A model generated the notes under the pieces. That model was not told where the DNA came from, ran no database searches, and saw nothing but the letters and a program-made list of their open reading frames with translations. A stretch of DNA of 64,000 nucleotides from Myxococcales bacterium. Its GTDB lineage: Bacteria > Myxococcota > Polyangia > Nannocystales > Nannocystaceae. The position numbers and the translations under genes are program-made. Of this stretch, positions 1 through 64,000 are shown piece by piece. Position 1 is the stretch's first letter, and every line of letters starts with the position of its first letter. Location: contig JAEUJW010000039.1 in the NCBI GenBank assembly GCA_016793465.1, positions 124,001 to 188,000 of the forward strand, in the 5' to 3' direction.

Positions 1-10
1 GGGCCTCGGG

Positions 11-16
11 TATGGT
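11..16 (+). promoter_or_regulatory. Start-proximal -10-like hexamer TATGGT
   Basis: TATGGT ends 9 nt before the ATG at 26 and no Shine-Dalgarno sequence is seen. This matches the spacing repeated at other unit heads in the window and suggests a leaderless transcript. The -35 region would lie outside the window. Confidence 0.4.
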
Positions 17-25
17 CGGCCGTAT

Positions 26-1372
26 ATGCGATTCATGGCGTGGACGGCGGTGCTGGGGCTGGTGGCCTGCAACGGGGGCGGCGGGGACGGCAGCGGGGGC
101 TTCACCGTGACCACGCCGGAGACGGACCCGGGCACGTCGACGACGATGGCGACGTCGACCACGGCGCCGCCGACGTCGTCGACGTCGAGCCCGACCGAGA
201 CGACGGCGACGCCGACGACGACGGAGATCGCGGACACGACCGCCGGCGAGACGGCGAGCGAGACGACCGGCCCGCCGCCGACGACGGGGCCGGACGACAC
301 CAGCACGGGCGAGTCGTCGTCGAGCGGGGCCGACGATACGACCGCCGGCGAGGTGTGCGAGGCGCCGGGGCTGCTCAACGTGTGCGACGAGGGCTCGGAC
401 GACCCGTTCCACGCGCTCGGCCTCAACTGCGCGGGGGCGCCGGAGAACACCCTGCCGATCAGCAACGAGAAGTTCACCTCGATGCCGGTGGCGTACACGG
501 TGGCGACCGGGTTCGGCAGCGCCGAGGACCCGATGGCGCCGGGCGAGCTGCTGTTCCGCCCGCGCGAGGGCAAGAAGCTGCTGGTCATCAGTACCGGGCG
601 GGTCGGCGCGCTCGACGACGACGGCGTGCTCGTCGAGACCACGCCGCAGTACGACAACGCCAACAACTTCAACCCCGACAACCCCAACGCCCTGCCGGCG
701 CCGATGAGCCCGCTGCCGGGCAGCAACGGCGGGATGGGCGGCGCGCCGTTCACCGACTGCGACGGGGTCCACGACTGCTCGGACTCGATCGACCCCAACT
801 GGACGCTCGGCAACGGCGACCCCAACGACCTGCTGTTCGCGCGCTTCGACATCACGGTGCCGGCCGGCACCCACGGGTTCGAGTTCGACGTGGCGTTCTT
901 CTCGTCGGAGTACCCTGAGTTCGTCGGCGACAAGTTCAACGACATGTTCATCGGCTGGTCGACGAGCGAGGCCTACACCGGCAACGTGACCTTCTACGCC
1001 GATCAGCCGTTCACGGTCACGGCCCTGGCCCAGGCCATGGAGGTCAGCGGCTACGTCGACGCGGCGCCGGAGCTGGCGGGCACCGGCTTCGAGGGCAACG
1101 GGTCGACCGGGTGGACCACCGTGTCGGCGCCGGTGATCCCGGGCGAGACGTTCACGTTCGCCATGGCGATCATGGATATGGGCGACAGCAGCAAGGCCAC
1201 GGTCGCCGTGCTCGACGCCTGGCGCTGGAGCTGCCAGGGCTGCGTGTCCGAGGCCGACGACCCGGCGTGCGGGCAGGACGGCCACCCGCCGTGCTGCGGG
1301 CTGTGCGTGGCCATGCAGGACGACCCCGACTGCGGCATGCCGTTCCACCCGATGTGCTGCATGGCGGGCTGA
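26..1372 (+). CDS. Choice-of-anchor-L-like secreted lipoprotein
   Basis: Predicted 448-residue surface lipoprotein. A short hydrophobic leader ends in LGLVAC, so Cys15 is the likely lipidation site. Residues about 16-110 are a Thr/Ser/Asp-rich low-complexity linker, as in other lipoproteins of this window. Residues about 120-405 resemble choice-of-anchor L domains: an N-terminal NCAGAPEN stretch, then NDLLFARFDITVPAG and FFSSEYPEFVGD, typical of this beta-rich extracellular family. The tail (about 405-448) is Cys-rich with paired CC motifs. The function is unknown; surface display or adhesion is inferred. Met4 (position 35) is an alternative start, but the TATGGT box fits the ATG at 26. Confidence 0.75.
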   Translation: MRFMAWTAVLGLVACNGGGGDGSGGFTVTTPETDPGTSTTMATSTTAPPTSSTSSPTETTATPTTTEIADTTAGETASETTGPPPTTGPDDTSTGESSSSGADDTTAGEVCEAPGLLNVCDEGSDDPFHALGLNCAGAPENTLPISNEKFTSMPVAYTVATGFGSAEDPMAPGELLFRPREGKKLLVISTGRVGALDDDGVLVETTPQYDNANNFNPDNPNALPAPMSPLPGSNGGMGGAPFTDCDGVHDCSDSIDPNWTLGNGDPNDLLFARFDITVPAGTHGFEFDVAFFSSEYPEFVGDKFNDMFIGWSTSEAYTGNVTFYADQPFTVTALAQAMEVSGYVDAAPELAGTGFEGNGSTGWTTVSAPVIPGETFTFAMAIMDMGDSSKATVAVLDAWRWSCQGCVSEADDPACGQDGHPPCCGLCVAMQDDPDCGMPFHPMCCMAG

Positions 1373-1471
1373 GGCCGGGCGGCGCGTCGCTTGCGCGGCG
1401 CGCGGCGGCGGGTCGGACGGGGATCCGACGTCTCTAGCGTGCGGCCGGCAGCCGCGCTAAGAGTCCCGGAC

Positions 1472-2236
1472 ATGCGGCGCCTCCTCCCCCTCGTGCTCGT
1501 GCTCGCGGCGTGTCCCCAGGCCAACCCGGTCGATCCGGCGGCCGGCAAGGTCGAGGCGCCGCCGGTCATCGACGGGCGGGTGGTCACCGTCGACGGCGAC
1601 CTGTACCCGACCAAGACCGGGAAGACCGCGGTCGCTCCGCCGCCGCCGTCGCCGGGCACCGGGGTGACCGACGAGACCAACGGCAAGTGCCGGCTGTACG
1701 CGCCGGAGCTGCCCGACCCGACCTGCTGCGCGCGCGAGCTCGGCTTCGACGTGGCCACCGTGCAGGCGGCGTGCGGGCTCAAGATCTACCTCGGCGAGTC
1801 GTTCTACGGCACCTGCGGCTACCACTTCGTGCCCGACGCGGTGGCCGGCGGGGCCGCGGCGCGGTGGTTTCGCATGTCGCTGGTCGCCGAGCCGACCGCG
1901 AAGGAGGCCGCGGAGGCCCACGACCGCCGCGCCCGCAAGCGCGGCGCGGGCGTCACGGCCGCGCCGTTCCCCGGGGTCGACGGCGTGTACTGGAGCTCGC
2001 AGGACGAGCTGCACTGGGCGTTCGTGCCGGGCTGGTCGTCGGTCCGCATGTTCACGTGGTCCGACGCGAGCTGTTCGCCCGAGGGGGTCGCCAGGGTCCT
2101 GAGCCAGCTGGTCGCGGCGCCCGAGGTCGCGGCGGGCACGCCCCGGACCTCGCTGGTGCCCTCGGCGAACCCCGCGGCGGCGCCGGCCCCCGCGCCGCCG
2201 GCGACGCCCGCCGGGCCGGCGCGGGCCGCCGGGTGA
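1472..2236 (+). CDS. Hypothetical lipoprotein with Cys-containing domain
   Basis: 254 residues. The ATG at 1472 is preferred over an in-frame start at 1391 because it begins a clean lipoprotein signal, MRRLLPLVLVLAAC, with the lipobox Cys at 14. The body (residues 60-230) has several Cys (CRLYAPELPDPTCCARELGF, QAACGLK, GTCGYHF, DASCS), suggesting a disulfide-stabilised periplasmic domain. The C-terminal 30 residues are Ala/Pro-rich. No family was recognised. TAAGAG at 1458-1463 lies 8 nt before the start, an imperfect example of the start-proximal box. Confidence 0.65.
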   Translation: MRRLLPLVLVLAACPQANPVDPAAGKVEAPPVIDGRVVTVDGDLYPTKTGKTAVAPPPPSPGTGVTDETNGKCRLYAPELPDPTCCARELGFDVATVQAACGLKIYLGESFYGTCGYHFVPDAVAGGAAARWFRMSLVAEPTAKEAAEAHDRRARKRGAGVTAAPFPGVDGVYWSSQDELHWAFVPGWSSVRMFTWSDASCSPEGVARVLSQLVAAPEVAAGTPRTSLVPSANPAAAPAPAPPATPAGPARAAG

Positions 2237-2272
2237 GCCCGGAGGGGCTGGGCAAGCGCGCGCGGATGACCG

Positions 2273-2278
2273 TATGCT
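2273..2278 (+). promoter_or_regulatory. Start-proximal -10-like hexamer TATGCT
   Basis: TATGCT lies 7 nt before the ATG at 2286. It overlaps the region of the alternative ATG at 2274, which argues that 2286 is the real start. Confidence 0.4.
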
Positions 2279-2285
2279 CGCGCCG

Positions 2286-2582
2286 ATGCGTGCGCTCGTC
2301 CTCGTCGTCGCCCTGTTCCCCGTGATCGCCCGCGCCCAGGCGGCCTCGACCGGCGGTCCGACGACCACGACCGCGACGACCGGGGCGACGTCCGGCGGCA
2401 CGGCGCTGCCGCCGACGACCGGCACGACCGGGGCGACGACCGGCGACTCGACCGGCGTGGGCGAGCCGACCGGGGCGCCGCCGCCGGAGTACACGCCGTG
2501 CGGCTGCCGCGGCGACGCCGCGCCCGCCGGCTCGCTGCTGGCGGTCGGCGTGCTCGCGCTCGGGCGCCGGCGCCGGCGCTGA
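2286..2582 (+). CDS. Small MYXO-CTERM-type surface protein
   Basis: 98 residues. The protein is little more than a signal peptide (MRALVLVVALFPVIARAQA), a Thr/Gly/Ser-rich linker with several TTG repeats, and a C-terminal sorting signal: CGCRGDAAP, a hydrophobic stretch SLLAVGVLALG, then five Arg. This architecture matches the myxobacterial MYXO-CTERM sorting tag, where the Cys region is thought to be processed and anchored to the envelope. There is no globular domain, so it may be a short surface spacer or a remnant of a larger protein. An upstream ATG at 2274 adds four residues. It is convergent with the minus-strand gene that ends 2 nt downstream. Confidence 0.6.
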   Translation: MRALVLVVALFPVIARAQAASTGGPTTTTATTGATSGGTALPPTTGTTGATTGDSTGVGEPTGAPPPEYTPCGCRGDAAPAGSLLAVGVLALGRRRRR

Positions 2583-2584
2583 GC

Positions 2585-3904
2585 TCACTGCGGGAGCACG
2601 GTGCCGACGCCCGCGCCCCACCAGCTCACGCCCTTGTTGCCGAGCGGGGTGACGACCTTGGTCACGGGGTCGACCTTGATCATCTGGCCCGACGAGTCGA
2701 AGGCGAGGATGAGGCCCTCCCAGCCGGCCAGGCCGTAGACCGAGAAGTAGCCGTTGAGGGTGGCGAGCTCGCCGGTCGAGGCGCCGGTCTTGGGGTCGAC
2801 GGAGATGATGACCGTGCCGGGCGCGCCGCCCTTGTTGACGGCGGCGAAGGTGCCGACGCCCTCGATCGAGAACGAGTCGCCCGAGGAGGTCAGGCCGTTG
2901 CCGTACTGGCCGAGCTGCACGGCGTTGATCATGCCGTTCATCAGCTTCAGGTGGTACCACTGGCCGCCGGTGGTGATGCCGATGAGCGCGTCCTTGTCCG
3001 GCAGCACGGTGCCGGCGGGCACCCAGGTCAGGCCGTTGTAGCTGTTGGGCAAGGAGCCGAGCCAGTAGCAGAACGCGGTCGTGGGGTTGCAGACGAACGC
3101 GTCGTTGAAGGTCACGCCGAACAGCTGGCCGCTGCGGTCGATGGCCACGTCGGTCATCTGCCCGGAGTGCGACTCGTACTGGAACGCGCCGACCGGGGCG
3201 ACCGCGTAGGTGGCGACGTCGACGGTGTGCAGGTTGCCCGAGGAGTGGGCGTAGATCTTGAACGGGGTGACGACGCCGGGCTTGGTGCCGTCGTTCGGGA
3301 ACACGTCGTCGCCGTTGGGGATGCCGTCGCCGTCGAGGTCGAAGTCGCAGACGTCGCCGGCGCCGTCGCCGTCCTTGTCCTCCTGGCCGGGGTTGGCGAT
3401 CGCCGGGCAGTTGTCGTCGGGGTCGAGGTGACCGTCCATGTCGGTGTCGACGTCGGGCGGGTCGCCGGTGCTCGAGTCCTCGCCGGAGCTCGAGTCGCCG
3501 ATGCCCATGGTCGTGTCGTCGCCGGTGTCGCCGGTCGAGCCGGTCGAGCTGGTGCCGGTGTCGGGGTCGGTCGAGCCGGAGCTGGTGTCTGAGTCGACGG
3601 TGGTGGCGACCGAGGTGGACGGCTCGACGGTGTCGTCGGTGGTCACGGGGTCGGTGGTCGACGTCTCGGGGATGCACGGCGCGGTCTGACAGGTGTCGGG
3701 GCCGCTGTCGGAGTCCGAGGTGGTCGGGGGGTCCGTGCTGGTCGCGGAGGAGGTGGTGTTGGCGGCCGTGCCGGTCGCCTCGGTGGCGGTGGTGGCGGTC
3801 TCGGTCGCGCCGGTGGTCGTGTTGGTGTCGGACGAGTCCGGCGTGCACGCGGCGATCGGCAGGGACAGGCAGAGCAGACGTTGCAGCGACAAGGGCAGGC
3901 GCAT
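2585..3904 (-). CDS. Lipoprotein with thrombospondin type 3 repeats and propeller-like domain
   Basis: 439 residues. The leader ends in LPIAAC (Cys20). Residues about 21-140 are a Thr/Ser/Asp linker. Next comes an Asp-rich calcium-binding segment of thrombospondin type 3 type (DTDMDGHLDPDDNCP, EDKDGDGAGDVCD, DLDGDGIPNGDD) at about 145-205. The C-terminal 230 residues contain repeated motifs (VDVATYAVAPVGAF, VAIDRSGQLFGVTF, ISVDPKTGASTGELATLNG, IKVDPVTKVVTPLG) like the blades of a beta-propeller. This suggests a calcium-stabilised secreted sensor or binding protein; the ligand is unknown. The upstream spacer 3905-3985 of the divergent-free minus strand is AT-richer than average (GATTAATTC) and may hold the promoter. 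Confidence 0.65.
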   Translation of the reverse strand: MRLPLSLQRLLCLSLPIAACTPDSSDTNTTTGATETATTATEATGTAANTTSSATSTDPPTTSDSDSGPDTCQTAPCIPETSTTDPVTTDDTVEPSTSVATTVDSDTSSGSTDPDTGTSSTGSTGDTGDDTTMGIGDSSSGEDSSTGDPPDVDTDMDGHLDPDDNCPAIANPGQEDKDGDGAGDVCDFDLDGDGIPNGDDVFPNDGTKPGVVTPFKIYAHSSGNLHTVDVATYAVAPVGAFQYESHSGQMTDVAIDRSGQLFGVTFNDAFVCNPTTAFCYWLGSLPNSYNGLTWVPAGTVLPDKDALIGITTGGQWYHLKLMNGMINAVQLGQYGNGLTSSGDSFSIEGVGTFAAVNKGGAPGTVIISVDPKTGASTGELATLNGYFSVYGLAGWEGLILAFDSSGQMIKVDPVTKVVTPLGNKGVSWWGAGVGTVLPQ

Positions 3905-3985
3905 GTTGAATTAATCCCCCGCCGGACGATAACCGATCGCCGCGCATCGTGGGTACGGGGCCGCTGGCCCCCGCCTGCCGGCACG

Positions 3986-5239
3986 TCAGCGGCGCCGGCG
4001 GACGAGCAGCAGCAGGGCGGCGAGGGCCAGGCCCGGGGGGATGTCGTGCGTGCGGCACCCGCCGCCCTCGCCGACGGGTCCGCCGGTGCTGGAGTCGGTG
4101 TCCGTGTCACCGTCGGTGTCGGTGTCCGAGTCGGTGTCGGGGTCCTCGGAGCCCTCCTCCAGGATCGTGAAGCGCACGCGGCCGGTGGCCGGGTTGCCGC
4201 CGTCGTCGACGGCGGTCACGCGGAGGTCGTACTCGCCGGCCGGCGGGTTCTTCAGCAGGAGGTCGAGGCGCACGTTCTCGCCCTCGTAGAGCTTCTGCCC
4301 GGCGGACGTGACGGTGATGGCGTAGAACTGCGGGTCGAGGTCGTCGACGATCTCGCCGAGCAGCGGGATCTCGACCGGGCGCACGTGGAACGAGCCGTCC
4401 TCGGGGCTGGTGATCGTCAGCGTCGGCGGCGAGGTGTCGGGCACCGCGGGGCCGAACAGGTACAGCAGCTCGCGGTAGCTGTTCTGGAAGCCGGCCTCGC
4501 AGAACATCTCGTGCACCGAGTTGCACACGCCGCTGGTCTCGACGAGGTCGGTGTTGCCGACGATCTTGTTGCAGGTGTCCTGGAAGTAGGGCGTGGCCTG
4601 GGCGACGAACGGGTGCAGGTTGTCGAACTCGCTGTCGACGTGCTCGAGGCCCCAGGTGTGCGCGGCCTCCTGCAGGATGATCGTCGCGCCGATGTTGGAG
4701 CCCTGGAAGGCGCCGGCGAAGCAGGTGTCGTTGGCCCACAGGTTGCCGCAGTCGACGTAGGGGGCGATGCCGGCGAACTCCTGGGCGCCGAGGTCGCCGT
4801 AGAGGACCATGGTGTACTCGGCGTCGTCGCCGGCGGGGCGGCGGGTGACCGCGCGGACGCCGAAGTCCTCGAGGTCCTTGCGCACGGCCTGGATGATCGA
4901 GACACGGCGCGACTCGTCGCCGATGAACGGGCCGACGTAGCCGTCGAACAGGTCGGCGAGGCTGCTGCAGTCGTGGCGGCTGTCGTTGCCGCAGCCGCGG
5001 CGCAGCACGGCGCCGTCGAAGTTGATGTAGAGCGTCTCCGGCTGGCCGGCGAACACGGGCAGGACGTCGGGGCCGGCGAGCGGGAGCTCGGCGGTGCGGA
5101 TGTGCGGGCCGGGGCGCTCGGGCGTGTCGTCCGACCACGGCGGGACGGTGTTCGCCGGGGACGCCGCGGCGAGCGCGGGCACCAGGGCCAGCAGGGGCAG
5201 CACCGGGGCAGGGTAGATCAAAACGCGCCGCGGAGCCAC
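3986..5239 (-). CDS. MYXO-CTERM protein with degenerate metzincin-like motif
   Basis: About 417 residues from a GTG at 5239. That start is chosen because it gives an Arg-containing signal peptide (MAPRRVLIYPAPVLPLLALV, cut after AAA); TTG 5221 and GTG 5203 are alternatives. It overlaps the upstream gene's 3' end by 22 bp. The central region has QEAAHTWGLEH, which copies the HExxHxxGxxH zinc signature except that the first His is Gln. Conserved Cys follow, then an Ig-like domain (TSPPTLTITSPEDGS onwards), an Asp/Thr linker, and a MYXO-CTERM tail (GGCRTHDIP, hydrophobic stretch, four Arg). It is likely a surface-anchored metallopeptidase-fold protein whose catalytic competence is doubtful. Confidence 0.65.
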   Translation of the reverse strand: MAPRRVLIYPAPVLPLLALVPALAAASPANTVPPWSDDTPERPGPHIRTAELPLAGPDVLPVFAGQPETLYINFDGAVLRRGCGNDSRHDCSSLADLFDGYVGPFIGDESRRVSIIQAVRKDLEDFGVRAVTRRPAGDDAEYTMVLYGDLGAQEFAGIAPYVDCGNLWANDTCFAGAFQGSNIGATIILQEAAHTWGLEHVDSEFDNLHPFVAQATPYFQDTCNKIVGNTDLVETSGVCNSVHEMFCEAGFQNSYRELLYLFGPAVPDTSPPTLTITSPEDGSFHVRPVEIPLLGEIVDDLDPQFYAITVTSAGQKLYEGENVRLDLLLKNPPAGEYDLRVTAVDDGGNPATGRVRFTILEEGSEDPDTDSDTDTDGDTDTDSSTGGPVGEGGGCRTHDIPPGLALAALLLLVRRRR

Positions 5240-6204
5240 ACGCCGCCGAGGCTCGGGCCGAGCTGCAGGTTCGCGCGACGGTCGGCGCGGCCGGGGCGGG
5301 TGTAGAGGACCGCGCCGGCGATCAGGCCGGCGACGCCGAGCGCGGTGAGGCCGCCGCCCAGCGTGCCGGCGAGGATGTTGGCGGTGTGGCCGTTGGCCGT
5401 GGTGATGGTGACCGAGCGGGTGAGGGCGAGGCAGCGCTCGGAGGCGTCGTTGCCGGCGCACGCCTCTTCCTGCATGGCGGTCACGTCGGCGAGCTCGCCG
5501 CGGAACTGGCGGCCCTTCATGGCGAAGCCGAGGCCCGAGGCCACGCCGGCGGCCAGCGAGAGGCCGCCGAGGGCGAGCAGCGCGGCGCCGGCGGGGCGGG
5601 TGTCGGCCGGCTTGACGATCGTCGCCGCGGCGGGCGGCTCGGGGCAGGCGTCGGCGGGTCTCTCGACGGCGGCGCTGACGGTCGGCGCCGGCGGCTTGCG
5701 GGCGTCGAGGGCGGCGAGCGAGCGCTCGATCTGCGCGAGCAGCGAGCTGACGTTCTGCAGCGAGCCGATGGTCGGGTCGCGCTCGAGCTCGACGCGGAAG
5801 TTCGTCAGCACCGACTGGGCGCGCCGCAGGTCGGCGACGTCCTTGGTGATCTCGTGGCGCCGCATGTACGCGAGGCCGACGTTGTAGAGCAGCTGCGGCA
5901 GGCGGCTGCGGTCGTAGGCGGCCTCGAAGCGGGCCACCGCGGTCACGTAGTCGCCGATGAAGTAGGCGCGCTCGCCCTCGGCGTACAGCTCCTCGGCGGT
6001 CTGCGGGGTCGCGGCGATGTCGGTCGGGCCGGCGAAGTCGCGGGGCTCGTCGGCGGCGCCGGCGAGCGGCGTCGGCGGGGCGCCCTGCAGGCCGACGGCG
6101 CCGGGCGGCGAGGTCGGCGTCGGCGCGGCGGCGACGGGCGAGGGGGCAGCGGACAGGGCGGCGGCGAGGACCGCGAGGGGGGCGCGGCGAACCAACAGCG
6201 GCAT
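5218..6204 (-). CDS. TPR-containing membrane protein
   Basis: 328 residues. A signal peptide (MPLLVRRAPLAVLAAALSAA, cut near VAA) is followed by a Pro/Ala linker. A TPR-like helical region (about 65-165) contains AEELYAEGERAYFIGDY and LLYNVGLAYMRR. A second Pro-rich linker leads to two hydrophobic segments (ALLALGGLSLAAGVASGLGF near 215 and ILAGTLGGGLTALGVAGLIA near 275). Such signal-TPR-TM proteins are common beside myxobacterial Ser/Thr kinases and are often called 'tetratricopeptide repeat protein'; the role is unknown. It is divergent from the kinase gene at 6264, with 59 bp between the starts. Confidence 0.65.
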   Translation of the reverse strand: MPLLVRRAPLAVLAAALSAAPSPVAAAPTPTSPPGAVGLQGAPPTPLAGAADEPRDFAGPTDIAATPQTAEELYAEGERAYFIGDYVTAVARFEAAYDRSRLPQLLYNVGLAYMRRHEITKDVADLRRAQSVLTNFRVELERDPTIGSLQNVSSLLAQIERSLAALDARKPPAPTVSAAVERPADACPEPPAAATIVKPADTRPAGAALLALGGLSLAAGVASGLGFAMKGRQFRGELADVTAMQEEACAGNDASERCLALTRSVTITTANGHTANILAGTLGGGLTALGVAGLIAGAVLYTRPGRADRRANLQLGPSLGGVWLRGAF

Positions 6205-6213
6205 GATCTCGGG

Positions 6214-6219
6214 AGGATA
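6214..6219 (-). promoter_or_regulatory. Start-proximal -10-like hexamer TATCCT
   Basis: On the minus strand TATCCT lies 9 nt before the ATG at 6204. It is the mirror partner of TAAACT at 6249-6254 for the divergent kinase gene. Confidence 0.45.
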
Positions 6220-6248
6220 CGCCGCTAGGCCGGGCGGGCCAAGTGGAC

Positions 6249-6254
6249 TAAACT
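6249..6254 (+). promoter_or_regulatory. Start-proximal -10-like hexamer TAAACT
   Basis: TAAACT ends 9 nt before the kinase ATG at 6264. No purine-rich ribosome site is present in the 9 nt between them. Confidence 0.45.
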
Positions 6255-6263
6255 CGCGGGGCG

Positions 6264-7664
6264 ATGGAGGAGCTGGGAGAGGACTACGAGGCGCTCCCGG
6301 AGATGCACCTCGAGGGCAAGATCCTCGCGGATCGCTACAGGATCGTGCGGCGCATCGGCGACGGCGGGATGGCGACCGTGTACCTCGCGGAGCACACGTC
6401 GATCGAGAAGCAGTGCGCGATCAAGGTCCTCAACATCGCCTACGCGCACCAGCAGGAGGCCGTCGACCGCTTCCTGCGCGAGGCCCGGGCGGCCTCGCGG
6501 ATCCAGCACGAGAACATCGTCGACATCACCGACTTCGGGCGCGCGCCCAACGGGTCGGTGTTCTTCGTGATGGAGCTGCTGGCCGGCGAGGACCTGGCCA
6601 CCACGGTGCGCCGCGAGGGCGCCATGCCGTGGCCGCGGGTGCGCCACTTCGCGCTGCAGATCAGCCGGGCGCTGGCGGCGGCGCACGCCCGCGGGATCGT
6701 GCACCGCGACCTGAAGCCCGAGAACTGCTTCCGCGTGACCCGCGGCGGCGACCCCGACTTCATCAAGGTCCTCGACTTCGGCATCGCCAGGGTGGCCACG
6801 GGGTCGCTCGGCGAGCGGGCGCTGACGTCGGCGGGCACGGTGTTCGGGACGCCGGCGTACATGTCCCCGGAGCAGTGCGACGGCCGCACGGCCGACGCCC
6901 GCAGCGACGTGTACGCGCTGGGCTGCGTGATGTTCGAGCTGCTGACCGGGCGACCGCCGTTCATGGCCGACACGCCGCTCGGGTACCTGAAGCAGCACTC
7001 GTTCGACGAGCCGCCGGCCCTGCGGGCGGTCGCGCCGCGGGCGGGGATCCCCGAGCGGGTCGAGGCGCTGGTGCTGCAGGCGCTGGCCAAGCAGCCGGAG
7101 GCGAGGTTCCCCGGGATGGAGGCGCTGGCGACCGCGATCGAGGCCGTCGACGCGGCGGAGGTGGTGCTGGCCACCGCGCCGGAGCCGGAGCCGCGGGGCC
7201 GCGCGCGCTGGCCGCGGCTCGCGGTGGCGCTGGCGGCGGTGGTGCTGGCGACGGGGATCGGGGTGGCGCTGGCCGGACGCGACCCGCCGCCGCCCGAGCC
7301 GACGCCCCGGCCGGCCCCGCCGGTCGCCGAGCCGGCCCCGCCGAGCCCGCCCGAGCCCGCGCCGCCGGCGGAGGTGGCGGTGAAGGTGCTGTGCAACGTC
7401 GACGCTGAGGTCGTGGACGCGGCGAGCGGCGAGGTGCTCGGGCGCACGGGATCGGCGCTGCTGCTGCCGCGGTCGGACGCGGTCCGTTCGCTGCTGGTGC
7501 GGGCGCCGCAGTACGGCGAGGAGGCGCTGCAGGTCACGCCGAACGGCGATCAGGCGCCGACGGTCGTGCTGCGCAAGCTGAAGGCGGCGGGCGGGGCCAA
7601 GAAGAAGCCGGGCAAGGGCGACAACGCGTTGCGGCCGATCAACCCGTTCTCGAAGAAGGGTTAG
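6264..7664 (+). CDS. Hanks-type serine/threonine protein kinase, membrane-bound
   Basis: 466 residues. The cytoplasmic kinase domain covers about 24-290: glycine loop IGDGGMATVY, ATP-binding Lys54 in CAIKVL, catalytic HRDLKPEN at 147-154, DFG at 171, activation-segment end SPEQ, and the Asp of SDVYALG. All key catalytic residues are present, so it should be active. A Pro/Glu linker precedes a single membrane helix (about 316-338, LAVALAAVVLATGIGVALAG). The extracytoplasmic part is a Pro-rich stalk and a small PEGA-like domain (about 370-450) that ends in a Lys-rich tail. This is the common kinase layout of myxobacteria. The signal sensed and the targets are unknown. Confidence 0.9.
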   Translation: MEELGEDYEALPEMHLEGKILADRYRIVRRIGDGGMATVYLAEHTSIEKQCAIKVLNIAYAHQQEAVDRFLREARAASRIQHENIVDITDFGRAPNGSVFFVMELLAGEDLATTVRREGAMPWPRVRHFALQISRALAAAHARGIVHRDLKPENCFRVTRGGDPDFIKVLDFGIARVATGSLGERALTSAGTVFGTPAYMSPEQCDGRTADARSDVYALGCVMFELLTGRPPFMADTPLGYLKQHSFDEPPALRAVAPRAGIPERVEALVLQALAKQPEARFPGMEALATAIEAVDAAEVVLATAPEPEPRGRARWPRLAVALAAVVLATGIGVALAGRDPPPPEPTPRPAPPVAEPAPPSPPEPAPPAEVAVKVLCNVDAEVVDAASGEVLGRTGSALLLPRSDAVRSLLVRAPQYGEEALQVTPNGDQAPTVVLRKLKAAGGAKKKPGKGDNALRPINPFSKKG

Positions 7665-7667
7665 CGT

Positions 7668-7673
7668 TATCCT
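7668..7673 (+). promoter_or_regulatory. Start-proximal -10-like hexamer TATCCT
   Basis: TATCCT lies 6 nt before the ATG at 7680, just after the kinase stop codon. The lipoprotein gene could therefore have its own promoter despite the 15-nt gap. Confidence 0.4.
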
Positions 7674-7679
7674 CCGGGG

Positions 7680-8315
7680 ATGCGCCTTGCGAGCTGCTGC
7701 CTGGTGATGTGCGTGGGCCTCGGCGCGGCGTGCTTCACGGAGCCGCCGTCGGTGCCGGAGGAGAGGATGACCACGTCGACGGCGACCGAGGAGGCGCCGA
7801 CGTCGGAGGGAGGGTCGGGCAGCACGGGCGGGAGCGAGGGCTCGAGCGGCGTCGTGAGCGCGACGCAGGCGTCGATCACGGCGACCGACGGCGACACCGT
7901 CGCGACCACGGGCGCGCCGGCGGCGCCGGACATGGGCTTGTTCGGCTGCTTCGCCGAGACCTGCGCGCCGTGGCAGCCGCCGGACTGCGCGGGCAGCTGC
8001 GGGCCGCCGGACGCGGCGGGCGCGTGCCTGCTGACGCTGCTGCGCGATCGGGCGGCGGGCCGCGGGGACGTGCGCACGTGCAGCGGCCCGTGCGTGCGCA
8101 CGGCGTTCGTCGGGCGCGCCGGCGGGACCGACGAGGTGTCGCGGCAGACGGCGGTCGAGGTGCCCGAGGGGCTCGGGGACTACAAGGACCTGAAGCGCTG
8201 CTCGCTGCGCGAGCCGGCGTTCTTCGACGCGTGCCTGGCGGGGCTGACGAGCGAGTGCGTCGACAGTTCGAACTGGTACGCCGACTGCGTCGACGGCGAG
8301 CCGCTGTGTATGTGA
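7680..8315 (+). CDS. Cys-rich hypothetical lipoprotein
   Basis: 211 residues. The leader ends in LGAAC (Cys18). Residues 19-85 are a Thr/Ser/Glu-rich linker. The C-terminal 120 residues hold about ten Cys (FGCFAETCAPW, PDCAGSCG, GACL, RTCSGPCVR, KRCS, DACLAG, SECVD, ADCVDG, PLCM), which implies a compact disulfide-rich periplasmic or surface domain. No known family was recognised. It is followed by a perfect hairpin and a convergent gene. Confidence 0.6.
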   Translation: MRLASCCLVMCVGLGAACFTEPPSVPEERMTTSTATEEAPTSEGGSGSTGGSEGSSGVVSATQASITATDGDTVATTGAPAAPDMGLFGCFAETCAPWQPPDCAGSCGPPDAAGACLLTLLRDRAAGRGDVRTCSGPCVRTAFVGRAGGTDEVSRQTAVEVPEGLGDYKDLKRCSLREPAFFDACLAGLTSECVDSSNWYADCVDGEPLCM

Positions 8316-8330
8316 GCGGTTAAAAGGCGA

Positions 8331-8357
8331 CCGGGCAGGTCTTTTGGACCTGCCCGG
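8331..8357. terminator. Perfect 11-bp stem-loop between convergent genes
   Basis: Inverted repeat CCGGGCAGGTC / GACCTGCCCGG with a TTTTG loop, centred between the stop codons of two converging genes. It could terminate transcription from either side. There is no long T tract after the stem, so the mechanism may not be classic Rho-independent termination. Confidence 0.7.
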
Positions 8358-8392
8358 CGTGGGGAGCGGCGAGCCCTCGCGGGCTCGGCCTG

Positions 8393-10732
8393 TCAGTGCA
8401 GCCAGCGGCCGCGGCGGTCGCTCTCGCCGTCCTCCTCGGAGGCCTCGGACTCGGCGGCGGCGGCCTTGGCCCGGTCGCGCTCGCGGAGCATGGCGGTGAG
8501 GATGAGGCCGAAGCCGGCGCCCCACACGAGGATCATGAGGGCGATCCAGTAGGGCGAGGCGCCCATGCCGTAGAGGAACGGCGCGCCGGCGGTGTGGGTG
8601 AGGGCGACGTGGTCGACCTCGAGGCGGTAGACGAGCACGGCGAAGGCGATCTGGAGGACGAGGAGGGCGCCGGTCGCCATGCTGACGCCGAGCTTGCCGT
8701 CACGACGGCGCGAGCTGAGGAGCAGGCCGGCGACCGCGGTCTCGGCGATCAGGACGACCTGGGCCAGCGTGGCCCACATGACCTCGGACTGCTCGCCGCT
8801 GAGGCCGCTGCGCGCCATGACCTGGGTGTACGCCATGCCGACCGTCGCCATGGTCAGGGCGAGCACGCCCTGGAAGCGGAGGAAGGCGCTGCGAGCCTCG
8901 ACGTGGCTCGGAGTGGCGTGGGCGCGGGCCGGACGGCGCAGGCTGGCGATCAGCAGCCAGCCGAGCAGCGGCAGCAGGAAGGCGCTGGCGAGGAAGGTGA
9001 CGAGGTTGAGGCTGTCGAAGCTCTGGGTGTTGATGCGGGCGGACAGGTCGACCATCGTCAGCGCGGAGCAGCCGATGCTGGCGAGCGCGAGGGCGATGCC
9101 CTCGGCCGGGCGGAACAGCGGGGCCCACGCCTGCTCGACGCGGCGGCGCCAGCTCATCAGGCAGATGCCGGCGAGCATGAGCTGGGTGAGGATCGCGTAG
9201 CCGAGCATGGTCGGGCCGAGCTCCGGATCGGCGGCGGTCATGAGGTCCTGCGTGCCGGGCAGGCCGGACACGCCGAGCACGCCGCCGAACACCGCGGGCA
9301 GCGGCCCGAGCAGCAGGCCGGCGCTGGCCATGTTGGCGGTCACGAGGGTGCCGCCGACGACGCCGGTGCCGGCGATGCCCATCGCCATGAGGGCGCCGAC
9401 CAGCAGCGCGTTGACGCGGTGACCGAGGGCGTCGCCGATGCCGATCGCGGTGAGGTGCGTGGCCCCGGCGAGCACGCCGAGCAGCGCGAGCGGCATGAGC
9501 AGCGCAGCCGGGCCGACCGTCAGCGAGAGGATGACGGTGCCGAGCAGCAGCAGGATGCCGCCGCCGAGCATGGCGAACACGTTGGGGCCGAGCGCCATGG
9601 CGAGGGCCAGGTCGCCCGCGGACAGGCCCGTCATGCGCAGCACGGGCAGGGTGCCGGCCTCGCGCTCGCGGGCGGTGTGCGTGGCGGTGATGACCGGGCC
9701 GACGAGCAGCAGCATGAAGGACGCGAAGCCGAGGAGGATCGAGCCGAGCAGCTGCCAGCGCTGGTTGTCGGTGACGGGCGAGTGGTAGCGGATCGAGGGC
9801 TTCTCGATCGCGGTGAACTCGGCGATCGGGTCGGTGAGGCCCTGCTGCCAGATGCGGGCGTGCTGATCGAAGACCGCCTCGGCGAGCAGCTTGCCGTTGC
9901 CCTGGGCGAGGCTGGCGAGGGTCTGCGAGACGGTGGGCTGACCGCCCGAGCTCAGCACCCAGCCCGCGAGCTCGCCGCCGGCGCCGTAGGGGTCGCCGTT
10001 GAACAGGTCGGCCCACAGGGCCTGGCGGTCGGTGCCGTTGGTGTCGATCGCGAACTCGCCGTCGCGCCGCTGCAGGCGCTCGATGCGGGTGGCGTAGCCC
10101 TGCAGCTGGCGGCGCTGGGCCTCGATCTCGCGGAGCAGCGGGCCCTGGGCGCCGCCGATCTTGCCGTCCTGGACGTCGAAGGTGGAGGCGGCGATCTGCA
10201 GGCTCGAGGTGCGCTGGAGGTCCTCGTCGCGCGAGGTCAGCGGGCGCAGGTCGATGGTGGTCAGCAGCAGGTCGGACAGGTCCTTGCGACCGCCGAGCAG
10301 GTCGCCCTCGAGGTGGACGGTCTGGGTCTTCAGGATCGCCTCGGCCTGCGCGAGGTTGTCGAGGCCCTGGGCGACGCGGGACTTCAGCTCGTGGAGGACG
10401 GCGGTGCGGACGCGCTGCTGGTTGGCGTGCTCGCGGTCGACGATGGCCTGCTCGCGGTCGTCGTAGCTGCACACGGGCTTGCCCGGTCCGTCGCACACGG
10501 CCCACGCGTCCTCCATGCCGATGGCGACGCGCACGTCGTGGGCGGCGGGGCTGTCCATGCGGGTGAGGGCCGATGTCCCCAGCCAGGACAGGCCGCTCAC
10601 GAGGGTGGCTGCCACGGCCGCGGAGATGCACCGCGATCGCAGATCACGGCGCAAAAACGGGCGCAGGCGCTGGAGGAGGGGCCGGGGCGCGTGCCCGGGG
10701 CCACTGTTGTTGTTGCGTTGATCGTCGTGCAC
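8393..10732 (-). CDS. ABC-2-like membrane permease with large extracytoplasmic domain
   Basis: About 779 residues from the GTG at 10732, chosen because AAGGCGGG lies upstream and translation further upstream looks non-coding. A first membrane helix (about 32-52) is followed by a roughly 270-residue extracytoplasmic region with coiled-coil-like Gln/Arg/Leu-rich stretches. Then come about ten or more membrane helices. The segment AREREAGTLPVLRMTGLSAG matches the cytoplasmic coupling motif of ABC-2 permeases (EREAGTL...). No ATP-binding subunit is adjacent, so its ATPase must be elsewhere or it is a permease-derived protein. The C-terminus is charged (EASEEDGESDRRGR). The substrate is unknown. 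Confidence 0.7.
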   Translation of the reverse strand: MHDDQRNNNSGPGHAPRPLLQRLRPFLRRDLRSRCISAAVAATLVSGLSWLGTSALTRMDSPAAHDVRVAIGMEDAWAVCDGPGKPVCSYDDREQAIVDREHANQQRVRTAVLHELKSRVAQGLDNLAQAEAILKTQTVHLEGDLLGGRKDLSDLLLTTIDLRPLTSRDEDLQRTSSLQIAASTFDVQDGKIGGAQGPLLREIEAQRRQLQGYATRIERLQRRDGEFAIDTNGTDRQALWADLFNGDPYGAGGELAGWVLSSGGQPTVSQTLASLAQGNGKLLAEAVFDQHARIWQQGLTDPIAEFTAIEKPSIRYHSPVTDNQRWQLLGSILLGFASFMLLLVGPVITATHTAREREAGTLPVLRMTGLSAGDLALAMALGPNVFAMLGGGILLLLGTVILSLTVGPAALLMPLALLGVLAGATHLTAIGIGDALGHRVNALLVGALMAMGIAGTGVVGGTLVTANMASAGLLLGPLPAVFGGVLGVSGLPGTQDLMTAADPELGPTMLGYAILTQLMLAGICLMSWRRRVEQAWAPLFRPAEGIALALASIGCSALTMVDLSARINTQSFDSLNLVTFLASAFLLPLLGWLLIASLRRPARAHATPSHVEARSAFLRFQGVLALTMATVGMAYTQVMARSGLSGEQSEVMWATLAQVVLIAETAVAGLLLSSRRRDGKLGVSMATGALLVLQIAFAVLVYRLEVDHVALTHTAGAPFLYGMGASPYWIALMILVWGAGFGLILTAMLRERDRAKAAAAESEASEEDGESDRRGRWLH

Positions 10733-10768
10733 GAGAGACCCGCCTTGCTGAGCCCCGGATGGGCCGTG

Positions 10769-10774
10769 AAGATA
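10769..10774 (-). promoter_or_regulatory. -10-like hexamer TATCTT with a normal leader
   Basis: TATCTT on the minus strand lies 36 nt before the GTG at 10732, with AAGGCGGG in between. This is one of the few heads of a unit that looks leadered. The 10733-10964 spacer holds only this and the divergent pgm promoter region. Confidence 0.3.
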
Positions 10775-10951
10775 AATTTGCCCGCGACGAGGGACGTGAA
10801 GTGGAGGACGAAGACCGTGAGGGCAGAACGGTCGGCCGAGGGGTTCACCCAAGTGGACCGACTGACAACCAGTAGCCCTTGAGTGTTCCATAAAACGACG
10901 CCCCCGAGCGGAAGATTTCACCGCGCATCAAGTTCGCCACGGCTTTTGCGG

Positions 10952-10957
10952 TAGGAT
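10952..10957 (+). promoter_or_regulatory. Start-proximal -10-like hexamer TAGGAT
   Basis: TAGGAT ends 7 nt before the GTG at 10965. Its AGGA core could also act as a weak ribosome site, so the two readings cannot be separated here. Confidence 0.35.
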
Positions 10958-10964
10958 TTCGCCC

Positions 10965-12782
10965 GTGCTGACGACACCCCAAGGATCTCCGCGACTGACG
11001 GCCGAGCTGGGTCTGCCCGCCGACACCGAACGCAGCGTGCGCGAGTGGCTCGACGATCCTCATTATGCGGGCGAGCGCGAGGCGCTGACGCAGCTGCTGC
11101 TGTCCGCGAGGACCGACGCGGCGGCCCGCGCCGAGCTGATGGACGCGTTCTCGCAGGTGCTCCCGATCGGCACCGGCGGGCGGCGCGGCAAGGTCGGACC
11201 GGGGCCCAACCGCCTCAACTCGGTGGTCGTGCGCGAGACGGCCCGCGGCCTGGCCCACGCGGTCAAGCAGGCTGGAGACACGCCGCAGGTCGCGGTCGTG
11301 TACGACACGCGCATGCACTCGCGACAGTTCGCCGCGGTGATCGCCGAGGAGCTGGCGGCCGAGGGGCTCACGGTGATCCTCTTCGACGCGCCGCGGCCGA
11401 CGCCCGAGCTGTCGTTCCTGGTCCGACGGATGGGCTGCGGCGCGGGGGTGGTCGTGAGTGCGAGCCACAACCCGCCGGAGGACAACGGGATCAAGATCTA
11501 CGGGCCCGACGGAGCGCAGGTGCTGGGCGCGCGCGACGCGGCGCTCATGCGGGCGATCGTCGGGGTGCGCTCGCTGCCCGCGCGGGGCGGCGAGTCGCCG
11601 GCGCAGATCCACGTGATCGCGGCCGACCAGGTCGAGGCCGAGGCCGACAAGCCCTACCACGCGCACGTGCTGGCCCAGGGGGTGGTGCCGGGGTCGTTGC
11701 CGGGCGCGGGCTTCTCGCTGGTGTTCACGCCGCTGCACGGGGTCGGGCACACCAGCGCCGGGGCGGTGCTGCGGGCGCGCGGGCTGACGGTCCACTTCGT
11801 CGAGCGCCAGTGCGACCCCGACGGCGGCAAGTTCTCGACGGTCAGCTCGGCCAACCCGGAGGCGCCGGCGTCGATGGCGATGGGCGTCGAGCTGGCGACC
11901 GCGACCGGCAGCGCCCTGGTGCTGGCGACCGACCCGGACGCCGACCGGCTGGGCGCGTGCGTGCGCACGCCCGACGGCGGGTTCGTGGCCATCGACGGCA
12001 ACCGCCTCGGGGTGCTGATGCTCGGCCACATCCTCGACACCCAGCAGCTGCAGCTGCCGGCCAACGGGTGGGTGCTGACGACCCTGGTGACGTCGCCGCT
12101 GATCGGGACGATGGCCCGGGCGCACGGGCTCGAGGTCGTCGACGATCTCCTGGTCGGGTTCAAGCATCACGCCGGGATGATGGCCGAACGCCCCGACAAG
12201 ACACTGGTTTTTGGGTGCGAGGAGAGCCACGGGTACATCCGCGGCGACGACATCCGCGACAAGGACGGAGCCATCGCGGCGCTGCTGCTGGCCGAGTGCG
12301 CGGCGGTCGCCCACGCCGAACGCAGGAATCTCTTCGACGTGCTCGAGAAGATCTGGTGCCGCTACGGCTATCACCGCGAGAAGACTGCCAATCTCGTGGC
12401 GCCTGGGCTCGCGGGGCGGCAGGCCATCGCGGCCGTCATGCAGGCCTGGCGGGCGCAGCCGCCGGCGGGGTTCGGTGGGCTGTCGGTGGTGCGAGTCGAC
12501 GACCGCCTGGCGCCGCGCCAGACCGGGTCGGCGACGCGCGACCTGCCGGGCGACGTGCTGTCGTTCGAGCTGGCAGGCGACGGCCGCGGCTGCCGCGTCG
12601 TGCTGCGGCCGAGCGGGACGGAGCCGAAGCTGAAGGTCTACGCGCTGGCGCGGAGCGCGGGCAACCTGGCCCACGACCAGCTGCCGGCGATCTGCGCCGA
12701 CATCGACGGGCTCATCGATCGTGTGCTGCTCGAGGCCGAGGCGGCGGCGCGGGCGGTCATGCAGCCGTTCCTCTCGGCCTGA
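10965..12782 (+). CDS. Phosphoglucomutase/phosphomannomutase (PgcA/PGM2-like)
   Basis: 605 residues, close to the 560-620 usual for the bacterial PgcA/PGM2 branch of the alpha-D-phosphohexomutase superfamily. It interconverts hexose 1- and 6-phosphates in the cytosol, feeding glycan and nucleotide-sugar synthesis. Visible motifs: substrate-entry GTGGRRGKVGPGPNRLN; the phosphoserine loop VVSASHNPPEDNGIKIYG with Ser167; the metal site TDPDADRLG (Asp323, 325, 327); the sugar-binding GCEESHGYI; and the phosphate-binding RPSGTEPKLKVY near the C-terminus. All catalytic elements are intact. Whether glucose or mannose is preferred cannot be told. The next two genes follow with 12- and 1-nt gaps, so the three probably form an operon. 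Confidence 0.9.
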   Translation: MLTTPQGSPRLTAELGLPADTERSVREWLDDPHYAGEREALTQLLLSARTDAAARAELMDAFSQVLPIGTGGRRGKVGPGPNRLNSVVVRETARGLAHAVKQAGDTPQVAVVYDTRMHSRQFAAVIAEELAAEGLTVILFDAPRPTPELSFLVRRMGCGAGVVVSASHNPPEDNGIKIYGPDGAQVLGARDAALMRAIVGVRSLPARGGESPAQIHVIAADQVEAEADKPYHAHVLAQGVVPGSLPGAGFSLVFTPLHGVGHTSAGAVLRARGLTVHFVERQCDPDGGKFSTVSSANPEAPASMAMGVELATATGSALVLATDPDADRLGACVRTPDGGFVAIDGNRLGVLMLGHILDTQQLQLPANGWVLTTLVTSPLIGTMARAHGLEVVDDLLVGFKHHAGMMAERPDKTLVFGCEESHGYIRGDDIRDKDGAIAALLLAECAAVAHAERRNLFDVLEKIWCRYGYHREKTANLVAPGLAGRQAIAAVMQAWRAQPPAGFGGLSVVRVDDRLAPRQTGSATRDLPGDVLSFELAGDGRGCRVVLRPSGTEPKLKVYALARSAGNLAHDQLPAICADIDGLIDRVLLEAEAAARAVMQPFLSA

Positions 12783-12794
12783 GGCAGGGGACGC

Positions 12795-14105
12795 GTGGCG
12801 CGGGCGCGGTGGATCGTCGGCGGGGTGGCGGTGGTCGCGGCGCTGGCCGCGGCCCTGTGGTGGATGGACGCCTTGCCGGTCGGCAAGGCCCGGCAAGGCG
12901 GCCGCGGCAAGCGGCAAGCGACGGCCGGGGCCGGCGGCGGGTGGGCAGACGGGGCGCTCGGGGTCGGCCAGCGCGACCAGGACCGCAGCGGGGTCGGCAC
13001 GGTCCGCGGGCGCGTCGTCGACAACGACGGGCTGCCGGTGACCGAGGGGCGGGTGATTCTTCATTGCCTGCGCGACGGAGCGGAGCAGAGCTTCCCTATC
13101 GATCGCGGGGCGGTCGAGGTCGGGCCCGAGGGCGAGTTCTCGGGGCCGGGCTGCCGCGGCATGGTCTGCGGCGAGCTTCGCCACCCGAGCCTGTTGCCGC
13201 GCGAGCCGTGGGTGTTCGAGGTCAACAAGCCGGAGCTGACGGTGACGGCGCGGCCGCTCGAGCGGGTGGTCGGCACGGTCACGGATCCGGAGGGGCAGCC
13301 GGTCGCCGGGGCCCAGGTGATCGTGCGCCGCGGGGTCGACGACGATCCGACCGCGCTGCCGCCGTTCACCGCCAGCAGCACGATCAGCGACGCGGAGGGG
13401 ATCTTCACGTTCGCGCGGGTCGAGCGCCCGCCGTGCGACCCGTGCGGCGAGGCCAGCGGGCGCTGCGAGCCGGGCCTGGTCGACGAGGTGCCGACCTACA
13501 ACGCGTTGCTGCTGATCGCGCGGGCGGCCGGGTTTCGCACGGTCGAGCAGGCGGTCGAGCTCGAGGGGCCGTGGGACGTGACGCTGCTGCCGCCGCTGGC
13601 GCCGCTGCACGGGACGCTGGTCGATGAGGAAGGGCGGGGTTATCCGCGGGCGCGGGTGCTGGCGCGATCGCGCGCGCGCAGCCACGAGGTGCATCAGGCG
13701 GCGGCCACCGGCGGGGTGTTTCGCCTGGGGCAGCTCGGCGAGGGGCTCTACGACCTGCGGGCCGTGCAGGACGGGGTCGAGCTGGCGACCGCGCCGGGGG
13801 TGGAGGCGGGGCAGGAGGTCGAGATGGTCGGCGCGCGGGCGGCGGCCGGACCGACGCTGGTGGTCGAGGTGGTGGCGAGCGGCGACGGGCGGCCGGTGCC
13901 GGGGGCGAGCGTCGACGGCGGGCCGTTCGTGGGCTCGCGGACGGACGAGGACGGGGCGGTGCGCGCCGCGGACGTGGCGCCGGGCAGCTACGCGCTGATG
14001 ATCCGCACGCGCTCGGGCACGCAGCGGCGCGCGGTCGAGGTGGCGGACGCGCCCGCAGGCGGCGAGATCGTGCGTCGCGTCGACATCGTGTACAACGCGC
14101 CCTGA
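12795..14105 (+). CDS. Carboxypeptidase regulatory-like (Ig-like) exported protein
   Basis: 436 residues from a GTG preceded by GGCAGGGGA. A signal anchor (WIVGGVAVVAALAAALWWM, residues 6-24) is followed by at least three repeats of the carboxypeptidase regulatory-like/transthyretin-like beta sandwich: RGRVVDNDGLPVTEGRVIL, VVGTVTDPEGQPVAGAQVIV, LHGTLVDEEGRGYPRARVLA, and a fourth near 350 (PVPGASVDGGPFVGSRTDED). A Cys-rich insertion (PPCDPCGEASGRCEPG) sits near residue 215. The large extracytoplasmic scaffold lacks any catalytic motif. It lies between phosphoglucomutase and a dual kinase and may supply an envelope ligand-binding module; this is inference. Confidence 0.7.
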   Translation: MARARWIVGGVAVVAALAAALWWMDALPVGKARQGGRGKRQATAGAGGGWADGALGVGQRDQDRSGVGTVRGRVVDNDGLPVTEGRVILHCLRDGAEQSFPIDRGAVEVGPEGEFSGPGCRGMVCGELRHPSLLPREPWVFEVNKPELTVTARPLERVVGTVTDPEGQPVAGAQVIVRRGVDDDPTALPPFTASSTISDAEGIFTFARVERPPCDPCGEASGRCEPGLVDEVPTYNALLLIARAAGFRTVEQAVELEGPWDVTLLPPLAPLHGTLVDEEGRGYPRARVLARSRARSHEVHQAAATGGVFRLGQLGEGLYDLRAVQDGVELATAPGVEAGQEVEMVGARAAAGPTLVVEVVASGDGRPVPGASVDGGPFVGSRTDEDGAVRAADVAPGSYALMIRTRSGTQRRAVEVADAPAGGEIVRRVDIVYNAP

Positions 14106-14106
14106 C

Positions 14107-17220
<3,114 letters not shown>

Positions 17221-17251
17221 CGGGCGAGGAGAGCGACGAGCGGACGGCGGC

Positions 17252-17375
17252 GCTCAGCCGCCGTCCAGCTTCTCGCGCAGCCTGAGCGGGCGCATGTCGG
17301 ACCGGACGTCCTCGCTCAGCCGCCGTCCATCTTCTTGCGCAGGCTGAGCGGGCGCATGTCGGTCCAGACCTCCTC
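17252..17375. repeat. 62-bp imperfect tandem duplication of the MbtH gene 3' end
   Basis: 17252-17313 and 17314-17375 align without gaps and differ at about six positions. The second copy is the true 3' end of the MbtH-like gene. The first lies just downstream of its stop codon and keeps the same frame and stop. Confidence 0.85.
17254..17313 (-). pseudogene. Duplicated C-terminal fragment of an MbtH-like protein
   Basis: Read on the minus strand, copy 1 encodes EDVRSDMRPLRLREKLDGG and a stop, against [19 protein letters not shown] in the intact gene. The WTD motif has become RSD. No start codon or upstream coding part belongs to it, so it is a 3'-end remnant with no expected product. Confidence 0.6.
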
Positions 17376-17519
17376 GATGTAGGCCAGGCACTCGGCCTTG
17401 TTGCCGGACTTGCCGGCCTCCTTCCACCCGGCCGGGACCTCGCGCTCGGCCGGCCAGATCGAGTACTGCTCCTCGTGGTTGACCACGACCTTGTAGATTC
17501 GGTCCATCTCGTCCGACAT
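17316..17519 (-). CDS. Orphan MbtH-like protein
   Basis: 67 residues, the usual size of the family. The full MbtH signature is present: [10 protein letters not shown] near residues 14-23, PAGW, and [15 protein letters not shown] at the C-terminus. Two conserved Trp used in adenylation-domain binding are present. MbtH proteins are cytosolic partners that stabilise and activate adenylation domains of non-ribosomal peptide synthetases. A strong AAGGAGG lies before the ATG. It follows the last antiporter gene by 11 nt on the same strand and probably shares its transcript. No NRPS gene is in the window, so it must act in trans. An internal Met5 is an alternative start. Confidence 0.9.
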
Positions 17520-17530
17520 CGCCGCCTCCT

Positions 17531-19315
17531 TCACACGTACGCGAGGAACAGACACACGGCCAGCAGGCCGCAGATGAGGATCGTGGCCCCGCCGAGGCCC
17601 CACTCGCGGAAGTACTGGCCCTCCTGCGGGGCCGAGTAGACCACGCGCTTGAGGTCGTCCGGCAGGTGGCCGATGAAGCCGTCGCGCACGTCGCCGAGGG
17701 CGAGCGCGACCGGGCGCAGCAGGTGCTTCCAGGCGCCGGGGAACAGCACGCGGTAAAACCAGTCGCTGTCGAGCGTGATCGTCAGCGTGCGCTTCAGGAC
17801 CGGCAGCAGGGTGAAGAACGCGAGGCCCGAGAACAGCAGCAGCTGCAGCTGGCTGATCACGTGCGAGGCGGTGTAGGCCTCGTACTTGGCGGTCTCGGCG
17901 GGGAACGGGAGGATGGCGTAGAGCGGCGCGTAGAGCCCGGGCACGCCGAGCCCGACGCACAGGGCGGCGAACAGCAGCATGGCCGCGCGCATGTTCCACG
18001 GCGGGTCGGGCGGGCGCAGGCCCGAGTCCTTCTGGAAGAACACGAACCACGGGAACTTGATGCCGGCGTGCAGGAACACGCCCGCCGACGCGGCGGTCAG
18101 CACGAACCACGCGAGCGCGAGGTGGCTGTCGGCGGCGGCCTGGTTGATCATCGACTTGGTGACGAACCCCGAGGTCAGCGGGAACGACGAGATGGCGAGC
18201 GCGCCGATGATGCCGCACCACATGGTGATCGGCATCGAGTGGTAGAGCCCGCCGAGGTCGGTGCACTTGCGCTTGCCGGTCATGTACAGCACGCTGCCGG
18301 CCGACATCAGCAGCAGCGCCTTGTAGATGATGTGGGCGAACGCGTGGGCGGCGGCGCCGTTGAGCGCCATGGCCGTGCCGATGCCGATGCCGCAGACCAT
18401 GAACCCGACCTGGTTGATGATCGAGTAGGCGAGGATCCGCCGCATGTCGTTCTCGAGGATGGCGTAGACGATGCCGTAGACGGCCATCGCCAGGCCCACG
18501 TAGACCAGCAGGTCGGTGCCGGCGAACAGCAGCATGAGCACGTACACCGACGTCTTGGTGGTGTACGCCGAGAGGAACACGGTGCCGCTCTCGGACGCCT
18601 CGGGGTAGGCGTCGGGCAGCCAGGCGCCCAGGCCGGGCGCGCCGGCGTTGACGAGGATGCCGAGCAGGATGAGCCACGGCGCGACCTCGCCGGGCCCGCA
18701 GGTGAGGCCCGTGAACGTGGCGCCGAAGGCGAAGTGCGACAGCGCCAGCGGGTCGGCCACACCCCGCGCCTGCAGCGCGTACACGTGGGCCAGGATGCCG
18801 GCCATGAGCAGCACGCCGCCGACGAGGTGCACGAGCGCGTAGCGGTAGCCGGCGCGGCCCGACTCCTTTGTTCCGGCGCTCCACACCACGACCGTCGAGC
18901 CGACGGCCATGAGCTCCCAGAACATGAAGAGGGTGAGGATGTCGCCGGCGAAGGTCACGCAGATGGCGCTGCCGGCGTAGACGAACGCGGCCGGGAGCTC
19001 GACGCGCCAGCGCTTGCCGCGTGCGCTGTTCAAGCCGGCGATCGGGTGGGCGAACAGGGCCCCGGCGAAGGCCATCAGCGCGAAGATGGTGGCGAACACG
19101 GCGGTCGGCGGCTGCCACTGCAGGACGGTCAGCGTGTACGCGTCCATGAACGGCAGGGTGACCGTGAGGTCGCCGGGGATCATCCAGATGCCGGCGAGCG
19201 TGAGCAGCGGCAGGGCGAGGGCGACCGCCGGCGCGGCGCCGCGGAGCAGCGGGAGGAGCAGGCCGCCTACGACGAGGAGGAGGCCCGGGGGCGGGAGGCC
19301 GGCGGCTTCAGTCAT
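17531..19315 (-). CDS. Third MrpD/NuoLMN-like proton-translocating subunit
   Basis: 594 residues, about 14-16 membrane helices. It belongs to the proton-conducting membrane transporter family shared by complex I NuoL/M/N and Mrp antiporter A/D subunits. Family features: [15 protein letters not shown] (conserved Glu on TM5), [28 protein letters not shown] (the TM7-8 Lys region), [19 protein letters not shown] and [19 protein letters not shown] (the TM12 Lys). Compared with the two other copies it has a long C-terminal extension with a final helix, somewhat like NuoL. Its ATG overlaps the stop of the preceding small gene by 8 bp. Confidence 0.85.
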
Positions 19316-19541
19316 CGTAGTATGTGTCCTTCCGCTTCAACACGAGGCCGACGACGAACTTCGAGACGAGCACCATGGCGGCGCACACGCCGAAGCCGTA
19401 CCAGGCGTGAAAGCCGAACGTGCCGTCGACGCCGAAGTGCGCGTGGTGGTGCACGGCCGCGTCGGCGGCGACCAGGAGGGCGAGCACGACGAGGGAGACG
19501 ATCCACATCGTGCGGATGGTGGCGGGGTCTTCGAGCCTCAT
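19308..19541 (-). CDS. Small two-helix membrane protein of the Mrp operon
   Basis: 77 residues from an ATG that overlaps the preceding stop codon (ATGA). Two membrane helices (about 11-28, TMWIVSLVVLALLVAADAAV, and about 46-66, YGFGVCAAMVLVSKFVVGLV) are joined by a loop with HHHAHF, which could bind metal. The C-terminus is charged (KRKDTYYDD). No named family was recognised. Tight coupling on both sides implies a subunit or assembly factor of the antiporter. Confidence 0.7.
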   Translation of the reverse strand: MRLEDPATIRTMWIVSLVVLALLVAADAAVHHHAHFGVDGTFGFHAWYGFGVCAAMVLVSKFVVGLVLKRKDTYYDD

Positions 19542-21136
19542 TTCAGGAGCCCCTTCTGCAGCTGCCCGGCCAGGCCGATGGCGAGGTCGGAGTAGAAGAA
19601 GAACACGACGGTGGCGAGCGCCGTGCAGCACAGCGCGATGACGATCGCGATCGGGGCCTCGCCGTGGTCGTGGTGGTCGTGCGCGTGGTTGTGGCCGTGG
19701 CCGGAGAAGTCCGGGTGGGTCTCGTCGCCGAACACGCCGTCGGCCGAGCTCTGGGCGTGGTGCGCGGCGCTCGCGGGCGACTTGAAGAACGCGCGGTAGA
19801 CGATCGGCAGGAAGTAGCCGGCGTTGAGCAGGGTGCTGAGGATGACCACGCCGACCACGAGGTGGTACTGGGTCTCCCAGGCGGCGGTCAGCAGGTACCA
19901 CTTCGAGATGAAGCCGGCCGTCGGCGGCAGGCCGATCATCGACAGCGCGCCGATGGTGAAGGCGCCCATGGTGAACGGCATCTTGCGGCCGATGCCGTCG
20001 AGCTCGCTGACCTCGGTCTTGTGCGCGGCGGTGTAGATCGAGCCCGCCGCGAAGAACAGCGTGATCTTGCCGAACGCGTGGGCGGCGATGTGCAGGGTCG
20101 CGGCCATCAGCGAGATCGGCGAGAGCAGGGCGGCGGCGATGATCACGTAGCTGAGCTGCGAGACCGTCGAGTAGGCCAGGCGCCGCTTGAGGTTGTCCTG
20201 GAACAGGGCGATGAACGAGGCGATCAGGATGGTCGCGCTGGCGATCCAGATCAGCCACTCGCCCTGCCCGTATTTAATTAGTGTGAGCGGGCCGAAGGTG
20301 TAGACGATGACCTTGACGACCGTGAACACGCCGGCCTTGACCACGGCGACGGCGTGCAGCAGGGCGCTGACCGGGGTCGGGGCGACCATCGCGGCGGGCA
20401 GCCAGCGGTGGATCGGCATGAGCGCGGCCTTGCCGATGCCGTACATGTAGAGGACAAAGAGGACGCCGAGGCCGGGGCCGGTGAGGCGACCGTCGGCCAA
20501 CGCTTTGGTGAACACGCCGCCGGGTTTGAAGGCCATCTCGCCGGTGAAGGCCCAGGTGGCGATGATGCCGGCGAGCAGCAGGCACACCGAGGTGGTGACG
20601 AGGATCCCGAGGTACGTGCGGGCGCTCCGCAGGGCCTCTGCGGTGCCCTTGTGCGCGACCAACGGGTAGGTGGTCAGCGTCAGCATCTCGTAGAACACGA
20701 ACATCGTGAACAGGTTGCCGGCGAACGCGAGGCCCATGACGCTGCTGATCGCCAGGGCGAAGCACACGTAGAAGCGGGTCTGGTGGTGCTCGCGGTTGCC
20801 GCGCATGTAGCCGATCGAGTAGATCGAGTTGAGGATCCACAGGCTGCTGGCGATCAGCGCGAACAGCATGCCGAGCGGCTCGACCTTCAGCTCGAGGAAC
20901 ACGCCGGGCAGGACCTCGGCGATGCGCAGCGGGCCGGCGATGTTGTAGATGGCCCAGAAGTCGGGCGAGAGCACCCGCGGGGCGATGCTGGCGACCACCG
21001 CGAGCAGGCTGCCGGCGGTCGCCAGAGTGACGGCCTCGCGGAGGTTGGGCCAGCGCCCGAGCAGGGCGATGGAGAACGCGCCGATCAGGGGGATGTAGAC
21101 CGCGAGCAGCGGCGGCGACACGTTGAGCTCGATCAC
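19538..21136 (-). CDS. Second MrpD/NuoLMN-like subunit with His-rich loop
   Basis: 532 residues from a GTG that overlaps the preceding stop (GTGA), with AGGAGGCG just upstream. About 14 membrane helices. Family motifs: FVFYEMLTLTTYPLV (TM5 Glu), PIHRWLPAAMVAPTPVSALL, HAVAVVKAGVF (TM8 Lys), QDNLKRRLAYSTVSQLSYVI and AAHAFGKITLFFAAGS. The end of the protein carries a very His-rich stretch (HGHNHAHDHHDHGE) before the last helix, an unusual feature that could bind divalent metal. By homology it is one of the ion-translocating channels of a multi-subunit cation/H+ antiporter. Confidence 0.88.
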   Translation of the reverse strand: MIELNVSPPLLAVYIPLIGAFSIALLGRWPNLREAVTLATAGSLLAVVASIAPRVLSPDFWAIYNIAGPLRIAEVLPGVFLELKVEPLGMLFALIASSLWILNSIYSIGYMRGNREHHQTRFYVCFALAISSVMGLAFAGNLFTMFVFYEMLTLTTYPLVAHKGTAEALRSARTYLGILVTTSVCLLLAGIIATWAFTGEMAFKPGGVFTKALADGRLTGPGLGVLFVLYMYGIGKAALMPIHRWLPAAMVAPTPVSALLHAVAVVKAGVFTVVKVIVYTFGPLTLIKYGQGEWLIWIASATILIASFIALFQDNLKRRLAYSTVSQLSYVIIAAALLSPISLMAATLHIAAHAFGKITLFFAAGSIYTAAHKTEVSELDGIGRKMPFTMGAFTIGALSMIGLPPTAGFISKWYLLTAAWETQYHLVVGVVILSTLLNAGYFLPIVYRAFFKSPASAAHHAQSSADGVFGDETHPDFSGHGHNHAHDHHDHGEAPIAIVIALCCTALATVVFFFYSDLAIGLAGQLQKGLLK

Positions 21137-22647
21137 GGGGCGCCTCCTGCGAGCAGGGCCTTGGCGGCGGTCGTGGCGATGCGGCTGGTGTCGGTGGCCT
21201 GGATGCCGAACCACACGCTGGCGCCGATCATGATCCACATGGGCACGAGCATCTGCAGCGGGGCCTCGGACACCGGCTTGGCGCCGGGGTCGGGCTCCTG
21301 GAAGTAGGCGGCCTCGACCACGCGCCAGGTGTAGACGACCGCGAGCAGCGAGCCGACCAGCACCACGCCGGCCAGCGGCCACATGTACGGGCGGTCGAGG
21401 CAGCCCTGCACGAGGTACCACTTGGAGATGAAGCCGGCGGTCAGCGGGAAGCCGATCAGGCCGAGGCCGCCGACCACGAACGCCGCCATGGTGAACGGCA
21501 TGCGCCGGCCGAGGCCGCGCACGGTCCGCAGGTCGGCCTTGCCGAAGCGGTAGGCCACGCAGCCGAGGGCCATGAACATGCCGCCCTTCATGGCCGCGTG
21601 GTTGAAGATGTGCAGCACCGAGCCGGTCACGCCGTTCTGGTTGGCGAGCGCGAAGCCGAGGATGATGTAGCCGAGCTGGCCGACCGACGAGTAGGCGAGC
21701 ATGCGCTTCAGGTTGGTCTGGCGCAGGGCGGTGACGCCGGTGACGAGGATGCCGACGCTGGCGCACAGCGCGAGCACCAGGGTCGTCGGCATGGTCACGA
21801 AGCTGAAGCTGACGCCGAAGATCGTGAACAGGAAGCGGAAGCCCATGTACACCGAGACCTTGGTGGCGGTCGCGGACAGCAGGGCGGACACGGCGGAGGG
21901 CGCGTAGGTGTAGGCCCGCGGCAGCCACATGTGCAGCGGGAACATGGCCATCTTCAGGCCGATGCCGACGACCAGGAAGGCGAAGGCGACCAGCACGGTG
22001 CGCGACTGCAGGATGCCGGGCACGCTGTGCAGGCGGTCGTGCATGTCCTGCATGTTGAGCGTGCCGGTGATCATCATCAGGTAGCCGATGCCGAGCAGGA
22101 TGAAGCTGGCGCCGACGGAGCCGAGGATGAGGTAGCGCAGGGCGGCAGTGAGGGCGCCGCGGTGCAGGTCCTTGCCCATGGCGATGAGGGCGTAGACGGT
22201 GAGCGAGGCGATCTCGAGCAGCACGTAGACGTTGAAGGCGTCGCCGGTGATGGTGATGCCGAGCATGCCGCACAGCGCGAGCACCCAGACCGCGTAGAAG
22301 AAGTTGACGCGGTCCTCGGGGATCTCCTTGGCGACGCTCTGGCGGGCGTACACGGTGGTCAGGAAGCCGGCGCCGGCGACGACCACGAGGATGAAGCTGT
22401 TGAGCGCGTCGACGCGGTACTCGATGCCCCACTGGCGCGGCCAGTTGCCGAGCTCGTACGAGACCATGCCGGTCTTCGACTGGAACACCTGCACGATCAG
22501 CTGCAGCGTCAGGTAGAACACGGCGCCGGTGAGCAGCGTGGCCCACGCCCACGGCTTCCAGCCCTTGCCGGTGAGGATCGTCAGGATGCCGCCGATCAGC
22601 GGGATGGTGACGATGAGGACCGGGGTGTTGGCGGCGACATCAAGCAT
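21133..22647 (-). CDS. mrpD: Mrp antiporter subunit D (MrpD/MnhD)
   Basis: 504 residues, the normal size for MrpD. About 14 membrane helices with YVLLEIASLTVYALIAMG (TM5 Glu), LPRAYTYAPSAVSALLSATA and TKVSVYMGFRFLF (TM7-8 Lys), RQTNLKRMLAYSSVGQLGYI and FNHAAMKGGMFMALG. MrpD is one of the two large ion-translocating subunits of the hetero-oligomeric Na+(K+)/H+ antiporter in the cytoplasmic membrane. The ATG overlaps the end of mrpC by 8 bp; its stop overlaps the GTG of the next D-like gene. Confidence 0.9.
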   Translation of the reverse strand: MLDVAANTPVLIVTIPLIGGILTILTGKGWKPWAWATLLTGAVFYLTLQLIVQVFQSKTGMVSYELGNWPRQWGIEYRVDALNSFILVVVAGAGFLTTVYARQSVAKEIPEDRVNFFYAVWVLALCGMLGITITGDAFNVYVLLEIASLTVYALIAMGKDLHRGALTAALRYLILGSVGASFILLGIGYLMMITGTLNMQDMHDRLHSVPGILQSRTVLVAFAFLVVGIGLKMAMFPLHMWLPRAYTYAPSAVSALLSATATKVSVYMGFRFLFTIFGVSFSFVTMPTTLVLALCASVGILVTGVTALRQTNLKRMLAYSSVGQLGYIILGFALANQNGVTGSVLHIFNHAAMKGGMFMALGCVAYRFGKADLRTVRGLGRRMPFTMAAFVVGGLGLIGFPLTAGFISKWYLVQGCLDRPYMWPLAGVVLVGSLLAVVYTWRVVEAAYFQEPDPGAKPVSEAPLQMLVPMWIMIGASVWFGIQATDTSRIATTAAKALLAGGAP

Positions 22648-23146
22648 GGTGGCCCCCGTGGCTGTGCTCGGCGTGGGCGGCGGCGCGGATGGCGGGGCCG
22701 GCCTCGGCCTCGGCCTCGTCGGCGGCGTCGAAGGCCTGGCCGGCGGCGTACTCGCCGAGGCGGTCGGCCTGGTCGAGCTCGTCGATCTCGTCGGCCTCGA
22801 TGGTGCCGTAGCGGCGCTTGATGTTGATGATCAGCGCGAGCGCGACGGCCAGCACGCTGACGCTGACGACGATGGCGGTCAGGATCAGCACGTGCGGCAG
22901 CGGGTTGTCGTAGGGGCCCTCGTACTTCTGGGCCCCGTCCTCGATGGTGTACCAGACCGGGGCGGTGCCGCCGTCGATCACGGCCATCGAGATGTAGTAG
23001 AGGAAGATGCCGGTCTGGAACAGGCCCAGCGCGATCGCCTGCTTGATCAAGTTCGGCTTGGCGATCACGCCGTAGAGGCCGATCATCATCAACAGGACGT
23101 AGATCCAGTAGTTGTAGATGCCGAACACGCTCGTGGTTGCGATCAT
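22640..23146 (-). CDS. mrpC: Mrp antiporter subunit C (MrpC/NuoK-like) with C-terminal extension
   Basis: 168 residues against about 110-120 in typical MrpC. Three membrane helices as in NuoK: YWIYVLLMMIGLYGVI, IKQAIALGLFQTGIFLYYIS (motif with conserved Gly/Thr), and the segment LPHVLILTAIVVSVSVLAVALAL with the PLPHVLILTAIVV signature of the family. The extra 50 residues are acidic/Ala-rich (IEADEIDELDQADRLGEY) and end in HSHGGHHA, a short His-rich tail. Start ATG overlaps the preceding stop as ATGA. Confidence 0.88.
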   Translation of the reverse strand: MIATTSVFGIYNYWIYVLLMMIGLYGVIAKPNLIKQAIALGLFQTGIFLYYISMAVIDGGTAPVWYTIEDGAQKYEGPYDNPLPHVLILTAIVVSVSVLAVALALIINIKRRYGTIEADEIDELDQADRLGEYAAGQAFDAADEAEAEAGPAIRAAAHAEHSHGGHHA

Positions 23147-24351
23147 TTGGACTGCTCTTCCGCGAGCTGGTTGAAGATCGTGAGCATGACCATGCTGACA
23201 GTGATGCCGACGCCGTACTCGACGAGCGTCATGCCGAGCGACTCGCCGTCGCCGGGGCTCAGCTTGTTGAAGGCGGAGTAGTCGAGGAACTTGCCGCCGA
23301 AGAACAGGCAGGCGGCGCCGGTCCCGGAGTAGATGAGCACGCCGAGGCCGGTGAGCTTGTCGGTGACCGGCGGCGGCAGCACGCGGTAGAGCGCGGGCCG
23401 GCCGAACACCAGGGCGAACAGGATGAACGCGCAGGCCAGCACGACGCCGCCCTGGAAGCCGCCGCCGGGGCCGAGCTCGCCATGCGTGATGACGTAGAAG
23501 CCGAACAGCAGGATGAAGGGGATCGACATCTTGGTGACGACCCGCAGGATGACCTGGTCGGTCATCGGCGCGCTCGGCTGGGCGTAGGACTCGCGCCGCG
23601 GGCGGCGCAGCAGCAGGATCAGCGAGACGCCGGCGGTGAAGATCACCGTGGTCTCGAACATCGTGTCGTAGCCGCGGTAGCCGGCGAGCAGCGAGGTCAC
23701 GCTGTTGGGGACGTGGCCGTTGAAGTCGTCGCGCGGGTGGAGGTGCGCGCCGGCCTCGTGGTGTTGCTCGTGGCCCGGGGTCAGGACCCTGGGCAGCGTG
23801 ATGCCCTTCTGGGCGATCAGCGACGTCTCGCGCCACGACGTGTCGGTCGGGTCCCTGGGGATGTCCTTCACCGCGCCGTTGAAGGTGCGGTAGGCGTAGG
23901 GGTCGAAGCCCTCGGGGGCCGGCTGCTTGCCGCGGGTCTGGTTCACGAAGCCGACCGTCTGCGACATCATCTCGGGCACGCGGTAGTGGTGGATCGGCGC
24001 CATCGGGTCGCCGAAGCGCGGCATGTCGAGCGTGCCGTAGACGAGGGCCGCGCCGGCGACCACGCAGGCGAGCGCGCCGCGCACGTGCAGGCGCTTCTTC
24101 AGCGGCTTCTCGGTGCGCGGGAGGTGCACGAGCGTGCCGATCAGGAGGATCGTGCTGATGCCGCCGCCGACCGCCGCCTCGGTGAAGGCGACGTCCATGG
24201 CGTGCATGTTGACCCACACGAGGGCCATCAGCAGGCTGTACACCGAGGTCAGCATGGCCGAGGCGTAGAGGCTCTTGACCTCGATGATGGCGACCGCGGT
24301 GGCGGTCACCAGCAGCAGGAGGAGGGTGTCGATGATGACGATCTCGGTCAC
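23143..24351 (-). CDS. DUF4040/MbhD-MrpB (MnhB) fusion subunit
   Basis: 402 residues from a GTG overlapping the mrpG stop (GTGA) after a CTGGAGGG ribosome site. The N-terminal part (about 1-75, LLLLLVTATAVAIIEVKSLY, NMHAMDVAFTEAAVGGG) matches the DUF4040/MbhD module normally at the C-terminus of MrpA. A roughly 110-residue hydrophilic region follows, then an MnhB domain (about 270-400) with HGELGPGGGFQGGVVLACAF, the MrpB hallmark, and ending VEYGVGITVSMVMLTIFNQLAEE. The canonical large NuoL-like half of MrpA is missing here; D-like genes downstream may replace it. Confidence 0.85.
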   Translation of the reverse strand: MTEIVIIDTLLLLLVTATAVAIIEVKSLYASAMLTSVYSLLMALVWVNMHAMDVAFTEAAVGGGISTILLIGTLVHLPRTEKPLKKRLHVRGALACVVAGAALVYGTLDMPRFGDPMAPIHHYRVPEMMSQTVGFVNQTRGKQPAPEGFDPYAYRTFNGAVKDIPRDPTDTSWRETSLIAQKGITLPRVLTPGHEQHHEAGAHLHPRDDFNGHVPNSVTSLLAGYRGYDTMFETTVIFTAGVSLILLLRRPRRESYAQPSAPMTDQVILRVVTKMSIPFILLFGFYVITHGELGPGGGFQGGVVLACAFILFALVFGRPALYRVLPPPVTDKLTGLGVLIYSGTGAACLFFGGKFLDYSAFNKLSPGDGESLGMTLVEYGVGITVSMVMLTIFNQLAEEQSK

Positions 24352-24713
24352 GACAGGCCCTCCAGGTCCTCGTCGCGCCCGCGCTCGGGGCGCTCGCGGG
24401 TCCACGGCTTCAGGCCGCTCAGGTGGGCGGCCTTGGTGATGGCGTGGGTCGCGGTCGGGGCGGCGATCAGGAGGATCATGCCGACCATGAGCAGCTTGAC
24501 GCGCACCAGCCAGCCGCCGGTGGGGTCGGCGCTGTCGGGGGTGACGAACACGAGGCCGACCAGGATGAGCAGCTGGGCCAGCGAGTCGGTCTTACCGGCG
24601 GTGTGGAGGCGGGTGTAGAAGTCGGGCATGCGCACGAGCCCGACCGAGCCGGTCAGGCTGACGATGCAGCCGAGCGCGAGCAGGACGGTGCAGACGATCT
24701 CGTTCCACTGCAT
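24348..24713 (-). CDS. mrpG: Mrp antiporter subunit G (MrpG/MnhG)
   Basis: 121 residues, normal length. Three membrane helices and the family motif GSVGLVRMPDFYTRLHTAGKTDSL are seen in parts: VGLVRMPDFYTRLHTAGKTD. It is a small integral-membrane subunit of the Mrp cation/proton antiporter. The C-terminus is charged (RERPERGRDEDLEG). The start is 1 nt after the mrpF stop. Confidence 0.92.
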   Translation of the reverse strand: MQWNEIVCTVLLALGCIVSLTGSVGLVRMPDFYTRLHTAGKTDSLAQLLILVGLVFVTPDSADPTGGWLVRVKLLMVGMILLIAAPTATHAITKAAHLSGLKPWTRERPERGRDEDLEGLS

Positions 24714-24714
24714 G

Positions 24715-24978
24715 TCAGCCTAGCCGCCCTTTCTCGGCGAACTTCAGGATCGCGACGGTGGTGATGAAGGTGACGAGGGCGTAGATGATCGCCATGTCGA
24801 TGAATTCGGGGCGCTTGCTGATGTAGCCGAGCAGCGTCACGAACAGGATGGTCTTGGTGCCGATCGCGTTGGTCGCGAGGATGCGGTCGTAGATCGTCGG
24901 CCCGGCGATGGCGCGGATGCCGACGATGAACAGCCCGACCAGCAGGGCCACGGCGGTGATGAGGTAGACCCAGGTCAC
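24715..24978 (-). CDS. mrpF: Mrp antiporter subunit F (MrpF/MnhF)
   Basis: 87 residues, normal length, GTG start 3 nt after the mrpE stop. Three membrane helices with the family motif GPTIYDRILATNAIGTKT between helices 1 and 2. MrpF is a small hydrophobic subunit required for antiport in Mrp complexes; it has been linked to bile-salt/Na+ efflux in other bacteria. Confidence 0.92.
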   Translation of the reverse strand: MTWVYLITAVALLVGLFIVGIRAIAGPTIYDRILATNAIGTKTILFVTLLGYISKRPEFIDMAIIYALVTFITTVAILKFAEKGRLG

Positions 24979-24981
24979 GCG

Positions 24982-25476
24982 CTATCCCTCCAATTCCTTG
25001 ACGTGGCGCTCCATGTCACCCTCGAGCAGGCCGTCGCCGGCCTCCTTGGTGAGGCAGTGGATGAGCAGGGTGTTGTCGCCGACGACCACCGTCACGGTGC
25101 CGGGCGTCAGGGTGATCGAGTTGGTGTAGGTGACCGTGACGAACGCGTGGCGGGTCGCGTAGGGGACCGGCGTCAGGCTCGGGTCGATCGGCAGCGGCGA
25201 GGCCCAGATCCGCTTGAACACGTCCCAGTTCGACAGGATCACCTGCCAGATCAGGTAGGGCGTGTAGAGGATGGCCCGCGGGTAAAACCGCGCGGGCACG
25301 CCCTCGTCGTCCAGCATCCCCATCCGGCTCTGCATCCAGACCACGAAGGTGATGCAAAGCACGCCGGCGGTGATGAGGAAGCTGTTGTGGAACTGCCCGG
25401 AGAGCAGCGCCCAGAAGACCGCCAACAACAGGGAGAGAAAGACGGCGGGTATCATCTGCTCCACGACGGTATCCAC
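24982..25476 (-). CDS. mrpE: Mrp antiporter subunit E (MrpE/MnhE)
   Basis: 164 residues, normal length, first gene of the operon. Two to three N-terminal membrane helices (FLSLLLAVFWALLSG, FLITAGVLCITFVVWMQS, LYTPYLIWQVILSNWDVFKR) are followed by the cytoplasmic domain with ANSITLTPGT-like TNSITLTPGTVTV and the ending HCLTKEAGDG...MERHVKELEG. Start is GTG 25476; an ATG at 25455 (after GTGGAG) is a plausible alternative that removes seven residues. The upstream TTCACA-N17-TACTAT would drive the whole run down to the MbtH gene. Confidence 0.92.
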   Translation of the reverse strand: MDTVVEQMIPAVFLSLLLAVFWALLSGQFHNSFLITAGVLCITFVVWMQSRMGMLDDEGVPARFYPRAILYTPYLIWQVILSNWDVFKRIWASPLPIDPSLTPVPYATRHAFVTVTYTNSITLTPGTVTVVVGDNTLLIHCLTKEAGDGLLEGDMERHVKELEG

Positions 25477-25491
25477 GTCTGGCGCAAACGG

Positions 25492-25520
25492 ATAGTAAAA
25501 AGATCGCGCCCGCGTGTGAA
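25492..25520 (-). promoter_or_regulatory. Sigma70-like promoter of the Mrp operon
   Basis: On the minus strand TTCACA (25520-25515) and TACTAT (25497-25492) are 17 bp apart. This is the best-matched promoter in the window. The -10 ends 15 nt before the GTG at 25476, so the leader is very short or absent. Confidence 0.5.
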
Positions 25521-25599
25521 CGCTGGTTTATCCGTGCGCCGCGGGGCGCGAGGGAGGCCGCGTCGCGGCGGTGAGATTCCGGCATACTCCCGGGCCCCG

Positions 25600-28173
<2,574 letters not shown>

Positions 28174-28220
28174 GGGCCCGGCGGACGTCTTGTGGGGTGA
28201 CGGCGGTTCGCGCGGCGGTG

Positions 28221-28226
28221 TAAGGT
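28221..28226 (+). promoter_or_regulatory. Start-proximal -10-like hexamer TAAGGT
   Basis: TAAGGT ends 6 nt before the ATG at 28233. GTGACG, a weak -35 match, lies about 18 bp upstream. Confidence 0.4.
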
Positions 28227-28232
28227 CCGCGG

Positions 28233-30923
28233 ATGGTCCGCAGGACAGGGGTCGCGGTCGCGGCGCTGCTGCTCGCCGGGGAGGCCAGAGGGGCGCCGCC
28301 GCCGCTGGTGCCGGGCGACGACGACGCCGAGACGCGGTCGATCTTGCGGGACGTCGATCGCACGCGCACCAACGTGGCCGGCGAGGCCGACGCGGCGGCG
28401 GTGGTCGCCAACCCGGCCAGCATGGGCTTCATGAGGGCCGTCGGCGGGGTGATCGAGGGCTCGTGGACGCGGCCCGAGGCGCGCCGGCGGGGCTCGGGCG
28501 TGGGGGCGTTCGTCGCGCTGCCGCTGTCGTTGAGGCTGTTCGGGCAGACGCTGGCGCAGAACTTCCTGGCGCTCGGCGTCGGCTACCAGCACCTGCGGCC
28601 GGCGAGGTACTGGCCCGCGAACGTCGGGCTGCTGGCCGCGCCGGCGCCGTCCTCGGTGGCGGTCGGGGCGAGCGGCGACCTGCCGTACCACAAGCTGACG
28701 TTCGCGCTGGCGGTGCCGCTGATGCGCTGGGTGCCGGGGCTGTCGGTGGGGCTGTCGTACTCGCGGCTGTGGTCGCGGCTCAACGCGTACGCCGACGACG
28801 TCAACCAGTTCGACGTGTCGGCGATCTGGCGGCCGCACCGGGCGGTGGCGGTCGGCGTGGCGGCGCGCGGGCTCAACACGCCGACGACCGGACCGGACGG
28901 CGAGAGCCTGGCGCCGTTGGCGATGGTGCAGCCGTTCGAGCTCGACCCGGAGGTCGCGGTGCGGCCGATCCGCGGCACGCGGGCGCTCGAGATCGCCGCC
29001 GGGGTCCGCATCACGCCGGTGACCCAGGGGTCGATCCGCTTCATCACTCCGCCGCTCCTGCCGCGCCTGCGCGTGGAGGCCGGCGGGCGCGGGGCGCGGG
29101 TGTTCGCCGAGGGCGAGCTGTTCGCCGGGCGCCACGCGGCGCCGTTCCTGTCGAACATGTGGCGAGTGACGGCCGGCGTCGAGGTCGACCTGGCCCACGT
29201 CGGCCTGGCGGCGGCGCCGGTGTTCTCGGGCTACTCGGGCGGCGGCGCGGTGGCGGCCGGCTTCGCGGGCAAGCTGCGGGTCTCGGCCGAGCGCTGGACG
29301 AGCGTGGCCGACGGCGTCGGCGAGGCGCTGCGGCTGCAGCTCGAGGACTTTAAAGGCGACCGCGGGATGTACCGCCTCGTCGAGGAGCTCGACCGATTGG
29401 GGCGGCAGCGCGGGGCGCTGGTGGTGCTCGAGCTCGAGGGGCTGCGCTACGGCTGGGCGCAGATCGAGGAGGTCCGCGAGGCGATGCTGCGGCTGCGCGC
29501 GCGCGGCGGGAAGGTGGTCGCGTACCTGCAGGGCGGGGGGATGAAGGACTACTTCCTGGCGGCGGCGGCCGACCGCATCGTCGCCCATCCGAACTCGCGG
29601 CTGTCGATCGTGGGGCTGCGCGTCGAGGTGTACTTCTTCGCCGACCTGCTGGAGAAGCTGGGGGCGAAGGCGGAGTTCGTGCGCATCGCCGAGTACAAGT
29701 CGCGGCCCGAGAGCTTCTCGGAGCGCACGAGCACGCCGCCGTCGGCGGAGCAGCGCACGCTGCTGATGAACGACACATGGAACCACCTCGTGCGGACGAT
29801 CGCGCGGGGCCGGCGGACCACGCCGGAGGCGGTGGCCGGGTGGATCGACGCGGCCCCGCACACGCCCGACGAGGCGCTGCGGCGCGGGCTCGTCGACGAG
29901 ATCGGCTACCCCGACGAGCTGGAGGCGCGGCTCGGCGACTGGCAGGCGCGCAAGGTGGCGCTGAAGGAGCGCGCGCGGCGACCGGCGCACGTGCAGGCGT
30001 ACGGGCCCGGGCCGGAGATAGCGGTGCTCCACCTCGAGGGCACGATGAGCGACGGAGACAGCCTCGAGGTGCCGATCGTCGGCGCCAAGCTGCTCGGCAG
30101 TCGGACGATCGTGAGGGAGATCCGGCGGCTGCGCGACGACCGACGGGTCAAGGCGGTGGTCGTGCGCATCGACAGCCCGGGCGGGTCGGTGGCCTGCGCC
30201 GACGCGATCGCGCGCGAGCTGGACCTGACGCGGGCGAAAAAGCCGGTGGTGATCTCGATGGGCAACGCGGCGGCGTCGGGCGGCTACTACGTGGCGACGG
30301 CGGGGCAGTACATCTTCAGCGACGCGCTGACGCGGACCGGCAGCATCGGGATCTTCCGCCCGAAGGTCGACCTGTCGGGCACGCTGAAGCTGCTCGGCGT
30401 CGGCGTGGACGAGGTCAGCATCGGCGCCAAGGCGGGGCTGTACTCGTGGCTGAAGCCGTACACGCCGGCGGAGCGGGAGGCCGCCCAGCGCGGGATCGAG
30501 GCCTCGTACAAGATCTTCCTCGATCGCGTGGCCCGGGCGCGGCGGATGACCCCGGACGCGGTCGACCGTCTGGCGCGGGGTCGGGTGTGGGCGGGCGTGC
30601 GGGCCCAGGAGATCGGGCTGGTCGACGAGTACGGCGGGCTGCGGGAGGCGATCCTGTATGCGCGTAAGCAGGCACAGCTATTTCCGGAGGACGGGGAGGT
30701 TCGGCACTATCCGCCGCCGGCCAACCTGGCCCAGCAGGTCGAGGCGCTGTTCGGGCTGAAGCTGCCCTCGCCGCTCGGCGGGGACGGGCAATCGGGGCTG
30801 CTGCACGGCGCGCTCGGCTCCGCGGGGCTGGTGTGGGTGCTGCGCCGCTTGCCCGCCAGCGTGTGGCTGATGGCAGGGCCGGAGCCGCTCGCGCTGTCGG
30901 ACGAGGTGGTGACGGTCGAGTGA
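28233..30923 (+). CDS. Signal peptide peptidase SppA fused to N-terminal beta-barrel-like domain
   Basis: 896 residues. A signal peptide (MVRRTGVAVAALLLAGEARG) is followed by a beta-rich domain (about 25-365) that begins with VVANPASMGFM, the 'NPA' motif seen at the start of FadL/PorV-like barrels, and has regularly spaced aromatic and Gly residues. Residues about 370-860 are a full-length, 67K-type SppA with two tandem domains: Lys in AEYKSRPESF (N-terminal domain) and Ser in NAAASGGYYVATAG (C-terminal domain) form the Ser-Lys dyad. SppA is normally anchored in the inner membrane; this fusion suggests attachment to the outer membrane. A paralogue lies at 39793-42579. Confidence 0.85.
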   Translation: MVRRTGVAVAALLLAGEARGAPPPLVPGDDDAETRSILRDVDRTRTNVAGEADAAAVVANPASMGFMRAVGGVIEGSWTRPEARRRGSGVGAFVALPLSLRLFGQTLAQNFLALGVGYQHLRPARYWPANVGLLAAPAPSSVAVGASGDLPYHKLTFALAVPLMRWVPGLSVGLSYSRLWSRLNAYADDVNQFDVSAIWRPHRAVAVGVAARGLNTPTTGPDGESLAPLAMVQPFELDPEVAVRPIRGTRALEIAAGVRITPVTQGSIRFITPPLLPRLRVEAGGRGARVFAEGELFAGRHAAPFLSNMWRVTAGVEVDLAHVGLAAAPVFSGYSGGGAVAAGFAGKLRVSAERWTSVADGVGEALRLQLEDFKGDRGMYRLVEELDRLGRQRGALVVLELEGLRYGWAQIEEVREAMLRLRARGGKVVAYLQGGGMKDYFLAAAADRIVAHPNSRLSIVGLRVEVYFFADLLEKLGAKAEFVRIAEYKSRPESFSERTSTPPSAEQRTLLMNDTWNHLVRTIARGRRTTPEAVAGWIDAAPHTPDEALRRGLVDEIGYPDELEARLGDWQARKVALKERARRPAHVQAYGPGPEIAVLHLEGTMSDGDSLEVPIVGAKLLGSRTIVREIRRLRDDRRVKAVVVRIDSPGGSVACADAIARELDLTRAKKPVVISMGNAAASGGYYVATAGQYIFSDALTRTGSIGIFRPKVDLSGTLKLLGVGVDEVSIGAKAGLYSWLKPYTPAEREAAQRGIEASYKIFLDRVARARRMTPDAVDRLARGRVWAGVRAQEIGLVDEYGGLREAILYARKQAQLFPEDGEVRHYPPPANLAQQVEALFGLKLPSPLGGDGQSGLLHGALGSAGLVWVLRRLPASVWLMAGPEPLALSDEVVTVE

Positions 30924-30988
30924 GGGCCCAAAGCCCCGGGTAATTCGGTACCCTTGCCGCTGGCACCGACAAGCCGCGAGGAGAACCG

Positions 30989-31702
30989 ATGGCACTCACG
31001 CCCGAACAGGAATGGACACTGGTGGGATGCGGGCTGATCGCCCACGCCGACGAGATCCTCGACATCGGCGAGTGGGACGAGGTGCTGCGCTACGTCGGCG
31101 CGACGCTCAGCGAGGCCGACCAGCAGATCTGGATGGAGATTCTCTCCAACCAGGAGCAGCTGGAGCAGCGCTTCGCCGCGCTCACGCCGCTGGCGCACGA
31201 GCAGGGCGAGGAGCTGCTGCGCCGCTGCTGGCAGATGGCGCTCGCCGACGGGACCGGCTCCGACATCGAGGCGACGGTGCACGACCGCATCGCCCGCAAG
31301 CTCGGAGTGGAGCTCGAGTGGGTCGCCCGCATGCGCGAGGCCTGGACGCAGCAGGCCCACGCGCGCGCCGAGCTGACGGTGTCGCTGGCGGCCATGTTCG
31401 TCAACCTCGACGGGCACCTCGACTTCCACGAGGCGATCCACTTCGACAACCTGCTCGAGCGCCTGCCGATCCCGGTCGGTCGGCGGGTCGAGCTGTCCGA
31501 GCTGCTGCACACGCCGCCGACCTTCGACGCGCTCGTCGACCGCCTGCTGGCCCTCGACACCGGCGAGCGCATGCGGGCGCTGCACTCGCTGGTGCCGCTG
31601 CTGCGGGCGAGCCGCCGCGGCGGGCGCGAGCGCGAGCTGTTCTTCCAGCTGTCGCGCAAGGTGCTCGGCCCTCAGGGTGAGGGGCTGCTCAGCGAGCACT
31701 AG
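30989..31702 (+). CDS. TerB-like helical protein
   Basis: 237 residues with a clear ribosome site (GAGGAGA, 5 nt before ATG). All-helical, acidic. Two similar segments, LIAHADEILDIGEWDEVLRY (N-terminal) and QMALADGTGSDIEATVHDRIARKLGVE (middle), look like tellurite-resistance TerB/DjlA-type Asp-rich helical modules (pattern ADG...E...I...LG). The C-terminal 100 residues are also helical with no motif. No signal peptide, so cytoplasmic. Its function cannot be inferred; TerB-like proteins are linked to membrane stress. A TACCCT at 30950-30955 may be its promoter, giving a 5' leader of about 30 nt. Confidence 0.6.
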   Translation: MALTPEQEWTLVGCGLIAHADEILDIGEWDEVLRYVGATLSEADQQIWMEILSNQEQLEQRFAALTPLAHEQGEELLRRCWQMALADGTGSDIEATVHDRIARKLGVELEWVARMREAWTQQAHARAELTVSLAAMFVNLDGHLDFHEAIHFDNLLERLPIPVGRRVELSELLHTPPTFDALVDRLLALDTGERMRALHSLVPLLRASRRGGRERELFFQLSRKVLGPQGEGLLSEH

Positions 31703-31707
31703 GCGCT

Positions 31708-31844
31708 GCGGCTGCGGAGGAGCCGCCGGAGTCGGCCCAGAGCGAGCCGTCCGCTGGGCGTGGCGCGGCGGGACAGACCCGGCCGCGGCTCGGGCCTGTG
31801 TGCCATGCGGCGAGCGAGGGCCGCGGCTGCGGAGGAGCCGCCGG
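31708..31844. repeat. 22-bp direct repeat in a convergent intergenic spacer
   Basis: GCGGCTGCGGAGGAGCCGCC followed by GG occurs at 31708-31729 and 31823-31844 between converging genes. Each copy can fold into a short CGGCT/AGCCG stem, so the pair may serve as terminators for the two sides. Nothing else is seen in 31703-31846. Confidence 0.6.
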
Positions 31845-31846
31845 GG

Positions 31847-33181
31847 TCAGTTGCAGTCGGTGTCGAGGTCGCGGCGGAAGGTGCGGCCCGATTCGAACGT
31901 GGCCAGGCGGCGGAAGCCGGCGTAGGGGCCGAAGGCGTGGAGGTTGCCGCCGTTGATCAGGGTCGAGCCGGCCGGCTGGGTGCAGTCGCCGAGGCAGGTC
32001 CAGTTGCTGCCCTCGAACAGCGGCGGGCTGGCGACCGGCGGGTCGAGGGCCCAGAACGTCTGCTCGTGGGCGTAGGTGCCGGTGCCCTCGGCGACGTCGG
32101 GCAGGGTCTCGAGGTTGAGGATGGCGGAGAAGCGGTCGCGGACGATGACCTTGGCCAGGTTCTCGCCGGCGACCACGGCGGTCAGCTCGGCCTCGCCGAT
32201 CCACTGGCCGGCGATGAACATGCCCTCGCTGGTGTTCTGCAGGAACGTGCGGCCGGTGTAGGGCTGGACCTCGGTGAGGCGGTCGGTGCCGGCGAGCATG
32301 AGGTTGGTGCCGAGCAGCGCGTACGACATGCGCATGCGGAACGGGGCCGGGAACTCCTGGCCCATGGTGCCGAGCGTGTCCCACGGCAGCTGGCGCTCCC
32401 AGGTCTCGACGTGCATGACGAGCGTGCCGGGCTCGACCCACAGCACGCCGGTGGCCAGCGTGGTGGTCGCGCAGTCGGCCGAGGTCTCGACCCACAGGAA
32501 GTTGCCCGAGATGTCGACGCTGATCACCGAGTCGGGGGTGAGCGCGTCGGGGGCCCACTGCAGGCTCCACGTGCCGACGAGGTCGAGCTCGATGAAGTCG
32601 TCGCCGAACACGCCGATCGGCGGGAACTCGTCGCCGCCGGTGTCGGTGTCGGTGTCCGTGTCGGTGTCGGTGTCCGTATCGGTGTCGGTCTCGGTGCCGG
32701 TGTCCGTGTCCGTGTCCGTGTCGGTGCTGATCGTGTCGGTGAAGATCGTGTCGGTGTCCGGGATCGTGGTGCCGGTGCTGGTGTCGCTGCTGCTCGAGGT
32801 GTAGTCGGTCGTGTACGGGTAGTCGCTGGTGTACGGGAAGTCCGACGTGTACGGGTAGTCGCTGGTGTACGGGAAGTCCGAGGTGTACGGCAGCGACGGA
32901 TCGGTGGTGTCGAGCGTCTCGTAGTAGGTCGTCGGGTAGTAGCCGTCGTCCTCGTAGTAGCAGGGGTTGTAGTTGCAGTAGTCGGTGGTCGGGAAGGTCG
33001 GGACCGAGGTCGGGAAGGTCGGCCGCGTCGGGTCCGTGGTGGTCGTGGTGGTGTCCGAGCAGCCGTCGGTCGCGCACGGGTCGATCGTGACGTCGTCCGG
33101 GCAGGCGCCGACGGTGAAGGTCAGACCGAGCAGGCCGGCGACGTGGATGGGGCGGTGTCGGAACGGGGTCATGGGTGTCAT
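31847..33181 (-). CDS. Tyr/Thr-repeat lipoprotein, tandem paralogue B
   Basis: 444 residues. The ATG at 33181 overlaps the stop of its upstream paralogue (ATGA); ATG 33172 is an alternative. Leader HVAGLLGLTFTVGAC gives a lipobox. Residues about 30-165 are low complexity: TPTFPT-type runs, five copies of PYTSDF/Y encoded by an 18-bp unit, then a (DT)n tract. The globular C-terminal 280 residues (from about PPIGVFGDD) are shared with the neighbour: WSLQWAPD, HVETWERQLPWD, MGQEFPAPFRMRMSY, NWTCLGDC and GPYAGFRRLATF. They resemble a lipocalin-like beta barrel in length and strand pattern, but this is a guess. Ligand unknown. Confidence 0.65.
   Translation of the reverse strand: MTPMTPFRHRPIHVAGLLGLTFTVGACPDDVTIDPCATDGCSDTTTTTTDPTRPTFPTSVPTFPTTDYCNYNPCYYEDDGYYPTTYYETLDTTDPSLPYTSDFPYTSDYPYTSDFPYTSDYPYTTDYTSSSSDTSTGTTIPDTDTIFTDTISTDTDTDTDTGTETDTDTDTDTDTDTDTDTGGDEFPPIGVFGDDFIELDLVGTWSLQWAPDALTPDSVISVDISGNFLWVETSADCATTTLATGVLWVEPGTLVMHVETWERQLPWDTLGTMGQEFPAPFRMRMSYALLGTNLMLAGTDRLTEVQPYTGRTFLQNTSEGMFIAGQWIGEAELTAVVAGENLAKVIVRDRFSAILNLETLPDVAEGTGTYAHEQTFWALDPPVASPPLFEGSNWTCLGDCTQPAGSTLINGGNLHAFGPYAGFRRLATFESGRTFRRDLDTDCN
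32811..32891. repeat. 18-bp tandem repeat (five copies) inside a lipoprotein gene
   Basis: GTGTACGGG recurs at 32811, 32829, 32847, 32865 and 32883 with an 18-bp period. On the minus strand each unit encodes PYTSD plus Phe or Tyr. The array is in frame, so copy-number change would alter the linker without breaking the gene. Confidence 0.85.
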
Positions 33182-34506
33182 GGGCAGTCCGTGTCGATGT
33201 CGCGGCGGAAGGTCTTGCCGGAGGCGAAGGTGGCGAGGCGCTGGAAGCCGGCGTAAGGGCCGTAGACGTAGTCGTTGTTGCCGTTGATGAGGGTCGAGCC
33301 GGACGGCTGGGGGCAGCCGCCGAGGCAGGTCCAGTTGCCGATCTCGAACTGGTCGGGGCCGGCGACCGGGGGGTCGACGCCGTACCAGGTCTGATCGTGG
33401 AGGACCACGCCGTCGCCCTCGGGGGTCGGCGGGTTGCTCTCGAGCTCGAGGGTGGCGATGAAGCGGTCGCGCACGACGACCTTGGCCTGCGGCACGCCGA
33501 TCACGAGGCCCATCAGCTCGGTCTCGCCGTTCCAGGTGCCGGCGATGTACTGGCCCTCGGCGACCGACTGCAGGTAGGCGCGCCCGGCGTAGGGCGCGGC
33601 CTCGGTGATGCGGTCGGGCGCGGCGAGCACGAGGTTGGTGCCGAGCAGCACGTACGACATGCGCAGGCGGAACGGCGGCGGGAACTCCTGGCCCATGATC
33701 GGCAGGCTGTCCCACGGGAGCTGGCGCTCCCACGTCTCGACGTGCATGACGATCTGCCCGGGCTCGACCCACACCACGCCGGTGCCGAGGGTGTCGCTGC
33801 TGCAGTCGGCGCTGGTCTCGCGCCAGATGAAGTTGCCGCTGTCGTCGATCGTGAGGATCGAGTCGAAGGTCGCGCCGTCGGGGGCCCACTGCAGGCTCCA
33901 CGTGCCGATCAGGTCGGTCTCGGTGACGTCGTCGCCGAACTCGCCGAGCGGCGGGAAGGCGTCCGTGCCGCCGGTGTCGGTGTCGTCGGTGTCGGTGCCG
34001 GAGATCGAGTCGGTGCCGGTCTCGCTGCCGGTGCTCGTGCTCGTGCCGGTGTCGGTGCCCGTGTCGGTGTCGGTCGAGAGCGTGTCGGTGTCGGTCGAGA
34101 GCGTGTCGGTGCCGGTGTCGCTGTCGGTCGACTGCGTGTCGGTGGTGGCGAGCGTGTCGGTGTCCGGGATCGTCGTCGGTTCGCTCGTGGGCGGCGGATC
34201 GGTCGTGAAGTCGCTGGTGTAGCTGGTCGCGTAGTTGGTGTCGTCCTCGTCGCACCAGTAGGACTCGCAGCAGTCGAAGGTGGCGCAGTCGTCGGTGGTC
34301 GGCGTGGTCGTGGTCGTGGACGTGCCCTCGGTCGGGCTGCCCGACGTGGTGTAGCAGTCGCCGTAGTAGCCGTAGGAGCAGTAGGAGCCCTCGTCGTTGA
34401 AGCCGTCGTCGCCCCACGTCCCGGGGCAGCCCGCCGCGGTGAAGGTCAGCGAGAGCAGGCCGACGACGGCGATGGGTCGCGAGAGCTCGACTTTTTCGAC
34501 CACCAC
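33178..34506 (-). CDS. Thr/Asp-rich lipoprotein, tandem paralogue A
   Basis: 442 residues from the GTG at 34506 (GTG 34503 is adjacent). This start gives a signal with lipobox (AVVGLLSLTFTAAGC); translation further upstream lacks signal-peptide character. A Cys/Tyr-rich patch (SYCSYGYYGDCY) and a Thr/Ser/Asp linker of about 140 residues precede a C-terminal domain homologous to the next gene (WSLQWAPD, HVETWERQLPWD, MGQEFPPPFRLRMSY, NWTCLGGC, GPYAGFQRLATF). The pair clearly arose by tandem duplication, with the linkers diverging much faster than the domains. No functional motif. Confidence 0.65.
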   Translation of the reverse strand: MVVEKVELSRPIAVVGLLSLTFTAAGCPGTWGDDGFNDEGSYCSYGYYGDCYTTSGSPTEGTSTTTTTPTTDDCATFDCCESYWCDEDDTNYATSYTSDFTTDPPPTSEPTTIPDTDTLATTDTQSTDSDTGTDTLSTDTDTLSTDTDTGTDTGTSTSTGSETGTDSISGTDTDDTDTGGTDAFPPLGEFGDDVTETDLIGTWSLQWAPDGATFDSILTIDDSGNFIWRETSADCSSDTLGTGVVWVEPGQIVMHVETWERQLPWDSLPIMGQEFPPPFRLRMSYVLLGTNLVLAAPDRITEAAPYAGRAYLQSVAEGQYIAGTWNGETELMGLVIGVPQAKVVVRDRFIATLELESNPPTPEGDGVVLHDQTWYGVDPPVAGPDQFEIGNWTCLGGCPQPSGSTLINGNNDYVYGPYAGFQRLATFASGKTFRRDIDTDCP

Positions 34507-34611
34507 GGCTTCCCCCCCGCGCGAGCGCGTCCGGCCATCATGTTGGCGAAGGCGCGGGCGAGTCAAGCGACAGGGTCGCGCGCGCGGCGGCGAGGCGCGG
34601 GAGGCCGCGGC

Positions 34612-37600
34612 TCAGCGGGCGTAGGGGAACAGGTCCTTGACGCGGACTTCGACGACCTGGGCGAGGCCGCGGAGCTCTGCGGGGACGACGCGGGTCCGAT
34701 CGCCGAGCACGCTGAGCACGGGCGGGGCCGTGAACTGCTGGATGAGCGCGGCGAGGTCGGCGGGCCCGAGCTGCTCGATGCGGGCGAGCTCGCGGGGCCG
34801 CGGGTCCGACGACTCGCCGCGGTCGGCCCAGGCCTGGACCCAGGCGGGGATCCGGCGCGGCGAGGGGCGCACGCCGCGGAGCTCCCGCAGGAGCGCGGTG
34901 CGGGCCGCGAGCACGCGACCCTCGGGCAGCGCGGGGCGCTGGAGCAGCGCGAGCAGGAGGGTCAGGGCGTCGCGGGCCTTGTCGGCCTGGGTGCCGAGGT
35001 GACCGACGAGCGCGGCGTCGTCGATCGGGCGGGCGCCGGCGTCGAGCTCGCCACCTGCCCGATAGGCCAGACCGCGGGCCTCGCGGATCTCCTGGAAGAT
35101 GAGGCCGCTCATGTCGCCGTCGAACACCTGGGTCAGCAGGCGCGCGGCGGGGCGATCGGCGACGGGCAGCGGCGGCCGCGGGATCACGACCTCGAGGTGG
35201 GCCTGGGCCATGTCGCGGTGCACGAAGTAGACGGTCGGGCGCGCGGGCACGCGGAAGCGGCGCGGGGCCGCCGGCGGGACCGGGAGGCCGGCGCCGAAGT
35301 CGAGGGCGGCGAGCAGGTCGGGGGCGAGGGTGCGGTCGGCGGCGAGGCGCGGGCCGAAGTAGTGGGTGACGTGGGCGAGGTCGGCGAGGTCGGCGAGCTC
35401 GCGCGCGAGGTCGGGGCCGCGGGCCTTGCGGAGCTGGCGGTCGCTCGGCAGCGCGAGGATCTCGCTGTCGTCGCCGCGGGCGGCGTACTCGGCGAGCGCC
35501 TCGGCGACGGCGTCGGGGTCCTCGAGCTCGTCGCGGCGCATGCTCAGGGTGTTTTTTAGTAGGTCGGCGACGGTGGCATCGGTGAAGGCGGGGCTACGGA
35601 GCCAGGCGTCGAGGAGGGACAGGCTCTGCTCCAGGCGGGCGTCGACGCCGGCGATCAGGATCTCGGTGCGGTCGGCGGACACGTCGATCTGGATGTCGGT
35701 GCCGAGCTGGTGGAGGCGGCGCTGCAGGGCCTCGGCGGACTCGTCGCCGGCGCCGGACAGCTCGAGCAGGTCGAGCGCGTGGCCGAGCAGCGGGCGCGCG
35801 CGGGTGCCGACGTCCCAGCGCATGGTGACGGAGAACAGGTCGCTGTGGGCGTTGCGCGCGGCGATCAGCGGGCCGGAGGCGAGCGCGTGGCGCACGTAGT
35901 CGCGGCCCTCGACGAGGAACGCGGGCTCGGGCTCGAGGGCGGGCAGCGCGAGGATCTCGGCGGCGTAGGGGCTGCGGCGGGCCGGGTCGATCGACACCGG
36001 GGTGATGACGGGCTTCGGCATCTTCGGCGGGTCGTGCTCGCCGTGGCGGCGGTAGACGACGACATGGTCGTCGCCGAGGTACTTGTGGGCGACGCGCAGG
36101 ACGTCGTCGCGGGTGACGCGGCGCAGGCGCTCGGGGAAGCCGACGTGCTCGGGCCACGGGCGGCCGGCGAGGTAGGCGTCGGCGATCCAGGCGACGCGTC
36201 CGCCTTGCGACTCGCGGGCCATGCGCTCGTCGATCTCGGCGTGCAGCACGACGGCGTCGAGGTCGGCCTGGGTGAACGCGCCGGACTTCAAGTCGGCGAC
36301 GACGCCGCGGAGCAGGCGCTCGACGTCGGCGAGGCGCTGGTCGTCGCGGGCGACGCCGCTCAGCGCGAGGTAGGCGCCCTCGGTCAGGACCTCGCCGTAG
36401 GCCTCGGCGTCGGGCAGGGCGCCGGACAGCACGAGGCGGAGGTTGACGAGGCCGCACACGCCGTTGTCGAGCAGCTCCTGCAGGACGTAGAGCGCGGGCT
36501 CGTCGGGGTCGCGCGCGCGGGCGGTGCGCCAGGCGATGGTGACCGACTGCTCGCCGTCGTCGAGCACGGTGCGCTCGACCCGGCCGACCGGGCCGCGCAG
36601 GTCGCCCGCGGGCGCGCCGGGGACCTGTCCCGGGCGCCATGTCCCGAAGGTCTGCTCGAGCACGGCGAGAGTCTCGGTCGGGTCGAGGTCTCCGGCGAGG
36701 ATGATGGCGGCGTTGTTCGGCAGGTACCAGCGGCGGTGCTGCTCGACCATGTCGGCGTAGGCGGGGTTCTTCAGGTGGTCGGCCTCGCCGAGGATGGTCT
36801 GGGTGCCGTACGGGTGGCCGGGGAACAGGGCGAGCCGGAGCGCCTCGTCGTGGCGGTCGTCGGGCTCGTCGAGGCTCATGTTCTTCTCCTCGTAGACGGC
36901 CTCGAGCTCGGGGTAAAACAGGCGGAACGTCGGGCGGATCAGCTGCTCGCTGGTCACGCGGGCCCAGGCCTGCAGGCGGGCGCTCGGCACGTCGGTGGTG
37001 TAGACGGTGGCGTCGTCCTGCGTGAAGGCGTTGACGTCGAGGATGCCGAGCTGGCCGAACAGGCGGTCGAACTCGTTGGGCACGGCGACGGCGGCGGCGG
37101 CCTGGGTGGCGGCGTCGATCTCGGCGAGGATGCGGGCCCGGTCGCGGCCGACGGCGCGCGGCAGGGTGCCGTAGAGCGCGGCGATCCGCTCGAGGTGCCC
37201 GGCCTCGGCGGCGGCGTCGAGGGTGCCGAGCCGCTCGGTGCCTTTAAAGAGCATGTGCTCGAGGTAGTGGGCGAGGCCGGTCGAGTGCGGCGGGTCGTGG
37301 CGGCCGCCGGCGCGGATGGCGATCCAGGCGGCGAAGCGCGGCTGCTCGTGGTCGACGCTGAGGTAGACGGTGAGGCCGTTCGTCAGGCGGTGGATGGTGA
37401 CGCCGAAGGGGTCGCCGGGGATGGGCGTGGGGAGCTCGGCGGGCAGCTCGCTGCGGGCGAGCAGGTCGGCGTCGTCGGGCAAGGACGGCGAGACGAGCGA
37501 CGGGTCGATGGGCCCGGCAGAGACGGCGGGCGGCGGTGCGACGAACTGGATGGAGTCGGAGCGGTCGGTCATGTCGCTGGTGCGCGCGGTGCAGGCGGCG

Positions 37601-37653
37601 AGGGCGAAGCAGAGGGTGGTGACACGGGCGCGCGGCACGGGCAAGCGTGTCAC
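34612..37653 (-). CDS. M16-family zinc metallopeptidase lipoprotein
   Basis: 1013 residues, GTG start overlapping the stop of the upstream TOPRIM-like gene (GTGA). The leader VTTLCFALAAC gives a lipobox Cys21. The first M16 domain has the inverted zinc motif HYLEH (His129, Glu132, His133) and a downstream Glu region YPELEAVYEEKNM, so it should be catalytic. The second half repeats the fold (ARNAHSDLFSVTMRWDVGT and later VFDGDMSGLIFQEIREARGL) without an HxxEH. This is the four-domain pitrilysin/processing-peptidase layout in one chain. It probably degrades peptides in the periplasm. The position at the end of the coupled operon may link it to quality control. Confidence 0.88.
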   Translation of the reverse strand: MTRLPVPRARVTTLCFALAACTARTSDMTDRSDSIQFVAPPPAVSAGPIDPSLVSPSLPDDADLLARSELPAELPTPIPGDPFGVTIHRLTNGLTVYLSVDHEQPRFAAWIAIRAGGRHDPPHSTGLAHYLEHMLFKGTERLGTLDAAAEAGHLERIAALYGTLPRAVGRDRARILAEIDAATQAAAAVAVPNEFDRLFGQLGILDVNAFTQDDATVYTTDVPSARLQAWARVTSEQLIRPTFRLFYPELEAVYEEKNMSLDEPDDRHDEALRLALFPGHPYGTQTILGEADHLKNPAYADMVEQHRRWYLPNNAAIILAGDLDPTETLAVLEQTFGTWRPGQVPGAPAGDLRGPVGRVERTVLDDGEQSVTIAWRTARARDPDEPALYVLQELLDNGVCGLVNLRLVLSGALPDAEAYGEVLTEGAYLALSGVARDDQRLADVERLLRGVVADLKSGAFTQADLDAVVLHAEIDERMARESQGGRVAWIADAYLAGRPWPEHVGFPERLRRVTRDDVLRVAHKYLGDDHVVVYRRHGEHDPPKMPKPVITPVSIDPARRSPYAAEILALPALEPEPAFLVEGRDYVRHALASGPLIAARNAHSDLFSVTMRWDVGTRARPLLGHALDLLELSGAGDESAEALQRRLHQLGTDIQIDVSADRTEILIAGVDARLEQSLSLLDAWLRSPAFTDATVADLLKNTLSMRRDELEDPDAVAEALAEYAARGDDSEILALPSDRQLRKARGPDLARELADLADLAHVTHYFGPRLAADRTLAPDLLAALDFGAGLPVPPAAPRRFRVPARPTVYFVHRDMAQAHLEVVIPRPPLPVADRPAARLLTQVFDGDMSGLIFQEIREARGLAYRAGGELDAGARPIDDAALVGHLGTQADKARDALTLLLALLQRPALPEGRVLAARTALLRELRGVRPSPRRIPAWVQAWADRGESSDPRPRELARIEQLGPADLAALIQQFTAPPVLSVLGDRTRVVPAELRGLAQVVEVRVKDLFPYAR

Positions 37654-38501
37654 GTGGACTCGGAGGGAGGGAAGACGGTTTCGTGGGTGCGTTCGAGCGC
37701 GTGCAGGAGGGCGGTGCAGCCCAGCATGTCGTGGGCGAGCGCGGCGAACGACTTGCCGGCGCCGAGGACCTCGTGGGTCGGGAAGCCCCGCACGAGCGCC
37801 TCATTGTGGCGCTTGCCGAGGCAGAGCTGGTCGGACGGGTGCTCGACTTCGTCGAGCGCGCCGCGGTCGTCTCGCCACGCGGCGAGCTTGTCGTGGCAGC
37901 TCGGCGAGCGCGTGCAACGGGGCTCGCCCGGACACAGCGCGGTGGCGCGGTCGGTGTGCTGGTAGAGCCAGGCCTCGATCTCCCAGTGCGGGATCACGCG
38001 GATGAAGCGGCTCATGTGCTCGCCGACGCGGGCCTCGATCTCGGCTTCGGAGAGGCGTTCGACGGTGGTTCGGGCGCGCCGCCGCGGGACCGGCGGGCCG
38101 CGATAATGGACCTCGAGCTCGCGACCGACGTGGGCGACGATGTGCTCCTCGAGGTGCGCCGCGTTCACGCTGGGCCTGCGCTGGCGTTCGCCCCACGTCC
38201 GGTCGGCGTCGACGTGGTGCAGCACGAACCCGTCGTCGCGGATGAGGGTTGCGGCGATGAGGCGGTGCAGGCGGGTGCGGGCGATGTATCGATCATTGCC
38301 GAGCTTGTCGCCCGCCCACTGGTTGGCGGCCAGGAGCTTGCGCGCGTCGTCGTTGGCCGGCTCGAAGCGGAACCTCTCCGGATCGCAGCCAGGATCGAGG
38401 TCCCTGAAGATATGTTTAATTAGGGTCTCGAGCACCTTGCCGGCCTGTGCGCTGCTGTCCTCGCCGAGCACGAGGACGGAGGCCACCGCGCTGCGACTCA
38501 C
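37650..38501 (-). CDS. TOPRIM-like (DUF4276/OLD-partner-like) protein
   Basis: 283 residues from a GTG overlapping the ATPase stop codon (GTGA). The N-terminus VASVLVLGEDSSAQAGKVLE places a Glu (Glu14) after a beta strand. GFVLHHVDADR has Asp98 and Asp100 in a DxD after a strand. PHWEIEAWLY (171-180) has two Glu in a motif typical of DUF4276-like TOPRIM proteins. Together these match the Glu...DxD arrangement of TOPRIM nuclease/primase folds that accompany OLD-like ATPases. A Cys cluster (LCPGEPRCTRSPSCHDK) near residue 190 could bind metal. It is the likely effector of the upstream ATPase. Family assignment is by motif only. Confidence 0.6.
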   Translation of the reverse strand: MSRSAVASVLVLGEDSSAQAGKVLETLIKHIFRDLDPGCDPERFRFEPANDDARKLLAANQWAGDKLGNDRYIARTRLHRLIAATLIRDDGFVLHHVDADRTWGERQRRPSVNAAHLEEHIVAHVGRELEVHYRGPPVPRRRARTTVERLSEAEIEARVGEHMSRFIRVIPHWEIEAWLYQHTDRATALCPGEPRCTRSPSCHDKLAAWRDDRGALDEVEHPSDQLCLGKRHNEALVRGFPTHEVLGAGKSFAALAHDMLGCTALLHALERTHETVFPPSEST

Positions 38502-39784
38502 CAGAGACCTCGGGTGATCAGGATCTCGCCGACCGGCTCGATCTCGGCGCGATAGGCGTCGAAGAACATCTCGGCGTCGGCCTGCGACAGGTTCTGCCAC
38601 ACGAGCTGCTCGGCGCCGTCGACGACCTCGGTCTTGCAGGCGATGAAGCGCGACTGGACCTGCTCCGCCGAGGTGAAGTCGGGGATGTAGTCGAACAGGA
38701 GCGGGTTCTGGCTGGTCAGGAAGGCCTGACGATCGCCGATGGCCTCCATGCAGGCCTCGATCCAGCGGTGGTGCAGGCCGTTGACGAGCTCGTCGGCTAT
38801 CACCACGCCGGGGGTTGTGAAGTACAGGTAGAAGAAGAAGGAGACGACTCGCTTCTGTCCGTAACTCAACAGGTCATGAGAGATCGAGTTGCCGTTCTTG
38901 CCGTAAAAGAAGAACTTGACGGCCTGGATCGTGACCTTTCGGGCCAACACGGTGCCGCTCATGGCGGAGATGTCGGGACGTAGTTCGATCTTGGCGAATT
39001 CGAGAAGTTCTGCGAGCTCGGTAAGAACACCGAGGTTGTCGGAGCTGAGCGCAGAGGAAGGCGAGAGGTCGGGATTCTTGGCGACGAGCTCACGAATAAA
39101 GGGTCCGGAGAAACGATACGGACTGTGCTTCGAATTAATTGAGACGCTGGTTTTCGGCGCCGCTATCACCGATGCCGTTGTAGCCAATGAATCCGGCCCA
39201 GCGGGGCGAGACGGTGGCGAGTTCTGGCCGGTCAGGGCATAGAACGCTCCCAGCGCCTCGTCGAAACGGAACGGTGCGACGTCGAAACGGAGGGAGTGCA
39301 AGGTCATGATGAGGCCCATGCGCTGGGCCTGTGACTCTCTGGCCCAATCTGTAAGCATATGGGCCAGTTGATGCAAGAAGTCGTATTCGAACGGCGAACA
39401 AGGCGGGTGTGATCGAGAACTCGACTTGTCCTCCATGACGGAGATTGCGAGAGAAGCGGACGTCCCGTGAAACACGAGGGTCGCAGCGTCCTGTGGGAGG
39501 AGGAGGGTGAACGAGTAGGCGAGCGAAGCGTCGGTGGTACGTTCGTTGAGGAGGATGAACTCGATTCGACATCCGTCGGCATCGATGTCGAACTCGAGGG
39601 CAAGTTCCTCACCCTCGAGTTCAGCGAGGTTCCAGCCGCAGGCCATGGCGATGAGGCCGAGCAGGGTGGTCTTGCCGCTGCCGTTCTTGCCGAGGACTAA
39701 ATTAAAACCGTCGTCGAAGCGGAGTTCGGTGCCGGGGCGGACGTTGCGGTATTTATTAATTTTTAGGCGTTTGAGCTTGACCAT
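38498..39784 (-). CDS. OLD/AAA15-like ABC-type ATPase of a putative defence pair
   Basis: 428 residues. Walker A LGKNGSGKTT (Lys38), an ABC-like signature LLSYGQKR (Ser307-Gln310), Walker B VVIADELVNGLHHRW (Asp331, Glu332) and a following TSQNP in place of the usual switch His. The DE(x)xNGLH form is characteristic of OLD/AAA15 ATPases that pair with TOPRIM nucleases. The N-terminus MVKLKRLKINKYRN is the usual first strand. The gene is visibly poorer in GC than its neighbours: three lines counted gave 50, 58 and 58 percent, against well over 70 percent around it. That suggests recent acquisition. It begins 8 nt after the sppA-like stop. Confidence 0.8.
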   Translation of the reverse strand: MVKLKRLKINKYRNVRPGTELRFDDGFNLVLGKNGSGKTTLLGLIAMACGWNLAELEGEELALEFDIDADGCRIEFILLNERTTDASLAYSFTLLLPQDAATLVFHGTSASLAISVMEDKSSSRSHPPCSPFEYDFLHQLAHMLTDWARESQAQRMGLIMTLHSLRFDVAPFRFDEALGAFYALTGQNSPPSRPAGPDSLATTASVIAAPKTSVSINSKHSPYRFSGPFIRELVAKNPDLSPSSALSSDNLGVLTELAELLEFAKIELRPDISAMSGTVLARKVTIQAVKFFFYGKNGNSISHDLLSYGQKRVVSFFFYLYFTTPGVVIADELVNGLHHRWIEACMEAIGDRQAFLTSQNPLLFDYIPDFTSAEQVQSRFIACKTEVVDGAEQLVWQNLSQADAEMFFDAYRAEIEPVGEILITRGLW

Positions 39785-39792
39785 CGTGGGCC

Positions 39793-42579
39793 TCACTCGA
39801 TCTCGACGAGGCCCGGGAGCAGCGTGAGGGCGTTGTCGGGGGGGAGGAAGAGGAGGCTGAGGGGGAGGCGGGCGAGGGCGCTGGTGATGGCGATCGGGAG
39901 GTCGGCCGCCTGTTTGGCCTGCTGGCGGGCGGTGAGCCTGGCGCGCAGGCCCCGGTCGCCCTTGTCGGGCATGACCTGGTCGAGCAGGAGGTCGACCAGG
40001 CGGCGCGGGCGGGGGAACACGCGCAGCTCGAGGTCGCGTTTGGCGGGGATGCCGGCGCGGGTCTTTAACTCTGCGACGGCCTCGTGGAGGCCGCCGTGGA
40101 GGTCCACGAGGCGCGCGGCCTTCGCGTCGGTGCCGCTGTAGACGTGGCCGCGGCCGAGCTGGTCGACCTGGTCGAGCGTCATCTTGCGGTTGTCGGCGAC
40201 GCGCTGGCGGAACAGGTCGTAGACGCGGCGCATGGTCGCGTCGATGCGGGCGCGCTGGTCGTCGGTGTAGGGCTTGTAGAGCGAGGCGATGTCGCCGTTC
40301 TTGCCGCGCTGGAAGGTGTGCGTCGAGATGCCGAGCCTGGCCAGCAGGCCCGAGAGGTCGAAGTGCAGGCTGACCACGCCGATCGATCCGGTCAGCGTGG
40401 TGGGCTGGGCGAAGATCGTCGGGGCGCCCATGCTGACGTAATAACCGCCCGAGGCCGCGAGGTCGCCCATCGACACGTTGATCGGCGGGCTGCGCTTCGG
40501 ATTCTTTAAATATGCATCGTGGGTGCGCTGGACCTCGCGCCAGATCAGGTCGCTGGCGAGGGCGCTGCCGCCGGGGCTGTTGACGCGCAGGACGATGCCC
40601 TTGCACATCGGGTCGCCGCGCAGGGTGCGGAGCTGCTGCAGGATCGTGTCGCCGCCGGTGAACTGGATGTTCAGCAGCGGGATCGTGCGGTTCTCGCCGT
40701 CGATGATGGTGCCCTCGACGACGACCACGGCGATGTAGGGGGCGACCGACCAGGTCTGCGGCTCGGGGCTGGTGTCCTCGAACCTGGCGAACTTGACGCT
40801 GGCGCCGACGGCGTCGCCGATCGCGCCGATGACCTCGTCGCGGTGCACGATCTTGTCGACGAGCTTGCGCCGCAGCGCCTGGTCGGGGCCGTGGGGGCTG
40901 TCGTCGAGCAGGCCGGCGGCGTCGCCCTTGCCGAGGCCGCGGGCCTGGGCCACGTCGGTGACGATGACGTCGTAGGTGTCCGCGAGCAGGGCGTCGCGCT
41001 GGGCCTTGTCGGCGTCGCTCGGGCCGGTCTGCGTGAACGGCTCGTGGGCGCTCTTGTACTCGGCGATGTGCAGGCCCTCGGCGCGCACGCCGAGCTTGTC
41101 GAGCGTGCCCTTGAAGTACAGCGTGGTGGCGCTGAGGCCGTAGGTCGCGAGCTCGCCGGCGGGGTGGATGAAGACCTGCTCGGCGACGCTGGCGAGGTAG
41201 TAGTCCTTCAGACCGCCGTCCTCGAGGTAGGCGAACACGTGGCCGCCGGCGTTGCGGATGCGGACGAGGGCCTGGCGGAGCTCCTGCAAGGAGGCCCAGC
41301 CGAGCCTGGTGGCGCGGGTGTCGAGCAGGAGGATCGCGCGCTCGCCGCCCCTCTCGGCCCGCTCGAGGCGCTGCAGGGTGCTGATGAGGGCGCGCTCGCT
41401 GCGGACGCTCGAGAGGTCGATGCGCTCGGCGTCGACGAGGCGCGGCCAGAACACGCGGCCCTGGCGCGCGCTGCTGAAGCGGGCGGCCAGGCCGAAGCCG
41501 TCGACGGCGTCGGACAGGCCGGCGTGGATGCCGCCGCGCACGCTGACCATGTCCCAGGCGACGGCGAGCTGGACGGCGCCGCGGATGCGTTTGATCTTCT
41601 CGCGGATCTGGTAGGTCGCGGGGTCGAGCACGGTGGCGGCGACCTGCTCGAGCTCGGCGGCCAGCTCGAGGCCCTGCCAGCGCACGGCCAGGCGGGCGCG
41701 GGGGAACACGCCGAAGTCGTTGAAGCGCTGGGGCTCGATGTCGGGGGCGCCGCGCCAGCGCGACTTGAGGCCGCCGGCGAGCTCGAGCAGGCGGGTGCCG
41801 AGCGGGCGCACCGCGAGCTCGCCGGTGATCGCCAGCTCCTGCGGGAGGCCGCCGTCGGCGGTGAGGTCGGCGGGGCCGAGGCGGCCGACCACGCCGAGCG
41901 AGGCGTAGTTGCGCAGGCGCAGCATGAGGCCGAGGTCGAGGTCGGGGCGGCGCAGGTTGCCGTTGTCGGTCAGCCAGTGCACGCCGAGGCCGAACGACCC
42001 GAAGCGGCCGTCGCCGCCGGCGAGCGCGAACGAGACCTTGGTGAACGGCACGTTGCGCCACGCGAGCGCGTCGTAGTAGCCGCCCTGGAAGCCGGGCGTG
42101 ACGCGCTGGACGCCGATGCCGGCGGCGAAGCCGAGGCCGAGGTTGAGCGAGAGGAAGCCGCCGAGGCCGCCGCCGCGGGTGAACGGGGAGGTCGAGCGGT
42201 AGCCCTGGAGGACGAGGTCGAGGCCCTTGACGCCGGACAGTAGCGCCGGGTTGAGCTCGATGCTGCTGGCGTCGCCCTGGCCGCTGTAGTCCTTGACCGG
42301 GCGGTCGACGCCGTCGCTGGCGGCGCGGTCGAGCGCGACCGGCTCCTGGGCGCCGGCGCCGGCGGGGGCGAGCAGGGCGGCGAGGGCGGCGAGCACCAGC
42401 GGGCTGCGGCGACCTGGCCGCGAGGACAGGCGCGGCGTCGCGGCCAGTGGTTCGCGATCTGGCCGCGGGGACAGGCGCGGCGCGAGGGCCGGCGCCGGTT
42501 CGCGACCTGGCCGTCGGGACAGGCGGGCGGTCGCCGTGCGCGACGGATCGTGACCTGGCTCCTGGGGCAGGTGGATCAT
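39793..42579 (-). CDS. Second beta-barrel/SppA fusion protease
   Basis: 928 residues from an ATG overlapping the GroES-like stop (ATGA). An unusual leader of about 55 residues with three RLSxRPxRE repeats precedes the hydrophobic signal (SPLVLAALAALLAPAGAGA). The beta-rich domain (about 80-390) starts with IELNPALLSGVKG, again with the 'NPA' motif. The SppA part has Lys in AEYKSAHEPF and Ser in DLAASGGYYVSMG, so the dyad is intact; the intervening VLRVNSPGGSALASD is the family's GG motif. It is a paralogue of 28233-30923 with the same architecture, retained in a different operon. It probably cleaves signal-peptide remnants or misfolded envelope proteins. Confidence 0.82.
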   Translation of the reverse strand: MIHLPQEPGHDPSRTATARLSRRPGREPAPALAPRLSPRPDREPLAATPRLSSRPGRRSPLVLAALAALLAPAGAGAQEPVALDRAASDGVDRPVKDYSGQGDASSIELNPALLSGVKGLDLVLQGYRSTSPFTRGGGLGGFLSLNLGLGFAAGIGVQRVTPGFQGGYYDALAWRNVPFTKVSFALAGGDGRFGSFGLGVHWLTDNGNLRRPDLDLGLMLRLRNYASLGVVGRLGPADLTADGGLPQELAITGELAVRPLGTRLLELAGGLKSRWRGAPDIEPQRFNDFGVFPRARLAVRWQGLELAAELEQVAATVLDPATYQIREKIKRIRGAVQLAVAWDMVSVRGGIHAGLSDAVDGFGLAARFSSARQGRVFWPRLVDAERIDLSSVRSERALISTLQRLERAERGGERAILLLDTRATRLGWASLQELRQALVRIRNAGGHVFAYLEDGGLKDYYLASVAEQVFIHPAGELATYGLSATTLYFKGTLDKLGVRAEGLHIAEYKSAHEPFTQTGPSDADKAQRDALLADTYDVIVTDVAQARGLGKGDAAGLLDDSPHGPDQALRRKLVDKIVHRDEVIGAIGDAVGASVKFARFEDTSPEPQTWSVAPYIAVVVVEGTIIDGENRTIPLLNIQFTGGDTILQQLRTLRGDPMCKGIVLRVNSPGGSALASDLIWREVQRTHDAYLKNPKRSPPINVSMGDLAASGGYYVSMGAPTIFAQPTTLTGSIGVVSLHFDLSGLLARLGISTHTFQRGKNGDIASLYKPYTDDQRARIDATMRRVYDLFRQRVADNRKMTLDQVDQLGRGHVYSGTDAKAARLVDLHGGLHEAVAELKTRAGIPAKRDLELRVFPRPRRLVDLLLDQVMPDKGDRGLRARLTARQQAKQAADLPIAITSALARLPLSLLFLPPDNALTLLPGLVEIE
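42410..42572. repeat. Imperfect 45-48 bp repeat in the sppA-like leader
   Basis: CGACCTGGCCGCGAGGACAG-like units begin near 42410, 42455, 42503 and 42550. They are in frame and encode the RLSxRPxRE leader repeats. The last unit is diverged. Confidence 0.6.
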
Positions 42580-43022
42580 TGCAGGTGGTCTTCCGAGATG
42601 ATGTCGACGATGGCGAGCACGTGGCGCACGGACAGCAGGCGCAGGGTGTCGTCCCACGGCACGGTGACGCCCTGGTCCTTGGCGAACAGCACCTGGGCGC
42701 CGACGGGGATGCCGCTGACGTTCTCGCCGAGGTCGGGTTTGTCGTCGTCGTCGTCCTCGCCGTCGTCGACCACGTAGGTCGACTTCGGCATGGTGCGCGC
42801 GACCTCGACGACCTCGCCGAGCAGGGCCTCGCTGTGGCTGTCCTTGGCGCCGGCGGGCAGGTACAGGCCGCTCTCGGAGCGGTCGGGGCCTTTGATCAGG
42901 CGCACGAGCACGCGCGGACCGAGCGGCTGGATGTGCCGCGAGACCTTGGCGGGGCGGGCGATGTCGGGGGCGACGATCTCGGGGCCGTCATCGGGTCGCT
43001 TCGGGCGCGGCTTGTTCGACAT
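42576..43022 (-). CDS. GroES-like co-chaperonin with acidic insertion
   Basis: 148 residues, against about 95 for GroES. The Cpn10 core is recognisable: IQPLGPRVLVRLIKG, the mobile-loop region DRSESGLYLPAGAKD, LLGEVVEVA, and the ending VRHVLAIVDI. A 35-residue N-terminal extension and an acidic insertion (DDGEDDDDDKPDLGE) are added. No GroEL gene is adjacent. It heads the coupled operon of barrel/SppA, ATPase, TOPRIM-like and M16 genes. It may be a specialised co-chaperonin or a structural relative that does not cap GroEL. Confidence 0.75.
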   Translation of the reverse strand: MSNKPRPKRPDDGPEIVAPDIARPAKVSRHIQPLGPRVLVRLIKGPDRSESGLYLPAGAKDSHSEALLGEVVEVARTMPKSTYVVDDGEDDDDDKPDLGENVSGIPVGAQVLFAKDQGVTVPWDDTLRLLSVRHVLAIVDIISEDHLQ

Positions 43023-43030
43023 TGACCGCG

Positions 43031-43036
43031 GTTATA
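43031..43036 (-). promoter_or_regulatory. Start-proximal -10-like hexamer TATAAC
   Basis: TATAAC on the minus strand lies 8 nt before the ATG at 43022. It would drive the five-gene operon down to 34612. No heat-shock CIRCE element is seen in 43023-43227. Confidence 0.45.
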
Positions 43037-43215
43037 CCCGAGTCGCGCGCGGAGAACCGCGGCCGCGCGCCGGCCGGCGCGGTGGAAACGGGCGCGGAGT
43101 CGTGAGGCGAGTCAACGATCGGCGGCGCGTGCTCGCGGTACGCGGGCAGCGGCGGGCAGGTCTGCCTGTGCGCGTCGCGCGCGGACGAAACTTGCGGGGT
43201 CGACTCGGCGGGCCG

Positions 43216-43221
43216 TACGAT
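43216..43221 (+). promoter_or_regulatory. Start-proximal -10-like hexamer TACGAT
   Basis: TACGAT ends 6 nt before the ATG at 43228; TTGCGG lies 18 bp upstream as a weak -35 match. Confidence 0.45.
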
Positions 43222-43227
43222 GCGCCG

Positions 43228-43614
43228 ATGGACCGTTTGAAGATCCCGTCGCTGGCGCTGTTGGGGCTGAGCCTGGTGTCGTGCAAGGACGACGCCGAGG
43301 ACTCGATCGTGGGCACGTGGGACGCGACCATGCTCGGCGACCTGAAGGTCCCGGGGGTCTCGCCCGACGAGGGCTACATGTTCTCGATCGACATGGTGAT
43401 CGAGGACGACCTGCAGGGGACGTACAACTTCCGGGCGATGTACGACGGCGAGGAGGAGGTCGGCACCTACGCGATCACGGTCGACGACTCGATGGCGCCG
43501 CGCTTCACGATCGACATCCCGGAGGTCAACAACAAGCTGAGCTGCACGCTCAGCGGGCGCGACCTCGAGTGCAAGGACCTCGAGGACACGCTCTACAAGT
43601 TCAAGAAGCGCTGA
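43228..43614 (+). CDS. Small lipocalin-like lipoprotein
   Basis: 128 residues. Leader IPSLALLGLSLVSC ends in a lipobox Cys. The mature part begins KDDAEDSIVGTWDATMLGD, and WDAT/GTW with later YNFRAMYDGEEEVGTYAI and SCTLSGRDLECKD has the alternating-strand pattern of small lipocalin-like '(S)IVGTW' lipoproteins. Two Cys may form a disulfide. Monocistronic, divergent from the GroES-like operon and convergent with the vWA gene 9 nt downstream. Ligand unknown. Confidence 0.65.
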   Translation: MDRLKIPSLALLGLSLVSCKDDAEDSIVGTWDATMLGDLKVPGVSPDEGYMFSIDMVIEDDLQGTYNFRAMYDGEEEVGTYAITVDDSMAPRFTIDIPEVNNKLSCTLSGRDLECKDLEDTLYKFKKR

Positions 43615-43623
43615 GGCGCCGGG

Positions 43624-46056
43624 TCACGGGAGGCCGAGGCGGCGGCGCAGCAGGACCTCGCCGCCGAGGCCGAGCAGGACCAGGAGGAGGGCCCACGGGC
43701 CGTCCCACAGGGGCACGGCCCGGCGGCTGTCGACGCGCAGGCCGGGGCCCTCGGCGCCGAGGTCGGCGAGCGGGAGCGTCGCGGGCAGGCGGTCGCCGTC
43801 GCGGGCGACGAGGGCGGCGCCGCCGGTGGCCGCGGCGAGGCCGGCGAGGCGGCGCTCGCCCGGGTCGGCGTCGACGAGCGCGAGCTCCTGGCCGGGCTCC
43901 TGGACCAGGAACACGCGGCGCGCGCGGGCGGCGTCGGCGTCGCTGCCGACCTGGTCCTTGGTTCCTGTCCGCCAGGCCAGGGCCTCGTAGGCGCCGACCT
44001 GCAGGCCGCGTTGCAGGGTCTCGCTGGCGCGGCCGAGGGCGTCGGTGGTCCATGTCCCTTCGGACAGGAGGAAGGTCGGCGGGCCGAGCTTGCTCGCGGG
44101 GTCGGCGGGCGGCGCGGCGATCGCGGGCTCGCCGGCGCCGAGCGGGCGGACCTGCCAGGCGAGCGGGACGTCGGGCTCGGGGGCGTAGCTGGGGGTGAGC
44201 GCGGCGGCGCGGAGGGTCACCGGATCGCCGACGAGGTAGGCGGGGCGATCGGTCTCGAGGGTCAGGCGCTCGGCGGCGGCGTCGCGCAGCAGCCAGCGGA
44301 TCGCGCCGAGCCACAGCAGGTCGTAGGGGCGGGCGCCGTCGACGAAGGGCAGGCCGCCGGCGAAGCCGAGGCGCCAGGTGGCGCCGGTCGCGAGCACGAG
44401 GCTGCGGCCGCGGGCGGGCTCGGCGATGGCGAGCAGCGGGGCGCCGCCGGGGTGGGTGAGCAGCACGGCGGTGCCGATGTCCTCGGCGTGGCGGGCCAGC
44501 TTGACGGGGTTGTGGCTGTCGAGCGCGGGCAGCTCGGACCAGTCGCCGAGGCCGCTGCTGGCCAGCCAGGCGGTGATCGGGTGGCGGCGGCCGGCGTCGG
44601 TCAGCTGCGGGCGGTAGGCGTCGGTCGAGAGGCCGGTCGGCGCGCGCGTGTCGACGGGCAGGTGGGCCGCGAGCGGGCCGACGTAGTCGCCGGTGGCGAG
44701 GCCCATGTCGCCGCCGATGACCACGAGGGCGCCGCCGTCGTCGACGTAGCTGGCGACGTCGGCCATGTACTGGCCGACCTGGTGGTTGAGGGCGTCGAAG
44801 TTGTGGAGGATGACGAGGTCGAACGAGCCGAGCTGCTCCTTGAACAGCTCGTCGGTGGGGAAGGCGATCAGGCTCAGCGGGGCGCTGGGGTCCTCGCGGT
44901 CGGCGTCGTCGACGCTGCGGAGGATGTAGTACGAGAGCAGCTCGACGTTGGGGTCGCGGCCGAGCAGCGTGCGCAGGGCGCGGACGTCCCAGTCGGGGCG
45001 GCCGGCGACGTGCAGCACGCGGACCTTGTCGCGCAGGACCTTGACGACGAACGCGCGGCGGTTGTTGGCGGCGGTGGCCTCGCCGCGCAGCGGGGTCGCG
45101 GCGATCTCGTAGACGAACTGGCCCACGCGATCGGGCGCGACCTCGAAGCGGGCGGTGACCGGCTCGCCGTCGCCGCCGAGGGTCACGCGGGTGGTCGCGA
45201 CCGCGGCGCCGTCGCGGCGCAGCGTGACCTCGGCGTCGGCGCCGGCGTAGCCGTGGGCCACGAGGTCGGCGCTGAACTCGGCGACGTTCTCGACGAACGC
45301 GAACTCGCCGGCGCGCAGGCCGGCGACCGCGAGGTCGCGGATCGCGGGGGCGCCGGCGCTGACGGTGGTGATCGGCACGCCGAGCGCGCGGGCGGTCAGG
45401 AGCAGCGGGTCCTGGGCGGCCGACTCGGCGGAGGCGCGCGGGTCGTGGGCGTCGAACAGGCCGTCGGACAGCACGACCACGGCGGCCAGCGGGCGCGGGT
45501 CGGCGAGGTCGGACGCGGGGCGATCGTCGGCGGCCAGGCCCGTCGACGACGACAGCTGGGCGAGCGCGCGGGCGAGGTCGGAGGCGGGGCCGCCGGGATC
45601 GACGGCGAGGGTCTCGGCGCCGGGGCCGTCGAGCGGCTCGCTGCGGTCGGCGAAGCTGCGGACCTGGACGGCGAGGCCCTGCTCGCGCCAGGCGGCGCGG
45701 GCGTCGGCGCTGGCGGCCCACACGTCGCGGGCGCGGGCCAGGCGCTCCTGCGCGGGCGCGTCGGGGCGGTCGGCGTCCTGCAGGGCCATCGAGGCGCTGC
45801 GGTCGACGAGCACGACCACGCGCGGGCCGGTCGGGCGCACGGTCTCGTGCGAGACGGTGAGCTCGAGGCCGACGACGAGCAGGCCGAGCAGGCCGAGCGC
45901 GCGCAGGGCGAGCAGGCCGACACGTGTCCCGAGGGACAGGTTGGTGCGCCGCACGGCGCGCACCGACTCGACCAGAGCGAGCGCGACGACGGCGAGCAGG
46001 AGGCCGAGGGCGAGGGGGCCGGGGAGGTAGCCCGCGGTGAGGCGCCAGCGTTCCAC
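43624..46056 (-). CDS. Membrane vWA / glutamine-amidotransferase-like protein
   Basis: 810 residues. Two N-terminal membrane helices (about 13-30 and 46-65) precede a von Willebrand A domain with the MIDAS motif VVVLVDRSASM (Asp85, Ser87, Ser89) and a later VVLSDGLFDAHD. After two beta-sandwich-like segments comes a class I glutamine-amidotransferase-like fold (about 345-540: VRVLHVAGRPDWDVRALRTL, FDLVILHNFDALN, GALVVIGGDMGL) lacking the catalytic Cys. A final membrane helix (about 783-803) ends RRRLGLP. This architecture is that of the N-terminal-BatA-like/vWA membrane proteins next to DUF4159 genes in many Gram-negatives. A MoxR ATPase and DUF58 protein, usual partners, are not in the window. 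Confidence 0.8.
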   Translation of the reverse strand: MERWRLTAGYLPGPLALGLLLAVVALALVESVRAVRRTNLSLGTRVGLLALRALGLLGLLVVGLELTVSHETVRPTGPRVVVLVDRSASMALQDADRPDAPAQERLARARDVWAASADARAAWREQGLAVQVRSFADRSEPLDGPGAETLAVDPGGPASDLARALAQLSSSTGLAADDRPASDLADPRPLAAVVVLSDGLFDAHDPRASAESAAQDPLLLTARALGVPITTVSAGAPAIRDLAVAGLRAGEFAFVENVAEFSADLVAHGYAGADAEVTLRRDGAAVATTRVTLGGDGEPVTARFEVAPDRVGQFVYEIAATPLRGEATAANNRRAFVVKVLRDKVRVLHVAGRPDWDVRALRTLLGRDPNVELLSYYILRSVDDADREDPSAPLSLIAFPTDELFKEQLGSFDLVILHNFDALNHQVGQYMADVASYVDDGGALVVIGGDMGLATGDYVGPLAAHLPVDTRAPTGLSTDAYRPQLTDAGRRHPITAWLASSGLGDWSELPALDSHNPVKLARHAEDIGTAVLLTHPGGAPLLAIAEPARGRSLVLATGATWRLGFAGGLPFVDGARPYDLLWLGAIRWLLRDAAAERLTLETDRPAYLVGDPVTLRAAALTPSYAPEPDVPLAWQVRPLGAGEPAIAAPPADPASKLGPPTFLLSEGTWTTDALGRASETLQRGLQVGAYEALAWRTGTKDQVGSDADAARARRVFLVQEPGQELALVDADPGERRLAGLAAATGGAALVARDGDRLPATLPLADLGAEGPGLRVDSRRAVPLWDGPWALLLVLLGLGGEVLLRRRLGLP

Positions 46057-46065
46057 GGTGCAGGG

Positions 46066-46896
46066 TCAGCGCCAGCGGCGGTGGCGGAGCAGGGTCTCGA
46101 CGTGGGCGCGGTCGGCCTTGTAGTCGGTGCAGGTCGCGTAGAGGAGGATGTTGATGGCGAAGCGGATGGCCCACTCGCGCTGCTCGGGGCCGCCGGGGCT
46201 GCAGGGGTGGGTGTAGAGGCCGTCGGGGCCGCGGGCGAGCGCGCCGCCGAGGTCGTTGCGCACGAGCAGGACCTTCAGGCGGCCCTCCTCCTGGACGCCG
46301 AGGGTGTGATCGTGGGTGCGGGTGCGGCCGACCGGGGCGTCGACGAGGAAGAACGAGCGGTAGAGGACGTGGTCGGCGGCCACGCGCGTGAGGGCGGCGC
46401 CGGGCAGGATGCGGCCGAGCAGGGCGCGCGCGTCGCGTTCGAACCCGGGGTCGGCGCCGCCGTCGGCGGCGTCGAGCACGATCATGCCGCCGAGGTCGAG
46501 GAAGCGGCCGAGCTGCGACTCGGCGGCGGCGCCGAGCGGCGGCAGCGAGCCCTCGCCGGCGATGTAGAGGAAGGGGGTCTCGAACAGGCGCTCGGACGTC
46601 GCGCTGACGACCGCGGGCTCGCGCACCGGCTCGAGGCGGGTCCGCAGGCGCAGCTCGCTGGCCAGCTCGCGCATGGCCCCGGGCCGCGGGTTCCACTTGC
46701 CGGGGTACTGCAGCTGCGGGAGGTCGACCGTGAGCACGTGGGTCGGCTCGCGCCAGCCGAGGTCGAAGCCGGCGAACGGGTCGTCGGGGTCGACGCGCGG
46801 CGGTCGCGACGGCGGCGGGGCGGCGTGCAGCGGGCGGGCCGCGATCGCGGCGAGAGCGGCGGCGCCGCCGAGCCAGGTTCTGCGCGAGGACGCCAC
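46066..46896 (-). CDS. DUF4159 protein with Tat-like signal
   Basis: 276 residues from the GTG at 46896, chosen for the twin-arginine-like leader SSRRTWLGGAAALAAIAA. The mature protein has the DUF4159 pattern: HVLTVDLPQLQYPGKWNPRP, VRLR-like LRLRTRLEPV, LFETPFLYIAGEG, LDLGGMIVLDAADGG, LFRS-like VLYRSFFLVD, and VLLVRNDLGGALA with the ending REWAIRFAINILLYATCTDY. The fold is glutamine-amidotransferase-like. It precedes the vWA gene by 9 nt and the two probably act together in the periplasm and membrane. Its biochemical role is unknown. Confidence 0.8.
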   Translation of the reverse strand: MASSRRTWLGGAAALAAIAARPLHAAPPPSRPPRVDPDDPFAGFDLGWREPTHVLTVDLPQLQYPGKWNPRPGAMRELASELRLRTRLEPVREPAVVSATSERLFETPFLYIAGEGSLPPLGAAAESQLGRFLDLGGMIVLDAADGGADPGFERDARALLGRILPGAALTRVAADHVLYRSFFLVDAPVGRTRTHDHTLGVQEEGRLKVLLVRNDLGGALARGPDGLYTHPCSPGGPEQREWAIRFAINILLYATCTDYKADRAHVETLLRHRRWR

Positions 46897-46905
46897 GGCC
46901 GCGGG

Positions 46906-46911
46906 AGCATA
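46906..46911 (-). promoter_or_regulatory. Start-proximal -10-like hexamer TATGCT
   Basis: TATGCT on the minus strand lies 9 nt before the GTG at 46896; it faces TATCCT at 46942-46947 across a 57-bp divergent spacer. Confidence 0.45.
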
Positions 46912-46941
46912 GCGCAGTTGGCCGGGGCCCTGGGATGCCGT

Positions 46942-46947
46942 TATCCT
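46942..46947 (+). promoter_or_regulatory. Start-proximal -10-like hexamer TATCCT
   Basis: TATCCT ends 6 nt before the GTG at 46954. TTGGCC at 18 bp upstream is a weak -35 match. Confidence 0.45.
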
Positions 46948-46953
46948 GGCGGC

Positions 46954-47604
46954 GTGCGGGGTCGGGGTCGCTGGGCGAGGGCCGGGGCGTGGGCGGCGCT
47001 GGTGGGGCTGGCGGTGGCGGCTCCGCTGCTGGTGCGGGCGGCGTGGGAGGGCCGCGCGGAGCTGCGGGCGGCCGACGAGGCGGCGGCGAACGGGCGGGTC
47101 GATCTCGAGGTCGTGCACCTCGGGCGGGCGGCGCGCTGGCGGGTGCCGATCGCGGGCCACGACGAGGCGGCGCTGGCCCGCCTGATGGCGATCGGCGCGG
47201 CGGCCGAGGCGGATCCGGCGGGCCACGGGCCGCACACGGCGCTGGCGGCCTACCGCGAGGTGCGCTCGGCGTTGCTGGCGACGCGGGGCCTCGCGGTCGC
47301 CGACGCCGAGACCTATGCGGCGGCCAATCGCCGCATCGCGGGACTGATGGCGGGGCAAGAGGCGTTGTTCGAGACGGATCTGTCGGGCACCGGCGCGGCG
47401 GAGGAGCATCACATGCAGCTGCTCGAAAGGTCAGGTGAGACGGCTCCGCCGTGGGCCGCCCTCGTGGGCGTGCTGGCGGTGATCGCCGGCGCGGCGGCGC
47501 TCGCACGCGGGGTGCCGCAGGACGGGCCGGTGCGCCGCGGGCCGCTGGCGGTCCTGGGGGCGCTGGCGCTGGTGTTCGGTTCTCTGGCATGGTGCGGCTG
47601 CTGA
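46954..47604 (+). CDS. Hypothetical three-helix membrane protein
   Basis: 216 residues, GTG start. One N-terminal helix (about 8-27, AGAWAALVGLAVAAPLLVRA) and two C-terminal helices (about 165-182, PPWAALVGVLAVIAGAAAL; about 195-212) flank an extracytoplasmic helical region of about 130 residues (VDLEVVHLGRAARWRVP, ALAAYREVRSALLATRG). No family recognised. The stop overlaps the start of the next lipoprotein gene (TGATG), so the products likely act together at the envelope. Confidence 0.6.
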   Translation: MRGRGRWARAGAWAALVGLAVAAPLLVRAAWEGRAELRAADEAAANGRVDLEVVHLGRAARWRVPIAGHDEAALARLMAIGAAAEADPAGHGPHTALAAYREVRSALLATRGLAVADAETYAAANRRIAGLMAGQEALFETDLSGTGAAEEHHMQLLERSGETAPPWAALVGVLAVIAGAAALARGVPQDGPVRRGPLAVLGALALVFGSLAWCGC

Positions 47605-48815
47605 TGAACGCGAGGCACGAGACGATCCGCGAGGCGGGACGAGGCGGGCTGCTGCTCGCGTGGCTGGGGCTGACGGCGTGCACGCCTCCGAGCGCGGCGG
47701 CCACGGAGGTCGCCCCGCAGGCGCCCGCGGCCGCCTCGCAGGGGGCCGGCGACGCGACGCCGCCGCCGACGCCGACGCCGATCGCGGCGCAGGTGGCCGC
47801 GCCGACGCCCGCGCCGGTCGAGGCCGAGCCTACGCCGACGCCGACGCCGACGCCCGCGGCGGCCCCGGCGAGCGCGGGCCCGGGTCCGCTGGCGGAGCCG
47901 CTGCGCGCGGCGTTCCTGGCCGTGCGCGAGGATCCGGCCCCGCCCGAGCTGACCCGCAACTCGCACTACTGGATCTCGAACGAGCACTCGCACCACCTGT
48001 GGCGCGAGCGGCTGCAGGGCGTCGGCGGGGCGTACCTCGGGGTCGGGTCGGACCAGAATTATTTGTTGGCGGCGTGGGCCCGCTCCGAGCTGCTGGTGCT
48101 GATGGACTTCGACGGAGCGATCGGCGACCTGCACAAGGTCTACAGGGTCGCGTTCGCGGCGGCGCCGGATCCGGCGGGGTTCCTGTCGCTGTGGGGCAAG
48201 TCGCGGGAGGTCGAGCTGCGCGGGCTGGTCGAGGCGGCGTACACCGACCCGGACGAGCAGAAGCGGGCCGCGCGGGCGCTGAAGATCGCCAGGGCGCTGG
48301 TCTACTCGCGGCTCAGCCGCACGGCCCGTGACTACGCCAAGCGCGGGGTCCCGACGTTCCTGACCGACCAGGCCGACTACGACCACGTGCGCAAGCTGTG
48401 GGCCGACGGGCGGGTGTTCGCGATGCGCGGCGACCTCACCGGCAGCATGACGCTGGTCGACGTGGCGGCCGCGCTCGACAAGGCCGACCTGCGGCTCGGC
48501 GTGCTCTACATGTCGAACGCGGAGCAGTACTTCGACTACGGGCCCGAGTTCCGGCGCAACATCTTGAGGCTGCCGGTGAAGGACGACGCGGTGGTGGTGC
48601 GCACGCTCGGGTGGAAGGGCCCGGGGTTCGTCGAGGGCGAGCAGTACCACTACACCATCCAGCCGGCGCGCAAGTTCGCGGCGTGGATGCGCGAGAGCCG
48701 GATCGTCAGCCTGGGCCGCATGCTGCACTTCAAGACGGCGACGGCGATCGCGGGCTCGTCGACGCTGGACGCCGATCCGCCGGCGAGCAAGCGGCCGCCG
48801 GACATCGCGCCATGA
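47604..48815 (+). CDS. LIC_10091-family-like lipoprotein
   Basis: 403 residues. The ATG at 47604 overlaps the preceding stop; an in-frame ATG at 47589 is possible. Lipobox LLAWLGLTAC gives Cys26, then a Pro/Thr/Ala linker. The globular part (about 100-390) has SNEHSHHLW, GGAYLGVGSDQNYLLAAWA, LLVLMDFDG, LHKVYRVAF and LGVLYMSNAEQYFDYG. These match the pattern of the LIC_10091 family first named in Leptospira, whose fold resembles a methyltransferase core without a known reaction. The family call rests on remembered motif order only. Operon with the upstream membrane protein and the downstream serine hydrolase. Confidence 0.65.
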   Translation: MNARHETIREAGRGGLLLAWLGLTACTPPSAAATEVAPQAPAAASQGAGDATPPPTPTPIAAQVAAPTPAPVEAEPTPTPTPTPAAAPASAGPGPLAEPLRAAFLAVREDPAPPELTRNSHYWISNEHSHHLWRERLQGVGGAYLGVGSDQNYLLAAWARSELLVLMDFDGAIGDLHKVYRVAFAAAPDPAGFLSLWGKSREVELRGLVEAAYTDPDEQKRAARALKIARALVYSRLSRTARDYAKRGVPTFLTDQADYDHVRKLWADGRVFAMRGDLTGSMTLVDVAAALDKADLRLGVLYMSNAEQYFDYGPEFRRNILRLPVKDDAVVVRTLGWKGPGFVEGEQYHYTIQPARKFAAWMRESRIVSLGRMLHFKTATAIAGSSTLDADPPASKRPPDIAP

Positions 48816-49981
48816 CGCTGTGGACGCTGCAGCTGGCGGCGGCGCTGGCGGCGGCGCCCGCGGGGCACGACCCGTGCGCGGGCGGGGACGACGGCTGGAT
48901 CGCCGAGAAGTTGCAGGCCGACGGGCGCTTCGCGGCGCTGATGCGCGACGCGGCGACATACCGCTTTCAGGTCGTGATCACCGAGGTGACGCGCGACGAG
49001 CACGGGGTGCGCCTGACGACCCACGGGTATCGCGCGGGGGCCGAATATTATTATCCGGCGAGCGCGATCAAGACGTTCGCGTCGGTGGCGGCGCTGCGCG
49101 AGCTGGCGGCGCTCGGGGTCGACCGCGAGACGCCGGCGGCGTTTTGTCGCGGGAAGACTTGCAAGGGCAAGGACGCCTCGAACACCAGCGGCGGGGTGAT
49201 CACGCTGGGGCACGAGATCCGCAAGATGCAGATCGTGTCGGACAACGGCGGCTTCAATCGGCTGTACGACTTCGTGGGGCACCGGGCGATCAACGAGTCG
49301 CTGGTGCCGCTGGGCTTCCCGTCGCTGCGGGTCGGGCACCGGCTGTCGACGCGCGAGACGCCGGAGCAGCACCGCGTCACGCCGGCGGTCGAGCTGCGGC
49401 CGAAGGGCAAGCCGAAGATCAAGATCCCGGAGCGGACCAGCGACTACGCGCTGGCCTCCCACGGGGTGCCGCAGACGCGGGTCGGGACCGCGGTCAAGGT
49501 CGCGGGCGAGGTGGTCGACGGGCCGATGGAGTTCGAGGGGCGCAACGGGGTCAAGCTGTGCGACCTGCAGCGGCTGACGATCGCGCTGGTGCTGCCGGAG
49601 AAAGGGCCGGACCTCGGGCTGTCGGTCGAGGACAGGAAATTTTTAATTGAGCAGATGACCGTGGATCCGAAGGCTTCGGTGAATCCAGTCTTTAAAAATC
49701 CGGCGGAGACCGAGGAGCGGTTCAAGCCGATGCTGCGCGGCATGGTCAAGGTGGTGCCGCGGGAGCGCGTCCGCTACGTCAACAAGGCGGGCAAGGCGTT
49801 CGGGTTCCACGTCGAGAACGCCTACGTCGAGGACACGCGGACGGGGCGGGCGTACTTCGTGGCGGCGACGGTGTACGCCAACAAGGACGGGGTGCTGGAC
49901 GACGACCGCTACGACTACGCCGACGTGAGCGAGCCGTTCTACGCCCACCTCGGCGAGGTGCTGGCCCGGACCTGGCGTTAG
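48812..49981 (+). CDS. Beta-lactamase-like serine hydrolase
   Basis: 389 residues, ATG overlapping the preceding stop (ATGA). A short signal (TLWTLQLAAALAAAPAGHD) is followed by a penicillin-binding-fold serine hydrolase. Active-site motif SAIK (Ser84, Lys87) lies in YYPASAIKTFASVAALREL and the second motif SDN at 143-145 in QIVSDNGGFNRLYDF. The third KTG-like box is not obvious. It resembles class A beta-lactamase-related hydrolases, with extra 60-70 residues. Two AT-only codon patches (around 49637 and 49691) stand out. Substrate unknown: cell-wall peptide or beta-lactam are options. Confidence 0.8.
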   Translation: MTLWTLQLAAALAAAPAGHDPCAGGDDGWIAEKLQADGRFAALMRDAATYRFQVVITEVTRDEHGVRLTTHGYRAGAEYYYPASAIKTFASVAALRELAALGVDRETPAAFCRGKTCKGKDASNTSGGVITLGHEIRKMQIVSDNGGFNRLYDFVGHRAINESLVPLGFPSLRVGHRLSTRETPEQHRVTPAVELRPKGKPKIKIPERTSDYALASHGVPQTRVGTAVKVAGEVVDGPMEFEGRNGVKLCDLQRLTIALVLPEKGPDLGLSVEDRKFLIEQMTVDPKASVNPVFKNPAETEERFKPMLRGMVKVVPRERVRYVNKAGKAFGFHVENAYVEDTRTGRAYFVAATVYANKDGVLDDDRYDYADVSEPFYAHLGEVLARTWR

Positions 49982-49988
49982 GGCCAGG

Positions 49989-50669
49989 TCAGAACTTGGC
50001 GGCGAAGGTCTGGGTCCAGTAGAAGGACCCGCCCTCGTACACGCCGACGCCGATCTGCTCGTACTCGGGGTTCAGCATGTTGGCGCAGTGGCCGTCGCTG
50101 GCCAGCCAGCCGTCGACGGTGGCGGCGGGGGTCAGCGTGCCCATGGCGATGTTCTCGCCCTGGGTCTTGAACGACCCGTAGCCGGCGCGGGCCATGCGGT
50201 CGAACGGGCTCTCGCCGTCGGGGTTGGTGTGGTCGAAGAACATGCGGTCGGCCATGTCCTTGGAGTGCACGCGGGCGGCGCAGTGGAGGCTGGCGTCGAT
50301 GGTCAGCGGGGCGGACGGGCCGAACGTGCCCATGCTGCCGCAGTCGCCGCCGCTTGCGCGGGCCGCGTTGACGAGCGCGACGACCTCGGCCTCGTGGCTG
50401 GGCAGCGGCTCGGGCCACTTCATGGGGCCGTGCACGGGGAAGCAGTAGGGGTCGTCCCACACCGGGCTGTGCTCGTCGCCGCCGTCGGCGGTCGAGGTGG
50501 GGCCGGCGGAGGTGTCGGCGTCGGCGCCGCTGGTCGGCGAGGGCTCGCCGGTCGCGTCGCCGCCGCTGGTGCCGCCGCCGGTGTCGTCGCCGCCGCCGCT
50601 GTCGCCGCAACCTGCTCCGAGGGACAGGAGGGCGAGGGCGAGCGCGGGGCGGAGGCGGCGAGGCGGCAT
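49989..50669 (-). CDS. CAP-domain (SCP/PR-1) lipoprotein
   Basis: 226 residues. The leader ends in LLSLGAGC (lipobox), then a Gly/Ser/Thr/Asp linker. The CAP domain (about 90-226) shows ALVNAARASGGDCG, LHCAARVHSKDMADRMFFDH (cavity His), NPDGESPFDRMARAGY, QGENIAMG and WLASDGHCANMLNPEYEQIGVG. The signature His and Glu residues of CAP proteins are present. Secreted CAP proteins are common in myxobacteria; roles include lipid binding or peptidase-like activity. Convergent with the hydrolase gene 7 nt away. Confidence 0.85.
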   Translation of the reverse strand: MPPRRLRPALALALLSLGAGCGDSGGGDDTGGGTSGGDATGEPSPTSGADADTSAGPTSTADGGDEHSPVWDDPYCFPVHGPMKWPEPLPSHEAEVVALVNAARASGGDCGSMGTFGPSAPLTIDASLHCAARVHSKDMADRMFFDHTNPDGESPFDRMARAGYGSFKTQGENIAMGTLTPAATVDGWLASDGHCANMLNPEYEQIGVGVYEGGSFYWTQTFAAKF

Positions 50670-50675
50670 GGCGTC

Positions 50676-50681
50676 AGCATA
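50676..50681 (-). promoter_or_regulatory. Start-proximal -10-like hexamer TATGCT
   Basis: TATGCT on the minus strand ends 6 nt before the ATG at 50669. Confidence 0.45.
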
Positions 50682-50709
50682 TCAGGGCGGCGGCGGGCCG
50701 CGGGCGCGA

Positions 50710-52308
50710 TCAGAAGCTGTCGGGCAGGTCGTAGCTGCTGATCGGCAGGTTGCTCAGGTACTTCACGGGCGTGTAGTAGAGCGTGCCGCTGGGGCTGACG
50801 GCGACGCGGCCCTGGCCGGGCATCATGCCGAAGTCGGCCACGTCGCCGGTGAACGGGTCGAAGCTGACGATCTTGCCGTTCGACAGGCCGGCGTAGACGA
50901 GGCCCGAGAACTTGTCGTGGCTGAAGCTGGTGATGTCGGCGTCGAGGTCGACGAGCAGGGCGGCGGTGTTGGTCACGGCGTTGAAGCGGTGGACCTCGCC
51001 GCCGATCAGGCCGACGACGAGGTGGACCGGGCTGACCGGGGCCGAGGCGGTGACGCGCGCGGGGAACATGTACTCGTCCTCCTGGGTCATCGCCTCGAGG
51101 TCGGCGCTGTTGAACACGCCGTTGGCGGTCGAGTTGCCGACGTAGAGCACGCGGTCGACGCCCCAGGTCAGGCCCTGCGGGCCGGCGTTGGCGGCGGTGG
51201 ACAGGTTGCCGGAGAACGGGCCGTTGCCCTGCGTGACCATGGCGACGATGACGATCGGCAGCGGGGTCACCATGTCCTCCTCGACGAGGCGCGCGACGCC
51301 CTGCGGCGGGTTGGCCTGGCAGCCGCACATCGCGCAGCAGGTGTAGGTGATCGCGACCTCGCCGATGCCCTCGACCTCGCTCGGCGGCGCGGGCTGGTTC
51401 GACCACGGGAAGCCGGGCAGGGTGATCTGCGGGATGGTGAGCTCGCGCAAGACCTTGACCTCGCCCATGTTGAGGTTGGCCACGCCGGTCCACTGCGTGA
51501 GCGTGCCGTCGGGCTTCAGGCGCCGCAGGTAGTCGGGGCCGCTGCGCAGCGTGACCATCCAGGCGTCGCAGTCGTCGGAGAAGTCGATGCCGCCGATCTC
51601 GGTGGAGAACGGGCCGTTGAGCAGCTCGAGGCTGGGGTCGCTGCACGAGGCGGCGCGCTCGCACACGCACAGGTCACCCCAGCAGTCGCCCTCGTCGGTG
51701 CAGACCACGCCGGCGCACGGGGCGATCGGGAGGCACTCGGTCTGGTCGTCGCACACGCTGCCGGGGCCGCAGGTCTTGTTGCCGCACGGCACGGTGGGGC
51801 CGTCGAGCACGCAGGCCTCGTCCGCGCCCTTGCAGTCGCCGCTGATGACGTCGCACACCTGATCGGGGCCGCAGGGGTCGGGGTCCTGGCCCTGACACTT
51901 GGTCACGCACACGTCGTCGATGCACTGCTGGTTGGGCTGATCGCAGGGGCCGCAGCTCGGGCCGGTGGTGCTGTCGCCGCCGCTGCTCGAGGTGCCGGTG
52001 TCGCCGGTGACGGGGTCGCTGGTGACGGGGTCGCTGGTGACGGGGTCGCTGGTCGCGGGATCGGTGGAGGTGACGGGGGCGGTGGTCGGCTCGCCGGTGT
52101 CGGTGCCGGTCGCGCCGACGCTGCTGGTCGGGGGATCGCTGGTGGTGTCCGGGTCGCCGGTCGGGGCGGTGGTCGCGGTGCCGGTGTCGGCGCTGGTCGG
52201 GCCGGCGCCGGTGTCGGAGGACTCGCCGGTGGTGGGGGTGGAGCCGCCGCCGCCGCAGGCGGACAGGCAGACGGAGAGCGCCAGGACGGACGAGCCACGA
52301 CAGATCAT
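50710..52308 (-). CDS. Cys-rich lipoprotein with propeller-like C-terminal domain
   Basis: 532 residues from ATG 52308; the upstream ATG at 52317 overlaps the TACAAT box and is rejected. Leader LALSVCLSAC gives a lipobox. A Thr/Asp/Pro linker contains four DPVTS/DPATS repeats encoded by a 15-bp unit. Residues about 120-215 form a Cys-rich EGF/metallothionein-like segment (CGPCDQPNQQC, TKCQGQDPDPCG, VCDVISGDCKG, CGNKTCGPGSVC, VVCTDEGDCWG). The C-terminal 300 residues have repeated strand motifs (GVDRVLYVGNSTA, FSHDKFSGLVYAGLSNGKIV, PFTGDVADFGMMPG) like a beta-propeller. A surface-binding role is inferred. Confidence 0.65.
   Translation of the reverse strand: MICRGSSVLALSVCLSACGGGGSTPTTGESSDTGAGPTSADTGTATTAPTGDPDTTSDPPTSSVGATGTDTGEPTTAPVTSTDPATSDPVTSDPVTSDPVTGDTGTSSSGGDSTTGPSCGPCDQPNQQCIDDVCVTKCQGQDPDPCGPDQVCDVISGDCKGADEACVLDGPTVPCGNKTCGPGSVCDDQTECLPIAPCAGVVCTDEGDCWGDLCVCERAASCSDPSLELLNGPFSTEIGGIDFSDDCDAWMVTLRSGPDYLRRLKPDGTLTQWTGVANLNMGEVKVLRELTIPQITLPGFPWSNQPAPPSEVEGIGEVAITYTCCAMCGCQANPPQGVARLVEEDMVTPLPIVIVAMVTQGNGPFSGNLSTAANAGPQGLTWGVDRVLYVGNSTANGVFNSADLEAMTQEDEYMFPARVTASAPVSPVHLVVGLIGGEVHRFNAVTNTAALLVDLDADITSFSHDKFSGLVYAGLSNGKIVSFDPFTGDVADFGMMPGQGRVAVSPSGTLYYTPVKYLSNLPISSYDLPDSF
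52006..52065. repeat. 15-bp tandem repeat in a lipoprotein linker
   Basis: GGTGACGGGGTCGCT is repeated perfectly at 52006, 52021 and 52036, with a diverged fourth unit at 52051. On the minus strand it encodes DPVTS units of the post-lipobox linker. Confidence 0.8.
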
Positions 52309-52315
52309 GGCCGGC

Positions 52316-52321
52316 ATTGTA
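52316..52321 (-). promoter_or_regulatory. Start-proximal -10-like hexamer TACAAT
   Basis: TACAAT on the minus strand ends 7 nt before the ATG at 52308 and is one of the closest matches to the TATAAT consensus in the window. Confidence 0.5.
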
Positions 52322-52487
52322 CGCGTGCGGCCGGCGGCGTCGGGGATGCGCGGGGGATCGGGCGGTGCGGGTGCATGCGCGCAGTCGCTTCGCGGGTGCG
52401 CGCGTGTGCGTGTCGGCGAGGCCCTCGAGGCACGTGCTGTCGCCGCGGCTCCAGCCCGGGCGGCTGGACGAATCGGTGGGCCGCGGG

Positions 52488-52493
52488 TAGCTT
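52488..52493 (+). promoter_or_regulatory. Start-proximal -10-like hexamer TAGCTT with TGGACG -35
   Basis: TAGCTT ends 9 nt before the ATG at 52503. TGGACG at 52465-52470, 17 bp upstream, matches four of six -35 bases. Confidence 0.45.
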
Positions 52494-52495
52494 GA

Positions 52496-55906
<3,411 letters not shown>

Positions 55907-55920
55907 CCGAGAACACCGCG

Positions 55921-57465
55921 ATGTCCCACCAGACCCTCATCGTCCTCGACTTCGGATCGCAGGTCACCCAGCTCATCGCGCGGCGGATCCGCGAGCTCGG
56001 CGTGTTCGCGGAGATCCTGCCGTACCACACGCCCGCCGCCAAGCTGCGGGCGAGGGACCCGCAGGCGATCGTGCTGAGCGGCGGGCCGTCGTCGCTGTAC
56101 GACGAGGGCGCGCCGCAGCTCGACCCCGAGGTGCTCGAGATGGGGGTGCCGGTGCTCGGCATCTGCTACGGGCTGTACCTGATGGTGGCGGCGCTCGGCG
56201 GCACGGTGGCGCCGGCCAAGGAGCGCGAGTACGGGGCGGCGACGCTGACGATCGACCGCGCGGAGGGGCCGCTGGCCCGCTTCACCGCCGGCGAGTGGCT
56301 GCGCGTGTGGATGTCGCACGGCGACAAGGTCGAGTCGCTGCCGCCGGGCTTCGAGATGGTCGGGCACTCGGAGAACTGCCACTTCGCAGCGGTGTGGCAC
56401 GAGCGCAAGAAGCTGTGGGGGGTGCAGTTCCACCCGGAGGTGGTGCACTCGGAGCGCGGCGCCGACGTGCTGGCGGCGTTCCTCGACGCGGCCGGGTTCC
56501 GCCGCGACTGGGACGCGGCGTCGTTCGTCGACGAGGCGGTGACGGCCATCCGCGCGCGCGTGGGCGCCAGCGGGACGGTGATCTGCGGGCTCAGCGGCGG
56601 GGTCGACTCGTCGGTGGCGGCGCTGCTGGTCGAGCGGGCCATCGGCGCGCGGCTTCGCTGCATCTTCGTCGACAACGGGCTGCTGCGCAAGCACGAGCGC
56701 GCCGAGGTCGAGGCGCTGTTCGCCGGACGGTTCCACAACCCGGTGATCGCGGTCGACGCGAGCGAGAGGTTCTTCGACGCGCTGGCAGGCGTGACGGACC
56801 CCGAAATTAAACGCAAGCGCATCGGCGCGGCCTTCATCGAGGTGTTCGAGGCGGAGGCGCAGCGGATCGGCGGGGCGGACTTCTTGGTGCAGGGCACGCT
56901 GTACCCCGACGTGATCGAGAGCGTGAACCTCCGCGGGGCGTCGGTGACGATCAAGACGCACCACAACGTCGGCGGCCTGCCCGAGCGCATGCGCATGGGG
57001 GTGGTCGAGCCGCTGCGTGAGCTGTTTAAAGATGAGGTGCGGCGGATCGGCGAGCGTCTCGGGCTGTCGGAGGCGCTGGTCTGGCGCCACCCGTTCCCGG
57101 GGCCCGGGCTGGCGGTGCGGGTGCTCGGCGAGGTGACGCGCGCGCGCTGCGACCTGCTGCGTGAGGCCGACGCCATCGTGATCGAGGAGGTGCGCAAGGC
57201 GGGCCTCTACCGCGAGCTGTGGCAGGTGTTCGGGGTGCTGCTGCCGGTCCAGAGCGTGGGCGTGATGGGCGACGGGCGCACCTACGAGAACGCGCTGGCG
57301 ATCCGCGCGGTGAACAGCACGGACGCGATGACGGCCGACTGGGCCCGCCTGCCGTACGACCTGCTGGATCGCATGAGCCGGCGAATCATCAACGAGGTCC
57401 GCGGGATCAACCGGGTCTGCTACGACATCAGCAGCAAGCCGCCGGCGACGATCGAGTGGGAGTGA
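55921..57465 (+). CDS. guaA: GMP synthase (glutamine-hydrolysing)
   Basis: 514 residues, the normal length. It converts XMP to GMP using glutamine and ATP. The class I glutaminase domain (about 1-190) has the nucleophile Cys82 in GICYGLYLM (the usual GICYGMQ is varied, with Tyr for Gln), and [14 protein letters not shown] with the triad His and Glu. The ATP-pyrophosphatase domain starts with the P-loop LSGGVDSS at 224-231. The dimerisation domain has [16 protein letters not shown] and the ending [13 protein letters not shown]. The product should be functional. ruvB follows 3 nt downstream. Confidence 0.96.
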
Positions 57466-57468
57466 TCG

Positions 57469-58584
57469 ATGCGGGTGCCGCACGACGACGGAGCCAAGCC
57501 GAAGCCGCCGAAGGGCGCGGGCAAGCCGGCGGCGACGATCGAGCAGGGGCCGGCGCGGCCGCTCGTCAGCGGGGCGCGCCAGGACGGCGAGGCGGAGCCG
57601 CCGAGCCTGCGGCCGCAGCGGTTCGCGGAGTACATCGGGCAGACGGCGCTGAAGCGTAAGCTCGAGGTGTTCGTGCGCGCGGCCCGGGCCCGCGGCGAGC
57701 CGCTCGACCACACGCTCCTGCACGGGCCTCCGGGGCTCGGCAAGACGACGATGGCGCACATCCTGGCCCACGAGCTCGGGGTCAAGCTGCACGTCACGTC
57801 GGGGCCGGCGATCGAGCACAAGGGCATCCTCGCCGGCCACCTGACGGCGCTCGGCGAGCGCGACGTGCTGTTCATCGACGAGATCCACCGCCTGTCGCCG
57901 ACGGTCGAGGAGAGCCTGTACTCGGCGATGGAGGACGGACGCATCGACCTGCCGGTCGGCGAGGGCACGCGCGCCCGCACGGTCGGCTTCGAATTGGCGC
58001 CGTTCACGCTGGTCGGGGCGACCACGCGCACGGCGCTGCTCAGCGGGCCGCTGCGCGACCGCTTCCAAATCCTGGAGGGGATCGAGTTCTACGGGGACGA
58101 CGAGCTGGCGTCGATCGTCGAGCGCACGGCGGGGCTGCTGGGGTTCGCCATCAGCCCGCCGGCGGCGGCGGAGATCGGGCGCCGCAGCCGCGGCACGCCG
58201 CGCATCGCCAACCGCCTGACGCGCCGCGTCCGCGACTTCGCCCAGGTCGCCGGCGAGGCGCGCGGGTCGATGGCCCGGGTCGAGCTGCCCGACGCGACGC
58301 GGGCGCTGCTCGAGCTCGGCATCGACGCGGCCGGGCTCGACGCGCTCGACCGCAGGTTGCTGCTGATGATCATCGAGCAGTTCGGCGGCGGGCCGGTCGG
58401 GGTCGACGCGCTGGCGGCGAGCCTCGGTGAGCCGCGCGACACGCTCGAAGGAGTGGTCGAGCCGTTCCTGCTGCAGCGCGGGTTCCTGCTGCGCACGCAC
58501 CGCGGTCGGCAGGCGACCATCAAGGCGGCGCGGCACCTGGGGGTGCCGCTGCCGAACGGGACGCAGGGCTCGCTCGACCTGTAG
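57469..58584 (+). CDS. ruvB: Holliday junction branch migration ATPase RuvB
   Basis: 371 residues, about 30 longer than usual because of a 45-residue Lys/Pro/Ala N-terminal extension. AAA+ core: LRPQRFAEYIGQ, Walker A GPPGLGKTT (Lys92), Walker B LFIDEIHRL, sensor GATTRTALLSGPLRDRF. The C-terminal winged helix has RGFLLRTHRGR. RuvB hexamers drive branch migration with RuvA. It probably rides on the guaBA transcript, an unusual linkage as ruvA and ruvC are not adjacent. The genuine start could be later within the extension. Confidence 0.95.
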   Translation: MRVPHDDGAKPKPPKGAGKPAATIEQGPARPLVSGARQDGEAEPPSLRPQRFAEYIGQTALKRKLEVFVRAARARGEPLDHTLLHGPPGLGKTTMAHILAHELGVKLHVTSGPAIEHKGILAGHLTALGERDVLFIDEIHRLSPTVEESLYSAMEDGRIDLPVGEGTRARTVGFELAPFTLVGATTRTALLSGPLRDRFQILEGIEFYGDDELASIVERTAGLLGFAISPPAAAEIGRRSRGTPRIANRLTRRVRDFAQVAGEARGSMARVELPDATRALLELGIDAAGLDALDRRLLLMIIEQFGGGPVGVDALAASLGEPRDTLEGVVEPFLLQRGFLLRTHRGRQATIKAARHLGVPLPNGTQGSLDL

Positions 58585-58594
58585 CGTCAACGCG

Positions 58595-59440
58595 CTACTG
58601 CACGCGCCGCTGCTTGCCGCTCCACGTGAACTCGTAGGGGATCTTCTTGCACTTGCCGGCGAGCTGCCTGGCGAGCTCGGGCGGGGCCTTGGGCAGCTTG
58701 ATCCGCTCGATGGCGCCGCGGATCTGGCCGTCGAAGTCGGGCTTGCCGGTCGACTGCTTCTGGCGCACCGCGTCGATGCGGCCGTCGGCGCAGACGACGA
58801 TCTGGAACTTGTAGGTGACGTCCTGGCCGAGGCCGGCGTACGAGCCGACGGTCAGGTTGTTGAGCGCGGTGAGCACGGCGGTCGCCCAGGGGTCGCCGTC
58901 CCTGGCCATGTCGGACCAGCCGTCGGGCGAGCCGAACGGGTCGCCCGGCAGCTCGTCGGCGGTCGTGGGGTCGTGGTACGGGTTGTTGCCGTCGCTGTTG
59001 TGGTCCGAGGGCTTGCCCTGCTGGTTGGGGTCGACGGGGTCGCGGCTCGGCTTCGGTTTGACGGTCGGCTCGGGGTCGGGCGGCGGGGGCGGTGGGGTCG
59101 GCAGGTTGGCGTCGGTGGTGACGTTGTTGGCGGGCGGGGGCGGGGGATCGACGGCGCGCTGGGCGTCGACGAGGGTCTTCTCGAGGTCGAGGACGGGCTC
59201 GCTGCCCTTGCGGGCGACCACGCCGGCGAGGAACACGACGTCGAGCTCGTCGTCGTCGTCGACGTTCGTCGAGGCGTCGGCGTCGCCGCCGTGGAGGGCG
59301 AGGGCCGCGGCGCCGGCCATGCACACGGTCGACCCGACGAGTCCGCCGGCGAAGGCGACGCGGTTGCGCACGAGGTCGGTGCACTCGCGCGCGAGGGCGG
59401 CGAACGGGGTCAGGAGCGCGGGCAGCGAGCGAGCGGGCAT
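58595..59440 (-). CDS. TonB/AgmX-like energy transducer protein
   Basis: 281 residues. An N-terminal membrane helix (about 27-50, VAFAGGLVGSTVCMAGAAAL) precedes an acidic patch, a Pro-rich segment (VDPPPPPANN, LPTPPPPPPDPEP) and a His/Asn/Gly spacer. The C-terminal 110 residues (DPWATAVLTALNNLTVGSY, KFQIVVCADGRIDAVRQKQS, FDGQIRGAIERIKLPKAPPE) have the strand-helix-strand pattern of TonB-type C-terminal domains. It probably links the inner membrane to an outer-membrane partner. No ExbB/ExbD genes are nearby. Convergent with ruvB, 10 nt apart. Confidence 0.65.
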   Translation of the reverse strand: MPARSLPALLTPFAALARECTDLVRNRVAFAGGLVGSTVCMAGAAALALHGGDADASTNVDDDDELDVVFLAGVVARKGSEPVLDLEKTLVDAQRAVDPPPPPANNVTTDANLPTPPPPPPDPEPTVKPKPSRDPVDPNQQGKPSDHNSDGNNPYHDPTTADELPGDPFGSPDGWSDMARDGDPWATAVLTALNNLTVGSYAGLGQDVTYKFQIVVCADGRIDAVRQKQSTGKPDFDGQIRGAIERIKLPKAPPELARQLAGKCKKIPYEFTWSGKQRRVQ

Positions 59441-59472
59441 GGGGCGGTGAACGGACGGCCCCGCGGAAATGT

Positions 59473-60642
59473 TCACGGGCGCTGCGGATCGTCGGGCTCG
59501 CCGGCGCGCTCCTGGGCCACGCCCTGGGCCTCGGCGAGGCGGGCCTCGCTGCGGCGCTTGGCGGTCCAGCGGCGCAGGCCCTGGTCGGTGAGGCGGCCGA
59601 CGGCGATGTCGGGCGCGGGCGCGGGCACGGGTCCGGGGACGGCGGCGGCGCGACCGGCGAGGACCGCCTGCCAGTCGGCGACGGTGACGCCGGTGGCGCT
59701 GGGGTCGTGCGGGTCGTCGAGCACGGCGCGCACGGTCGCGAGGGGGTCGACGAACTGCGGGGCGAGCTCGGCGGGGTCGTAGCCGTCGCCGCGATCGAAG
59801 AGGCCGCCGCAGATCGGGCGCAGCGTGCAGGCGCCGCAGCCGGGGGCGTAGCGGTGCGACCAGTCGGTCTGGCGCACGGTCTGCTTGGCGTCGAGGAAGT
59901 GCACGATGCGCTCCTCGCCCTTGATGATCTTGCGGGTCTCGGTGCTGGCCCAGGCGTACTCGCCGAGGTAGCACAGCGGGACCTTCTCCACGCGGAACGT
60001 GCGGCCCGAGCGCTCGAGCAGGCGCATGGCGCGGTGGAGCGAGAGCTCGAAGTCGGCGAGGCGCGGGGTGAACTGAGCCTGGTTGACCTCGGCGCGGCCC
60101 ATCGAGGGGTCGAGGTTGTTCCACACGAAGTGACGGACGTACGGGTGGCGGGCGAGGAAGTGGCGGATGTTCTCGTCGAGGTGATCGGCGTTGAGGCGGC
60201 TGATCACGCAGTTGACGTTGACGGTGACGCCGCAGGCGTGGGCGTTGTCGAGGGCGGCGAAGGCGGCGGGCAGGGTGTCGTCCTGGCCGCGCAGGCGGGC
60301 CTCGACGTCCGGGCGCACGGAGTAGATCGAGACGTGGACGTGGCGCAGGCCGGCGTCGGCGAGGGCGCGCGCGAACGCGGGGTCGGCCAGCCGCGAGCCG
60401 TTGGTGATCATGCGGACGTGCAGGCCGCGGGCGGCGGCGTAGCCGGCGATCGCGGGCAGCTCGGGGTGCAGGGTGGGCTCGCCGCCGGTGAGGATGACGC
60501 CGAAGTAGCCGCGGGCGACGAGGTCGTCGACCAGCAGGCGCATCGACTCGAGGGTGTGGGTGTAGGGGGTGGCGGGGTTGGAGCAGAACCCGCAGAAGTG
60601 GTTGCAGTGGCGGACGACTTGGATGTAGCCGAGGTTCGCCAT
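59473..60642 (-). CDS. Radical SAM protein with SPASM-like Cys cluster
   Basis: 389 residues. The [4Fe-4S] motif CNHFCGFC (Cys13, 17, 20) lies unusually close to the N-terminus, followed by ILTGGEPTLHPEL (the GGE motif binding SAM), MITNGSRL and VHVSIYSVRPD. The C-terminal half has a Cys cluster (PGCGACTLRPICGGLFDRGD) typical of an auxiliary-cluster SPASM/twitch region, plus an Arg/Lys-rich tail. Substrate unknown. It diverges from the radical SAM/aldo-keto reductase gene with 32 bp between the starts, suggesting joint function. Confidence 0.85.
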   Translation of the reverse strand: MANLGYIQVVRHCNHFCGFCSNPATPYTHTLESMRLLVDDLVARGYFGVILTGGEPTLHPELPAIAGYAAARGLHVRMITNGSRLADPAFARALADAGLRHVHVSIYSVRPDVEARLRGQDDTLPAAFAALDNAHACGVTVNVNCVISRLNADHLDENIRHFLARHPYVRHFVWNNLDPSMGRAEVNQAQFTPRLADFELSLHRAMRLLERSGRTFRVEKVPLCYLGEYAWASTETRKIIKGEERIVHFLDAKQTVRQTDWSHRYAPGCGACTLRPICGGLFDRGDGYDPAELAPQFVDPLATVRAVLDDPHDPSATGVTVADWQAVLAGRAAAVPGPVPAPAPDIAVGRLTDQGLRRWTAKRRSEARLAEAQGVAQERAGEPDDPQRP

Positions 60643-60650
60643 TCGTCGCC

Positions 60651-60656
60651 AGGGTA
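60651..60656 (-). promoter_or_regulatory. Start-proximal -10-like hexamer TACCCT
   Basis: TACCCT on the minus strand ends 8 nt before the ATG at 60642. It is 3 bp from the plus-strand TATCCT, so the two -10 boxes are back to back. Confidence 0.45.
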
Positions 60657-60659
60657 GCG

Positions 60660-60665
60660 TATCCT
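60660..60665 (+). promoter_or_regulatory. Start-proximal -10-like hexamer TATCCT
   Basis: TATCCT ends 9 nt before the ATG at 60675 within a 32-bp divergent spacer. Its -35 would fall inside the neighbouring coding region. Confidence 0.45.
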
Positions 60666-60674
60666 GGGCCGGCG

Positions 60675-62690
60675 ATGCACCGCCGTCTGCACCTCGTCGA
60701 GGCCGGGAGCGTGCAGAGCCGGGTGCAGGCGGCCCAGCTCGAGATCCAGCTCGGGCACGTGTGCAACAACCGCTGCGTGTTCTGCGTGAGCGGGCAGCTG
60801 ACGCAGCAGGGGCTGGCGCGGCCGCTGGCGGTCGAGCCGGCGATCGCGGCGATCGAGCGGGCCGCGGCCGCGGGGGCGCGCAAGCTGACGTTCCTCGGCG
60901 GCGAGCCGACGCTGCAGCCGGGGCTCATGCGGGCGCTCGGGCGGGCGATCGAGGTCGGGTTCGAGAAGATCGTGATCTTCACCAACGGGGTCAAGACGGC
61001 GCGGGCGGGGTTCGTCGACGAGATCCTGGCGCTGGGGGCGGCGCGCGGGTTTCGTGGCTTCGAGTGGCGCTTCTCGATCCAGGGCGGCGACGCGGCGGCG
61101 CACGACCGGGTGACGCAGAAGCCCGGCAGCTTCGAGCGGCTGATCGCCGGGGTCGAGCACCTGCAGCGGCGCGGGCAGGACATCACGGCCAACGCGTGCC
61201 TCAACGAGCACAGCTACCGCTCGGTCGGCGGGTACGTCGAGCTGGCGGCGCGCCACGGGATCCGCCAGGTGCACCTCGATCAGGTGCGGCCGCGCGACGC
61301 CGGGGTGCGCAGCGACGCCGAGCTGCGGGCGATCATGCCGCCGTACTCGCGGATGGTGCCGCACCTGCGGGCGATGCTCGCGGGCTTCGAACGCCGGCTC
61401 GGGCGCGGCTACGACATCAACGTCGGCAACCTGCCGTTTTGCCTGATGCCGGAGTGGGCCGACAAGATCCACCACGACGGCGAGGCGACGCTGACCGTCG
61501 CGGCCGACGGCGACGCGCTGTCGCAGCCGTGGGACAAGTACGCGGACAAGCGCAGCGACAAGTTCCACCCGCCGGCCTGCGCGGGCTGCTGCTACCGCTC
61601 GCGCTGCAACGGCATCTTTGACAAGTACGCCGAGCTCCACGGGGTCGACGAGTTCGCGGCGGTCAAGGCGCCTGTCTCACGGGACAGGTCGTACAAGGAC
61701 CCGGCGGCGATGAAGTACCGCACGCTGCCCGGCACCGACCTGCAGCTGTCGGCGATCGGGCTCGGGTGCTGGACGCTCGGCGGCGAGGGCTGGGGGGCGG
61801 ACCCGGGGGACGCGGCGGCGGCGGCGACGATCGCGGCGGCGCTCGAGCTGGGCATCGACTGGTTCGACACGGCGCCGATCTACGGAGACGGTCGCGCGGA
61901 CGAGCGGCTGGCGCGGGCGCTGGGGTCGCGGCGGCACGCGGTGACGATCGCCACCAAGGTCGGGGTGCGGCGCGAGGGCGGGCGGGTGCTGAGCGACCTG
62001 TCGCCGGCGCACGTGGTGGCCGACGCCGAGGCGAGCCTGCGGCGGCTGAAGCTCGACGTGATCCCGCTGCTGCAGGTGCACTGGCCGTGCGAGCTCGGCA
62101 CGCCGATCGCGGCGACGCTGGAGGCGCTGGCGGGGCTGCAGGCGGCGGGCAAGGTGCGGCACGTCGGGCTGTGCAACTACGACGTCGCGGGGCTGCGGGC
62201 GGCGCTGGCGACCGGGGCGGCGATCGCGGGCCTGCAGACGCCGGTGTCGATGGTGCGGCGTGAGTTTTTCGATCGAGGTGGCCTGCGGGACATGGTCGTG
62301 GAGACAGGTCCGAACGGACAGCCGGTGCAGCGGCTGGGGGTGCTCGCGTACGAGACGCTGTGTCGGGGGCTGCTGGCGGGGGCGTACCTCGAGCGGCCGC
62401 CGGAGTTCGCGGACGCTGACGTGCGGGCGCGCGACGTGCGGTTCAGAGGGGCCGCGTGGCAGCGGATCCGCCGGCTGGGGCGAGCGCTCGGCACGGTCGC
62501 GGAGCGGATCGAGGTGCCGGCGGCGGCGCTCGCGATCGCGTGGGTGCTGCGGCAGCCGGGCGTCAGCGTGGCGGTGGTCGGGGCGCGCTCGCCGATGCAG
62601 GTGCAGGCGCACGCGCACGCGCCGGGGCTGCTCGCGCACGCTCGCGTGTGGCAGGCGCTGGGGCCGCACGTCGACGCGTGTCGACCGTGA
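60675..62690 (+). CDS. Radical SAM enzyme fused to an aldo/keto reductase
   Basis: 671 residues. N-terminal radical SAM domain (about 1-330) with CNNRCVFC (Cys30, 34, 37), FLGGEPTLQPGL, IFTNGVKT and a SPASM-like CAGCCYRSRCNGIFDKY near 300. The C-terminal half (about 346-671) is a complete aldo/keto reductase: GLGCWTLGGEGWG, DTAPIYGDG (Asp398, Tyr403), ATKVG (Lys428), LLQVHWP (His469) and VVGARSPMQVQ for NADPH binding. The join is residues about 334-346 (KAPVSRDRSYKDPAAMKY), where the DNA holds a CCTGTC/GACAGG palindrome. An internal ATG at 61710 could start the reductase alone. Substrate unknown. Confidence 0.88.
   Translation: MHRRLHLVEAGSVQSRVQAAQLEIQLGHVCNNRCVFCVSGQLTQQGLARPLAVEPAIAAIERAAAAGARKLTFLGGEPTLQPGLMRALGRAIEVGFEKIVIFTNGVKTARAGFVDEILALGAARGFRGFEWRFSIQGGDAAAHDRVTQKPGSFERLIAGVEHLQRRGQDITANACLNEHSYRSVGGYVELAARHGIRQVHLDQVRPRDAGVRSDAELRAIMPPYSRMVPHLRAMLAGFERRLGRGYDINVGNLPFCLMPEWADKIHHDGEATLTVAADGDALSQPWDKYADKRSDKFHPPACAGCCYRSRCNGIFDKYAELHGVDEFAAVKAPVSRDRSYKDPAAMKYRTLPGTDLQLSAIGLGCWTLGGEGWGADPGDAAAAATIAAALELGIDWFDTAPIYGDGRADERLARALGSRRHAVTIATKVGVRREGGRVLSDLSPAHVVADAEASLRRLKLDVIPLLQVHWPCELGTPIAATLEALAGLQAAGKVRHVGLCNYDVAGLRAALATGAAIAGLQTPVSMVRREFFDRGGLRDMVVETGPNGQPVQRLGVLAYETLCRGLLAGAYLERPPEFADADVRARDVRFRGAAWQRIRRLGRALGTVAERIEVPAAALAIAWVLRQPGVSVAVVGARSPMQVQAHAHAPGLLAHARVWQALGPHVDACRP
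61671..61688. repeat. CCTGTC/GACAGG palindrome at the protein-fusion junction
   Basis: CCTGTC (61671-61676) and GACAGG (61683-61688) are separated by 6 bp, exactly in the linker between the radical SAM and reductase domains. Related arms occur at 44053-44066, 45925-45938 and 62308-62319 inside other reading frames. Confidence 0.6.
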
Positions 62691-62745
62691 CGGCGGCGGA
62701 GTACACTGCGGCGGCGCCGGTGTGGTCGGCGCAGGAGTGATGGTG

Positions 62746-63294
62746 ATGCGCAAGCCGCGAGTGTTCGTCCTGGCCGCCATGCTGTCCGCCGCCGTGCTCG
62801 TCCCGACGAGCGAGGCGCAGGCGGCGCTCAACGCCTACCTCAAGCTGAAGGGCCAGAAGGTCGGCGAGATCAAGGGCAGCGTGACCCAGAAGGGCCGCGA
62901 GGGCGCGATCAAGGTGATCGCGGTGTCGCACGAGATCGTGGCGCCGCGCGACCCGGCGTCGGGTCTGCCGACCGGCAAGCGCCAGCACAAGCCGTTCGTG
63001 TTCACCCTCGAGATCGACCGCTCGACGCCGCAGCTGCTCGGCGCGCTCGCCGGCAACGAGAAGCTGCCGGCGGTGGTGTTCGAGATGGGCGGCGGCAAGG
63101 ACGGCGCGGCGCTCTACAAGATAAATCTAATCAACGCTTCGATCGCGTCGTTCGAGTACGTGACGCTCGACGACAGCAACACCGCGGCGATCAGGCTGAC
63201 GCTGACGTATCAGAAGATCGAGTGGCAGTGGGTGCCGGAGGGGATCACCGGCGCGGACGACTGGGAGTCGCCGGTCGTCAAGAAGTCGCTGTAG
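62746..63294 (+). CDS. Hcp-like protein with signal peptide
   Basis: 182 residues. ATG 62746 is chosen because GGAG lies 8 nt upstream; ATG 62740 is an alternative. A Sec-type signal (MRKPRVFVLAAMLSAAVLVP, cut near AQA) precedes a domain of the Hcp family: LNAYLKLKGQKVGEIKGSV, IKVIAVSHEIVAPRDPASG, FTLEIDRSTPQLLGAL, VVFEMGGG, YKINLINASIASFEYVTLDD and LTYQKIEWQW. Hcp forms the tube of type VI secretion systems and normally lacks a signal peptide. No other T6SS gene is in the window, so this may be a secreted Hcp-fold protein. TACACT at 62702-62707 is a possible -10 giving a normal leader. Confidence 0.8.
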   Translation: MRKPRVFVLAAMLSAAVLVPTSEAQAALNAYLKLKGQKVGEIKGSVTQKGREGAIKVIAVSHEIVAPRDPASGLPTGKRQHKPFVFTLEIDRSTPQLLGALAGNEKLPAVVFEMGGGKDGAALYKINLINASIASFEYVTLDDSNTAAIRLTLTYQKIEWQWVPEGITGADDWESPVVKKSL

Positions 63295-63306
63295 CCGCGC
63301 GGGCGG

Positions 63307-64000
63307 CTAAAAGTGGTAGTCGAGCTGGTAGCCGACGCACTCCAGCATGTCGACGTTCTCGACCTTCATCCACACCTCGGCGGCGTCGTCGAGGCCGGAG
63401 CAGTTGAGGCCGGGGGACACGTTACCCGTGCCGCAGCAGCCCTTCTGGCCGCCGGGGGCCATGTCGGGGTCCTCGTCGGCGTTGCAGGTCACGCTGGTGG
63501 TGCCGCTGAGGCACTGGAAGTACACGCACAGGCGGGCGTTCATGCCGGCGGTGACGACGCGGGTGGGGTCGACCACGTAGGGGAACACGTCGTCGCCGGT
63601 GAAGGTGTACCAGTCGACGTCGCCGGGGCCGTCGAGGACCGGGCAGAGGAAGCCGCCGGTGCTGTCGTTGTCGCTGATGTTGCCGATGTCGTGCGCGGTC
63701 GGCTGGGTGTCGTTGGCCTCGGTGTTGGACTCGTCCTCGCACGTCTCGTCGACCTGCTTGCAGGCCCGGCACTCGGCGTCGTCGTGGCAGAACATGCTGC
63801 CGCCGGGGCCGCAGAAGGTGTTGGTCGGCTTGGGCACGAACGCGGGCTCGCCGGCGTCGCAGGTGTCCTGCGTGCACTCGACGGTGTCGTCGGGGAGGTC
63901 GAGGTCGTCGGCCACGAACACCACCTCGCCGGCGTCGCACGCGGTCTGCTTGCAGTCGCCGGCGGTGTCGGCGGGCGGGTCGTCGGCGGGCACCATCTTC
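63307..64000 (-). CDS. Partial Cys-rich secreted protein (5' end beyond window)
   Basis: At least 230 residues; the reading frame stays open to the right edge, so the true start lies outside. Repeated Cys/Asp modules (DCKQTACDAGEVVFVADD, ECTQDTCDAGEPAFVPKP, FCGPGGSMFCHDDAECRAC) lead into a domain with NTEANDTQPTAHDIGNISDND, GDVDWYTFTGDD and NVSPGLNCSGLDDAAEVWMKVEN, the pattern of pre-peptidase C-terminal (PPC-like) domains found on secreted hydrolases. Role unknown without the missing part. Convergent with the Hcp-like gene, 12 nt apart. Confidence 0.6.
   Translation of the reverse strand, partial: KMVPADDPPADTAGDCKQTACDAGEVVFVADDLDLPDDTVECTQDTCDAGEPAFVPKPTNTFCGPGGSMFCHDDAECRACKQVDETCEDESNTEANDTQPTAHDIGNISDNDSTGGFLCPVLDGPGDVDWYTFTGDDVFPYVVDPTRVVTAGMNARLCVYFQCLSGTTSVTCNADEDPDMAPGGQKGCCGTGNVSPGLNCSGLDDAAEVWMKVENVDMLECVGYQLDYHF

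What the first reader, a model, noticed from the sequence alone, without database searches (positions are those of the whole stretch)
37650..39784. Low-GC OLD-like ATPase plus TOPRIM-like partner: candidate defence pair
The ATPase has Walker A, ABC-like signature (LLSYGQKR) and a DExxNGLH Walker B of the OLD/AAA15 kind; the partner has Glu14, Asp98/Asp100 and a PHWEIEAW motif consistent with a TOPRIM/DUF4276-type nuclease. The genes overlap by GTGA. Three counted lines of the ATPase gene have 50-58 percent GC in a window well over 70 percent. ATPase/TOPRIM pairs such as OLD, Gabija and PARIS are anti-phage systems; this pair matches none of them clearly by eye, and the Cys cluster near residue 190 of the partner is an extra.
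Basis: partly seen in the sequence, partly recalled or inferred. Interest (0 to 1): 0.72.

Follow-up and report, generated by a model that had tools for sequence, protein, structure and literature searches.

The report
Uncatalogued myxobacterial ATPase–nuclease gene pair
Two overlapping genes, an ABC-type ATPase and a nuclease-like partner with a probable TOPRIM-type fold, form an accessory module scattered among myxobacteria that resembles known anti-phage ATPase/nuclease systems but matches none of the profiles tested, so it is a good candidate for a new bacterial immune system.

The parts
38498..39784 (-). ATPase gene, 428 aa, ABC/AAA_21 type
   Evidence: (AAA_21 53.1 bits, cut-off 27; AAA_23 40.4, cut-off 27), model
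37650..38501 (-). partner gene, 283 aa, GTG start, TOPRIM-like nuclease (predicted)
38498..38501 (-). GTGA overlap of ATPase stop and partner start
   Evidence: nearest start codon lies within 7 nt of the ATPase stop in 24 of 27 paired loci (mechanical nearest-start rule)
39668..39691 (-). Walker A GKNGSGKT (residues 32-39)
38915..39604 (-). variable middle of the ATPase (residues 61-290): 20-21% mean identity within the 12-row Nannocystis-type clade, with a better kept stretch 161-185 (49%) around RFDE
38849..38869 (-). ABC signature LSYGQKR (residues 306-312)
38771..38806 (-). Walker B and following VVIADELVNGLH (residues 327-338)
38460..38462 (-). partner Glu14, right after strand 1 (TOPRIM glutamate position)
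   Evidence: 75/76, one gap
38202..38210 (-). partner Asp98-Ala99-Asp100, DxD after strand 3
   Evidence: 76/76 and 75/76
37965..37979 (-). partner IEAWL motif with Glu176
   Evidence: Glu176 76/76
37749..37754 (-). partner Lys250-Ser251
   Evidence: K 55/76, S 74/76
39793..42657 (-). flanking open frame: S49 peptidase (SppA-like); start codon not settled, 39793-42537 was scanned
   Evidence: PF01343 206.4 bits; synteny
34612..37653 (-). flanking open frame: M16 peptidase, other side of the site; start codon not settled
   Evidence: PF05193 and PF00675; synteny

Best explanation
A two-gene ATPase/nuclease module. The ATPase works through paired ABC heads and, through its variable middle, senses a trigger from a phage or other mobile element; it holds the TOPRIM-like partner inactive, or delivers it, and on ATP binding or hydrolysis licenses it to cut nucleic acid (DNA or a tRNA) with metals held by Glu14, Asp98, Asp100 and Glu176, which stops the infection. 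Shown here: the coupling of the two genes, confident models, conserved acidic positions, patchy distribution, erosion at its own site, low GC of paired copies, and loss of ATPase motifs in the clade without the nuclease. Inferred: nuclease activity, oligomer, trigger, target and anti-phage role.
Confidence: 0.55

Rival explanations
1. A Rad50/Mre11-, SMC- or Wadjet-like DNA maintenance or anti-plasmid pair: the ATPase clamps DNA and the TOPRIM-like partner cleaves particular DNA structures, without phage-specific sensing.
Against: ABC heads resemble one another, so rank among them says little. The partner was found in a minority of genomes of both classes and the module is eroded or absent at its site in 6 of 7 genomes of the genus, unlike a core repair system. 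The predicted ATPase has no helix longer than 16 residues, so no coiled coil.
Confidence: 0.2
2. A selfish addiction (toxin-antitoxin-like) pair: the partner is a toxic nuclease kept in check by the ATPase and kept by killing of cells that lose it rather than by defence.
For: Two overlapping genes, patchy, low GC; in the four eroded sites only ATPase remnants are detected and the partner is not, as if the harmful gene went first.
Against: Full-length ATPases persist without the partner: the nine-member clade near host GC, and L025 with GKT and LSYGQ intact. No ATPase relative on plasmid records. Defence modules of this kind can also be toxic, so the two readings overlap.
Confidence: 0.12
3. 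A divergent form of an already catalogued system: a PADLOC HEC-01 (AAA_21 ATPase + DUF4276) or PARIS variant that current profiles miss, with no new principle.
For: The HEC-01 pair in L105 has the same gene order with a short overlap; marginal HEC-01B matches in the partner family (PDLC04210 in 9 of 76 rows, best E 0.0027; PDLC04188 in 2, best 0.0019); hhalign of partner and DUF4276 36% (52% in global mode), confident only around IEAWL, five column-shuffled controls at most 0.2%.
Against: The window partner hits no PADLOC model at E 1 and misses DUF4276 (13.9 against 30.2 bits); other, plainly unrelated profiles reach similar E-values in single rows. The A2 ATPase profile found nothing at 1e-3 in the 46 DUF4276 and RloB loci searched, the full HEC-01A-type ATPase of L105 included. 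hhalign with DUF4435 0.7% and RloB 1.2%.
Confidence: 0.3

Closest known systems
PADLOC HEC-01 candidate (HEC-01A AAA ATPase + HEC-01B, DUF4276)
   Same: ATPase gene followed by an overlapping small gene (L105); DUF4276 rows show an E near the N-terminus and an E.EA-L-L motif; Gln in the TSQNP/ATQSP motif
   Different: No HEC-01B or DUF4276 assignment for the window partner; partner has DxD where the 8 DUF4276 rows printed have DxY; partner 283 aa against 227 in L105
PARIS (AriA + AriB)
OLD / Gabija GajA
   Same: ABC ATPase plus TOPRIM with E and DxD; partner model closest to Bp and Xcc OLD C-terminal regions
   Different: OLD and GajA carry both domains in one protein (PMC10568477, passages); here two genes; no PF20469 hit; neighbours are peptidase genes, not a helicase
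AbiL / RloB-type pairs
   Same: ATPase plus TOPRIM association (AbiL named in PMC12409363, passage); AbiLi profile hits the ATPase at 3e-9; some RloB rows read FELWLLLHF
   Different: No PADLOC or RloB match of the partner; hhalign with RloB 1.2%

Membership tests
TOPRIM fold nuclease | invariant Glu at strand 1 and DxD at strand 3 (definition: PMC6755086 passages) | tested here: met
   E14 75/76 (one gap), D98 76/76, D100 75/76; strands 7-13 and 91-96 in the model
TOPRIM fold nuclease | invariant Gly following strand 2 (same source) | tested here: not met
   strand 2 is 44-48; Pro48 72/76; no conserved Gly among positions 46-52
TOPRIM fold nuclease | four-stranded parallel alpha/beta fold matching solved TOPRIMs | tested here: inconclusive
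ABC-type ATPase (AAA_21/OLD/Rad50 group) | Walker A, LSxGQ signature, Walker B DE | tested here: met
   AAA_21 53.1 bits over cut-off 27
ABC-type ATPase (AAA_21/OLD/Rad50 group) | H-loop histidine (recalled feature) | tested here: not met
   the motif in that place reads TSQNP, Gln359 57/57; place assigned by motif order, not by structure
PARIS | AriB effector (DUF4435, recalled) | tested here: not met
   no PADLOC model and no PF14491 at E 1; hhalign 0.7% against 5 DUF4435 rows
PARIS | AriA ATPase | tested here: inconclusive
   AriA profile E 8.6e-16, but mad3, PtuA and AbiLi profiles also match
PARIS | ATPase and TOPRIM on separate genes | tested here: met
OLD family (classes 1-3) | ATPase and TOPRIM in one polypeptide | tested here: not met
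   two genes
Gabija | UvrD-like GajB gene next to GajA | tested here: not met
   adjacent window genes are S49 and M16 peptidases
DUF4276 (PF14103) | score over Pfam's gathering cut-off | tested here: not met
   13.9 bits against 30.2; 5 of 76 rows match at E 0.1, best E 0.006
HEC-01 | HEC-01B profile match of the partner | tested here: not met
   window partner none at E 1; up to 9 of 76 rows marginal, best E 0.0019
HEC-01 | HEC-01A profile match of the ATPase | tested here: inconclusive
   not among the 25 best of 103 PADLOC families shown for the window ATPase; lower rows not shown
anti-phage defence system | protects against phage when expressed | not testable with these tools
   needs a plaque assay
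anti-phage defence system | found in defence islands | tested here: inconclusive
   few PADLOC hits among 116 neighbour proteins; no background rate was measured

The most novel reading that the evidence does not exclude
A separate, so far unnamed class of split ATPase/TOPRIM immunity centred on myxobacteria, in which two well kept ATPase ends frame a swappable, rapidly diversifying sensor of about 230 residues, partners and ATPases are re-sorted by recombination, and one lineage has lost the nuclease and turned the ATPase into a domesticated protein without Walker A lysine and signature serine.
Probability: 0.35. Interest if true: 0.7.

Novelty: new variant of a known kind. Interest (0 to 1): 0.5.

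Why it matters
If it is immunity, myxobacteria carry a recurrent ATPase/TOPRIM system that the defence library tested here (PADLOC-DB 2.0.0) does not name. The family is a natural experiment: paired and partnerless ATPases, eroded copies at a fixed site, and a variable region framed by well kept ends, which makes 'what does the ATPase sense' directly testable with chimeras.

Tried and rejected
PARIS, OLD, Gabija, DUF4276/HEC-01 and AbiL/RloB membership were tested and not accepted (Membership tests). A Cys (zinc) site as a family feature was rejected: 7 of 76 rows have all three Cys. A third gene shared by most loci was not found among the flanks of the 38 loci and the window; the list was cut at 40 groups, and groups of four loci (such as L002, L008, L021, L022) were not followed up. 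Phage, plasmid and viral-contig relatives: none (partner in phages; ATPase in plasmids; partner in viral contigs; the other combinations were not searched). Partner against solved structures by sequence or profile: nothing at E 5, best E 0.12 with an unrelated chain. Foldseek on viral models: nothing below E 0.32; a phage RloB-like protein at rank 13, E 1.1. Partner remnants in the eroded sites: none above the best shuffled match. VIA rows shown for the partner do not include GajA; this excludes nothing. Literature: 'DUF4276' with 'defense', 'DUF4276', 'HEC-01' with 'PADLOC' and 'myxobacteria' with 'anti-phage defense systems' and 'ATPase' gave no paper in the open library, whose supplements were not searched; this does not show absence from print. 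An AbiL search matched mostly unrelated words. Papers: passages only of PMC10568477, PMC12409363 and PMC6755086; all others seen as search listings only.

Rows dropped or not examined: matches without a fetched locus were not examined for an ATPase. Trees: 41 non-identical pairs with both genes and partner of at least 200 aa (L069, L071 and duplicates left out) plus 10 metagenome pairs matched only by equal contig length, which is my inference. Tree: L022, L070, L035 and ATPase pieces under 350 aa left out. A3 holds 76 partners, A4 57 ATPases of those available; the neighbour scan used 116 of 194 mechanically called genes. GC comparison: the ATPase was taken as at most the last 1311 bases of its frame and the partner as the next 750 bases.

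Full report
Observation. Two genes on the minus strand, ATPase 38498-39784 (428 aa) and partner 37650-38501 (283 aa), overlap by GTGA. They lie between an S49 (SppA-like) peptidase frame ending at 39793 and an M16 peptidase frame. The ATPase has 59.2% GC against 72.3% for the window.

Profiles. The ATPase passes the AAA_21 and AAA_23 cut-offs and matches AriA, mad3, PtuA and AbiLi profiles without belonging clearly to any. The partner has nothing over a cut-off in Pfam and nothing assignable in PADLOC, NCBIfam or PHROGs, and no relative in the PDB by sequence. One search found 64 partner relatives (the window's own copy included), one search found 669 ATPase relatives, of which 120 are listed and only the best 7998 candidates were scored; the few names given by sources are mainly myxobacterial (Nannocystis, Byssovorax, Polyangiaceae, Cystobacter, Archangium, Sorangium).

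A conserved unit. A scan of genome contigs with two ATPase peptide patterns gave 38 loci. The partner profile matches directly downstream in 27 of 38, and the nearest start codon lies within 7 nt of the ATPase stop in 24 of those 27. Conversely, of 26 loci fetched with the partner profile (25, one), 24 hold the ATPase directly upstream; L069 and L071 hold partial partner matches and no ATPase match. The two sets share loci; without identical partner copies 41 complete pairs remain, the window included. No third gene is shared by most loci.

Accessory and foreign-looking. The partner profile matches in 26 of 317 genomes of the class around G001 (a Nannocystis MAG) and 17 of 147 of the class around G002 (Archangium); only part of the first-look candidates were scored in each genome, so these are lower bounds. 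In 27 of 27 paired loci the ATPase is poorer in GC than its flanks (mean -0.10), the partner in 25 of 27 (mean -0.06); 11 ATPases without partner average 0.00.

The site itself. In G001 (L001) the order S49, ATPase, partner, M16 is the same as in the window, with flanks 70% and 66% identical but ATPase 41% and partner 45%. Seven genomes of that genus are held. In the other six the S49-M16 gap holds eroded ATPase in four (G115 87.8 bits, G119 84.7, G116 54.7, G117 43.1; the highest score over 20 two-base-chunk shuffles of each of eight gaps was 33.5) and none in two (G114 no match, G118 25.0 bits). Partner matches in these gaps stay below the shuffled maximum of 30.8 bits. In three other genomes of the family the two peptidase genes lie within 90 nt of each other or overlap (L081, L102, L103). 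So the module looks like an old resident of this junction that decays repeatedly, or a repeated arrival there; that the partner goes first is suggested, not shown.

Anatomy of variation. Within 12 Nannocystis-type rows the ATPase is 72% identical at residues 1-60 and 71% at 291-428, but 20% at 61-160 and 21% at 186-290, with 49% at 161-185; the partner ranges from 30 to 64%. This fits exchange between alleles and a diversifying sensor; relaxed constraint is not excluded.

ATPases without partner. Eleven of the 38 loci lack the partner. Nine form one clade (SH-aLRT 100) in which Walker A reads GRT instead of GKT and the signature LG instead of LS; L035, which lacks the N-terminus in the frame scored, has the same signature change. 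L025 is separate and keeps GKT and LSYGQ. Paired ATPases keep GKT wherever that motif was in the stretch aligned, apart from the interrupted L022. Loss of the nuclease and loss of ATPase motifs thus go together, in what may be one event.

Comparison. An AAA_21 ATPase + DUF4276 pair in the same class (L105) matches PADLOC's HEC-01A and HEC-01B (4.5e-135 and 2.9e-67) and is the nearest catalogued arrangement. The window partner is not a HEC-01B or DUF4276 member by score; hhalign links it to DUF4276 at 36%, 52% in global mode, mainly over the IEAWL region, while five shuffled controls reach at most 0.2%. PARIS, with separate ATPase and TOPRIM genes and a tRNA-cutting AriB (PMC10568477 and PMC12409363, passages), is the best functional analogy.

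Verdict. An uncatalogued, mainly myxobacterial ATPase/TOPRIM-like pair, most likely an immune module that works like PARIS or HEC-01. The fold is probable, the gene unit and its accessory nature are shown, the defence role is inferred. Neighbours give no support for defence islands.

Noticed in passing
L023, L026, L028, L029, L032-L034, L036, L037: Clade of ATPases without partner (titles mainly Myxococcaceae and Archangiaceae) with Walker A Lys to Arg and signature Ser to Gly, near host GC: a possible domesticated pseudo-ATPase.
   Followed up: partly
L022:3445-6441: In Corallococcus interemptor the ATPase gene is interrupted in its variable middle by a gene on the other strand (3933-5555) that looks like a transposase by eye.
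   Followed up: no
L036: A contig titled Comamonas sp. KCTC 72670 carries an ATPase and upstream neighbours very close to those of Myxococcus; the record may be mislabelled or contaminated.
   Followed up: no
L004, L009, L030: Pairs in MAGs titled Planctomycetota: transfer between phyla or binning error.
   Followed up: no
window 38702-38716 (ATPase residues 357-361): TSQNP with Gln359 in 57 of 57 rows where related ATPases usually have a His (recalled); the HEC-01A-type ATPase of L105 has ATQSP.
   Followed up: partly
window 31847-34566 (-): Adjacent, similar lipoprotein-like reading frames with long Thr-Asp repeats; no Pfam hit for the one scanned, 33178-34566.
   Followed up: no
L029:7312-7689 (-): Convergent gene behind a partnerless ATPase looks like a RelE/ParE-type toxin by eye.
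   Followed up: no
window 42576-43022 (-): Cpn10-like chaperonin frame upstream of the S49 peptidase gene.
   Followed up: no
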